Assembly: GCA_036280995.1 (NCBI GenBank)
Contig: DASUPQ010000494.1
Coordinates: forward strand, 1-38,840
Length of the DNA stretch: 38,840 nt
Source of the DNA: Actinomycetota bacterium
GTDB taxonomy: Bacteria; Actinomycetota; CALGFH01
Direction: 5' to 3'
The notes beneath the pieces were generated by a model that was not told where the DNA came from, did no database searches, and saw nothing but the letters and a program-made list of their open reading frames with translations. The translations under genes and the position numbers were made by a program. Positions 1 through 38,840 of the stretch are shown here, piece by piece (position 1 is the stretch's first letter; the number at the start of each line of letters is the position of its first letter).

Positions 1-800
1 TGAGCCCGCGGCGGCGGCTGCTGCTCGCCGCGGTCGCCGTGGCCGTGGTCGTGGGGCTGGCCGCGGCCGTGGCCCTGGTGGCCGGGCGCCGGGCCCGGCC
101 CGAGCTGGCCCGGGCCGCCGAGGTCCCGGTGCTGCTGGTGCCGGGCTACAACGGCACCCCGGCGTCGCTGGGCACCCTGGCGGCGCGGCTGCGGTCGGCC
201 GGGCGCGAGGTGGTGGTGGTCGGGCTGCCCGACCGGGGCACCGGCGACCTGCGCGCCTCGGCCCGGGTGCTGGCGGCGGCGGTCGACCGGACCGGGGCGG
301 CCCGGGTCGACCTGGTCGGCTTCTCGGCCGGCGGGGTGGTGGTCCGGGTCCTGCTGGCCGACCCGGCCCGGGCCCTGCGGGCCCGCCGGGTGGTGCTGCT
401 GGGCACGCCCAACCACGGCACCGAGCTGGCCGGGGCGGCGGCCGCCTTCGACCCGGGCCTGTGCGCCGGCGCCTGCGCCCAGCTCGTCCCCGGCTCCGCG
501 CTGCTGGCCGAGCTGAACCGGGGCGACGAGACGCCGCCGGGGCCGGAGTTCTTCAGCATCTGGACGGCGCTGGACCAGACGGTCACCCCGCCGGCCACGG
601 CCGCCCTGGACGGGGCGGCCAACATCCGGGTCCAGGACGTGTGCGCCTCGGCCCGCCTGGGCCACGGCGGCCTGGTCGCCGACCCGCTCGCCCTCGGCCT
701 GGTCACCGAGGCGCTGGCCGGGACGCTGCCCGACCCGCCGGGGGCGGGTGACTGCGCCGCCCTGCGGGCCGCCGGCGCCTCGAGCCCGCGGATCCGTTGA
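1..800 (+). CDS. Membrane-anchored or secreted alpha/beta-hydrolase, lipase-like (start codon cut by window edge)
   Basis: The reading frame is already open at base 3 and bases 1-2 are TG, so the start codon (ATG or GTG) almost certainly begins one base before the window. Counted from there, residues 2-30 are an SPRRR head followed by a long Ala/Val/Leu segment, a signal anchor or signal peptide. The fold is alpha/beta-hydrolase: LLVPGYNG is the oxyanion-loop strand, GFSAGG is the nucleophile elbow (Ser about 109), TALDQTVTP carries a likely acid (Asp about 192) and LGHGGL the His (about 222). LGTPNHGTELAG after the nucleophile is typical of the LipA/LipB (PF01674-like) lipases and esterases of Gram-positives. 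A close Cys pair (LCAGAC) could form a disulfide outside the cell. The substrate cannot be told. The next gene has its own promoter overlapping this stop codon. Confidence 0.82.
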   Translation, partial: SPRRRLLLAAVAVAVVVGLAAAVALVAGRRARPELARAAEVPVLLVPGYNGTPASLGTLAARLRSAGREVVVVGLPDRGTGDLRASARVLAAAVDRTGAARVDLVGFSAGGVVVRVLLADPARALRARRVVLLGTPNHGTELAGAAAAFDPGLCAGACAQLVPGSALLAELNRGDETPPGPEFFSIWTALDQTVTPPATAALDGAANIRVQDVCASARLGHGGLVADPLALGLVTEALAGTLPDPPGAGDCAALRAAGASSPRIR

Positions 801-825
801 CGTGCTTGCCCTGCCGGCCTAGCGT
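797..825 (+). promoter_or_regulatory. Sigma70/HrdB-type promoter of the subtilase gene
   Basis: TTGACG (797-802), a 17-bp spacer, then TAGCGT (820-825). This fits the actinobacterial housekeeping pattern TTGAC-N17-TANNNT. The -35 box overlaps the stop codon of the lipase gene. A transcript would start near 832, leaving about 30 nt before the subtilase ATG with its GGAAGGGGAAGG ribosome-binding region. Inferred from sequence only. Confidence 0.55.
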
Positions 826-861
826 GCTGAAGGTACCCACGCCGCTGGGAAGGGGAAGGCC

Positions 862-2244
862 ATGCGCGTTCTCGTCCAGTTCCGGTCCTCGCCGTCGGTG
901 CACGCCGCAACCCTGCGCGGGGAGGCGATGCCGGACTTCGCCGCCACCACCGCCGCGCCCATCCCCGGACTGATCATCGACCCGGCCTACAACCCGGTGC
1001 AGGTGCCGACCCCGCATGCGGACGAGCCGGGGGCCAGCCCCTACCGGTACTCGCCCGCGGTCAGCTTCTCGATGGCCCCCGAGGAGGCCACCTACCTGGT
1101 CAGGGGCACCGTGCCCGACGACCCGGACGAGCAGCAGGCCGTCCTGGCCGAGGCCACCGCCCGGCCCGAGGTCGTCGGGGTCTTCGCCGACCCGGTGATC
1201 TCGACCTGCCTGGTCTGCCCGGGCGCCCCGGCGGTCGGCAGCGACCAGGACGTGGCCGACCTGCTCGGGGTCAAGGCGCTGGCCGACGCCGGCCTGGACG
1301 GCTACCGGGTGCCGGTGGCGATCGTCGACACCGGCATCAACCTGGCCCACCTGGAGTCCAAGGGCCGCGACCCGAAGTTCTCCCGCCAGCGCAGCTGGAC
1401 CCCGGCGGGGGCGGCGACCCGGCCGGGCCAGCACCCGGTCGGCCACGGCACCATGTGCGCCTATGACGTCGGCATCGCCGCCCCCAAGGCGACCCTGCTC
1501 GACCACGCCCTGCTGCTGTCGGAGACCCCCGGCGAGACGGCCATGTCGGGGCTGCTGTCGGACGCCGTGCTGTCCTACTCGCGGCTGCTGGCCAGCATCC
1601 AGGCGATGCCGGCCGGCAGCCGGCGCCTGGTGGTCAACAACAGCTGGGGGATGTTCGACCCTGCCTGGGACTTCCCTGTCGGCCACCCCGGCAACTACTC
1701 CGGCAACCCGGCCCACCCGTTCAACGTGATCGTGGCCAGCCTGGAGTCGGCCGGGGCGGACATCCTGTTCGCGGCCGGCAACTGCGGCCGGGACTGCCCC
1801 GACGGCCGTTGCCGGTTCGGCACCGCCCGGCCCATCTGCGGGGCCAACTCCCACCCGAGCGTCCTGTCGGTCGCCGGGGTCGACACCCGCAAGCGCCGGG
1901 TCGGCTACTCCTCCCAGGGCCCGGGCCGGCTCGACGCCGACAAGCCCGACCTGTCCGCCTACACCCACTTCCGCGGCTCGGGGGTGTACCCGGCCGACGG
2001 CGGCACCTCGGCCGCCTGCCCGGTCGCGGCCGGGGTGGTGGCGGCCGTCCGCGAGAAGTACCCGTCGTCGGTGCTGTCCCCGGCCGAGCTGCGGGCCCTG
2101 CTGTTCAAGACGGCCGAGGACCTGGGCGGGACCGGCTTCGACCACGACTTCGGCTGGGGGGTGGTCGACGGCACCGCCCTGGCCGCCGTCCTCACCGGCG
2201 TCAAGCGGTCCAGCCGCCGCCGGGCCGCGTCGTCGCGGCGGTGA
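862..2244 (+). CDS. Subtilisin-like serine peptidase (S8 family), no signal peptide
   Basis: This 460-residue protein carries the complete subtilase triad: Asp156 in AIVDTGIN, His195 in [11 protein letters not shown], Ser383 in [12 protein letters not shown], and the oxyanion Asn307 in FAAGNCG. Residues 1-120 precede the catalytic domain and end in [12 protein letters not shown], a shape like the last strand of an I9 propeptide. No hydrophobic signal peptide is visible, so it is probably cytoplasmic or exported by an unknown route. A Cys-rich loop ([13 protein letters not shown], about 308-320) follows the oxyanion Asn and may bind metal or form disulfides. The C-terminus is a short Arg/Ser tail. 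The ATG has a good purine-rich RBS. The next gene starts 1 nt after the stop, so the two are translationally coupled and probably work together. Confidence 0.9.
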
Positions 2245-2245
2245 C

Positions 2246-2509
2246 ATGGCCAAGGTGATGGTGACCCTCCGGCTGGAGCCGGAGCAGGCGTCGCTGCCCG
2301 AGGTGCGGCGCCTGCTCGGCCTGGCCCCCGAGGAGGTCGACCCGGCGTTCGGGGTGGTCAACATCAGCCCGGCCGAGCACCTCTACACCATCCTGGTCGA
2401 GGAGGCGGCGGCCGCCCGCGTGGCCGGCGCCGACCAGGTCGAGGGCGTGTTCAGCAACCCCAGGATCGAGCCGTTCGGCCCCCCCGAGGGTGACCAGGGC
2501 AGCGGCTGA
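2246..2509 (+). CDS. Small protein resembling a free-standing subtilase propeptide/inhibitor (I9-like)
   Basis: This 87-residue ORF begins 1 nt after the subtilase stop. It opens with a beta strand ([12 protein letters not shown]), has an Ala/Glu-rich helix ([13 protein letters not shown]) and ends with [16 protein letters not shown]. The segment V-x-GVF-x-x-P-x-I also occurs in the neighbouring peptidase just before its catalytic domain ([10 protein letters not shown]). In I9 propeptides and inhibitors the C-terminal strand and tail enter the active-site cleft. Gene order and this shared motif suggest an inhibitor or intramolecular-chaperone-like partner supplied in trans. No database family was confirmed, and it could instead be an unrelated small protein. 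Confidence 0.6.
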
Positions 2510-2576
2510 CGGCCGCCGCCACCGCGCCGTTCGCTGGGCCGCCACTTCGACGTTCGGCTGGACTGACGGGCGCGCT

Positions 2577-2637
2577 GCACCCTCGCCGTTCGGCGTTGGG
2601 CCCCGTCCGGGCGGGTAGCCGACCGGCACGAGGGTGC
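2577..2637. terminator. Inverted repeat between convergent genes, possible two-way terminator
   Basis: GCACCCTCG (2577-2585) pairs with CGAGGGTGC (2629-2637). The 43-nt interior contains a further short GC hairpin (CCCG/CGGG). It lies in the 166-bp gap between the small I9-like gene and the convergent coiled-coil gene. There is no U-tract, so the terminator role is inferred from position only. Confidence 0.3.
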
Positions 2638-2675
2638 GCGGGGCTGTCCACAGGGCCGGGCGAAGCCGGGGCGGG

Positions 2676-3527
2676 CTAGGGACGGGCGGCGAGCCACTCC
2701 TCGACCAGGCGGTCGAGCTCGTACTCGGCCCGGGCGATGCGCAGGCCGGCGCAGCGCAGGGCCTCCCAGGCGGGGCCGACGGCGGCGGCCGCGTCGGCGC
2801 GGGCCTGGCGGGCGTGCTCCAGGGCCCGCCAGTCGGCCCCGGCCCGCGCCGCCAGCAGCCCGTCGAGGGCGACCTTGGCCAGCTCGGTGGCGTGGATGAG
2901 GTCGAGGTCGGCCTGGCCGTTGGCCGTCCGGGCCTGGTCGATGGCGCCCCTGGCTTCGGCGGTGCGCTTGGCGAAGGCCCGGTGGGCGGGCTCGTCCGGC
3001 TCGTGGCGGCCCGCCTCGGCGACGGCCGCCTCCAGCGCCCGGACCCGCTGCTCGGCCCGCTCGACGGCCAGCCGGCACTCGCGCACCCACTGCTCGTCGG
3101 CGCCGCGGCGGTCCTTGGCCGGGTCGGCCAGGCCGGGCGTCTCCTCCGGGCTGTCCTCGTCCTGGTCGCCCTCGGCCGCCTCCGGCGCCTCGGCGCCGTC
3201 GGTGGCCGCCCGCTCCAGCTTCTCCTTGACGGTGGCGTCGGGCAGCGGCTTGACGTCGCGGACGTTGGCCAGGGCCCTGGCCAGGCTGGCCTCGGCCGCC
3301 TGGAGGGTGGCCCTGGCCGCCTGGCGGTCGGCCCGGGCCAGCTTGAGCTCGGCCCGGAGCAGCTCCACGGGCAGGGCGTCCAGCCGCATCGAGGCCTCGA
3401 CCAGGGCCTCCTCGTCGCTGCCGTGGGCGAGCTCGGTCAGGCGGACCATCAGCGTGGACCGCTCGTCCTTCAACGCCTTGACGGCCGTCCTGGCCGCCTG
3501 GAGACGCTCGTAGGGGTCAGGTGGCAC
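2676..3527 (-). CDS. Hypothetical coiled-coil protein
   Basis: About 283 residues, Ala/Arg/Glu/Leu-rich with heptad-like stretches (ERLQAARTAVKALKDE, VERAEQRVRALEAAVAEAG) that predict long coiled coils. An acidic, low-complexity linker lies in the middle (EGDQDEDSPEE). I place the start at the GTG at 3527 because GGAGGT sits 8 nt upstream; a longer open frame runs further but would cover the divergent promoter and the start of the next gene. There is no signal peptide, transmembrane segment or known motif. It is transcribed alone, divergently from the VOC gene. Function unknown; a cytoplasmic structural or phage-shock-like role is possible but unsupported. Confidence 0.7.
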   Translation of the reverse strand: MPPDPYERLQAARTAVKALKDERSTLMVRLTELAHGSDEEALVEASMRLDALPVELLRAELKLARADRQAARATLQAAEASLARALANVRDVKPLPDATVKEKLERAATDGAEAPEAAEGDQDEDSPEETPGLADPAKDRRGADEQWVRECRLAVERAEQRVRALEAAVAEAGRHEPDEPAHRAFAKRTAEARGAIDQARTANGQADLDLIHATELAKVALDGLLAARAGADWRALEHARQARADAAAAVGPAWEALRCAGLRIARAEYELDRLVEEWLAARP

Positions 3528-3617
3528 CGGTACCGACCTCCCTGGGCGGCAGGGGGAAGACCGCCCGCGCCCATCTTGATGCCTGCTCCTGGGGGCAATT
3601 GTCAAGCTGGGGCCACC

Positions 3618-3646
3618 TTGACGGGTCACCCCGGTGCCGCTTTCAT
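3618..3646 (+). promoter_or_regulatory. Promoter of the VOC/amidohydrolase pair, with a divergent -35 box beside it
   Basis: TTGACG (3618-3623), a 17-bp spacer and TTTCAT (3641-3646), 8 nt before the GTG at 3655. This geometry would give a leaderless or near-leaderless transcript, and indeed no Shine-Dalgarno sequence precedes that GTG. On the - strand a perfect TTGACA lies at 3605-3600, pointing at the coiled-coil gene, though no convincing -10 follows it. Confidence 0.35.
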
Positions 3647-3654
3647 GGCGTGCT

Positions 3655-4074
3655 GTGAGCGAGATCACCGTGCTCGGACTGGACAACGTCCTGCTCGACG
3701 TCGGCGACCTGGAGGTCGCCAAGGGCTTCTACGCCGGCCGGCTCGGCCTCGGGGTGAAGTTCGACTTCCCCGACGCCGGGGTGGTCGGCTTCCGGCTGGG
3801 CGACGAGGAGGCCGGCCTGGTCGTCCGGGCCGGCGACGTGCCTCCGGGGCCGCCCCGGTCGTCGCCGCGGCTGTGGCTGGAGGTGCCGGACGCCCGGGCG
3901 GCCGGCAAGGCCCTTGCCGCGGCCGGGGTGACCTTGCTCGGTGAGCCCCGCGAGCTCCGCACCGGCTGGCTGGTCGAGGTCGCCGACCCCTGGGGCAACG
4001 TGGTCGGCCTCACCGACTACCTCCTGGCCCCCGAGCGGGCCCGCCAGCGCGAGGACGGCTTCCCGCGTCCGTGA
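3655..4074 (+). CDS. VOC superfamily protein (glyoxalase/bleomycin-resistance-type fold)
   Basis: 139 residues with the paired beta-alpha-beta-beta-beta layout of VOC proteins: NVLLDVGDLEVAKGFYAGRLGL opens module 1, and PRLWLEVPDARAAGKALAAAG opens module 2, which ends in EVADPWGNVVGLTDY. The Glu in VEVADPWGN is the usual metal-binding position of module 2. The GTG at 3655 is preferred over an in-frame ATG at 3634, since the protein from there (MSEITVLGLDNVLL) starts right at the first strand. Its stop overlaps the next start (GTGA), so it is translationally coupled to the amidohydrolase. The substrate is unknown; lactoylglutathione lyase, dioxygenase or drug-binding roles cannot be separated by sequence. 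Confidence 0.8.
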   Translation: MSEITVLGLDNVLLDVGDLEVAKGFYAGRLGLGVKFDFPDAGVVGFRLGDEEAGLVVRAGDVPPGPPRSSPRLWLEVPDARAAGKALAAAGVTLLGEPRELRTGWLVEVADPWGNVVGLTDYLLAPERARQREDGFPRP

Positions 4075-5282
4075 CCAGGACGCTGCTGACCGGCGGGCGG
4101 GTGTTCGACGGCACCGGCGCTCCGCCCCGCGAGGCCGACGTGCTGGTCGAGGGCGACCACATCCTGGAGGTCGGGCCCGGGCTGGACGGCGACGACGCGG
4201 TCGACGTCGGCGGCCGCCACCTCCTGCCGGGGCTGTTCGACTGCCACACCCATGTCACCCTGACCAGCATCGACCTGATGGGCATCCTCCAGCAGCCGTT
4301 CTCCTACCGCTTCTTCGAGACCGTAAGGAATTTGGCGGCAACCCTGAAGGCCGGGATCACGACGGTCCGCGACGCCGCCGGGGCCGACGCCGGGGTCAAG
4401 CGGGCGGTCGCCGACAAGCTCGTCCCCGGCCCCCGCCTGCAGATCTCGGTGACCCTGCTCAGCCAGACCGGCGGCCACGGCGACAGCTGGTACCCGTCGG
4501 GCCAGCACCTGGGACTGTGGCCGCACTACCCGGGGATGCCCGAGAACCTGGTCGACGGGCCCGAGGCCATGCGGCGCAAGGTCCGCGAGCTGGTCCGGGC
4601 CGGCGCCGACGTGATCAAGGTGGCGACCAGCGGCGGCGTCCTGTCCCCCACCGACGACCCCCGCCACGCCCACTTCCGCGAGGACGAGCTGACCGCCCTG
4701 GTCACCGAGGCGGCCGCCGCCGGCCGCTGGGTGATGGCCCACGCCCAGGGCAGCGACGGCATCAAGGCGGCCCTGCGGGCCGGGGTCCGCTCCATCGAGC
4801 ACGGCATCTACCTGGACGACGAGGCGATCGAGCTGCTGCTGGCGCGGGACGCCTGGCTGGTCCCGACCCTGGTCGCGCCCAGAGGGGTGCTGGCCGCGGC
4901 CGAGGCCGGCGTGCCCATCCCGGACTCGGCCCGGCGCAAGGCGGCCGAGGTCGTCGAGGCCCACGCCGACTCCTTCCGCCGGGCCGTCGCCGCCGGGGTC
5001 AAGGTGGCCCTTGGCACCGACAGCGGCGTCACCCCGCACGGCCGCAACCTGGCCGAGCTGGAGCTGATGGCCAAGGGCGGCATGTCCCCGGCGGCGGCGC
5101 TGGCCGCCGCCACCTCCTCGGCGGCCGAGCTGCTGGGGGTGGCCGGCGAGCTCGGCACCCTGGAGCCGGGCAAGCGGGCCGACGTGGTCGTGGTCGACGG
5201 CGACCCGTTCGAGCTGGCCACCATCGGCGACCGGATCGCCGCCGTGGTCCAGGACGGCCGCCTGGTCGCCGGGCACGTGTGA
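4071..5282 (+). CDS. Metal-dependent amidohydrolase, prolidase/imidazolonepropionase-like
   Basis: 403 residues, GTG start overlapping the VOC stop by 4 nt. All ligands of a binuclear amidohydrolase are visible: His59 and His61 in DCHTHVT, Lys183 (probably carboxylated) in IKVATSGG, His224 in MAHAQG, His244 in SIEHGIY and Asp317 in GTDSG. The C-terminal LEPGKRADVVVVDGDP strand is the usual composite beta-sandwich closure. This set matches the Xaa-Pro dipeptidase-like amidohydrolases (COG1228), which cleave dipeptides or cyclic amides in the cytosol. The exact substrate is not predictable. The coupled VOC protein may act on the same compound or its product. Confidence 0.87.
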   Translation: MTRTLLTGGRVFDGTGAPPREADVLVEGDHILEVGPGLDGDDAVDVGGRHLLPGLFDCHTHVTLTSIDLMGILQQPFSYRFFETVRNLAATLKAGITTVRDAAGADAGVKRAVADKLVPGPRLQISVTLLSQTGGHGDSWYPSGQHLGLWPHYPGMPENLVDGPEAMRRKVRELVRAGADVIKVATSGGVLSPTDDPRHAHFREDELTALVTEAAAAGRWVMAHAQGSDGIKAALRAGVRSIEHGIYLDDEAIELLLARDAWLVPTLVAPRGVLAAAEAGVPIPDSARRKAAEVVEAHADSFRRAVAAGVKVALGTDSGVTPHGRNLAELELMAKGGMSPAAALAAATSSAAELLGVAGELGTLEPGKRADVVVVDGDPFELATIGDRIAAVVQDGRLVAGHV

Positions 5283-5297
5283 ACGGCCCGGCGGCGC

Positions 5298-6050
5298 TCA
5301 GCGGCGCAGCCGGCCGAGCAGGCGGAGCAGCTCCAGGTACAGCCAGACCAGGGTGACCAGCAGCCCGAAGGCGGCGTACCACTCCATGTAGGCGGGGGCG
5401 CCCGAGCGGGCCCCGCGCTCGATCAGGTCGAAGTCGAGCACCAGGTTGAGGGCGGCCACGGCCACGATGGCCAGGCTGATGAGGATCCCCAGGGGGCTGG
5501 CGTCGTAGAGGAACGGCACCCGCACCCCGAACAGGCCGAGCAGGAACGCCACCAGGTAGACGCCGGCGATGGCCAGGGTGGCGGCGATGACACCGGTCCG
5601 GAACCGCTGGGTGACCTTGATCACCCGGGTCGTGTAGAGGACCAGCATGGCCCCCATGACCCCGAAGGTGAGGGCCACCGCCTGGATGGCGATGCCGGGG
5701 AACTCGGCCTCGAACCACATCGACACCACCCCGAGGACCACTCCCTCGACCAGGGCGTAGATCGGCGCGGTGACCGGCGACCAGCGGGGCCGGACGATGG
5801 TGGCGATGGCCACCCCGAGCCCGGCCAGGCTGGCCACCAGGACCCACCCGGCCACCCCCGACCCGCCGCTCGTGCCCAGCACCCAGCTGGCGGTGGCCGT
5901 GGCCACGGCCAGCACCAGCAGCAGGGCGGTCTTGTTGACCGTTCCCTGGACGGTCATGGTGCCGCCCCCGTCGAGGCGGGTGGCGGTGAAGACGTCGTCC
6001 CGGAGGGCCGGGTTGTGGCTCCGCATGGGCGGGCTGGCCGGGGTTCGCAT
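5298..6050 (-). CDS. Bax inhibitor-1/YccA family membrane protein
   Basis: 250 residues, starting after a strong GAGGAGG ribosome-binding site. A 35-40 residue soluble N-terminus ending near TMTVQGTVNKTA is followed by about seven hydrophobic segments. The last segments hold ALNLVLDFDLIERG, the Asp-rich motif of the TMBIM/BI-1 family, and MEWYAAFGLLVTLVWLYLELLRLL. Family members are calcium-leak channels or regulators in bacteria and eukaryotes; the physiological role in Actinobacteria is unclear. It is the last gene of a - strand run, 28 nt after the ABC permease, and may share its transcript. Confidence 0.88.
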   Translation of the reverse strand: MRTPASPPMRSHNPALRDDVFTATRLDGGGTMTVQGTVNKTALLLVLAVATATASWVLGTSGGSGVAGWVLVASLAGLGVAIATIVRPRWSPVTAPIYALVEGVVLGVVSMWFEAEFPGIAIQAVALTFGVMGAMLVLYTTRVIKVTQRFRTGVIAATLAIAGVYLVAFLLGLFGVRVPFLYDASPLGILISLAIVAVAALNLVLDFDLIERGARSGAPAYMEWYAAFGLLVTLVWLYLELLRLLGRLRR

Positions 6051-6078
6051 GGTCGTCCTCCTCGTTCGTCAAGGAAGG

Positions 6079-6882
6079 CTAGCTCTTGATGTCCTTGGTG
6101 GCGAAGTTGGCCCAGGCGGCGCCGAGGAACACGGCGATGTAGAGCGCCTGGACGGCGAACCCACGGTTGACGTCGCGCCACAGCACCGGGCTGCGGAACA
6201 GGTCGACGAAGGCGAGCCAGTAGTGGGTGGGCAGGTAGGGCTTGATCGCCGCGGCCGCGTCGAGCAGGTCGAGGACCTGGGAGGTGACCAGCGCGGCCAG
6301 GGCGCCGAGGGCGGCGGCCAGGGGCGAGTCGGTGACGGTGGAGGCGAACAGGGCCACCGCCGCCACCCCCAGCATCGACCAGGCGACGTAGGCGACGGTG
6401 ACGGCGGTCCGCCAGGTGGCGTCCTGGGCGGCGATCGTCTGGCCCGACACCGACGGCAGCGGCTCGACCCCGAACAGCCACGCCCCGACGGCGAAGGCCA
6501 CCGCCGCCACCACCAGCACGGCCAGGAACACGAACACGACCGTGACGGCCAGCTTGGCGACCAGCAGCCGGGTCCGCCCCACCGGCCGGACCAGCAGGTA
6601 GCGCAGGGTGCCGGCGCTGGCCTCGCCGGCCACGGCGTCGCCGGCCAGCACCGCCACCGCCACCGGCAGGAACACGGGCAGGACCAGGGCCAGGGCGGCC
6701 GCCGGGAACAGGGCGCCGTTGCCGAGCACCTGGGCCAGGAAGGCCGGCCCCTCCCCGGGTCGCGGCCCGACCCCGGTGACCCGCAGCAGCACCGCCACCA
6801 GGGTGGGCAGCCCGGCCAGCAGCCCGATGGTCACCCAGGTCCGGGGCCGCCCGACCAGCTTGCGCAGCTCAACCCGGAACAC
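6079..6882 (-). CDS. ABC-2 type transporter permease
   Basis: 267 residues. The GTG at 6882 follows GGGAGGAG and overlaps the ATPase gene by 14 nt. The protein opens with the amphipathic element FRVELRKLVGRPRTW common in ABC-2 permeases, then has about six transmembrane segments with a GEASAGTLRYLLVRPVGR cytoplasmic loop typical of the family. It forms the membrane half of an exporter with the ATPase encoded upstream. Cargo is unknown; the RseB/LolA-like anchored protein in the same operon could be its extracytoplasmic partner. Confidence 0.88.
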   Translation of the reverse strand: MFRVELRKLVGRPRTWVTIGLLAGLPTLVAVLLRVTGVGPRPGEGPAFLAQVLGNGALFPAAALALVLPVFLPVAVAVLAGDAVAGEASAGTLRYLLVRPVGRTRLLVAKLAVTVVFVFLAVLVVAAVAFAVGAWLFGVEPLPSVSGQTIAAQDATWRTAVTVAYVAWSMLGVAAVALFASTVTDSPLAAALGALAALVTSQVLDLLDAAAAIKPYLPTHYWLAFVDLFRSPVLWRDVNRGFAVQALYIAVFLGAAWANFATKDIKS

Positions 6883-7843
6883 CGGGCTCCTCCCCCCGGT
6901 CGCGGCCGGGCCTGCCGAGGGCGCCGGTGAGGCGGAGGAAGACCTCCTCCAGGGTGGGCCGCTCCACGACCAGCTCCCGGACCCGGACCCCGCCGTCGAC
7001 CAGCCGCCGGTTGAGGGTCTCGGGGGCGGTGCCGTCGAGGTGGACGGCCAGCCGGCCGGGCCGGCGCTCCCCCAGCCGCACCCCGGGCAGCCCGGCCGCC
7101 AGGTCGGCCGCGGCGCCCACGTCGGGCGTGCTGACCAGCACCCGCCCGGTCGGCCCGAGCAGCGCCTCGACCCGGTCCTGGGCGACCAGCCGGCCCCGGT
7201 CGACGATCGCCGCCCGGGTGCAGACCAGCTCGACCTCGGCCAGCAGGTGGCTGGAGAGGAACACCGTGGCCCCGCCCGCGACCAGCTCGACCAGCAGGTC
7301 CCGGACCTCGCGCATGCCGTGGGGGTCGAGGCCGTTGGTCGGCTCGTCCAGCACCAGCAGCCGCGGCGCCCGCAGCAGGGCCGCGGCCAGCCCCAGCCGC
7401 TGGCGCATCCCGGTCGACCAGGCCCTGACCGGCCTGCGCCCGACCCCGCCCAGCCCGACCCGCTCCAGCGCCTCGCCGACCCGCCGCCGCCGGTCCCCCC
7501 GGTCTCCACCCGGGGTGGTCCCCCGGAGCATCGGGGGCCCGGCGGCGTCGAACAGGGCCAGGTTGGCCCGGCCGGACAGGTGCGGGTAGAACGCCGGCCC
7601 CTCGACCAGCGACCCGACCTGGGGCAGGACCTCGCGGGCGGCCCTCGGCATGGGCCGGCCCAGCAGCTCGATCGTGCCCGAGGTGGCGAACACCAGCCCG
7701 AGCAGCATGCGCACGGTGGTCGTCTTGCCCGACCCGTTGGGCCCGAGGAACCCGAACAGGTCGCCCTCGCGCACGTCCAGGTCGAGGCCGTCGACGGCCA
7801 CCAGCCCGCCGAAGCGCTTGGTCAGGCCCTCGGTGCGGATCAC
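6869..7843 (-). CDS. ABC transporter ATP-binding protein (partner of the ABC-2 permease)
   Basis: 324 residues from a GTG at 7843 that overlaps the upstream stop by 4 nt (GTGA). Walker A is GPNGSGKTT (34-42), the signature is STGMRQRLGLA, Walker B is LLVLDEPTNGLD and the switch His lies in FLSSHLL. After the nucleotide-binding domain a roughly 90-residue C-terminal domain (VEALLGPTGRVLVSTPD onward, ending ERPTLEEVFLRLTGA) matches the extension of drug- and lipid-type ABC-2 exporters such as the DrrA/CcmA group. It energises the permease encoded next. Confidence 0.92.
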   Translation of the reverse strand: MIRTEGLTKRFGGLVAVDGLDLDVREGDLFGFLGPNGSGKTTTVRMLLGLVFATSGTIELLGRPMPRAAREVLPQVGSLVEGPAFYPHLSGRANLALFDAAGPPMLRGTTPGGDRGDRRRRVGEALERVGLGGVGRRPVRAWSTGMRQRLGLAAALLRAPRLLVLDEPTNGLDPHGMREVRDLLVELVAGGATVFLSSHLLAEVELVCTRAAIVDRGRLVAQDRVEALLGPTGRVLVSTPDVGAAADLAAGLPGVRLGERRPGRLAVHLDGTAPETLNRRLVDGGVRVRELVVERPTLEEVFLRLTGALGRPGRDRGEEPGVPG

Positions 7844-8952
7844 CGCGGCGCCGCCCCCTCGCGGGCCAGGTCGGCCGCCACCTGCTCGAGGACCGGCGGG
7901 GTGACGGTCCCGGCGAGCGCGTAGGCGACCCCACCGTGCTCGAAGACCATGCCGTTGAGCAGCGGGGTCGCGATCACGCTGGCCTCCCCCCACGGCCCGG
8001 TGCGGGTCGGCGCCCGCTCCAGGAACGCGCGCGTCCGGGGCGAGAACCGGGCCGGGAAGGCGAGCGCGGCCACCAGCTCGAACCCCTTCCCGTAGGTCGC
8101 GGCGGCCCCGCCCACCTGGGTGCGGCGGAGCCGGCCGCCCACCCGGTCGGGCAGCACGAACGGCGAGAAGCGGTCGACGGCCCGGGCAAGGTCGGGCGCC
8201 TCGTCGCTCCGGACGTCGGCGTCGCCGGGCACGGCGAAGCGGACGTGCGCCGGGTCGGGCGGGCCCAGCCGCAGGTCGAGGAAGGCGGTGGTGACGATCG
8301 GCTCGGCCTGCCCTCGGGCGGTCAGCTCGACCCGCACCGGCAGCCCGCTGGCCGGGTCGGCCCACAGCTCGGCCCGGGACAGGGTGGTCCCGGCCGCGCG
8401 GGGCACGACCCGCAGCCCGAGGGCGTGGACGCCGGCCACCCGCCGCGCCCCCAGCCTGGTCACCTCGCCGGCCGCGGCGGCGGCGGCGACCCGCCGCCCC
8501 AGCTCGGGCGGGAGCAGGTCGGCCGGCCGGGCGAACCGCACCGGCGCCTCACCCCTGGTGGCCACGGCCCGCCGCTCCCCCGAGTCCCACAGCCAGGTCC
8601 CCCAGCGGTCGTGGTACAGGTCGCGCTCGCCCACCGGGGTGAGCTCGTCCACCCGCCACACCTCGCGCCCGGCCACCCACGCCCGCATCCGGGTCGTCTC
8701 CCCCAGCAGGGCCACCACCCGCCCGGCCCGCGGCACGTCGGGCAGTCCCAGCCCGGCCCGCGCCTCCGCATACCCCTGGTAGGCGACTCCCGCCGACCCC
8801 AGGACCCGCTCCAGCAGCTCGCCCGCCGCCACCGGCCGGTCCCGCGCCGGCACCGCCCCCACCAGCCCGGGCAGCGCCACCAGCACGGCCACCGCCCCAC
8901 CCACGACCAGCCACCGCCACCCCGACGGCGCCCGTTCCCACCCCAACCCCAT
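7840..8952 (-). CDS. Membrane-anchored protein with RseB/LolA-like fold (sigma-regulator-like)
   Basis: About 370 residues. A hydrophobic segment WRWLVVGGAVAVLVALPGLV near the N-terminus anchors or exports it. The body alternates short strands and conserved Trp/Arg features (EVWRVDELTPVGERDLYHD, WLWDSGERRAV, ELWADPASGLPVRVEL) like the MucB/RseB N-domain and the LolA/LppX lipid-binding fold. The C-terminal third contains a substrate-like test domain (NGMVFEHGGVAYALAGTV). An in-frame GTG at 8973 is an alternative start; neither has a clear Shine-Dalgarno. It overlaps the ABC ATPase gene, so it may hand a lipid or lipoprotein to the exporter or sense its failure. No sigma factor or anti-sigma gene is next to it. 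Confidence 0.68.
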   Translation of the reverse strand: MGLGWERAPSGWRWLVVGGAVAVLVALPGLVGAVPARDRPVAAGELLERVLGSAGVAYQGYAEARAGLGLPDVPRAGRVVALLGETTRMRAWVAGREVWRVDELTPVGERDLYHDRWGTWLWDSGERRAVATRGEAPVRFARPADLLPPELGRRVAAAAAAGEVTRLGARRVAGVHALGLRVVPRAAGTTLSRAELWADPASGLPVRVELTARGQAEPIVTTAFLDLRLGPPDPAHVRFAVPGDADVRSDEAPDLARAVDRFSPFVLPDRVGGRLRRTQVGGAAATYGKGFELVAALAFPARFSPRTRAFLERAPTRTGPWGEASVIATPLLNGMVFEHGGVAYALAGTVTPPVLEQVAADLAREGAAPR

Positions 8953-9007
8953 GGGCCCACGGTACGACCCCACGTCCGATCGCGCCGGGTCGCCCGCCGG
9001 CGCCGGC

Positions 9008-9925
9008 TCAGGCGGGGTCGATGGCGGCCAGGTGGCGGAGGGCGGCCTGGAGGTCGGTGGCCGCCGGGCCGGGGTGGCCGTCGGCGACCGGGGCGCCGTC
9101 GACCTCGACCACGGGCATGACCTCGCGGGTCGAGCTGGACAGGAACGCCTCGTCGGCGGCGGCCAGGTCTTCGGCGGTGTAGACGCCCTCCACGACCTTG
9201 AGGCCGAGGCCGGGGGCCAGGTCGGAGAGCACGGCCCGGGTGATGCCGGCCAGGATGCCCAGGTCGAGGGTCGGGGTGTGGAGGGTGTGGCCGGTCCGCC
9301 ACCACAGGCTGGCCGTCGGCGCCTCCAGCAGCTCGCCGCCCAGCCCGACCAGGACGGCGTCGTCGCCGCCGCGGGCCCTGGCCGCCCGCTGGGCGGCCAT
9401 GTTGACCGCGTAGGAGATCGTCTTGACCCCGGGCAGCAGCCAGGGCGACGCCGCCCTGACCAGCGGGTCGGTCGCGGTGGTGAGCAGCACCAGCCGGAGC
9501 CCGCGGCGCCGCTCCTGCTCGAACGAGGCCGGGACGTCGGTGCAGATGGCGAACGCCGCCGGCCCGCCCTCCCCGGGGCCGGACCCCTCCGGTCCCTTGG
9601 TGCAGATGAGGCGGAGGACGACGTCGGTGTCGCCGGGGCCGGCGGCGGCGACCGCCTGGGCGGCCAGCTCCTCCAGGCCGCCGGGGAGGGGCAGCTCGAC
9701 CGCCCGGGCCGAGGCGGCCAGGCGGTCCAGGTGGACGCGGAGCCGGAACGGCCGGCCGGCGTACACCCGCAGGGCCTCGAACACGGCCTCGCCCCTGACC
9801 AGGGCGAGGTCGAGCGGGTCGAGGGCCGGCCGGCGGGAGGGGTCCGGGGCGGGCGGCGCGCCCTCCCCGGAGAACCCGGCCGCGGCCGCGCCCGGGCCGG
9901 TGGCGACGACGGCGAGGACGGCCAT
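9008..9925 (-). CDS. Class IV PLP-dependent aminotransferase/lyase (PabC- or BCAT/DAAT-like)
   Basis: 305 residues. Fold-type IV signatures are present: RGEAVFEALRVYAGRPFRLR near the N-terminus, the Schiff-base Lys in GVKTISYAVNMAAQ, the catalytic Glu in GELLEAPTASLWW, and the GITRAVL and SSSTREVMPV segments that hold the PLP phosphate and substrate carboxylate. Size and spacing fit 4-amino-4-deoxychorismate lyase (folate pathway) as well as branched-chain or D-amino-acid aminotransferases; I lean to the PabC-like group but cannot decide. It starts 6 nt after the glyS stop and ends 42 nt before the RseB-like gene, so it is likely co-transcribed with glyS. Confidence 0.83.
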   Translation of the reverse strand: MAVLAVVATGPGAAAAGFSGEGAPPAPDPSRRPALDPLDLALVRGEAVFEALRVYAGRPFRLRVHLDRLAASARAVELPLPGGLEELAAQAVAAAGPGDTDVVLRLICTKGPEGSGPGEGGPAAFAICTDVPASFEQERRRGLRLVLLTTATDPLVRAASPWLLPGVKTISYAVNMAAQRAARARGGDDAVLVGLGGELLEAPTASLWWRTGHTLHTPTLDLGILAGITRAVLSDLAPGLGLKVVEGVYTAEDLAAADEAFLSSSTREVMPVVEVDGAPVADGHPGPAATDLQAALRHLAAIDPA

Positions 9926-9931
9926 CTCCCG

Positions 9932-11293
9932 CTACCTGGGCAGCCGCTCCTCCAGGTAGCCGACGAGCCGGTCGACCCCCACCCGGTCCTGGGTCATGGT
10001 GTCGCGGTCCCGGACCGTGACCGCCCGGTCCTGGAGCGAGTCGAAGTCCACGGTCACGCAGAACGGCGTCCCGATCTCGTCCTGGCGGCGGTAGCGGCGG
10101 CCGATCGAGCGGGCGTCGTCGTAGTCGATCATCCAGCGCTCCCGCAGCGGCGCCGCGACCTCGCGGGCCATCGGGTTGAGCTGCTCGTTGCGCGACAGGG
10201 GCAGCACCGCCACCTTGATCGGGGCCAGGCGGGGGTCGAAGCGCAGCACGGTGCGCTTCTCGGTCCCGCCCGAGGCGGTCGGCGCCTCCTCCTCCCGGTG
10301 GGCGTCGACCAGGAAGGCCAGGGCCGAGCGGTCGGCCCCGGCCGACGGCTCGACCACGTACGGGATGTAGCGGGTGTCGGTCTCCTGGTCGTGGTAGGAG
10401 AGGTCCTGGCCGGAGAACTTCTGGTGCTGGGACAGGTCGAAGTCGGCCCGGTTGGCGATCCCCTCCAGTTCCGACCAGCCGAAGGGGAACTTGTACTCGA
10501 TGTCGACGGCCCGCTTGGCGTAGTGGGCCAGCTCCTCGGGGCCGTGCTCGCGCAGGCGCACGTTCTCCTCGCGCAGCCCCAGGTCCAGGTACCAGTCCCG
10601 GCGCATGTCGATCCAGCGCTGGTGCCATTCCTGGTCGCTGCCGGGCTCGACGAAGAACTCGAGCTCCATCTGCTCGAACTCCCGGGTCCGGAAGATGAAG
10701 TTCCCCGGGGTGATCTCGTTGCGGAACGCCTTCCCGATCTGGGCGATCCCGAACGGGATCTTCTTGCGGCTGACCTGCTGGATGATGGGGAAGTCGACGA
10801 AGATCCCCTGGGCCGTCTCGGGCCGCAGCCAGACCACGGCCGAGGCGTCCTCGACCGGGCCCATGAAGGTCTTGAACATCAGGTTGAAGTTGCGGGGGTC
10901 GGTGAACGGCCCGCTGCCGCAGTTGGGGCACTTGACCTCGCCCCGCTCGGGCGCGCGGCCGTGCTTGGCCTCGAACGCCTCGATCAGGTGGTCCTCGCGG
11001 AAGCGCTGGTGGCAGTTGGTGCACTCGACCAGCGGGTCGGAGAACGACTCCAGGTGGCCCGACGCCTCCCAGACCCGGGGGGCCATGATGATGGCCGCGT
11101 CCTGGCCGACGACGTCGTCACGCAGCTGCACGATCGAGCGCCACCAGGCCCGCTTGATGTTGTTCTTCAGCTCGACCCCGAGCGGACCGTAGTCGTAGCT
11201 CGAGCGGATCCCGCCGTAGATCTCGCTCGACTGGAAGGCGAAACCACGGCGTTTGGCCAGGTTGACGATCGCGTCCATCGGGTCGCTGGGCAC
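9932..11293 (-). CDS. glyS: Glycine--tRNA ligase, single-chain alpha2 type
   Basis: 453 residues, close to the usual length for the dimeric GlyRS of Actinobacteria. The start is a GTG at 11293 with AGGGAGG 8 nt upstream, better than the internal ATG. Features in order: [15 protein letters not shown] near the N-terminus, a Zn site from Cys91/Cys94 (CTNC) and Cys122/Cys125 (CPNC), class II motif 2 [13 protein letters not shown] followed by [12 protein letters not shown], motif 3 around [16 protein letters not shown], and the anticodon-binding domain ([16 protein letters not shown] onward). It charges tRNA-Gly in the cytosol. It heads the - strand run; its leader contains a strong hairpin. Confidence 0.96.
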
Positions 11294-11313
11294 TGGCTGA
11301 GCCTCCCTGTCTG

Positions 11314-11338
11314 CCGCCGGCGATGGCTTCGCCGGCGG
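11314..11338 (-). repeat. Perfect hairpin in the glyS leader
   Basis: CCGCCGGCGA (11314-11323) and TCGCCGGCGG (11329-11338) form a 10-bp perfect stem with a 5-nt loop. It lies 21 nt upstream of the glyS start and, if transcription begins after the TAGCAT box at 11363-11368, inside the 5' leader. It has no U-tract and does not look like a T-box specifier domain. Confidence 0.5.
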
Positions 11339-11362
11339 TTGGGTGGGTGCTGATGTCCCGCA

Positions 11363-11368
11363 ATGCTA
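11363..11368 (-). promoter_or_regulatory. Candidate -10 box of the glyS operon
   Basis: On the - strand the sequence reads TAGCAT, matching the TANNNT core. No good -35 box is seen 16-18 bp upstream. It would give a leader of about 60 nt. Confidence 0.3.
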
Positions 11369-11497
11369 CCCGGCGGCCGCGTTCCGGGTGATCCGAATTA
11401 CGACACCTGGGTACGGGCGTACGGCCGTTCGGCGCCGGCCATGACCACGGACGCCCGCCCGGAGAGCGAGACCGCGATCGGGACCATCCGGCGGAAC

Positions 11498-12397
11498 CTA
11501 CACCCCGACCGGGTGCCAGACGGTCTTGATCTCGAGGAAGGCGGCGATCCAGTAGGGGTCCTGGCCCTTGGCGTCCGACAGCCAGTCGCGGGCCGACAGC
11601 TTCACCGGCGGAACGACCCGCTTGACGTTCTCGGCCGCGGCCAGCTCGGTCTCGCGGTACAGGGCGAGGTCGAGCCCGGCCAGGTCGAGGGCGTTGACGT
11701 CCTGGTGGGCGGCCAGGGGGCCGACCAGCTCGGCGGCGAAGCCGGTGAGCAGGTTCACCACCCCGCCGGGGAGGTCGCTGGTGGCCAGGACCTCGGCCAG
11801 GGTGATGGCGGGCAGCGGCCGGGTCTCGGAGGCGACCACCACGGCGGTGTTGCCGGACACGATCACCGGGGCCAGCCGCGACACCAGCCCGAGCAGCGAC
11901 GACCCGGCCGGCGCGACCACCCCGACCACCCCGGTCGGCTCGGGCACCGAGAAGTTGAAATAGGGCCCGGCGACCGGGTTGGCCGACCCGAACACCTGGG
12001 CCAGCTTGTCGGCCCACCCGGCGTACCACACCCACCGGTCGACCGCCTTGTCCACCGCCTCGGCGGCGACCCGCCGGGTCACCCCCTCGGCCCGCGCCAC
12101 CTGGTCGACGAACTGCTCGCGCCGCCCCTCCAGCATCTCCGCCACCCGGTACAGGATCTGCCCCCGGTTGTACGCGGTCGCCCCGCTCCACCCGGGCGCC
12201 GCCTTGCGGGCCGCCTGCACCGCGTCCCGCACGTCCTTGCGCGACCCCCGGCAGGCGTTCGCCCACGGCTTGCCCTTGTCGTCCACGACCAGGTACGACC
12301 GCCCCGACTCGGTCCGTGGGAACTTCCCCCCGATGTACAGCTTGTAGGTCTTGCGCACGTCCAGCCGTTCGCCCTCGCCCACCGCCGCCTCCACCAT
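11498..12397 (-). CDS. Aldehyde-dehydrogenase-family pseudoenzyme (deoC-linked second paralogue)
   Basis: About 299 residues. It aligns by eye with the N-terminal NAD-binding part of aldehyde dehydrogenases (YKLYIGGKFPRTESGRSY, DVRDAVQAARKAAPGWSGA, GNTAVVVASET, LPGGVVNLLTG), but the substrate-side residues are missing: PWNFP is replaced by APAGSS, the catalytic Lys of LKPAE by VVASE, and the region that would carry the Glu and Cys nucleophile is absent. The C-terminus is AAFLEIKTVWHPVGV. As I recall, Actinobacteria often carry exactly such a short homologue beside a full aldehyde dehydrogenase and deoC, so it is probably intact rather than truncated here. The start is uncertain (ATG 12397 or GTG 12439). 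A role as a structural or regulatory subunit of the full enzyme is inference. Confidence 0.75.
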   Translation of the reverse strand: MVEAAVGEGERLDVRKTYKLYIGGKFPRTESGRSYLVVDDKGKPWANACRGSRKDVRDAVQAARKAAPGWSGATAYNRGQILYRVAEMLEGRREQFVDQVARAEGVTRRVAAEAVDKAVDRWVWYAGWADKLAQVFGSANPVAGPYFNFSVPEPTGVVGVVAPAGSSLLGLVSRLAPVIVSGNTAVVVASETRPLPAITLAEVLATSDLPGGVVNLLTGFAAELVGPLAAHQDVNALDLAGLDLALYRETELAAAENVKRVVPPVKLSARDWLSDAKGQDPYWIAAFLEIKTVWHPVGV

Positions 12398-12589
12398 CCC
12401 GTGCACGGGTCGTGTCGTCCCTCGGGTCGACCATCCCACGGTAGTCCTCGACCCGCAGATAGTGACACCGCAACCTCACGCCCGGCGATCCTCAATCTCG
12501 GCGCTGCCCTGAGGTCGGTGTCCGTCGACATGATGAGCCGCCGTTGCCGCGCTGATTCAGGCCCCAGCGGCCAAGCTTGGGGATCGCCG

Positions 12590-13540
12590 CTATTGCCAGC
12601 AGCCGGCCGTGGCCGGGTCGACGACCTGACCGTCGGTACGGTGAAACGCCGACGACCAAGAGGTCGGAGACAGCGTCAGCCGGAGCACCCCGTAGTGATC
12701 ATCGTCGCGGTAGCGGGAGCCTGCCCGCGGCGGCGTCGAGAAGCGGTACAGGCTGTTGCCCCCGGTACCGACGACGAACGCCCGGACCCCGGCGCCGTAG
12801 TCCATCAGCTGGCCGAGGGGATGCAGCGGGCCGAAGCGCTGATAGACGTGGTTGTGGCCGGCGAGCACCAGATCGGCGTGGGCGGCATACAAGGCGTTCC
12901 AGAAGTACTGGGTCCGCGGGTCGTCCCGGTGCCCGGCCGGGTCGGTGTACCGCGGGTGATGCCAATAGGCCAGCGTGCACCGCTTGGCGTTGCCCTCCAG
13001 GTCGGCCTGCAGCCACCTGACCTGGGCAGAGTCCTGATCGCAGGACGGCGCGCCCGCAGCCCCGCAGTTGGAGTTGAGCGCGATGAGGTGCCAGGCGCCC
13101 AGGTCGAACGAGTAGTAGCCCTTGGCGGGATCACCGGCCAGCCGGCCGAAGTAGCCGAAGTAGCCGGCCGCCCCGCCGGCCGGGTCGCTGTAGTCATGGT
13201 TCCCCGGCGAGGGGTGGGTCCTGGCCTTGAACCGTCCCCACGACCCGGCGTAGCCGGACCGGCTGCCGAAGTCGGCCAGCTCCCCCCTGGGATACTGGTG
13301 GTCGCCGAGGGTGAGCACGGCGGTCGGGTCGGCGTCCAGGATGAGGTCGCTGGTGGCGACGTCGTTGTCCTTGCTGGCGCTGGGGTCGGGAGAGATGTCG
13401 CCGGCGGCCATGACCGTGACCGTCGCTTGGGCCTGGCTCCCCGCCGACGCCCGCGATGCGACCCCGAGCCCGGCGGCGGGCGTGAGCAGCACGGCAAGCA
13501 GCAGCCAGACGGCCAGCAGGACGAGTTGGCGTCGAGCCAT
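12590..13540 (-). CDS. Secreted metallophosphoesterase (calcineurin-like, purple-acid-phosphatase-type)
   Basis: 316 residues from the ATG at 13540 (GAGAGG about 10 nt upstream; an upstream TTG is less likely). An Arg-Arg head and a 20-residue hydrophobic stretch form a signal peptide. All five metallophosphoesterase blocks are visible: AAGDISP (Asp48), TLGDHQYP (Asp80), PGNHDYSD (Asn114/His115), YWHHPRY (His194/195) and AGHNHVYQRF (His229, His231). Four Cys residues suggest disulfides outside the cell. It likely hydrolyses phosphoesters in the cell envelope. Base composition is visibly less GC-rich than the flanks, as are the 192-bp and 236-bp gaps around it, and it sits between two aldehyde dehydrogenase genes usually adjacent, so it may have been acquired. 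Confidence 0.9.
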   Translation of the reverse strand: MARRQLVLLAVWLLLAVLLTPAAGLGVASRASAGSQAQATVTVMAAGDISPDPSASKDNDVATSDLILDADPTAVLTLGDHQYPRGELADFGSRSGYAGSWGRFKARTHPSPGNHDYSDPAGGAAGYFGYFGRLAGDPAKGYYSFDLGAWHLIALNSNCGAAGAPSCDQDSAQVRWLQADLEGNAKRCTLAYWHHPRYTDPAGHRDDPRTQYFWNALYAAHADLVLAGHNHVYQRFGPLHPLGQLMDYGAGVRAFVVGTGGNSLYRFSTPPRAGSRYRDDDHYGVLRLTLSPTSWSSAFHRTDGQVVDPATAGCWQ

Positions 13541-13776
13541 ACAGCCCGGACCTCTCAAGACGGCCAGAGGACCGTCACAGCTTCGGGGTCAGCGGTGTCG
13601 GGAGTCGGGAGAAACCAGCCGCAGGCAACACCAGGACAGCCTCCGGAACGGTGTCATCCAAGCCCCCAGAGTAGATCGCTGGGATCCCGCGATCCAGGTC
13701 TCCCGCGAAGGCCGAGTGGCCTACTACCCAGTGTGCGGCGCACCGCACCTGGATCACGGGGGACGGCCGAGGGCGG

Positions 13777-15261
13777 CTAGGACAGGTCGAGGTAGGCGGC
13801 CAGGCCGTGGCGGCCGCCCTCGCGGCCGAAGCCGGACTCGCGGTAGCCGCCGAAGGGCGAGGTGGGGTCGAAGCGGTTGAAGGTGTTGGCCCACACGACC
13901 CCGGCCCGCATGCGGTTGGCCAGGTCGAGGATGCGGCTGCCCTTGTCGGTCCAGACCCCGGCCGACAGTCCGTAGGGGGTGTTGTTGGCCTTCTCCACCG
14001 CCTCGTCGGGGGTGCGGAAGGTCAGCACCGACAGGACCGGCCCGAAGATCTCCTCCTGGGCGATCCGGTAGGACTGGGCGACGTGGGTGAACACGGTGGG
14101 GCGGAACCAGAAGCCGCGCTGGGGCAGCTCGCAGGGGGCCTGCCAGGCCTGGGCGCCGTCGGCCTCGCCGGAGGCGACCAGCTCGGTGATCTTGTCCAGC
14201 TGGGCGCGGGAGTTGATGGCCCCGACGTCGGTGTTCTTGTCCAGCGGGTCGCCGACCCGCAGGGTCGCCATGCGCCGCTTCAGCTTGTCGACCAGCGGCT
14301 CGGCGATCGACTCCTGGACCAGCAGGCGCGACCCGGCGCAGCACACGTGGCCCTGGTTGAAGTAGATGCCGTTGACGATCCCCTCGACCGCCTGGTCGAG
14401 CGGGGCGTCCTCGAACACGATGTTGGCCGCCTTGCCGCCCAGCTCCAGGGTGAGCCTCTTGCCCGACCCGGCCAGGGTGCGCTGGATCGCCTTGCCGACC
14501 TCGGTCGAGCCGGTGAAGGCGACCTTGTCGACGCCGGCGTGGCCGACCACGGCCGCCCCGGTCGCCCCGGCGCCGGTGAGGATGTTGACCACGCCCTCGG
14601 GCAGCTCGGCCTCCAGGAGGACCTCGCCCAGGCGCAGGGCGGTCAGCGGGGTCGTCTCGGCCGGCTTGAGGACGACGGTGTTGCCGGCGGCCAGGGCCGG
14701 GGCGAGCTTCCAGGCGGCCATCAGCAGGGGGAAGTTCCAGGGGATGACCTGGGCGGCGACCCCGAGCGGGGCCGGGCGGCGGCCGGGGAAGGCGTAGTCG
14801 AGCTTGTCGGCCCAGCCGGCGTGGTAGAAGAAGTGGGCCGCGGCCAGGGGCACGTCGACGTCGCGGGACTCCTTGATCGGCTTGCCGCCGTTCATGGTCT
14901 CCAGCACGGCGAACTCCCGCGCCCGTTCCTGCAGGACCCGCGCGATCCGGTAGAGGTACTTGGCCCGCTCCGCCCCCGGCATCCGCGACCACACCTTGGT
15001 GTAGGCGGCCCGGGCCGCCTTGACGGCCGCGTCCACGTCCTCCTCGCCGGCCTCGGAGACCTCGGCCAGGACCTCCTCGGTGGCCGGGTTGATGGTCTTG
15101 AAGCGCCGCTCGGACAGCGGCTCGACCCACCGCCCGCCGATCAGCAGCCCGTGGTCGGCCCGCAGCTTGACGTGGTCGGTCGCCTCGGGCGCGGGCGCGT
15201 AGTCGAGCCCCCCGAACCGGGCCGGCGCCCGATCGGTCCGCCGTTCCAGCTGCTCTGCCAT
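13777..15261 (-). CDS. NAD(P)-dependent aldehyde dehydrogenase, catalytically complete
   Basis: 494 residues, the standard length. AAGGGAG lies 6 nt before the ATG. Catalytic set: Asn176 in PWNFP, Lys199 in LKPAE, Glu273 in LELGGK, Cys307 in GHVCCAGSR, plus the cofactor motif FTGSTEVGK and the late motif EEIFGPVLSVLTF. It oxidises an aldehyde to the acid. Following deoC by 55 nt, it probably oxidises acetaldehyde released from 2-deoxyribose-5-phosphate, feeding acetate to central metabolism; that link is inference from the operon. The intercistronic gap contains a GC hairpin. The pseudoenzyme paralogue lies downstream beyond the inserted metallophosphoesterase gene. Confidence 0.93.
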   Translation of the reverse strand: MAEQLERRTDRAPARFGGLDYAPAPEATDHVKLRADHGLLIGGRWVEPLSERRFKTINPATEEVLAEVSEAGEEDVDAAVKAARAAYTKVWSRMPGAERAKYLYRIARVLQERAREFAVLETMNGGKPIKESRDVDVPLAAAHFFYHAGWADKLDYAFPGRRPAPLGVAAQVIPWNFPLLMAAWKLAPALAAGNTVVLKPAETTPLTALRLGEVLLEAELPEGVVNILTGAGATGAAVVGHAGVDKVAFTGSTEVGKAIQRTLAGSGKRLTLELGGKAANIVFEDAPLDQAVEGIVNGIYFNQGHVCCAGSRLLVQESIAEPLVDKLKRRMATLRVGDPLDKNTDVGAINSRAQLDKITELVASGEADGAQAWQAPCELPQRGFWFRPTVFTHVAQSYRIAQEEIFGPVLSVLTFRTPDEAVEKANNTPYGLSAGVWTDKGSRILDLANRMRAGVVWANTFNRFDPTSPFGGYRESGFGREGGRHGLAAYLDLS

Positions 15262-15279
15262 GGCGCTCCCTTGTTGATC

Positions 15280-15309
15280 GGGGGCTACCGCTTCGCTCCT
15301 TGAGCCCCC
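15280..15309 (-). repeat. Intercistronic hairpin between deoC and the aldehyde dehydrogenase gene
   Basis: GGGGGCT (15280-15286) pairs with AGCCCCC (15303-15309), 7-bp stem, 16-nt loop. On the - strand it lies just after the deoC stop and before the RBS of the next gene, where it could stabilise the upstream message or lower read-through. Confidence 0.35.
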
Positions 15310-15316
15310 CGAACCC

Positions 15317-16270
15317 CTAGTCCTTGGTGAAGTAGTCGCCCGACTGGTAGCGGCCGGTGCGTTCCTTGGCCAGCTGCATGAGGCAGTCGTTGAGGAGGCT
15401 GGAGGCGCCGAGGCGGAACCAGTCGGGGGTGAGCCAGTCGGGGCCGAGGGTCTCGTTGACCAGGACCAGGTGCTGGATGGCCTGCTTGGCCGTGCGGACG
15501 CCGCCGGCCGGCTTCATGCCGACCATGCGGCCGGTGCGGTCGTGGAAGTCGCGGATCGCCTCCAGCATGACCAGGGCCACCGGGAGGGTGGCGGCCGGCT
15601 GGATCTTGCCGGTGGAGGTCTTGATGAAGTCGGCCCCGGCGGCCATGGCCAGGACGCTGGCCCGGCGGACGTTGTCGAGGGTGCCGAGCTCGCCCGTCTC
15701 CAGGATCACCTTGAGATGAGCCTGGCCGCAGGCCTCCTTGACGACCACGATCTCCTCGAACACCTCCTGGTGGCGGCCGGCCAGGAAGGCGCCCCGGTTG
15801 ATCACCATGTCGACCTCGTCGGCGCCGGCCTCAACGGCCTCGGCCACGTCGGCCAGGCGCACGGCCAGCGACGCCTGGCCGCTGGGGAAGGCGGTGGCGA
15901 CCGAGGCGACCTTGACCCCCGACCCGGCAAGGGCCGCCTTGGCGGTGGCGACCAGCGACGGGTAGACGCAGACGGCGGCCACCGGCGGGACCTCGGGGTC
16001 GGACGGGTCGGGGCGGCGGGCCTTGGAGCAGAGGGCCTCGACCTTGCCGACCGTGTCCGACCCCTCGAGGGTGGTCAGGTCCATCACGGCAACGGCCAGG
16101 CGCAGGGCGGCGACCTTGGAGTCCTTCTTGATGCTCCGCTTGGCCAGGGTGGCGGCCCGCTCCTCGGCCCCCACCTGGTCGACGGCGAAGCGGCTGAGCA
16201 GCGGGCCGAGGGCGACCTGCTGCAGGAAGCCGCTGCCGGCCTCGGCGAGCCGCACGGGGGTGGTGGCCAT
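15317..16270 (-). CDS. deoC: Deoxyribose-phosphate aldolase
   Basis: 317 residues. Class I aldolase: Schiff-base Lys217 in DFIKTSTGK, proton-relay Lys253 in GMKPAGGVRT, and the conserved EVDMVINRGAF stretch with Asp154. It cleaves 2-deoxy-D-ribose-5-phosphate to acetaldehyde and glyceraldehyde-3-phosphate in nucleoside salvage. N- and C-terminal extensions (about 50 residues before the TIM-barrel start and the WFRLGASSLLNDCL tail) fit the longer actinobacterial/animal form rather than the 220-residue Firmicutes form. It starts at an ATG with GAGG upstream and heads the operon with the two aldehyde dehydrogenase genes. Confidence 0.95.
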   Translation of the reverse strand: MATTPVRLAEAGSGFLQQVALGPLLSRFAVDQVGAEERAATLAKRSIKKDSKVAALRLAVAVMDLTTLEGSDTVGKVEALCSKARRPDPSDPEVPPVAAVCVYPSLVATAKAALAGSGVKVASVATAFPSGQASLAVRLADVAEAVEAGADEVDMVINRGAFLAGRHQEVFEEIVVVKEACGQAHLKVILETGELGTLDNVRRASVLAMAAGADFIKTSTGKIQPAATLPVALVMLEAIRDFHDRTGRMVGMKPAGGVRTAKQAIQHLVLVNETLGPDWLTPDWFRLGASSLLNDCLMQLAKERTGRYQSGDYFTKD

Positions 16271-16279
16271 GGTCGCCTC

Positions 16280-16285
16280 ATTGTA
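16280..16285 (-). promoter_or_regulatory. Candidate -10 box of deoC
   Basis: TACAAT on the - strand, only 9 nt before the deoC ATG. The near-consensus hexamer is striking in this GC-rich background. No consensus -35 box. A TSS 6-7 nt downstream would leave almost no leader. Confidence 0.4.
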
Positions 16286-16349
16286 GCGGCGGGGCTGTCA
16301 CCATCTGTGCCGGAGGGACGGAGACCGGCGCCCGAGGAGGAACCCGACG

Positions 16350-16877
16350 ATGCGGACCATGGCCAAGGCGGTCGTCCTGCTGCTGGTCGTGGCCTTCGTG
16401 GCCGGGGTGTGGGACGCGCGCTATGGGAACGACCAGCCGCCGGCGGGCTCGGGGCCGCCGTTCCGGACGGCGCCGGTCGAGCGGAACCGGGCCAGCCGCC
16501 CGGCGCCGGAGCTGGTCTCGGTCGCGACCAGCGAACGGGACGGGTACGACCGGGTGCTGTTCACCTTCCGGGGCGCGGCCCCCGGCTACCAGGTCCGCTA
16601 CGTGTCCCGGGTCACCGACCAGGCCGGCCGGAGGCTGGCCCTGGACGGGCAGGCGTTCCTGGCCGTGGTGTTCGAGCCGGCCCGGGCCCGCGACCCCGGC
16701 GGCCAGGCCACCTTCGCCAGCGGCGACCTCGAGCCCGGCTCCCCGGCCCTGCGCCAGGTGCGCTTCGCCGGCGACTTCGAGGGCCAGGTGTCCTTCGGGA
16801 TCGGCGTGGCCGACCGCGGCGGCTTCCGGGTCTCCGAGCTCCGCGACCCGGCCCGGGTCGCGGTCGACGTCCGCTAG
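16350..16877 (+). CDS. Secreted AMIN-like domain protein
   Basis: 175 residues. GAGGAGG lies 9 nt before the ATG. Residues 1-20 (MAKAVVLLLVVAFVAGVWDA) are an export signal without a lipobox. The rest forms one beta-rich domain: SVATSERDGYDRVLFTFRG, GYQVRYVSRV, LALDGQAFLAVVFEPARA, LRQVRFAGDFEGQVSFGIGV and a closing FRVSELRDPARVAVDVR. This is the pattern of actinobacterial AMIN-like proteins, thought to bind cell-wall glycans; function unproven. It is divergent from deoC (79-bp gap) and convergent with the GNAT gene. Confidence 0.8.
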   Translation: MRTMAKAVVLLLVVAFVAGVWDARYGNDQPPAGSGPPFRTAPVERNRASRPAPELVSVATSERDGYDRVLFTFRGAAPGYQVRYVSRVTDQAGRRLALDGQAFLAVVFEPARARDPGGQATFASGDLEPGSPALRQVRFAGDFEGQVSFGIGVADRGGFRVSELRDPARVAVDVR

Positions 16878-16886
16878 GACGCAGAT

Positions 16887-16919
16887 CCGGCCCCGGGAAT
16901 CCCCCAGAGGAGCGGCCGG
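16887..16919. terminator. Weak inverted repeat between convergent genes
   Basis: CCGGCC (16887-16892) and GGCCGG (16914-16919) in the 50-bp gap between the AMIN-like and GNAT genes. The short stem and absence of U-runs make the terminator role a guess from position. Confidence 0.2.
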
Positions 16920-16927
16920 TTCCAGGG

Positions 16928-17749
16928 TCAGCCCCAGAACAGGTTGTGGGCGGTGAACAGGGCGGCCGGGTCCCAGGCGACCCGGGGGCCGCGGTGCATC
17001 CGGACGGTGCGGTAGCGCTCGGCGAAGCCGGCCGACTGAAGGGCCTCGACGGCCGCGGTGTTGGCGGCGGGCACCGAGAGCGCGACCTGGTCCCCGGGCG
17101 CGGCCCGGACGGCGTCCAGGAGGGCGAGGCCGGTTCCGGGGTCGGCGGCGACGGTGGCCCCGCCCGACCGCCACGGCGAGGCCAGGTGGTAGCCGAGCGG
17201 CCGGCCGTCGCGTACCGCGACCAGGCCGCCGGCCGGCCACAGGGCGGTCAGCAGCCGCCGGCGGTCCTCGCCGGTGACGGCCCGGTCGATGGCCAGCACC
17301 GCCTCCAGGTCGGCCGCCCGTCCGGCCCGGATCCCCGGCGCCGCCCCGGAGGCGCGGGCCAGGGTGGGGCCGCTGAGGGTCACATACGCGGTCTCGGGGA
17401 CGAAGCCGAGCCGCTCGTAGACGGGCCGCCCCAGGGCGGTGGCGTGCAGCAGCACGCTGGTGACGCCCCGCTCCTCCAGGAACCCGATGATGGCCTCGGT
17501 GAGGGCGCCGCCCAGCCCGGCCCGGCGGTGCGCCGGGGCCACGGCCACGCCCCCGACCCAGCCGGTGCCGGCGAACACCGCCCCGGCGGCCACCCCGGCC
17601 AGCTCGTCCCCGGCCTCGGCGACCACGACCTCGCCGTCCAGCCGGGCCCGGGCGAACCCCACCACCCCGGCCAGCCGGGCTCCGAACCCGGCCTGCTCGT
17701 ACAGCGGCCCCAGCCGGGCCAGGTCCTGGGGCCGGGCCGGCCGGATCAA
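16928..17749 (-). CDS. Double-domain GNAT acetyltransferase
   Basis: 273 residues. The start is a TTG at 17749 that overlaps the uppS stop (TTGA); the protein begins IRPARPQDLARLGPLY, the usual first GNAT strand and helix. The acetyl-CoA loop is VAPAHRRAGLGGALTEAI with the following helix FLEERGV, and the domain closes in YERLGFVPE. A second, weaker GNAT-like half follows (IRAGRAADLEAVLAIDRAV ... NTAAVEALQSAGFAERYRT). This two-domain layout resembles YitI-type acetyltransferases (acetyltransferase_18 domain). It acetylates an unknown amine in the cytosol. It is translationally coupled to uppS. Confidence 0.83.
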   Translation of the reverse strand: MIRPARPQDLARLGPLYEQAGFGARLAGVVGFARARLDGEVVVAEAGDELAGVAAGAVFAGTGWVGGVAVAPAHRRAGLGGALTEAIIGFLEERGVTSVLLHATALGRPVYERLGFVPETAYVTLSGPTLARASGAAPGIRAGRAADLEAVLAIDRAVTGEDRRRLLTALWPAGGLVAVRDGRPLGYHLASPWRSGGATVAADPGTGLALLDAVRAAPGDQVALSVPAANTAAVEALQSAGFAERYRTVRMHRGPRVAWDPAALFTAHNLFWG

Positions 17750-18537
17750 CGCGGAGGGGCGCTGGTGGGCTCGACCCGGGGCCTGCCGGCGGGGTCGGCC
17801 ACGGCACCGAAGCGGCGGTGGCGGCCCTGGTAGACCCGGAGGGCGTCGAACAGCTCCTGGCGGTTGAAGTCGGGCCACAGCACCGGGGTGAAGTGGAGCT
17901 CGGCGTAGGCGATCTGCCAGAGCAGGAAGTTGGAGATCCGGTACTCGTTGGAGGTGCGGATGAGCAGGTCGACATCCGGCATGTCGGACGCGTAGAGGTG
18001 CCGGGCGATGGCCCGCTCGTCGATGCGGCGGGGGCCGCGGCCCTCGCGGACCTCGGCGGCCAGGGCCTGCACGGCCCGGGCCAGCTCGTCGCGGCCGCCG
18101 TAGTCGAGGGCGACGGCCAGGGTCATGCGGGTGTCGCCGGCGGTGAGGCCCTCGGCCTCCTCGATGCGGCGGCGGACGTGGCCGGGGATGCGGTCGCGCC
18201 GGCCGATGAAGCGGATCCGGACCTCGCGCTCGTGCAGCTCGTGGGAGCGGCGGACCAGCAGCGACTCGTTGAAGTTCATCAGGAACCGGACCTCGGAGGC
18301 CGGCCGGCGCCAGTTCTCGGTGGAGAAGGCGTACACGGTCAGCCAGGACAGCCCGGCGTCAAGGGCCCCCTCGACGGTGTCGAACAGGGCCGCCTCCCCC
18401 GCCTCGTGGCCTTTGTTGCGGGGCAGGCCCCTGGCCCCGGCCCAGCGGCCGTTGCCGTCCATGACGATGGCCACGTGGTCGGGCACGGCCTTGGGGTCGA
18501 GGCCGGGCGGCAGCGCCCGCGGGTTGCGGCTCGGCAT
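17746..18537 (-). CDS. uppS: Isoprenyl (polyprenyl diphosphate) synthase, cis-type
   Basis: 263 residues, ATG at 18537 overlapping the recO stop by 1 nt (TGATG). Conserved cis-prenyltransferase sites: Asp27/Asn29/Arg31 in VMDGNGRWA, FSTENWRRP, Arg193/Arg199/Ser201 in IRTSNEYRISNF and Glu212 in YAELHF. In the family consensus RTSGEQRLSNF the Gly-Glu-Gln is here Asn-Glu-Tyr. It condenses isopentenyl diphosphate to make the undecaprenyl/decaprenyl carrier lipid for peptidoglycan at the membrane. recO-uppS adjacency is conserved in Actinobacteria. Confidence 0.94.
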   Translation of the reverse strand: MPSRNPRALPPGLDPKAVPDHVAIVMDGNGRWAGARGLPRNKGHEAGEAALFDTVEGALDAGLSWLTVYAFSTENWRRPASEVRFLMNFNESLLVRRSHELHEREVRIRFIGRRDRIPGHVRRRIEEAEGLTAGDTRMTLAVALDYGGRDELARAVQALAAEVREGRGPRRIDERAIARHLYASDMPDVDLLIRTSNEYRISNFLLWQIAYAELHFTPVLWPDFNRQELFDALRVYQGRHRRFGAVADPAGRPRVEPTSAPPR

Positions 18538-19268
18538 CAGCGGGCCACCAGCGGGTAGGCGCGCAGGCGCCGGTCCAGGTGGTACTCGACGTAGCCCTTG
18601 ACCAGGGCGCCGGCCTCGCGCCGGGACACGGGGGCGGGATCGCGCTGCCCGGTGGTGTCCAGGTCGTCGCCGAGCAGGGCGGCCAGCAGCGGCATGGTGG
18701 CGGCGTCCAGGTTCGACTCCTCGCCGGTGCGGCAGCGCTCGCACAGCCCGCCGCCGCGGGCGATGGAGAAGCAGCGCGGCGGCTGCTCCTTGGCCCCGCA
18801 GCCGGCGCACTCGGCCAGCGCCGGCCGGTAGCCCTCAAGGGCCATCAGCTTGAGCAGGAAGGCGTCGAGCACCACCGACGGGTCGCGGGGGCCGCCGTCC
18901 AGGGCCCGCAGGGCCCGGACCAGCAGCAGGTACAGCCGGATGGCGGTCTCGCGCTCCTGGGCGACCTGGTCGACCGCCTCCAGCATGGCCGTGCCGGCGA
19001 CCACCCGGTCGTAGTCCTCCCGCAGGGCCCGGAACGGGCTGATGACCTCGGCCTGGGTGACGATGTCGAGCTCGCGCCCCCGGTACAGCGACAGGTCGAC
19101 GTGGCTGAACGGCTCCAGGCGGCCGCCAAAGCGCGACTTGGTCTTGCGCACCCCCTTGGCGACCGCCCTGACCTTGCCCTCGCCCTGGGTGAGGAACACG
19201 ACGATGCGGTCGGCCTCGCCGAGCTTCCAGGTCCGCAGCACGACGCCCTGCTCGCGGTAGAGGTTCAT
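18537..19268 (-). CDS. recO: DNA repair protein RecO
   Basis: 243 residues. The N-terminal OB fold (YREQGVVLRTWKLGEADRI, KGVRKTKSRFGGRLEPF) is followed by a helical domain with a four-Cys Zn site: Cys154/Cys157 (CAGC) and Cys176/Cys179 (CERC). It anneals single strands and helps load RecA in the RecFOR pathway. The ATG has no strong RBS. A TAGACT hexamer lies 7 nt upstream but overlaps the ABC-F stop. The ABC-F gene ends only 10 nt before this start, so read-through is likely as well. Confidence 0.94.
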   Translation of the reverse strand: MNLYREQGVVLRTWKLGEADRIVVFLTQGEGKVRAVAKGVRKTKSRFGGRLEPFSHVDLSLYRGRELDIVTQAEVISPFRALREDYDRVVAGTAMLEAVDQVAQERETAIRLYLLLVRALRALDGGPRDPSVVLDAFLLKLMALEGYRPALAECAGCGAKEQPPRCFSIARGGGLCERCRTGEESNLDAATMPLLAALLGDDLDTTGQRDPAPVSRREAGALVKGYVEYHLDRRLRAYPLVAR

Positions 19269-19278
19269 TCCGCCCAGT

Positions 19279-20919
<1,641 letters not shown>

Positions 20920-20961
20920 GCCCTCAGCCTGGCACGGCCGAGGGACCGGCGCGACCTGGTA

Positions 20962-21135
20962 TCAGGTGGGGCGGACGACCAGGGCCCGGGCGCGGCGGAA
21001 CAGGGTGGCCAGGCGGCGGGGCCGGGGCTCGGGGTCGAGGGCGGCCGGGGCGTCGGCGAGCTGGCGCTCGGGGGCCTGGGGGCCGTTGGCGCGGGCCTCG
21101 TGGATCAGCTGGGTGACGACGAGAGCGTGACGCAT
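20962..21135 (-). CDS. Small basic protein of unknown function upstream of the ABC-F gene
   Basis: 57 residues: MRHALVVTQLIHEARANGPQ, then a Pro/Ala-rich middle and a basic helix RRLATLFRRARALVV. The ATG has a near-ideal RBS (GAGGAG, 8 nt spacing), unusually strong for this window, which argues for real translation. It ends 42 nt before the ABC-F start. I do not recognise a family. It could be a separate small protein or a regulatory leader ORF of the ABC-F gene, as known for some ribosome-protecting ABC-F genes. No Cys, no transmembrane segment. Confidence 0.55.
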   Translation of the reverse strand: MRHALVVTQLIHEARANGPQAPERQLADAPAALDPEPRPRRLATLFRRARALVVRPT

Positions 21136-21184
21136 GGTGGTCTCCTCACTGGCGGTGACGCTCGCAACCCTTGCCTGGTCAGGA

Positions 21185-21221
21185 TGACCGGCGGCCCCGG
21201 CCGCGGCCGTGCCGCCGGTCA
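21185..21221. repeat. Strong hairpin in the divergent region upstream of the cNMP-ALDH fusion
   Basis: TGACCGGCGGC (21185-21195) and GCCGCCGGTCA (21211-21221) form an 11-bp perfect stem around a 15-nt loop that itself holds the palindrome GGCCGCGGCC. It lies between two divergent genes, so it cannot be the terminator of either; a leader structure or operator is more likely. Confidence 0.5.
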
Positions 21222-21313
21222 CCGGGCGGATGTGACGTCCGGCACCCGCCAGGGGCTTGCCTCCCTCACCCCGGAGGCACAAGCTCGACCCGACCGCTCC
21301 GGAGGAGGGCAGC

Positions 21314-23089
21314 ATGCAGGTCCAGCCACAGCGCTCGGCCCTCGGGGTGCGCGACCCGGCGGTGCTGGAGCCCTACCTGGAGCGCCGCCGCTACGCCGGC
21401 GGGCAGCGGATCATGGCCCAGGGGACTCCGGGCACCGAGTGCTACCTGATCACCGGCGGCGAGGTCCGCCTCGAGGTGGAGCGGCCCGACTTCGACTCCG
21501 ACGGGGTCATCGCCTACCTGGGGCCGGGCATGCTGTGCGGCGAGTTCAGCCTGCTCGACGGCCAGCCCCGCTCGGCCAGCGCCTACGCCCACACCGAGGT
21601 GACCGCCCTGGTCCTGTCCGAGGGCGGCCTGGGGCGGCTCTGCGCCGACGACCCGCCGACCGGGCTGGCCGTGCTCCGGGCCCTGGGCCGCGACGCCGCC
21701 GCCAAGGCCCGGGAGACCCGCGGCCATCTCGAGGAGTACGTGTTCGCGGCCGACATCGACCCGGCCGTCGACGAGGCCGTGGCCCGGGCCGCGGCCGCCC
21801 AGGCCGAGCTGGCCGGCTGGCCCGAGGACCGGGTGGAGGCGCTGCTGGACGACGTTGCCGGCGCCGTCGCCGGCCAGGCCGGGACGCTGGCCGCGGCCAC
21901 CGTGGCCGAGACGGGGATCGGCAACGTCGCCGACAAGACCTTCAAGAACCGCTTCGCCAGCCTGGAGGTGAACCGGACCCTCCAGGGCCGCCCCGGGATC
22001 GGCCCCCGCCCCCCCGGCGACCGCGGCGTCACCGAGATCGCCAGCCCCGTCGGGGTGGTGCTCGGCCTGATCCCGATGACCAACCCGGTGGCCACCCTGG
22101 TCTTCAAGACCCTGATCTGCCTCAAGTCCCGCAACGCCCTGATCGTCAGCCACCACCCGGCCGCCGCCGGGGTCGGCGCCCGCACCGTGACCCTCATCGG
22201 GGAGGTGCTGGCCGCCCACGGGGCGCCGGTGGCGCTGCTCCAGTCGGTCGAGCGGGCCAGCCGCACCCGGACGGCCATGTTCATGCGCCACCCCCAGGTG
22301 GCGCTGATCCTGGCCACCGGCGGCACGGCCATGGTCCGGGCCGCCTACAGCTCGGGCACCCCGGCCATCGGCGTTGGCTCGGGCAACGTGCCCGCCCTGG
22401 TCTGCGCCGACGCCGACCCGGTGGCGGCGGCCGGCGCGGTGGTCGAGAGCAAGGCCTTCGACCACGGCATCGTCTGCGGCTCCGAGGACAACCTGGTCGT
22501 CGACGCCGGCATCGCCACCCCGTTCCTGGCCGCCCTGGAGGCGGCCGGGGCGGCGGTCTGCTCGGAGGAGGAGGCGGCCAGGGTGGCCGCCGCCGTCTTC
22601 GACCCCGGCGACGGGCACCTGCGCCGCGAGGCCCTCGGCCAGCCGGCCCAGGCGATCGCCACCGCGGCCGGGGTCGGGCGCGACCGGCCGGTCCGGGTGC
22701 TGGTCCTGCCCCTGGCCCTCGACCAGGTCGACGGCCCCCTCGGCCGGGAGAAGCTGGCCCCGCTGCTGTCGCTGTTCCGGGTCCCCGGCACCGAGGAGGG
22801 GCTGGCCGTCTGCCAGCGGCTGCTGGCCAACCAGGGGGCCGGCCACACGGCCGTGATCCACACCGGCGACCAGGCCCTCCAGCAGCGCTTCGCCGAGGAG
22901 GTCCCGGCCAGCCGCATCCTGGTCAACGGGCCGGCCACCCACGGCTGCATCGGCGTCGGCAACGGCCTGACGCCGTCGCTGACCCTTGGCTGCGGCACCT
23001 TCGGCGGCAACTCGACCACCGACAACGTCACCTACACCAACCTGCTCAACATCAAGCGGCTGGCCCGGCCGTTCATCGGATCCGGGTGA
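21314..23089 (+). CDS. Fusion of a cyclic-nucleotide-binding domain with a CoA-acylating aldehyde dehydrogenase
   Basis: 591 residues, starting at the ATG behind GGAGGAGGG. Residues about 10-140 form a CRP-type cNMP-binding domain; the phosphate-binding cassette GEFSLLDGQPRSASA keeps Glu77 and Arg86, the residues that hold cyclic nucleotide in CRP and PKA. No helix-turn-helix follows. Residues about 145-591 are an AdhE/EutE-like acetaldehyde dehydrogenase: GVVLGLIPMTNPVATLVFKT, TPAIGVGSGNVPA and the nucleophile Cys388 in FDHGIVCGSED. Such enzymes interconvert acyl-CoA and aldehyde with NAD(H). No iron alcohol dehydrogenase domain is attached. The layout suggests an enzyme gated directly by cAMP or cGMP. 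I know of no characterised member. Confidence 0.87.
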   Translation: MQVQPQRSALGVRDPAVLEPYLERRRYAGGQRIMAQGTPGTECYLITGGEVRLEVERPDFDSDGVIAYLGPGMLCGEFSLLDGQPRSASAYAHTEVTALVLSEGGLGRLCADDPPTGLAVLRALGRDAAAKARETRGHLEEYVFAADIDPAVDEAVARAAAAQAELAGWPEDRVEALLDDVAGAVAGQAGTLAAATVAETGIGNVADKTFKNRFASLEVNRTLQGRPGIGPRPPGDRGVTEIASPVGVVLGLIPMTNPVATLVFKTLICLKSRNALIVSHHPAAAGVGARTVTLIGEVLAAHGAPVALLQSVERASRTRTAMFMRHPQVALILATGGTAMVRAAYSSGTPAIGVGSGNVPALVCADADPVAAAGAVVESKAFDHGIVCGSEDNLVVDAGIATPFLAALEAAGAAVCSEEEAARVAAAVFDPGDGHLRREALGQPAQAIATAAGVGRDRPVRVLVLPLALDQVDGPLGREKLAPLLSLFRVPGTEEGLAVCQRLLANQGAGHTAVIHTGDQALQQRFAEEVPASRILVNGPATHGCIGVGNGLTPSLTLGCGTFGGNSTTDNVTYTNLLNIKRLARPFIGSG

Positions 23090-23193
23090 CCGCCTGCTGG
23101 CTGTACTCCCGGGTCTCGCCGATCACCACGTCGTCGGGCTCGCGCTCGGTGCGCACGTAGCGTGGACTCGGTGGCCGACCTGGTCGACGGCGT

Positions 23194-23210
23194 CGCCGGC
23201 CGCTCCGGCG
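23194..23210. terminator. Short GC hairpin between convergent genes
   Basis: CGCCGG (23194-23199) and CCGGCG (23205-23210), 5-nt loop, ending 1 nt before the stop codon of the convergent PHP gene. The 122-bp gap holds no other clear signal. Terminator role inferred. Confidence 0.25.
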
Positions 23211-23211
23211 G

Positions 23212-24408
23212 TCAGGGGCGCTCGAGCCAGAACGGGCTGGCGTAGGCGATCGCCCGGCCCAGGCGGGCCAATTCGCCGGTGGCCCGCGGGTCGGGCGGCT
23301 CGGCGGGGTCGGTGACCCGCACGACCACCCAGTCGCCGTCGGCCGGGTCGAGGTCGAGCTCGAAGGCGGTCACCGGGTCGCCGGGGCCGCCGAGAGCGAC
23401 CTCCAGGGTGCCGGCCAGGGCCGGCAGCCGGTCCCCGGGCCGCAGGACCTGCAGCGACAGCCGCCGGCCCTGCCAGGCCTCGCCCCGGTCCAGGTCGACC
23501 TCGATCCGGACCGGGCCGCCGGGGTGGGCCACGGCGGTGCCCATGCGGGCCCGCTCCCCCGCCCCGGCGGCGCCCCCGGCCAGCGAGGTCAGGGCGGCGT
23601 CGAGCCGCAGGCCCTTGACCCGGCTGGCGAAGAACCGCCGGGCGGCCAGCGCCTCCAGCACCCCGGCCCGGGTCAGCTCCCGCACCCACAGCCCGGCCCG
23701 GCCCTTGCCATCCGGGCGGCCCCAGTCGGCCCCGTGCTCGTCGGTCACGCCCAGCAGCCCGACCCGCCAGCCGGCGTTCAGGCACTGGTTGAGCGGCGAC
23801 TCCACCCCGCGGTCGGTGCCTTTGAGCAGGTAGTCCTCGAACTTGTTGAACAGCTCCAGGCTGACCAGGCGTGCCGCCAGGGCCGGCCGGTAGCCGAAGC
23901 CGGCGAAGCGCAGCCGGCCGGTGCCGGGGTGGTTGAACCCGATCAGGCCGTCGTCGCCGTGCTCCTCCAGCCAGTGCCAGAACCGGCCCATGGTCGGGGC
24001 GGTGCGCAGCGGGTCGGTGAAGCTCCGGCCGTTCCAGACGTTCATGTGGCCCTGGGCATAGTGCGACCACTCGAAGCCGTGCAGGGCCACGAACTCCCCG
24101 TCGGCGTTGGCCGCCTCGGCCAGGGCGATCGTCTGGCGCCAGGCGCGGCCGTCGATCCCGGTCCAGCCGGGCGCCTTGAACCGGTCGAGGAACAGCGACG
24201 CCCAGCGGCTGTGGTCGGTCAGGGCGGCCACGTCCAGGCCCGCCTCCCGCATCGAGGCGAAGGCCAGCCGGGGGTCCCCGGCCCCGTCCGACAGCCGGGT
24301 GTGGTTGTGCAGGTCGGCGTGGGCCAGCCAGCAGCCGGGGAACAGCCGCGACACCCGGCTGGTCCCCCAGGCGTCGGGCAGCTCGAGGCGTTCGGATGGC
24401 GGCCGCAT
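23212..24408 (-). CDS. PHP/CehA-McbA-type metallohydrolase
   Basis: 398 residues. PHP-domain metal motifs in order: ADLHNHTRLSDG (His34, His36), LTDHS (Asp65, His66), HGFEWS (Glu113), HMNVW (His121), FNHPG (His160) and TDEHG. The C-terminal third, after residue 260, is beta-rich (VRIEVDLDRGEAW, WVVVRVTDPAE) and may be a sandwich domain. This matches the CehA/McbA branch, whose studied members hydrolyse phosphoesters or carbamate esters; the substrate here is unknown. No signal peptide. The ATG at 24408 has no Shine-Dalgarno but TATCGT lies 6 nt upstream, so the message may be leaderless. Confidence 0.83.
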   Translation of the reverse strand: MRPPSERLELPDAWGTSRVSRLFPGCWLAHADLHNHTRLSDGAGDPRLAFASMREAGLDVAALTDHSRWASLFLDRFKAPGWTGIDGRAWRQTIALAEAANADGEFVALHGFEWSHYAQGHMNVWNGRSFTDPLRTAPTMGRFWHWLEEHGDDGLIGFNHPGTGRLRFAGFGYRPALAARLVSLELFNKFEDYLLKGTDRGVESPLNQCLNAGWRVGLLGVTDEHGADWGRPDGKGRAGLWVRELTRAGVLEALAARRFFASRVKGLRLDAALTSLAGGAAGAGERARMGTAVAHPGGPVRIEVDLDRGEAWQGRRLSLQVLRPGDRLPALAGTLEVALGGPGDPVTAFELDLDPADGDWVVVRVTDPAEPPDPRATGELARLGRAIAYASPFWLERP

Positions 24409-24414
24409 GGGGCG

Positions 24415-24420
24415 ACGATA
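24415..24420 (-). promoter_or_regulatory. Candidate -10 box of the PHP gene
   Basis: TATCGT on the - strand, 6 nt before the ATG. There is no RBS between it and the start. No consensus -35 box. Confidence 0.3.
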
Positions 24421-24443
24421 TCGCGGGCGAGGGGTTGATCCAT

Positions 24444-24665
24444 ATGCGGTATCTGCCCAGTATGTATGGTATTGCCGGCCTTCGCGTACCCGGCCGCCGC
24501 CTCCAGAGGGACCACCGCACCCGCTGGAGCCTCCGCCTGCGGCTGTCGTTCGCCCTGCTCACGGGCCTCATCGGCGCTCCCGGCGCCGCCTACGGGCTGG
24601 GCCTGAGATCCACACCCTGCCCCGCGGGGCGACAACGCACGGCCACCGAGGTCCGCTTCCGCTAG
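24444..24665 (+). CDS. Doubtful small ORF with one hydrophobic segment
   Basis: 73 codons from an ATG behind GAGGGG, ending 10 nt before the SDR start. The product would be Arg-rich at first (RRLQRDHRTRWSLRLRLS) with a hydrophobic stretch LSFALLTGLIGAPGAAYGLG. It lies in the least GC-rich patch of this gap, which could equally be just a regulatory region. No homologue recognised. A perfect palindrome GCCCCGCGGGGC occurs at 24620-24631 inside it. Confidence 0.2.
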   Translation: MRYLPSMYGIAGLRVPGRRLQRDHRTRWSLRLRLSFALLTGLIGAPGAAYGLGLRSTPCPAGRQRTATEVRFR

Positions 24666-24668
24666 CCT
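24663..24668 (+). promoter_or_regulatory. Candidate -10 box for a leaderless SDR transcript
   Basis: TAGCCT followed by 7 nt and the GTG start of the SDR gene, with no Shine-Dalgarno. Spacing fits leaderless transcription. No consensus -35 box. Confidence 0.35.
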
Positions 24669-24675
24669 GCCCGGT

Positions 24676-25452
24676 GTGCGCTCCTATGTGGTGACCGGCG
24701 GCGGCCGGGGGGTCGGCCGGGCGCTGGTCGAGCGGCTCCTCGGCGACGACGACGTGGTGGTCGCGATCGAGCTCGACCCGGCCGCCCTGGCCTGGGTCGA
24801 CGGCCACCCCGCGGGCGACCGGGTCCTCGGGGTGGCCGGCGACGCCGCCGACGAGGCCGTCTGCGGCCGGGCCGCCGACCTGGCCGGGGCGGCGGCGCCG
24901 CTGGCCGGGTGGGTCAACAACGCCGCCGTGTTCCGGGACGCCTCGCTCCACGCCGACCCGCCCGCGGCCGTGCTGGAGCTGATCGGCCTCAACCTGGCCC
25001 CGGTGGTGGTCGGGTGCGCGACCGCGGTCCGCCGGTTCCTGGCCGCCGGCACCGGCGGGGCGATCGTCAACGTCTCCTCCCACCAGGCCCGCCGGGCCGT
25101 CCCCGGCGCCCTCCCCTACGCCACGGCCAAGGCGGCCACCGAGGGCCTCACCCGCGCCCTGGCCGTCGACTACGGTCCCAGGGGCATCCGGGTCAACGCC
25201 GTCGCCCTCGGCTCGATCGACACCGAGCGCTACCAGGCCCTGCTGGCCGGCCAGGGCCCGGACGGGGCGGCCCGGACCCGGGAGGAGATGCGGCTGCTCC
25301 ACCCGGTCGGCCGGGTCGGGCGGCCCGAGGAGGTCGCGGCCGTGGTCGCCCACCTCCTGTCGGAGGAGGCCAGCTTCGTCAACGGGGCCATTGTCCCGGT
25401 CGACGGCGGCCGCTCCGTCCTGGGCCGCGACCCGGAGGCCAGGGAGGGCTAG
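24676..25452 (+). CDS. Short-chain dehydrogenase/reductase
   Basis: 258 residues from a GTG. Classical SDR: TGGGRGVG cofactor loop (7-14), NNAA (81-84), catalytic Ser135 in NVSSHQ, Tyr148-x3-Lys152 in YATAK, and the C-terminal SEEASFVNGAIVPVDGG. After the first beta strand IELDPAA carries an acidic residue, which favours NAD over NADP. Substrate unknown. It ends in a CTAG that is shared with the stop codon of the convergent M15 gene. Confidence 0.9.
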   Translation: MRSYVVTGGGRGVGRALVERLLGDDDVVVAIELDPAALAWVDGHPAGDRVLGVAGDAADEAVCGRAADLAGAAAPLAGWVNNAAVFRDASLHADPPAAVLELIGLNLAPVVVGCATAVRRFLAAGTGGAIVNVSSHQARRAVPGALPYATAKAATEGLTRALAVDYGPRGIRVNAVALGSIDTERYQALLAGQGPDGAARTREEMRLLHPVGRVGRPEEVAAVVAHLLSEEASFVNGAIVPVDGGRSVLGRDPEAREG

Positions 25453-26411
25453 CCGCCGGTGGCCGAGAAGTGCATGAAGTCCCGAGGCGACCGCCAGATG
25501 CCGCCCCAGGTCCAGCCGAGGTCGGCGAAGGCGGCGGTCACGGGGTCGCCGGGGCGGATCATGCCCGGGCGGCGGTCGGCCCGGTCCAGGTAGGCGCCGG
25601 CCAGCTCGGGCAGGACCAGGTCGCCGCGCCGGTAGGGGTTCTGGAACGGGTTGACGTCCACGGCCAGGCCGTAGGCATGGGCCGACCAGCGGGCCTGCTT
25701 GCGGGCGGCGCGGCACACGAAGGCGGCCGTGTTGTTGCCGTCGCCGGTCGGGTGGGCCTCCAGGTCGGCCCCGGTGACCAGCCGCATCTCCTCGATCGGG
25801 AACCGGGCCCGGTAGAGGCGGGCGAAGGCGGCGACGACCCCGGCCGCGACCCGTTCGTGGACGACCAGCTCGCCGGTGTGGGGCCGCCCGTCGAAGCCCC
25901 GGAAGCTCACCGTCACATAGCGCAGGTCGGCCAGGCCGACCGGGCAGCCGGGCCGCCAGGTCGTCCCCATCCGGGCCCGCACGGCCGGGCTGATCGGCCG
26001 CACCGAGGACCGGAACCGCCCCCCGGGCGGCGGGGGCAGCCGGTCCAGGGTCGGCAGCCGCCGCACCCGCAGCGCCGCCGGGGTCGGCCCGACCTCCCCG
26101 AACCCGTCGGGCCGCAACGGCAGCGGCCGGGCCCCCACCCGCCACACCGGCGCCGGGGGCGGACGGGTGGTCGGAGGCGGACGGGTGGTCGGGGCGCCGC
26201 CGGGAGGCTGTGGATCGCCGGGGGGCTGTGGATTCCCGCCAGCACCGGCTCCGCCGCCGGAGGTAGCCTCCCCCACCGGGGGACCCGACGACGGCGGGCC
26301 GGGCTGGGGCGTGCCCGGCTGCGGCGTCCCCGGCTGGGTGCAGGCGCCGAGCATCGCACAGGCGGTCACGACCAGCCAGACCAGCAACGCCAGGGTCAGG
26401 CGGACCCGCAC
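25449..26411 (-). CDS. M15-family peptidase lipoprotein (D-Ala-D-Ala carboxypeptidase/endolysin-like)
   Basis: 320 residues. GTG start with GGAGG 5 nt upstream, 16 nt after the GH15 stop. The signal peptide ends in the lipobox LGAC (Cys24). Residues 25-90 are a Pro/Gly/Thr-rich tether containing PQPGTP-type repeats, which would span the cell wall. The catalytic part has the M15 Zn set: His245 and Asp252 in SAHAYGLAVDVNPF and His314 in DFMHFSATGG. It likely trims peptidoglycan peptides outside the membrane. Why it is grouped with a GH15 enzyme and a BTAD regulator is not clear. Confidence 0.86.
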   Translation of the reverse strand: MRVRLTLALLVWLVVTACAMLGACTQPGTPQPGTPQPGPPSSGPPVGEATSGGGAGAGGNPQPPGDPQPPGGAPTTRPPPTTRPPPAPVWRVGARPLPLRPDGFGEVGPTPAALRVRRLPTLDRLPPPPGGRFRSSVRPISPAVRARMGTTWRPGCPVGLADLRYVTVSFRGFDGRPHTGELVVHERVAAGVVAAFARLYRARFPIEEMRLVTGADLEAHPTGDGNNTAAFVCRAARKQARWSAHAYGLAVDVNPFQNPYRRGDLVLPELAGAYLDRADRRPGMIRPGDPVTAAFADLGWTWGGIWRSPRDFMHFSATGG

Positions 26412-26427
26412 CCACGCCTCCGGGAAC

Positions 26428-28434
26428 TCACAGAAGCGACACGCCCTGGGGGCGGAAGCGGTTGGCGTCGGTGCCGGCTTCGGCCCGGATCACGTGCATG
26501 ACGGCGTTGATCAGGGCCAGGTGGGTGAACGCCTGCGGGAAGTTGCCGAGGTGGCGGCCGCTGCGCGGGTCGATCTCCTCGGCGTACAGCTGCAGCGGGC
26601 TGGCGTACGACAGCAGCTTCTCGCACAGCTGCCGGGCCCGAGCGACCTCGCCGATCTCGACCAGGGCCGACACCAGCCAGAACGAGCAGATGGTGAAGGT
26701 CCCCTCCTCGCCCGCGAAGCCGTCGTCGGTCTCCTCGACCCGGTAGCGCAGCACCAGCTCGTCCACGGTCAGCTCGTCGGCGATGGCGAGCACGGTGTCG
26801 CGGATCCGCGGGTCGTCCGGGGGCAGGAACCGCAGCAGCGGCATCAGCAGCACCGAGGCGTCCAGGGCGGTGGTGTCGTAGTGCTGCACGAACACGCCCC
26901 GCTCGTCGGTCCCGCGCTCGCAGACGTCGGCGTGGATCTCCTCGGCCGCCTTGCGCCAGGTGGCGGCCAGGTCCTTGTCCCCGTGGAGCTGGGCCAGGCG
27001 GGCGCCCCGGTCGCAGGCCACCCAGCACATCAGCTTGGAGGAGGTGAAGTGCCGCGGCGGCCCCCGGACCTCCCAGATCCCCTGGTCGGGCTTGTTCCAG
27101 TTGACGATGGCGCACTCGACCGCCCGCTTGAGCAGCGGCCACACCCGCTCGGGCAGGTAGTCCCGGGACTTGGTGTGCAGGTAGACCGAGTCGAGCACGG
27201 CCCCCCAGACGTCGTGCTGGTTCTGGGTGGCGGCCGCGTTGCCGATCCGGACCGGCCGGGAGTCCTCGTAGCCGCTCAGGTGGTCCAGCTCCTGCTCGGG
27301 CAGCTCCTCCTCGCCCCCGACCCCGTACATGATCTGGAGCTCGTCCTCCTCCGAGCAGACGTCGGCCACGAAGTAGAAGAAGTCGTTGGCCTCGCGCTCG
27401 AACCCGAGGGTGTACAGGCCCCAGAGCATGAAGGTGGCGTCGCGGATCCAGGTGTAGCGGTAGTCGTAGTTGCGCTCGCCGCCGGGGGTCTCGGGCAGGG
27501 AGGTGGTGGCCGCGGCCAGCAGCGCCCCGGTCGGGGCATAGGTCAGGCCCTTGAGGGTGAGGGCGCTGCGCTGCAGATACGACTGCCAGGGGTGCTCGGG
27601 GAACACGCCCTGGTTGATCCAGCCCCGCCAGAACTCGGCCGTCCGCTCCATCCGCTCGAAGGCCTCGTCGGTGGTGGCCGGCGGGGTTCGCTCGGCCCAG
27701 TACTCCTCCGAGGCCGACCACTGCGAGCGCGGCCAGCACAGGGCGGCGAAGGCCCGGTCGCCCTCGCGCAGGGTGGTGCGGGCGTGGGCGCCGCGGCCCT
27801 CGAAGCCGACCCGCAGGTCGGTGACCAGCCGCAGCTGGACGTCGCCCTCGCCGCCGTGGGCGATCGCCTCCCCGTAGCCCTGGCCGGAGTACTCCCAGGC
27901 GGCCTCCGTGCGGCCGTAGTCGAACACCGGCTCGCAGTCCAGGCTCAGCTCGACGTTGCCGATGATGCACCTCACGGTGCGCAGCAGGATGTGCTCGGCC
28001 TCGTAGTCGGTCGGTGGCCGGCGGTGGGTGCCGGAGCGGCGCTGCTGGTGGTACCAGGGGCCGATGCACATGGCGTCGCGGACCACGATCCAGCCGCCGC
28101 GGGCCCGCCAGGTCGTCTCCAGGACCAGCGTGCCCGGCAGGTAGCGCCGCCCCGCCGGCACCCTGACCCCGGTCGGGCCGAGCCGGAAGCTGCCGGCGGC
28201 CCGGTCGAGCATGGAGGCGAACACGCTGCGGCCGTCGGGCCGGGGCGAGCACAGCCACTCGATGTTGCCGCTGGCCGCGACCAGGGCGTTGGTCTCGCAG
28301 TCGGACAGGAAGGCGTACTCGGCGATGGGCGGGAAGGGGCTCGACCCGTCGACCCCGTCCGGTTCGAACGGCGTCTGCCGCCCGACGGCCACCTCGGACC
28401 CCTCGGTCCGGCCGGTCGGGTTGCTCCTGGCCAT
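26428..28434 (-). CDS. Glycoside hydrolase family 15 protein, trehalase/glucoamylase-like
   Basis: 668 residues from the ATG at 28434 (a TTG at 28470 is possible). It has the bacterial two-part layout: an N-terminal beta-sandwich (AEYAFLSDCETNALVAASG, SVFASMLDRAAGSFRLGP) and an (alpha/alpha)6 barrel with LQRSALTLKGLTYAPTGA, RNYDYRYTWIRDATFML, GNAAATQNQHDVWGAVLDS and the late GEEGTFTICSFWLVSALVE that carries the catalytic Glu of the family. No signal peptide, so it is cytosolic. Mycobacterial GH15 homologues are trehalases; other relatives act on glucans. It follows the BTAD regulator by 22 nt. Confidence 0.92.
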   Translation of the reverse strand: MARSNPTGRTEGSEVAVGRQTPFEPDGVDGSSPFPPIAEYAFLSDCETNALVAASGNIEWLCSPRPDGRSVFASMLDRAAGSFRLGPTGVRVPAGRRYLPGTLVLETTWRARGGWIVVRDAMCIGPWYHQQRRSGTHRRPPTDYEAEHILLRTVRCIIGNVELSLDCEPVFDYGRTEAAWEYSGQGYGEAIAHGGEGDVQLRLVTDLRVGFEGRGAHARTTLREGDRAFAALCWPRSQWSASEEYWAERTPPATTDEAFERMERTAEFWRGWINQGVFPEHPWQSYLQRSALTLKGLTYAPTGALLAAATTSLPETPGGERNYDYRYTWIRDATFMLWGLYTLGFEREANDFFYFVADVCSEEDELQIMYGVGGEEELPEQELDHLSGYEDSRPVRIGNAAATQNQHDVWGAVLDSVYLHTKSRDYLPERVWPLLKRAVECAIVNWNKPDQGIWEVRGPPRHFTSSKLMCWVACDRGARLAQLHGDKDLAATWRKAAEEIHADVCERGTDERGVFVQHYDTTALDASVLLMPLLRFLPPDDPRIRDTVLAIADELTVDELVLRYRVEETDDGFAGEEGTFTICSFWLVSALVEIGEVARARQLCEKLLSYASPLQLYAEEIDPRSGRHLGNFPQAFTHLALINAVMHVIRAEAGTDANRFRPQGVSLL

Positions 28435-28456
28435 GGTCTCTATGGTCTGCCCAGCT

Positions 28457-31400
28457 TCAGGCGCTGGCAATCAGCTCCGCCAGGGCGTCGCCGGTGGCCA
28501 GGGCGCGTCCCCCCTCCCAGGCCGCGGCCAGGGTGGCCGGGTCGAGGGCGGCCCGGACGGCCTCGGCGGCCAGATCGGCCTCGCGGGCCTCCCCGCCGAT
28601 CGGGACCACGCCGGCGCGCGCGCGGGCCGCCTCGGCGGCGGCCAGCCGGCGCGCGGCCAGCTCGGGCCGGCCCCGGCCGATCGCGGCCAGGGCCGCGCCG
28701 GTCAGGACCAGGGCCACGGTCGTCGCCTGGGGCGCGGCGACCAGGAGGGCGGCCGCCTCCTGCAGGTGCGCCTCGGCCTCGTCGAGGTCGCCGAGGCGGG
28801 CCTCGGCGCAGGCGAGCGAGGCGAGGGTGTAGGGGACGCTCCAGCCGACCAGCTCCTGGACGATGGGCAGCGCCTCCCGGTGCAGGTGGCGAGCGCGTTC
28901 CAGGTCGTCGCGGGCCCGTGCGACGCCGCCCATCTCGTTGTACAGGTGGGCGAACCCGCGCCGCTCCCCGAACCGGCGGATCCGGTCGGCCGCCTCGACG
29001 CGCAGGACGGCCGCCCGGGCATCGTCGCCCTGGAGGGCGACCATGGTGCCGAGCCGCACGATCGAGGCCAGCTGCACCCACCCCGGCCCCACGTCGCCGG
29101 CGGCGACCAGGGCGGCCTCGTAGGCGGCCGCCGCCCCGTCGACGTCGCCCCGGGCGCTGGCCAGCTCCGCCCTGGTCACCTGCGCCTGGGCCAGCCCCCA
29201 CTGGTCATCGAGGGCCTGGAACCGCTCCAGGGCCCGCCGGCCCGCCGCCTCGCCCCGCTCCGAGAGCCCGTGGAGGTAGGCCTCCAGGGCGAACCGGGAC
29301 TGGCCCGCGAAGGCCTCGCCCCAGGGGTCGCCCAGCTCCCTGAAGGTCGCCTCGGCCTGCTCGACCAGACGGATGGCGTCGGCGTTGGGGCCGAACCGCT
29401 GCAGCCCCACCCAGGCCGACAGCAGCTGGGAGAAGGCGACCCCCCAGCGGTCCCCGAACCGCTCGAACAGCTCCTGGCTGCGCTGGACGGCGTCGGTGGC
29501 GGCCGCGGTCGGGGTCATCGCCACCGCGAGCATGGCGCTCGCCTGCAGCGCCCTGGCCAGGTCCGGGGTCGGCGGCCGCCCGTCGGCGTCGGCCAGGGCG
29601 ATGACCGCGGCCAGCCGCTGATGGCCCTCCGGGGTGTGCCTGGTCCACCAGTACCAGCCGAGGTCGGCGGCCAGCCGCAGCGCCGTGCCGGGGTCGCCGG
29701 CCGCCATCGTCCGGTCCAGGGCCGCCCGCAGGTTGTCGTAGTCGGCGTCGAGCAGCCGCAACCAGCGCCGGGCGGTGCGGTGGGCGGCGGCCCGCTCGGC
29801 CAGGGCCAGGCACCAGGCGGTGTGGCGGGCGGCCATCGTCTCGTGCTCGCCTGCCTCGGCCAGCCGCTCGGCCCCGTAGACCCGCATCGTCTCCAGCATC
29901 CGGAAGCGCGGCGGGTCGCCGCCGGCCGCCACCACCAGCGACCGGTCCACCAGCCGGAACAGCCCCTCCAGCACGTCCGCGGCGTCGAGGCCATCGCCGC
30001 CGCAGACCTCCTCGGCGGCCGTCACCGTCCAACCGCCGGAGAACACCGACAGCCGCCGCCACAGCCGCCGGTCGGGCTCCTCCAGCAGGTCCCAGCTCCA
30101 ATCGACGGTGGCCCGCAGGGTCTGCTGCCGCGGGTCGAGGGTGCGGCCGCCCCCGGCCAGCAGCCGGAACCGATCCTCCAGTCGGTCCGCGATCTCGGCC
30201 ACCGGCAGGGCCCGCACCCTGGACGCGGCCAGCTCGATGGCCAGGGGGAGGCCGTCCAGGCGACGGCACAACTCGGCCACCACCGGGGCGCTGGCCGCGT
30301 CCAGGGTGAAGCCCGGGTCGGCGGCGGCCGCCCGCTCGCCGAACAGCCGCACCGCGTCGTAGCCGGCCAGCACCTCGGGCGCGGCCCCGCCGGCGTCGGG
30401 GCCGGCCAGGCCGGCGGCGGCATCGCCGGCGGCGGGCACGGCCAGGGGCGGGACCGGCCAGACCACCTCCCCGGGCACCCCGAGGACCTCGCGGCTGGTG
30501 GCCAGGACCCGGACCGCCGGGCCGGAACGGAGCAGCCCCTGGACCAGCGCGGCGCACGCCCCGACAAGATGCTCGCAGTTGTCCAGGACCAGCAGCAGCG
30601 CCTTGTCGCGGGCGAAGCCGGCCAGGCGCTCGGCCGGGGACGGGGGCGGAGCGGCCCGGTCGGCCGCCTCCTCGCCAAGGCCCAGGGCCGCGACCACGAC
30701 CTCGGCCAGCAGGGCCGGGTCGCGGAGCGGGGCCAGCTCGACCAGCCACACCCCGTCCGGGTACCCGCCCATCAGCCGCCGGGCCAGCTCCACGGCCACG
30801 GTGGTCTTGCCCGCTCCTCCGGGGCCGGCCACCGTGACCAGCCGGTGCTGCTCCAGCAGCTTGGCCAACTCGGCCAGCTCCTGGTCCCGCCCGACCAGGC
30901 TGGTCAGCCGCTCGGGCAGGTTGTGCCGGGGCAGGTCCCGGTCACGGGCGGCCGCCTCAAGGGCCGGGTCCTGGACCAGGATCGCCTGGTGCAGCCGCTG
31001 CAGCTCCGGCGACGGGTCGATCCCCAGCTCCTCGGCCAGCACCTCGCGGGTCTGCTGGTAGACGGCCAGGGCGTCGGCCTGCCGGCCCGACCGGTACAGG
31101 GCCACCATCAGCTGGCCCCGGAGCCGCTCCCGGGTCGGGTGGGCGGCAACCAGCGCCTCCAGCTCCCCGACCAGCCCGGCGTGGCCGCCGGCGGCCAGCC
31201 GCAGCTCGACCAGGGCCTCGCGGGTGGCCAGGCGCAGCTCCTCCAGCCGGGCCGCCTCCGCCTGGGCCCACGGCGCGTCGGCGAACTCGGCCAGGGCCGG
31301 TCCCCGCCACAGCCCCAGCGCCTCCTCCAGCAGCCGCACCGCCCGCGGCCGCTCCGCCGGCGCGGCCGCCTCGGCCTCGGCGACCAGGCGCTCGAACCGG

Positions 31401-31699
31401 GCCGCGTCCAGCTGCTCCAGGCCGGCGTCCAGCCGGTACCCGGGCGGGCTGGTGACCAGCCGCCCCGCCCCGCCCGGCCCCAGGGCCCGGCGCAGGGCCG
31501 ACACCCGGCCCTGCAGGGTGTTGGCCGGCCGCCCCGGCGGGTCGTCGCCCCACAGGTCCTCGACCAGCCGGTCCGCCGACACCACCCGGCCGGCGTTGAC
31601 CAGCAGGTCGGCCAGCAGGGCCCGCTCCTTGGCCCCCGGCACCCGCACCGGCGCCTCCCCGTTGCGGACCTCGAGAGGCCCCAGGATCCCGAACTGCAT
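28457..31699 (-). CDS. AfsR/SARP-like transcriptional regulator: OmpR-type DNA-binding, BTAD, NB-ARC ATPase, TPR-like tail
   Basis: 1080 residues. Residues 1-95 are a winged helix (MQFGILGPLEVRNGE, SADRLVEDLWGD, LQGRVSALRRALG), 97-245 a bacterial transcriptional activation domain (LDAARFERLVAEAE, AHPTRERLRGQLMVALYRSG, GIDPSPELQRLHQAIL). The NB-ARC part follows: LVGRDQELAELAKLL, Walker A GPGGAGKTT (292-300), Walker B LLLVLDNCEHL, RVLATSREVL, PLAIELAASRV and the winged-helix section WSWDLLEEPDRRLW. The last 350 residues are Ala-rich TPR-like repeats. Such proteins are ATP-gated activators in the AfsR group. It probably controls its own operon (GH15, M15) and the divergent SnoaL-like gene. Confidence 0.93.
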   Translation of the reverse strand: MQFGILGPLEVRNGEAPVRVPGAKERALLADLLVNAGRVVSADRLVEDLWGDDPPGRPANTLQGRVSALRRALGPGGAGRLVTSPPGYRLDAGLEQLDAARFERLVAEAEAAAPAERPRAVRLLEEALGLWRGPALAEFADAPWAQAEAARLEELRLATREALVELRLAAGGHAGLVGELEALVAAHPTRERLRGQLMVALYRSGRQADALAVYQQTREVLAEELGIDPSPELQRLHQAILVQDPALEAAARDRDLPRHNLPERLTSLVGRDQELAELAKLLEQHRLVTVAGPGGAGKTTVAVELARRLMGGYPDGVWLVELAPLRDPALLAEVVVAALGLGEEAADRAAPPPSPAERLAGFARDKALLLVLDNCEHLVGACAALVQGLLRSGPAVRVLATSREVLGVPGEVVWPVPPLAVPAAGDAAAGLAGPDAGGAAPEVLAGYDAVRLFGERAAAADPGFTLDAASAPVVAELCRRLDGLPLAIELAASRVRALPVAEIADRLEDRFRLLAGGGRTLDPRQQTLRATVDWSWDLLEEPDRRLWRRLSVFSGGWTVTAAEEVCGGDGLDAADVLEGLFRLVDRSLVVAAGGDPPRFRMLETMRVYGAERLAEAGEHETMAARHTAWCLALAERAAAHRTARRWLRLLDADYDNLRAALDRTMAAGDPGTALRLAADLGWYWWTRHTPEGHQRLAAVIALADADGRPPTPDLARALQASAMLAVAMTPTAAATDAVQRSQELFERFGDRWGVAFSQLLSAWVGLQRFGPNADAIRLVEQAEATFRELGDPWGEAFAGQSRFALEAYLHGLSERGEAAGRRALERFQALDDQWGLAQAQVTRAELASARGDVDGAAAAYEAALVAAGDVGPGWVQLASIVRLGTMVALQGDDARAAVLRVEAADRIRRFGERRGFAHLYNEMGGVARARDDLERARHLHREALPIVQELVGWSVPYTLASLACAEARLGDLDEAEAHLQEAAALLVAAPQATTVALVLTGAALAAIGRGRPELAARRLAAAEAARARAGVVPIGGEAREADLAAEAVRAALDPATLAAAWEGGRALATGDALAELIASA

Positions 31700-31789
31700 C
31701 TCCGCCTTCCCGCAGCAAACGCACAGCGCCACGTCAGGGCGCCGGCCCATCGTGGCATCAGCACCGGTCAGCGACCAAGGAGGATTCCG
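31700..31789. promoter_or_regulatory. Divergent control region between the BTAD regulator and the SnoaL-like gene
   Basis: A 90-bp gap holding the starts and RBSs of both genes (AAGGAGG at 31777-31783 on +, GGAAGGCGGAG on -). SARP-type regulators bind direct heptamer repeats near the -35 region; I do not see a clear pair, nor a consensus promoter. Confidence 0.3.
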
Positions 31790-32188
31790 ATGCAGGAACG
31801 TGAGGTGCGGGAGCTGTTCGAGCGGCTCCGGACGGCCATGGACCCCGCGATCGAGTACGAGGAGCGGCACGAGGACTACCTCGTCGAGTTCCCCCAGTCG
31901 GGCGAGCGGCTGGACCGCGACGGCCTGCGCCGGCTCCAGGAGACCTTCCCGGGCGGCACGCCGCCCAGGATCCGGCTGCGCCGGCTGACCGGCGGCGGGG
32001 ACGTCTGGTTCGCCGAGAGCGCCATCCACTACGCCGACGGCAAGGACTTCTTCGGCGTGAGCCGGGTCGAGTTCCGCGACGGCAAGATGTGGCGCGAGAC
32101 CCGCTACTACGCCGAGCCGTTCGAGGTCCCGGAGTGGCGGGCCGAGTGGTCCAAGCCGGTCCTCGAGGAGGCGGCCCCGGTGAGCTAG
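31790..32188 (+). CDS. SnoaL/NTF2-like fold protein
   Basis: 132 residues behind a strong AAGGAGG. An N-terminal helix pair (EVRELFERLRTAMDPAIEYEE) is followed by antiparallel strands, with FAESAIHYADGKDFFGVSRVEFRDGKMWRETRYYAEPF as the typical SnoaL-like core and C-terminal WRAEWSKPVLE. These small proteins are enzymes (isomerases, cyclases) or binding proteins; none can be assigned. Divergent from the BTAD regulator and possibly its target. Its TAG stop shares the palindrome CTAG with the stop of the convergent epimerase gene. Confidence 0.78.
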   Translation: MQEREVRELFERLRTAMDPAIEYEERHEDYLVEFPQSGERLDRDGLRRLQETFPGGTPPRIRLRRLTGGGDVWFAESAIHYADGKDFFGVSRVEFRDGKMWRETRYYAEPFEVPEWRAEWSKPVLEEAAPVS

Positions 32189-33165
32189 CCGGCCGCGGCC
32201 AGGGCGCGGTCGTCGGCGGTGAAGTCGGCGTCCGCGCCCGCCGGTGGGTTGGCCAGGTGCCAGGCCACCGAGCGGTGGAGGGCCTCGTGGGGGTCGATCT
32301 CGGTCCAGCCCAGGAGGTCGCGGGCCTTGGAGGAGTCGACCAGGAGGTGCTGGGAGACGGTGCCGAGGGCCTTGAGGTCGTCGGGCAGGAGGACGTCGGG
32401 GACCCGGACCAGCTCGGCCTCGGAGCCGGCGGCCTCCAGGACGTGGCGGGCCCACAGGCCCATCGACCAGGTGCGGGCCTCGCCGAGGTTGAGGATCTCG
32501 GCCACGCAGGCGTCGGACTCCAGGGCCAGGCGGATGCCGGCGGCGACGTCGCGGACGTACCCGCGGGTCCACAACCAGCCGCCCGACCCGGCGGGGATCC
32601 GGTCGCGGCCGGCCCGGACCCGGCGCAGGAGCGGCTCCTCGCGGCGCTGGTGGTCGCGCTCGCCGTAGACCATCGGGAGCCGGCACACGGTGGCCGCCCG
32701 GGCCAGGTAGGCGGCCTCGACGTCGAGCTTCTCGTAGGTGTCGGCGTCGGTCGAGGTGAGGGTCCGGCCCCGGTAGGGGTAGCGCTCGGAGCGGACCGGG
32801 GAGGTCTCGTCGACGGGCAGGGCGTCGGTCTCGGTGCCGGCCAGCACCGCCCCGAACGCCCGGTACACGTCCATGCTGGACACCACCAGCAGGCGCACGT
32901 CGCCGCCGACGGCGGCGAGGGCGGTCTCGGCGTCGGCGGCCGAGTAGGCGCAGACGTCGACCACGGCCTCGGGGTCGAACTCGTCGACCGGGCCGCGCAG
33001 GTGGGGCAGGTCCTGGCGGTCGGCGTGGAGATGGTCGGCGTCTGGAAGGCCGGCCGGCTCGTGCTCGCCCCGGTGGACGACCAGCAGCTCGTGGCCATGG
33101 GCGGCCAGCTCCTCGACCACGGCGGCCCCGACGAACCTGGTCCCGCCCAGCACCATCACCCGCAT
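32185..33165 (-). CDS. NAD-dependent epimerase/dehydratase family protein (atypical SDR)
   Basis: 326 residues, ATG at 33165 with AAGGAG 8 nt upstream, 19 nt after the era stop. Rossmann start MRVMVLGGTRFVGAAVVEEL, VVDVCAYSAADAETAL, LLVVSSMDVYRAFG and TYEKLDVEAAYLAR. The usual Tyr-x3-Lys is replaced by Tyr-Glu-Lys, a form I recall in an atypical extended-SDR group. The middle holds YVRDVAAGIRLALE. Substrate probably a nucleotide sugar or similar, not determinable. Last gene of the phoH-era operon. Confidence 0.87.
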   Translation of the reverse strand: MRVMVLGGTRFVGAAVVEELAAHGHELLVVHRGEHEPAGLPDADHLHADRQDLPHLRGPVDEFDPEAVVDVCAYSAADAETALAAVGGDVRLLVVSSMDVYRAFGAVLAGTETDALPVDETSPVRSERYPYRGRTLTSTDADTYEKLDVEAAYLARAATVCRLPMVYGERDHQRREEPLLRRVRAGRDRIPAGSGGWLWTRGYVRDVAAGIRLALESDACVAEILNLGEARTWSMGLWARHVLEAAGSEAELVRVPDVLLPDDLKALGTVSQHLLVDSSKARDLLGWTEIDPHEALHRSVAWHLANPPAGADADFTADDRALAAAG

Positions 33166-33184
33166 CGGCGCGCTCCTTCCCTGG

Positions 33185-34066
33185 TCAGAACCCGAGCCGG
33201 GCGAGCTGGCGAGGGTCACGCTGCCACTCCTTGGCAACCTTCACCCTCAGGTCGAGGTAGACCTTGATGCCGAACAGGGCCTCCAGCTCCTCGCGGGCCC
33301 TGGTGCCGATCTCGCGCAGGCCCGACCCGCCCTTGCCGAGGACGATCGGCTTCTGGCTGGCCCGCTCCACGAACAGGAACGCCCGGATGACCAGCAGGTC
33401 CTCGCGCTCGGGATCGGGGCCCATCTCCTCGACGAGCACGGCCACCGAGTGGGGCAGCTCGTCGCGGACCAGCGACAGGGCCTTCTCGCGGATCAGCTCG
33501 GCGACCAGGTGCTGCTCTGGCTCGTCGCTGGTGTGGCCCTCGGGGTACAGGGGGCGGCCCTCGGGGAGGTGGCGCAGGATCAGCTCCACCAGCAGGTCGA
33601 GCTGGGTGCCCTTGCGGGCCGACACGGGCACGATCTCGGCGAAGTCGGCCAGGCCGGCGGCCGCCTGGAGGGCGGCGGCGGTCTTGGCCCGGGAGGCGGC
33701 GTCCACCTTGTTGACCACGCACATCCTGGGCGTGTCCACCTTGGCCAGCTCGCCGGCCAGGAAGCGGTCGCCGGCCCCGACCCCGGCGGCCGCGTCGACC
33801 AGCTGGAGGACCAGGTCGACCTCGGCCAGCGTGCCCCGGACCAGGTCGTTCAGCCGCTGGCCGAGCAGGGTGCGCGGCTTGTGGAGCCCGGGGGTGTCGA
33901 CCAGCACGGCCTGGCCCTCTGGCCGGTGCAGCACCCCGCGGATGGCCGACCGGGTGGTCTGGGGCTTGTCCGAGACGATCGCCAGCTTCTGGCCGAGCAG
34001 GGCGTTGAGCAGGGTCGACTTGCCGACGTTGGGCCGCCCGACCAGCGCCACCAGCCCCGACTTCAT
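33185..34066 (-). CDS. era: GTPase Era
   Basis: 293 residues. The ATG at 34066 overlaps the cdd stop (ATGA). GTPase motifs: G1 GRPNVGKST (10-18), G2 region PQTTR, G3 DTPG (57-60), G4 NKVD (119-122), G5 VSARKG. The C-terminal KH domain contains VLGKGGSGLREIGTRAREEL and ends KVAKEWQRDPRQLARLGF. Era binds the 3' end of 16S rRNA and promotes 30S assembly. It sits with YbeY and PhoH, which also act on rRNA, in one operon. Confidence 0.97.
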   Translation of the reverse strand: MKSGLVALVGRPNVGKSTLLNALLGQKLAIVSDKPQTTRSAIRGVLHRPEGQAVLVDTPGLHKPRTLLGQRLNDLVRGTLAEVDLVLQLVDAAAGVGAGDRFLAGELAKVDTPRMCVVNKVDAASRAKTAAALQAAAGLADFAEIVPVSARKGTQLDLLVELILRHLPEGRPLYPEGHTSDEPEQHLVAELIREKALSLVRDELPHSVAVLVEEMGPDPEREDLLVIRAFLFVERASQKPIVLGKGGSGLREIGTRAREELEALFGIKVYLDLRVKVAKEWQRDPRQLARLGF

Positions 34067-34524
34067 GGGAGCGCTTCCGGCCCGAAGCTGTCGGGGAGCA
34101 GCGCCCCCAGGGTGGTGGTGACGAGCGCGTCGCCGGACTCGCCGGCGCACAGCACCTCCAGCTCGGCGCCCCTGGGGAACTCGCGCAGGACCTGGCGGCA
34201 GGCCCCGCAGGGAGTGACCGGGTCGGGCCCGTTGCCGGCGACGGCGACGGCCAGGAAGCTGCGGGACCCGGCGGCCACGGCCGCCACCACCGCCGACCGC
34301 TCGGCGCAGATGGCCAGCCCGTAGCTGGCGTTCTCGACGTTGGCGGCGGTGATCACGTCGCCCTGCTCGGTGAGCAGCGCCGCCCCCACCCGGAAGCCCG
34401 AGTAGGGCGCGTAGGCGCGGTCGCGGGCGGCCCGGGCGGCGGCGACCAGCTCGGCGGGCGACGGCCGGGAGGTGGGGTTCGGGGGAGATGCGGGGGGCTC
34501 CGCCCCCCGCAGTCTGCGGTTCAC
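34063..34524 (-). CDS. cdd: Cytidine deaminase
   Basis: 153 residues. Zn ligands Cys73, Cys106 and Cys109, and catalytic Glu75, are in AICAERSAVV and PCGACRQVLREF; substrate residues are in PYSGFRVGAALL and NVENASYG. It deaminates cytidine and deoxycytidine to uridines in pyrimidine salvage. The only available start is the GTG at 34524 that overlaps the corC stop (GTGA); it gives an N-terminal extension of about 25 residues (NRRLRGAEPPASPPNP) before the usual beginning of the family. That extension is encoded largely by a GC hairpin. Confidence 0.92.
   Translation of the reverse strand: MNRRLRGAEPPASPPNPTSRPSPAELVAAARAARDRAYAPYSGFRVGAALLTEQGDVITAANVENASYGLAICAERSAVVAAVAAGSRSFLAVAVAGNGPDPVTPCGACRQVLREFPRGAELEVLCAGESGDALVTTTLGALLPDSFGPEALP
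34489..34511 (-). repeat. Perfect GC hairpin inside the first codons of cdd
   Basis: TGCGGGGGGC (34489-34498) pairs with GCCCCCCGCA (34502-34511), 10-bp stem, 3-nt loop. It occupies about codons 5-12 of cdd, just after the overlapping corC stop. It may have begun as an intergenic palindrome later absorbed in frame, or may tune cdd translation. Confidence 0.55.
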
Positions 34525-35828
34525 AGCCGGTGGGCCTGGGCGGTGATGTCCTCGGGCTCCTCCGGCGGCGACAGCCGGTGGATCCGGACCCGGCCGATGC
34601 GCCGGCCCTGGACCCGCTCGGCCCGCAGGCGCAGCCCCTGGAACTCGACCTCCTGGCCCTCCCGCGGCACCCCGCCGACCAGGTTGAACAGCAGGCCGCC
34701 GATCGAGTCCCACTCGGTCGAGGGCAGCTCCACGTCGAGCAGCTCGTTGACCTCGTCGATGCCGAGGCGGGCGTTGACCCGGTAGTCGCCGTCGGGCAGC
34801 GGCTCGACGTTGGGCTCCTCCCGGTCGTACTCGTCGGTGATCTCCCCGACGATCTCCTCCAGCAGGTCCTCCAGGGTGACCAGGCCGGAGGTGCCCCCGT
34901 ACTCGTCGATCACGATCACCATGTGGCTCTTGTTCCGGCGCATCTCGCGCAGGCACTCGGCGGCCCGCATCGACTCGGGCATGAACGGGGCCTGGCGCAG
35001 GATGTCGGCCAGGGGCTTGTCGGCCTGGCCGTCGTGGAGGCGGCGGAGCACGTCCTTGGCGTAGGCCAGGCCGACCACCTCGTCGATGGTGCCGTCGTAG
35101 ACGGGGATGCGCGAGAAGCCGGAGCGCAGGATCAGCTCCAGCACCTCCTGGAGCGCGGTCTGGAGGGGGACGGCCACCATGTCCGGCCGGGGCACCATGA
35201 CCTCGCGGAGGATGGTGTCGCCGAACTCGAAGACCGAGTGGATCATCTCCCGCTCTTCCTCTTCGATGACGTCGTCGCGCTCGGCCTCGTCGACCATCGC
35301 CTTGATCTCGTCCTCGGACACGAACGGCCCGCTCTTCAGGCCCTTGCCGGGGGTGACCACGTTGCCGATGGCGATCAGCAGCCGGGTCAGCGGCCCCAGC
35401 CCGGGCAGGCGGGTGAGGAGGTACACGAACGGGGCCACGAACAGCGCCGCCCGGTCGGTGTGCTGGACGGCGTAGGTCTTGGGCGCGACCTCGGCGCAGA
35501 TGAAGGTGACGATCGTCATGACGGTGGCCGCGATGACCACCCCGAGGCCGCCCCCGACGACCCGGTCCATCACCGAGGTGAACAGGGCGGTGGCGAAGAA
35601 CTGGACCACCAGGACCAGCAGCAGGACCAGGTTGAGGAAGCGGGCCGGCTGCTCGACCAGGGCCAGCAGCTGGGTGGAGCCGCGGCGCTGCTCCTCGTGC
35701 AGGTGCATGGCCCTGGCCCGGCTCATGCGGGTCAGGCCGGTCTCGGCCGCGGCCAGGAAGGCGGCCACGGCGGTCAGGGCGACCACCGCCAGCAGGCTCC
35801 AGATGTCGGTGGCGGTGAGCGGGCTCAC
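34521..35828 (-). CDS. CNNM/CorC-HlyC family membrane protein with CBS domains (Mg/Co efflux-like)
   Basis: 435 residues, GTG at 35828 overlapping the ybeY stop (GTGA). N-terminal DUF21/CNNM region with three or four transmembrane segments (ALTAVAAFLAAAETGLTRMS, LNLVLLLVLVVQFFATALF, VIAATVMTIVTFICAEVAPK); the AETGLTRMS and FICAEVAPK motifs are hallmark. Then FVSEDEIKAMVDEAERDDVIEEEE, two CBS domains (VMVPRPDMVAVPLQT ... MVIVIDEYGGTSGLVTLEDL) and a C-terminal transporter-associated domain (DGDYRVNARLGIDEVNELL). Family members export Mg2+ or related ions under adenine-nucleotide control. A conserved neighbour of ybeY and era. Confidence 0.93.
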   Translation of the reverse strand: MSPLTATDIWSLLAVVALTAVAAFLAAAETGLTRMSRARAMHLHEEQRRGSTQLLALVEQPARFLNLVLLLVLVVQFFATALFTSVMDRVVGGGLGVVIAATVMTIVTFICAEVAPKTYAVQHTDRAALFVAPFVYLLTRLPGLGPLTRLLIAIGNVVTPGKGLKSGPFVSEDEIKAMVDEAERDDVIEEEEREMIHSVFEFGDTILREVMVPRPDMVAVPLQTALQEVLELILRSGFSRIPVYDGTIDEVVGLAYAKDVLRRLHDGQADKPLADILRQAPFMPESMRAAECLREMRRNKSHMVIVIDEYGGTSGLVTLEDLLEEIVGEITDEYDREEPNVEPLPDGDYRVNARLGIDEVNELLDVELPSTEWDSIGGLLFNLVGGVPREGQEVEFQGLRLRAERVQGRRIGRVRIHRLSPPEEPEDITAQAHRL

Positions 35829-36367
35829 GGCCGCTCACCGGCGCGCCAGCGTGCCAGCAGCTCGTTGGTGCGGGCCTGCATGGCCCGCTCCTCGTCGGGT
35901 TCGGCGTGGTCGAACCCGCACAGGTGGAGGAGGCCGTGCACGGTCAGCAGCTCCAGCTCGGCGGCCAGGCTCTGGCCGTTGCGGGTGGCCTGCTCGGCCG
36001 CGTACGCCGGGCAGAGCACGATGTCGCCCAGCAGCCAGGGCGCGTCGTCGTCATCCTCGTCGTCGGCGGCGTCCTCGTCGTCGGCGTCGCCCAGGCGGTC
36101 GGCCGCGAACCCGCGGGGCCCGGTCGGCCCCTCGGGCGGCCCCGACGCCGGCGAGGGCCCGTCGATCGGGAACGCCAGCACGTCGGTGGGCCGGTCCTCG
36201 CCCATGTAGCGCTCGTTGAGGTCGGTCATCACCGTGCGGTCCACCAGCAGCAGCGAGATCTCGGACTCCTCGACCCCTTCGGCGTCCATCACCAGACGGG
36301 CCAGCCGGGTCAGGGCCGGCTCGTCCACCCGATAGTCGGCCTGTTCGTTGGCCAGGAACACACTCAA
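35825..36367 (-). CDS. ybeY: Endoribonuclease YbeY (rRNA maturation)
   Basis: 180 residues. The start is the TTG at 36367, with GGGAGG 7 nt upstream; a GTG two codons later is too far from it. The Zn site is His144/His148/His154 in HGLLHLCGFDH, and LNERYMGEDRPTDVLAFPID is the family's second signature. It processes the 16S rRNA 3' end and takes part in ribosome quality control. Between PID (68-70) and GDIVLCP an insert of about 40 residues contains an acidic run (DADDEDAADDEDDDD, 94-108). The gene starts 73 nt after phoH. Confidence 0.95.
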   Translation of the reverse strand: MSVFLANEQADYRVDEPALTRLARLVMDAEGVEESEISLLLVDRTVMTDLNERYMGEDRPTDVLAFPIDGPSPASGPPEGPTGPRGFAADRLGDADDEDAADDEDDDDAPWLLGDIVLCPAYAAEQATRNGQSLAAELELLTVHGLLHLCGFDHAEPDEERAMQARTNELLARWRAGERP

Positions 36368-36440
36368 TCCCGGCCTCCCGGAACGGCGGTCATGTGTCCG
36401 GCGCCGCAGGCAGGGCGGGGATGCGGAGGTTCGGGGCCCA

Positions 36441-38492
36441 CTAGGACCTGGCCTCGTCGTAGCGCCGGTAGGCCTCGACGATGTCCTGCACGATCCTGTG
36501 CCTGACCACGTCCCTGCTCGAAAGGTACACGAACGCCAGGTCGTCGATCCCGGTCAGGATCTCCCGGACCACGTTCAGCCCCGAGTGCTGCCCTGACGGC
36601 AGGTCGATCTGGGTGATGTCCCCCGTCACCACCGCCTTGGAGTTGAACCCCAGCCGGGTCAGGAACATCTTCATCTGCTCCGGCGTGGTGTTCTGGGCCT
36701 CGTCCAGCACGATGAACGAGTCGTTGAGGGTGTTGTGGGTGACCAGGAAGTCGTCGGTCACGTACAGCGAGTCGGCCGCCGCCACCTGGATGCAGACCGT
36801 CTCCGTCTCGCCCGCGGGCTCGATCCGGTCGATGAAGCGCATCGGCCGCCCTCCCCCGGATCTGGAGTAGATCTCGCGCTTGCGCGCCAGCCGGAACGGC
36901 TCGATACCCGCGGGCAGGCGGATGTCCAGAATGTAGGCGTCCGAGCGGTGGTGCACATCGCGCCCGTTGGCATGTCCGGGGAGCCGCCCGTCGGCGGGTC
37001 GGGTTCGCCAGTAGGCGACGCCGCCAAGAGAGCGGACGAGGAACACGACGTCGTCTCGCAGCTGCGCTGACGTCGTCACGTACTGGACCCGACAGGTCCG
37101 CCGCTCCTGTGTCACCGGCCCGCCATCGGTATCCAAGAGCCCCTGAAGCACCGCCGAGCGGACGCTCGCGGAGTTGTAGAGGTAGGGCTCGGGCACAAAT
37201 TTGGTGGTGGATCGTGTTCCGACCAAACCAAGCTCTCGGAGTGCAACCGTGACCGGGTGGGCAACCTTCAGCCCCTGCCCGCCAGCCGTGTGGCGGAGGT
37301 AGTAGTCGAACCTGTTCCGATGACGTAGCTCGATGCCCTTGATGCTCTGTTCAAGCGCGACGATCAGCTCGGGGTCGGCGGTGGTGAAGCCCGTAAGCTT
37401 CGCCGAAAAGGAGCCGTCGCCCAGGAGGAGCCCGAGCGCGTACGGGTCCAGGGGAACCTCGCGGGGAAGAAACTCAACGGGCCGGCTGATGAGCGGCAGC
37501 TCGAAACGATGGTAGTGCGCCGCCCTGAGCTGCCCGATCATCTCGCGGGTCTCCAGCACGCGGAGGGGCTTGCCGCGCCGCCGGTCGTCGCGGGTGGCCA
37601 CGGCCCACAGGTGCTCCCCGCAGCACAATGTTGAGGCGCCGTCCTGTGCATGGACGCGGAAGACTTCTCTCCGGCCCTGAGGGTAGACGCCCAGCACCGG
37701 TGTAGGGAGCCCGTCCGAGCCGATCACGAGGTCGCCTACCGACAGGCTCCCGATCGGCCGGAAGCCGGACGGTGTCAGGACGCGACTCGAGTACGGTTGA
37801 CTCCTTCCCCGCATGTACGCCAGGGGGGCGACCTCGATGGTGCCGCGTTCCATCATGCGGCCGATCTGCTCGGCGTCGATCATCTCGTAGAGGGCGTCGT
37901 AGAGGGGCCGCAGGTAGGGGTCGATCTTCTCCGAGAGGGTGCCGGGGAGGAAGCCGAGCTTCTCGCCGGCCTCGACGGCCGGGCGGGTGAGGATCAGGCG
38001 GTTGACCTGCTTGGCCATGAGGGCCTGGACGGCCACGGCCATGGCCAGGTAGGTCTTGCCGGTGCCGGCGGGGCCGATGCCGAAGACGACGGTGTTCTTG
38101 CGGATGGCGTCGACGTACTTCTTCTGGCCGACCGTCTTGGGCTTGATGGAGCGGCCGCGGCTGGTCAGGACCGAGTCGCCGAAGACCACCGAGGGGCGGG
38201 CCGCGCCGTCGTCCCCGTCGCCGCGGATGATGTCGATCGAGCGGCCGACGGTGTCGGCGGTGAGGGCGTCGCCCCGCTCCAGGAGGGTGATGAGCTCCTC
38301 GAACAGGTGGGCGACCCGTTCGGCGTCGGCCTGCTCGCCGGTGATGGTGATCTCGTTGCCGCGGACGAACACGGTGCTCTCGAAGGCGGCCTCGATCAGC
38401 TTGAGCAGCTCGTCTCGGGTTCCAAGAAGGCTGACCATCGAGTGATCCCCGGGGACCAGCACCTTGACCTGGACCTGTGTTGGTTGCCGCAC
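36441..38492 (-). CDS. phoH: PhoH-like ATPase with an in-frame intein
   Basis: 683-residue precursor from the GTG at 38492 (GGAGGGG about 12 nt upstream); 326 residues remain after removing the intein, the normal PhoH length. An N-terminal KH-like domain ([27 protein letters not shown] in pieces, [12 protein letters not shown]) precedes the ATPase: Walker [12 protein letters not shown] with Lys146, [17 protein letters not shown], and after the intein Walker [10 protein letters not shown] (Asp597/Glu598) and [12 protein letters not shown]. PhoH proteins are RNA-linked ATPases; the partnership with YbeY downstream is conserved. The intein sits between [11 protein letters not shown] and TLNDSF, right at the strongly conserved Walker B approach, so splicing is required for activity. 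Confidence 0.96.
36732..37802 (-). mobile_element. PhoH intein with LAGLIDADG homing endonuclease
   Basis: 357 codons. It begins with Ser ([18 protein letters not shown]), not the usual Cys, and ends His-Asn before Thr+1 (DDFLVTHN/T). Block B reads [11 protein letters not shown], with the Thr of TxxH replaced by Cys291 and His294 kept. Block F is [17 protein letters not shown]. The endonuclease has two LAGLIDADG motifs, [12 protein letters not shown] (Asp359) and [10 protein letters not shown] (Asp456), both acids kept, so it may still be active. Base composition is clearly lower in GC than the PhoH exteins, consistent with horizontal spread. Residue numbers are counted in the precursor. Confidence 0.95.
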
Positions 38493-38560
38493 GCTTGCCG
38501 TTTGCCCCTCCGTCTGGGGACGCTGGTATGGGCCGACCGGCGGTGGTCGGCGGATTCCCG

Positions 38561-38566
38561 AGTATA
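38561..38566 (-). promoter_or_regulatory. Candidate -10 box of the phoH operon
   Basis: TATACT on the - strand, about 68 nt before the phoH GTG, in a 172-bp gap that otherwise shows no recognised element. No consensus -35 box 16-18 bp upstream. It is the closest match to a -10 consensus in this gap. Confidence 0.38.
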
Positions 38567-38664
38567 GCGAGCCAGAGGGTGAGCGGTGCCGGATCGGCCT
38601 GCTCCGCGGCCGTACCGGGCCACCGGGGCCACGACCCGCGACAGCCGGCTGGTCCCCAGCCTGC

Positions 38665-38840
38665 CTAGAGGTGGGTGATCGGGACCGGATCGACCGGGTC
38701 GGCCAGGTCGAAGGCGAACACGCGGCTGTAGAAGTACAGCTCTGCCTCAAGCGCGCGGCGGATGTGGGCGGCCTGGCGGAAGCCGTGCTGCTCGCCGGGG
38801 AACGGCAGGTAGGCGTACGGGATGCCCTTGGCGTCGAGGG
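38665..38840 (-). CDS. S9-family (prolyl oligopeptidase-type) peptidase, C-terminal fragment
   Basis: The last 57 codons of a gene whose 5' part lies beyond the window. The residues read [20 protein letters not shown], then helix [19 protein letters not shown] and an acidic tail ending PITHL. GEQHGFR carries the catalytic His of the S9 alpha/beta-hydrolase domain (acylaminoacyl-peptidase/DPP-type), and the final helix [10 protein letters not shown] is typical. It is upstream of and codirectional with phoH, which starts 172 bp further on. Confidence 0.85.

Follow-up and report, generated by a model that had tools for sequence, protein, structure and literature searches.

Most of what is known of cyclic nucleotides in bacteria concerns their signalling to transcription factors, and direct control of an enzyme is known from only a few examples. 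The locus described here raises the question of whether such a messenger can also address a redox enzyme of acyl-CoA metabolism directly. In a stretch of 38,840 nucleotides from an Actinomycetota bacterium (contig DASUPQ010000494.1, positions 1-38,840, referred to below as the window), one gene joins a cyclic-nucleotide-binding (cNMP) domain to a CoA-acylating aldehyde dehydrogenase. The explanation that we favour, with a probability of roughly 0.6, is that its product is an NAD-dependent CoA-acylating aldehyde dehydrogenase whose activity would be set by a cyclic nucleotide.

The gene is a single open frame of 591 amino acids, running from an ATG at 21314 to a stop codon at 23087-23089 (Table 1). 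The start was assigned to this ATG, and not to the TTG upstream at 21257, because of the strong Shine-Dalgarno sequence GGAGGAGGG. The GC content at the three codon positions (0.76/0.53/0.98) is like that of the neighbouring genes. Exactly two Pfam domains were found in the protein, PF00027 and PF00171, both above their cut-offs. The same scan found no C-terminal iron alcohol dehydrogenase domain of the AdhE type (the protein stops at residue 591), no C-terminal helix-turn-helix (HTH) as in the CRP/FNR transcription factors and no GNAT acetyltransferase domain as in MtPat. The initial annotation of this DNA had proposed an intact cNMP cassette followed by an acylating aldehyde dehydrogenase, with no DNA-binding domain. 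This proposal is borne out by the Pfam scan and by the conservation of the cassette; the coordinates, the position of the cassette and the catalytic Cys388 given there all proved correct when compared with the frame, Pfam and our own reading of the sequence. The domain order is beyond chance, as it recurs end to end in five other genomes.

Table 1. Positions in the window of the fusion gene, its parts and its surroundings
Feature	Coordinates	Strand	Basis
Synteny breakpoint	21245..21246	.	blastn: G001 (same genus) 91% up to 21245, then a HAD-like gene
Ribosome-binding site GGAGGAGGG	21301..21309	+	Ends 4 nt 5' of the ATG; read from sequence
cNMP-binding + CoA-acylating aldehyde dehydrogenase fusion gene	21314..23089	+	Frame, Pfam, NCBIfam, codon-position GC, homologues
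cNMP-binding beta-barrel, aa 24-112	21383..21649	+	Pfam PF00027 E 2.6e-15; phmmer vs PDB
Phosphate-binding cassette GEFSLLDGQPRSASA, aa 76-90 (Glu77, Arg86, Ser87)	21539..21583	+	Canonical consensus match (PMC2246266)
Long CRP-type C-helix, aa 114-143	21653..21742	+	Continuous in model; GlxR/Rv3676 C-helix alignment
Hinge, aa 144-149	21743..21760	+	pLDDT <50 at 142-145; CRP hinge likeness in G139 homologue
CoA-acylating aldehyde dehydrogenase domain, aa 150-585	21761..23068	+	Pfam, NCBIfam, PDB matches, Foldseek
Catalytic Cys388 codon (FDHGIVCGSE)	22475..22477	+	Invariant, 29 aligned relatives
His511 codon, conserved G-x-G-H motif	22844..22846	+	Invariant, 29 aligned relatives

The sensor domain of the window protein scores 56.6 bits against PF00027 (cut-off 27.5), and those of its five homologues score 43.5-53.5 bits. 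Residues 76-87 form the canonical cassette, G-E-x-x-L-x-x-x-x-x-R-[SAT], with the phosphate-binding Arg present. Gly76, Glu77, Arg86 and Ser87 are kept in six of six fusions, so that the loss of cassette residues from homologues, considered in the initial annotation, is not seen; Leu81, Asp82, Ala88 and Ala90 are equally invariant. The nearest solved structures (phmmer against the PDB) include two actinobacterial CRPs, GlxR and Rv3676, as well as regulatory subunits of PKA. The likeness to GlxR and Rv3676 extends up to the hinge. The fused C-helix aligns to theirs with a four-residue insertion and is longer by that much, and their HTH is replaced by the dehydrogenase. In the homologue from G139 the resemblance to GlxR spans the C-helix and reaches the hinge (LADHLFTDTPD versus LADLIFTDVPG), and the hinge joins the enzyme at the point where CRP proteins enter their DNA-binding domain. 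As judged from its sequence, the fusion protein is likely to bind a cyclic nucleotide.

The second domain matches Pfam Aldedh (PF00171) over residues 151-542 (E 9e-21). Its closest NCBIfam models are AdhE (1.9e-125), the acetylating ACDH (4.5e-109) and the sulfoacetaldehyde dehydrogenase SauS (1.2e-92), and it falls below the equivalog cut-off of each; for the acetaldehyde dehydrogenase equivalogs the scores are 365.5 versus 620.1 bits (TIGR02518) and 419.7 versus 951 bits (NF010378). Cys388 stands in an FDxxxxC motif and is retained by all six fusions, and the hydrolytic general-base motif is replaced by GVGSGN at residues 353-358, of which the pattern GVGxGN is common to 28 relatives. Among solved structures, the relatives of this part are acylating dehydrogenases, headed by 5j78 and 3k9d. 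An AlphaFold2 model built from a 29-sequence alignment, used in place of an earlier six-sequence model that was poor in the C-terminal part, has both domains folded (pLDDT 89.7, pTM 0.75). Its top Foldseek matches are 5j7i, 3k9d, AdhE and SucD, with E-values from 1e-47 to 1e-40. The Geobacillus structures 5j78 and 5j7i share the fold and the catalytic Cys, with 38-40% identity and a TM-score to target of 0.91-0.92. Unlike the fusion, these proteins, EutE/ACDH and the N-terminal domain of AdhE have no sensor domain. The enzyme part is predicted to be a complete CoA-acylating aldehyde dehydrogenase of the AdhE-N/EutE type.

What this enzyme acts on is a separate matter. Beside the catalytic Cys the fused clade carries C-G-[SA]-E-[HD], a motif that ends in E-Q in nearly all of the unfused relatives; it has TNP[VI]AT where the unfused relatives mostly have TNPTST, and S[FH]H[RP] where they mostly have [SA]PHP. 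Since the fused clade departs from the canonical enzymes in these three motifs, acetaldehyde is an unsafe guess for the substrate. The clade-specific motifs may reflect a preference for substrate or cofactor that is peculiar to these proteins.

Five further full-length fusions were found, 46-52% identical to the window protein, in G139, G377, G161, G257 and G406. All five belong to one class, which is Nitriliruptoria going by the record of G377 (SKNO01000268.1, a Nitriliruptoraceae MAG). The fusion gene is absent from the other two of the three genomes examined in the window genome's own class, and no further fusions came from two samples of some 395 Actinomycetota genomes, which overlapped for the most part. 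A scan of 84,980 species by exact peptides recovered just one of the five known fusions and leaves other phyla possible. The initial annotation had suggested a search for this domain order across the Actinobacteria. The fusion does recur, but "across" was too broad, as in the sampled genomes it is confined to Nitriliruptoria and the window's genome. Plasmid records gave 90 matches, none spanning 80% of the fusion protein. Longer frames at two relatives of the fusion (L014, L015) had looked like extra domains and proved to be shadow frames or an upstream extension, and no sensor domain was found in the translations of L040, L033 and the other unfused relatives with long frames.

In a tree of the enzyme domain the six fusions form one clade (100/100). 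A tree of the sensor domain, with five of the fusions and the sensors of partner proteins, again places the fusions in one clade with the same branching order as the enzyme tree. No close relationship links the fusion sensors to their counterparts in the NDH-2 or patatin proteins described below, so the effectors seem to have acquired their sensors separately. Compared with the window protein, the homologues have an identity of 0.37-0.45 in the barrel, 0.30-0.52 in the C-helix and 0.52-0.55 in the enzyme. Going by these trees, the fusion is an old and stable unit whose two domains have evolved together.

The gene neighbourhood in Nitriliruptoria is informative. In five of five genomes the fusion gene lies directly 3' of a gene for an NDH-2-like oxidoreductase with a C-terminal cNMP domain (NDH2-cNMP), with an overlap of 1 or 4 nt, and genes for cNMP-patatin lipases lie beside or near it. 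In G257 the operon comprises a class III cyclase (GAF + cyclase), a cNMP-patatin, NDH2-cNMP and the fusion (cNMP-ALDH); the first two genes overlap by 4 nt, as do the last two. This full four-gene operon occurs in one genome, and the two redox genes stand together in five. By our reading, Ala in the G257 cyclase occupies the position of the substrate-specifying Lys of related cyclases, so its product may be either cAMP or cGMP. NDH2-cNMP and cNMP-ALDH are both found in the same five of 66 Nitriliruptoria genomes and neither in any other of the 66; the chance of this overlap under random draw is 1 in C(66,5), or about 1e-7, a figure that is too strong given shared ancestry. The adjacent NDH2-cNMP gene, together with a cyclase in one operon, strengthens the case for control by a cyclic nucleotide.

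Two other arrangements were seen. In G377 a 1148-aa protein with a cNMP domain and an acyl-CoA oxidase/dehydrogenase (L051:13545-16991) adjoins the NDH2-cNMP gene. In G027, at L093:2-4023, an NDH-2 reads as carrying two FHA-like stretches besides a cNMP domain, and its gene overlaps one for a membrane protein with what appears to be a cNMP-like domain of its own.

Domains of the cNMP fold may, even with a good sequence, bind other ligands, or none. The fold could have been kept as an oligomerisation or docking module, with no sensing of cyclic nucleotides and a constitutive enzyme. The C-helix is the dimerisation element of CRP and acylating dehydrogenases are oligomers, which would suit such a role, as would the lower conservation of the barrel and C-helix relative to the enzyme. 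However, a mere scaffold has no need of the ligand-contact residues that are invariant in six divergent proteins, and it does not account for neighbours that themselves carry cNMP domains, with a cyclase in one of the operons. We regard this alternative as unlikely, although it is the most credible of those considered.

It is more doubtful still that the sensor binds some other small molecule, with acyl-CoA, NAD(H), heme or a nucleoside among the candidates, and so provides feedback from product or substrate. CooA and CprK take non-nucleotide ligands in the same fold (PMC2246266), and a trypanosome PKA is described as responsive to nucleosides (PMC10959531). Against this, the cassettes of CooA and its kin are non-canonical and that of the fusion is canonical, down to the phosphate-binding Arg.

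The setting in the window's organism differs from that in Nitriliruptoria. An ABC-F gene lies upstream on the opposite strand and a PHP-domain gene converges on the fusion gene, which therefore stands outside any operon. A relative of the same genus, G001, has a HAD-like gene in its place, so the fusion was either gained in the window's organism or lost in G001. The adjacent RecO-UppS-ABC-F region is syntenic, which argues that the contig belongs to this genome. Only imperfect G+C-rich repeats flank the gene, with no sign of an inserted element. A CRP-like operator at 21231-21246 (two mismatches) was rejected, since 4.7 such sites are expected in the window and five were counted. A genome search showed the NDH2-cNMP partner to be absent from the window's genome; the best candidate for a hidden copy, on C803, has no cNMP domain. 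With partner and operon missing here, the argument from context is borrowed from a different class. Class III cyclase matches number 19 in this genome, 14 in the same-genus relative and 0-5 in the Nitriliruptoria genomes that were checked. That the gene is mis-assembled, or a transferred fusion without selected function away from its operon, is very improbable: despite its absence from two other genomes of the class, its location at a synteny break beside a conserved region and its missing partner, the same fusion occurs in five separately assembled genomes, once within a 5.8-Mb contig, and the window gene has an intact frame, a good ribosome-binding site, host-like codon use and every key residue.

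Some further features of this genome deserve a record. On at least three contigs, a protein with a C-terminal cNMP domain and an N-terminal region without a Pfam match is paired with a class III cyclase gene (L054:4951-9332 on C193, L067:899-2011 on C792 and L053:4062-5537 on C196). The paired genes overlap by 4 nt on C193, where the cyclase is joined to AAA and TPR domains, and otherwise share a contig; these pairs may be a messenger circuit of their own. A Major-facilitator transporter with a C-terminal cNMP domain is encoded at L065:5482-7155. In the window itself, about 5 kb from the fusion, a DeoC-family aldolase gene is followed by two aldehyde dehydrogenase genes (11498-16270, reverse strand), and this cluster is a possible source of acetaldehyde. 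A similar pair of aldehyde dehydrogenase genes is found in G001 (C428).

Enzymes with cNMP domains have been described before. In MtPat and MsPat (Rv0998 and MSMEG_5458), cAMP bound at the N-terminal cNMP domain relieves the autoinhibition of a protein acetyltransferase (PMC8556138). As in the fusion, the cNMP domain is N-terminal on a metabolic enzyme, there is no DNA-binding domain, the hosts are Actinomycetota and the enzyme acts on acyl-CoA metabolism; in contrast, their GNAT effector acts by modifying other proteins, and the effector of the fusion is a redox enzyme. The NDH2-cNMP partner is of the same kind as the Bact_Pyrredox family of Kannan et al. (2007), pyridine nucleotide-disulphide oxidoreductases with C-terminal cNMP domains, although in that account (PMC2246266) those domains are tandem and the partner has a single one. 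The survey table of the same paper, as far as the available part goes, does not contain an aldehyde dehydrogenase fusion. Our literature searches found no characterised homologue; the existence of one had been named in the initial annotation as something that would undermine its idea. Although cNMP domains on enzymes are already known, their pairing with an acylating aldehyde dehydrogenase was not found in the literature searched, and we regard it as a new variant.

We now return to the favoured reading, a dehydrogenase under the control of a cyclic nucleotide. Its predicted reaction is aldehyde + CoA + NAD+ <-> acyl-CoA + NADH. In the sequence, a CRP-type module of barrel, cassette and C-helix ends at the CRP hinge, and the enzyme stands where a CRP would carry its DNA-binding domain. 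On binding at Glu77/Arg86, cAMP or cGMP would shift the C-helix and hinge and thereby switch the enzyme, or an enzyme dimer, a step modelled on the relief of autoinhibition by cAMP in MtPat and MsPat (PMC8556138). On balance, and reasoning from sequence, we would expect binding to control the enzyme. In the window's organism, the lone fusion would read the nucleotide pool that the cyclases of the same cell supply.

In Nitriliruptoria this signal may reach the adjacent NDH-2 and patatin lipase as well, both of which have cNMP domains. A single messenger could then tune the breakdown of lipids, the oxidation of aldehydes and the re-oxidation of NADH with no need for transcription. Coupling to NDH-2 is a tentative idea, and the passage of NADH from aldehyde oxidation to quinone through NDH-2 is a guess from adjacency alone. 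It is likewise conceivable, with some reserve, that the cyclase and the three cNMP-domain effectors in one operon form a "metabolic regulon" that bypasses transcription, of which the window's gene would be a detached member. If true, one messenger gates lipid release, the conversion of aldehyde to acyl-CoA and the re-oxidation of NADH together.

In summary, the presence of the same fusion beside other messenger-sensing enzymes in distant relatives suggests, short of proof, that a second messenger may switch metabolism directly. If its own cNMP domain does gate the dehydrogenase, then this enzyme, together with the cluster of three enzymes and a cyclase, would be a case of second messengers controlling redox and acyl-CoA flux at the protein level.
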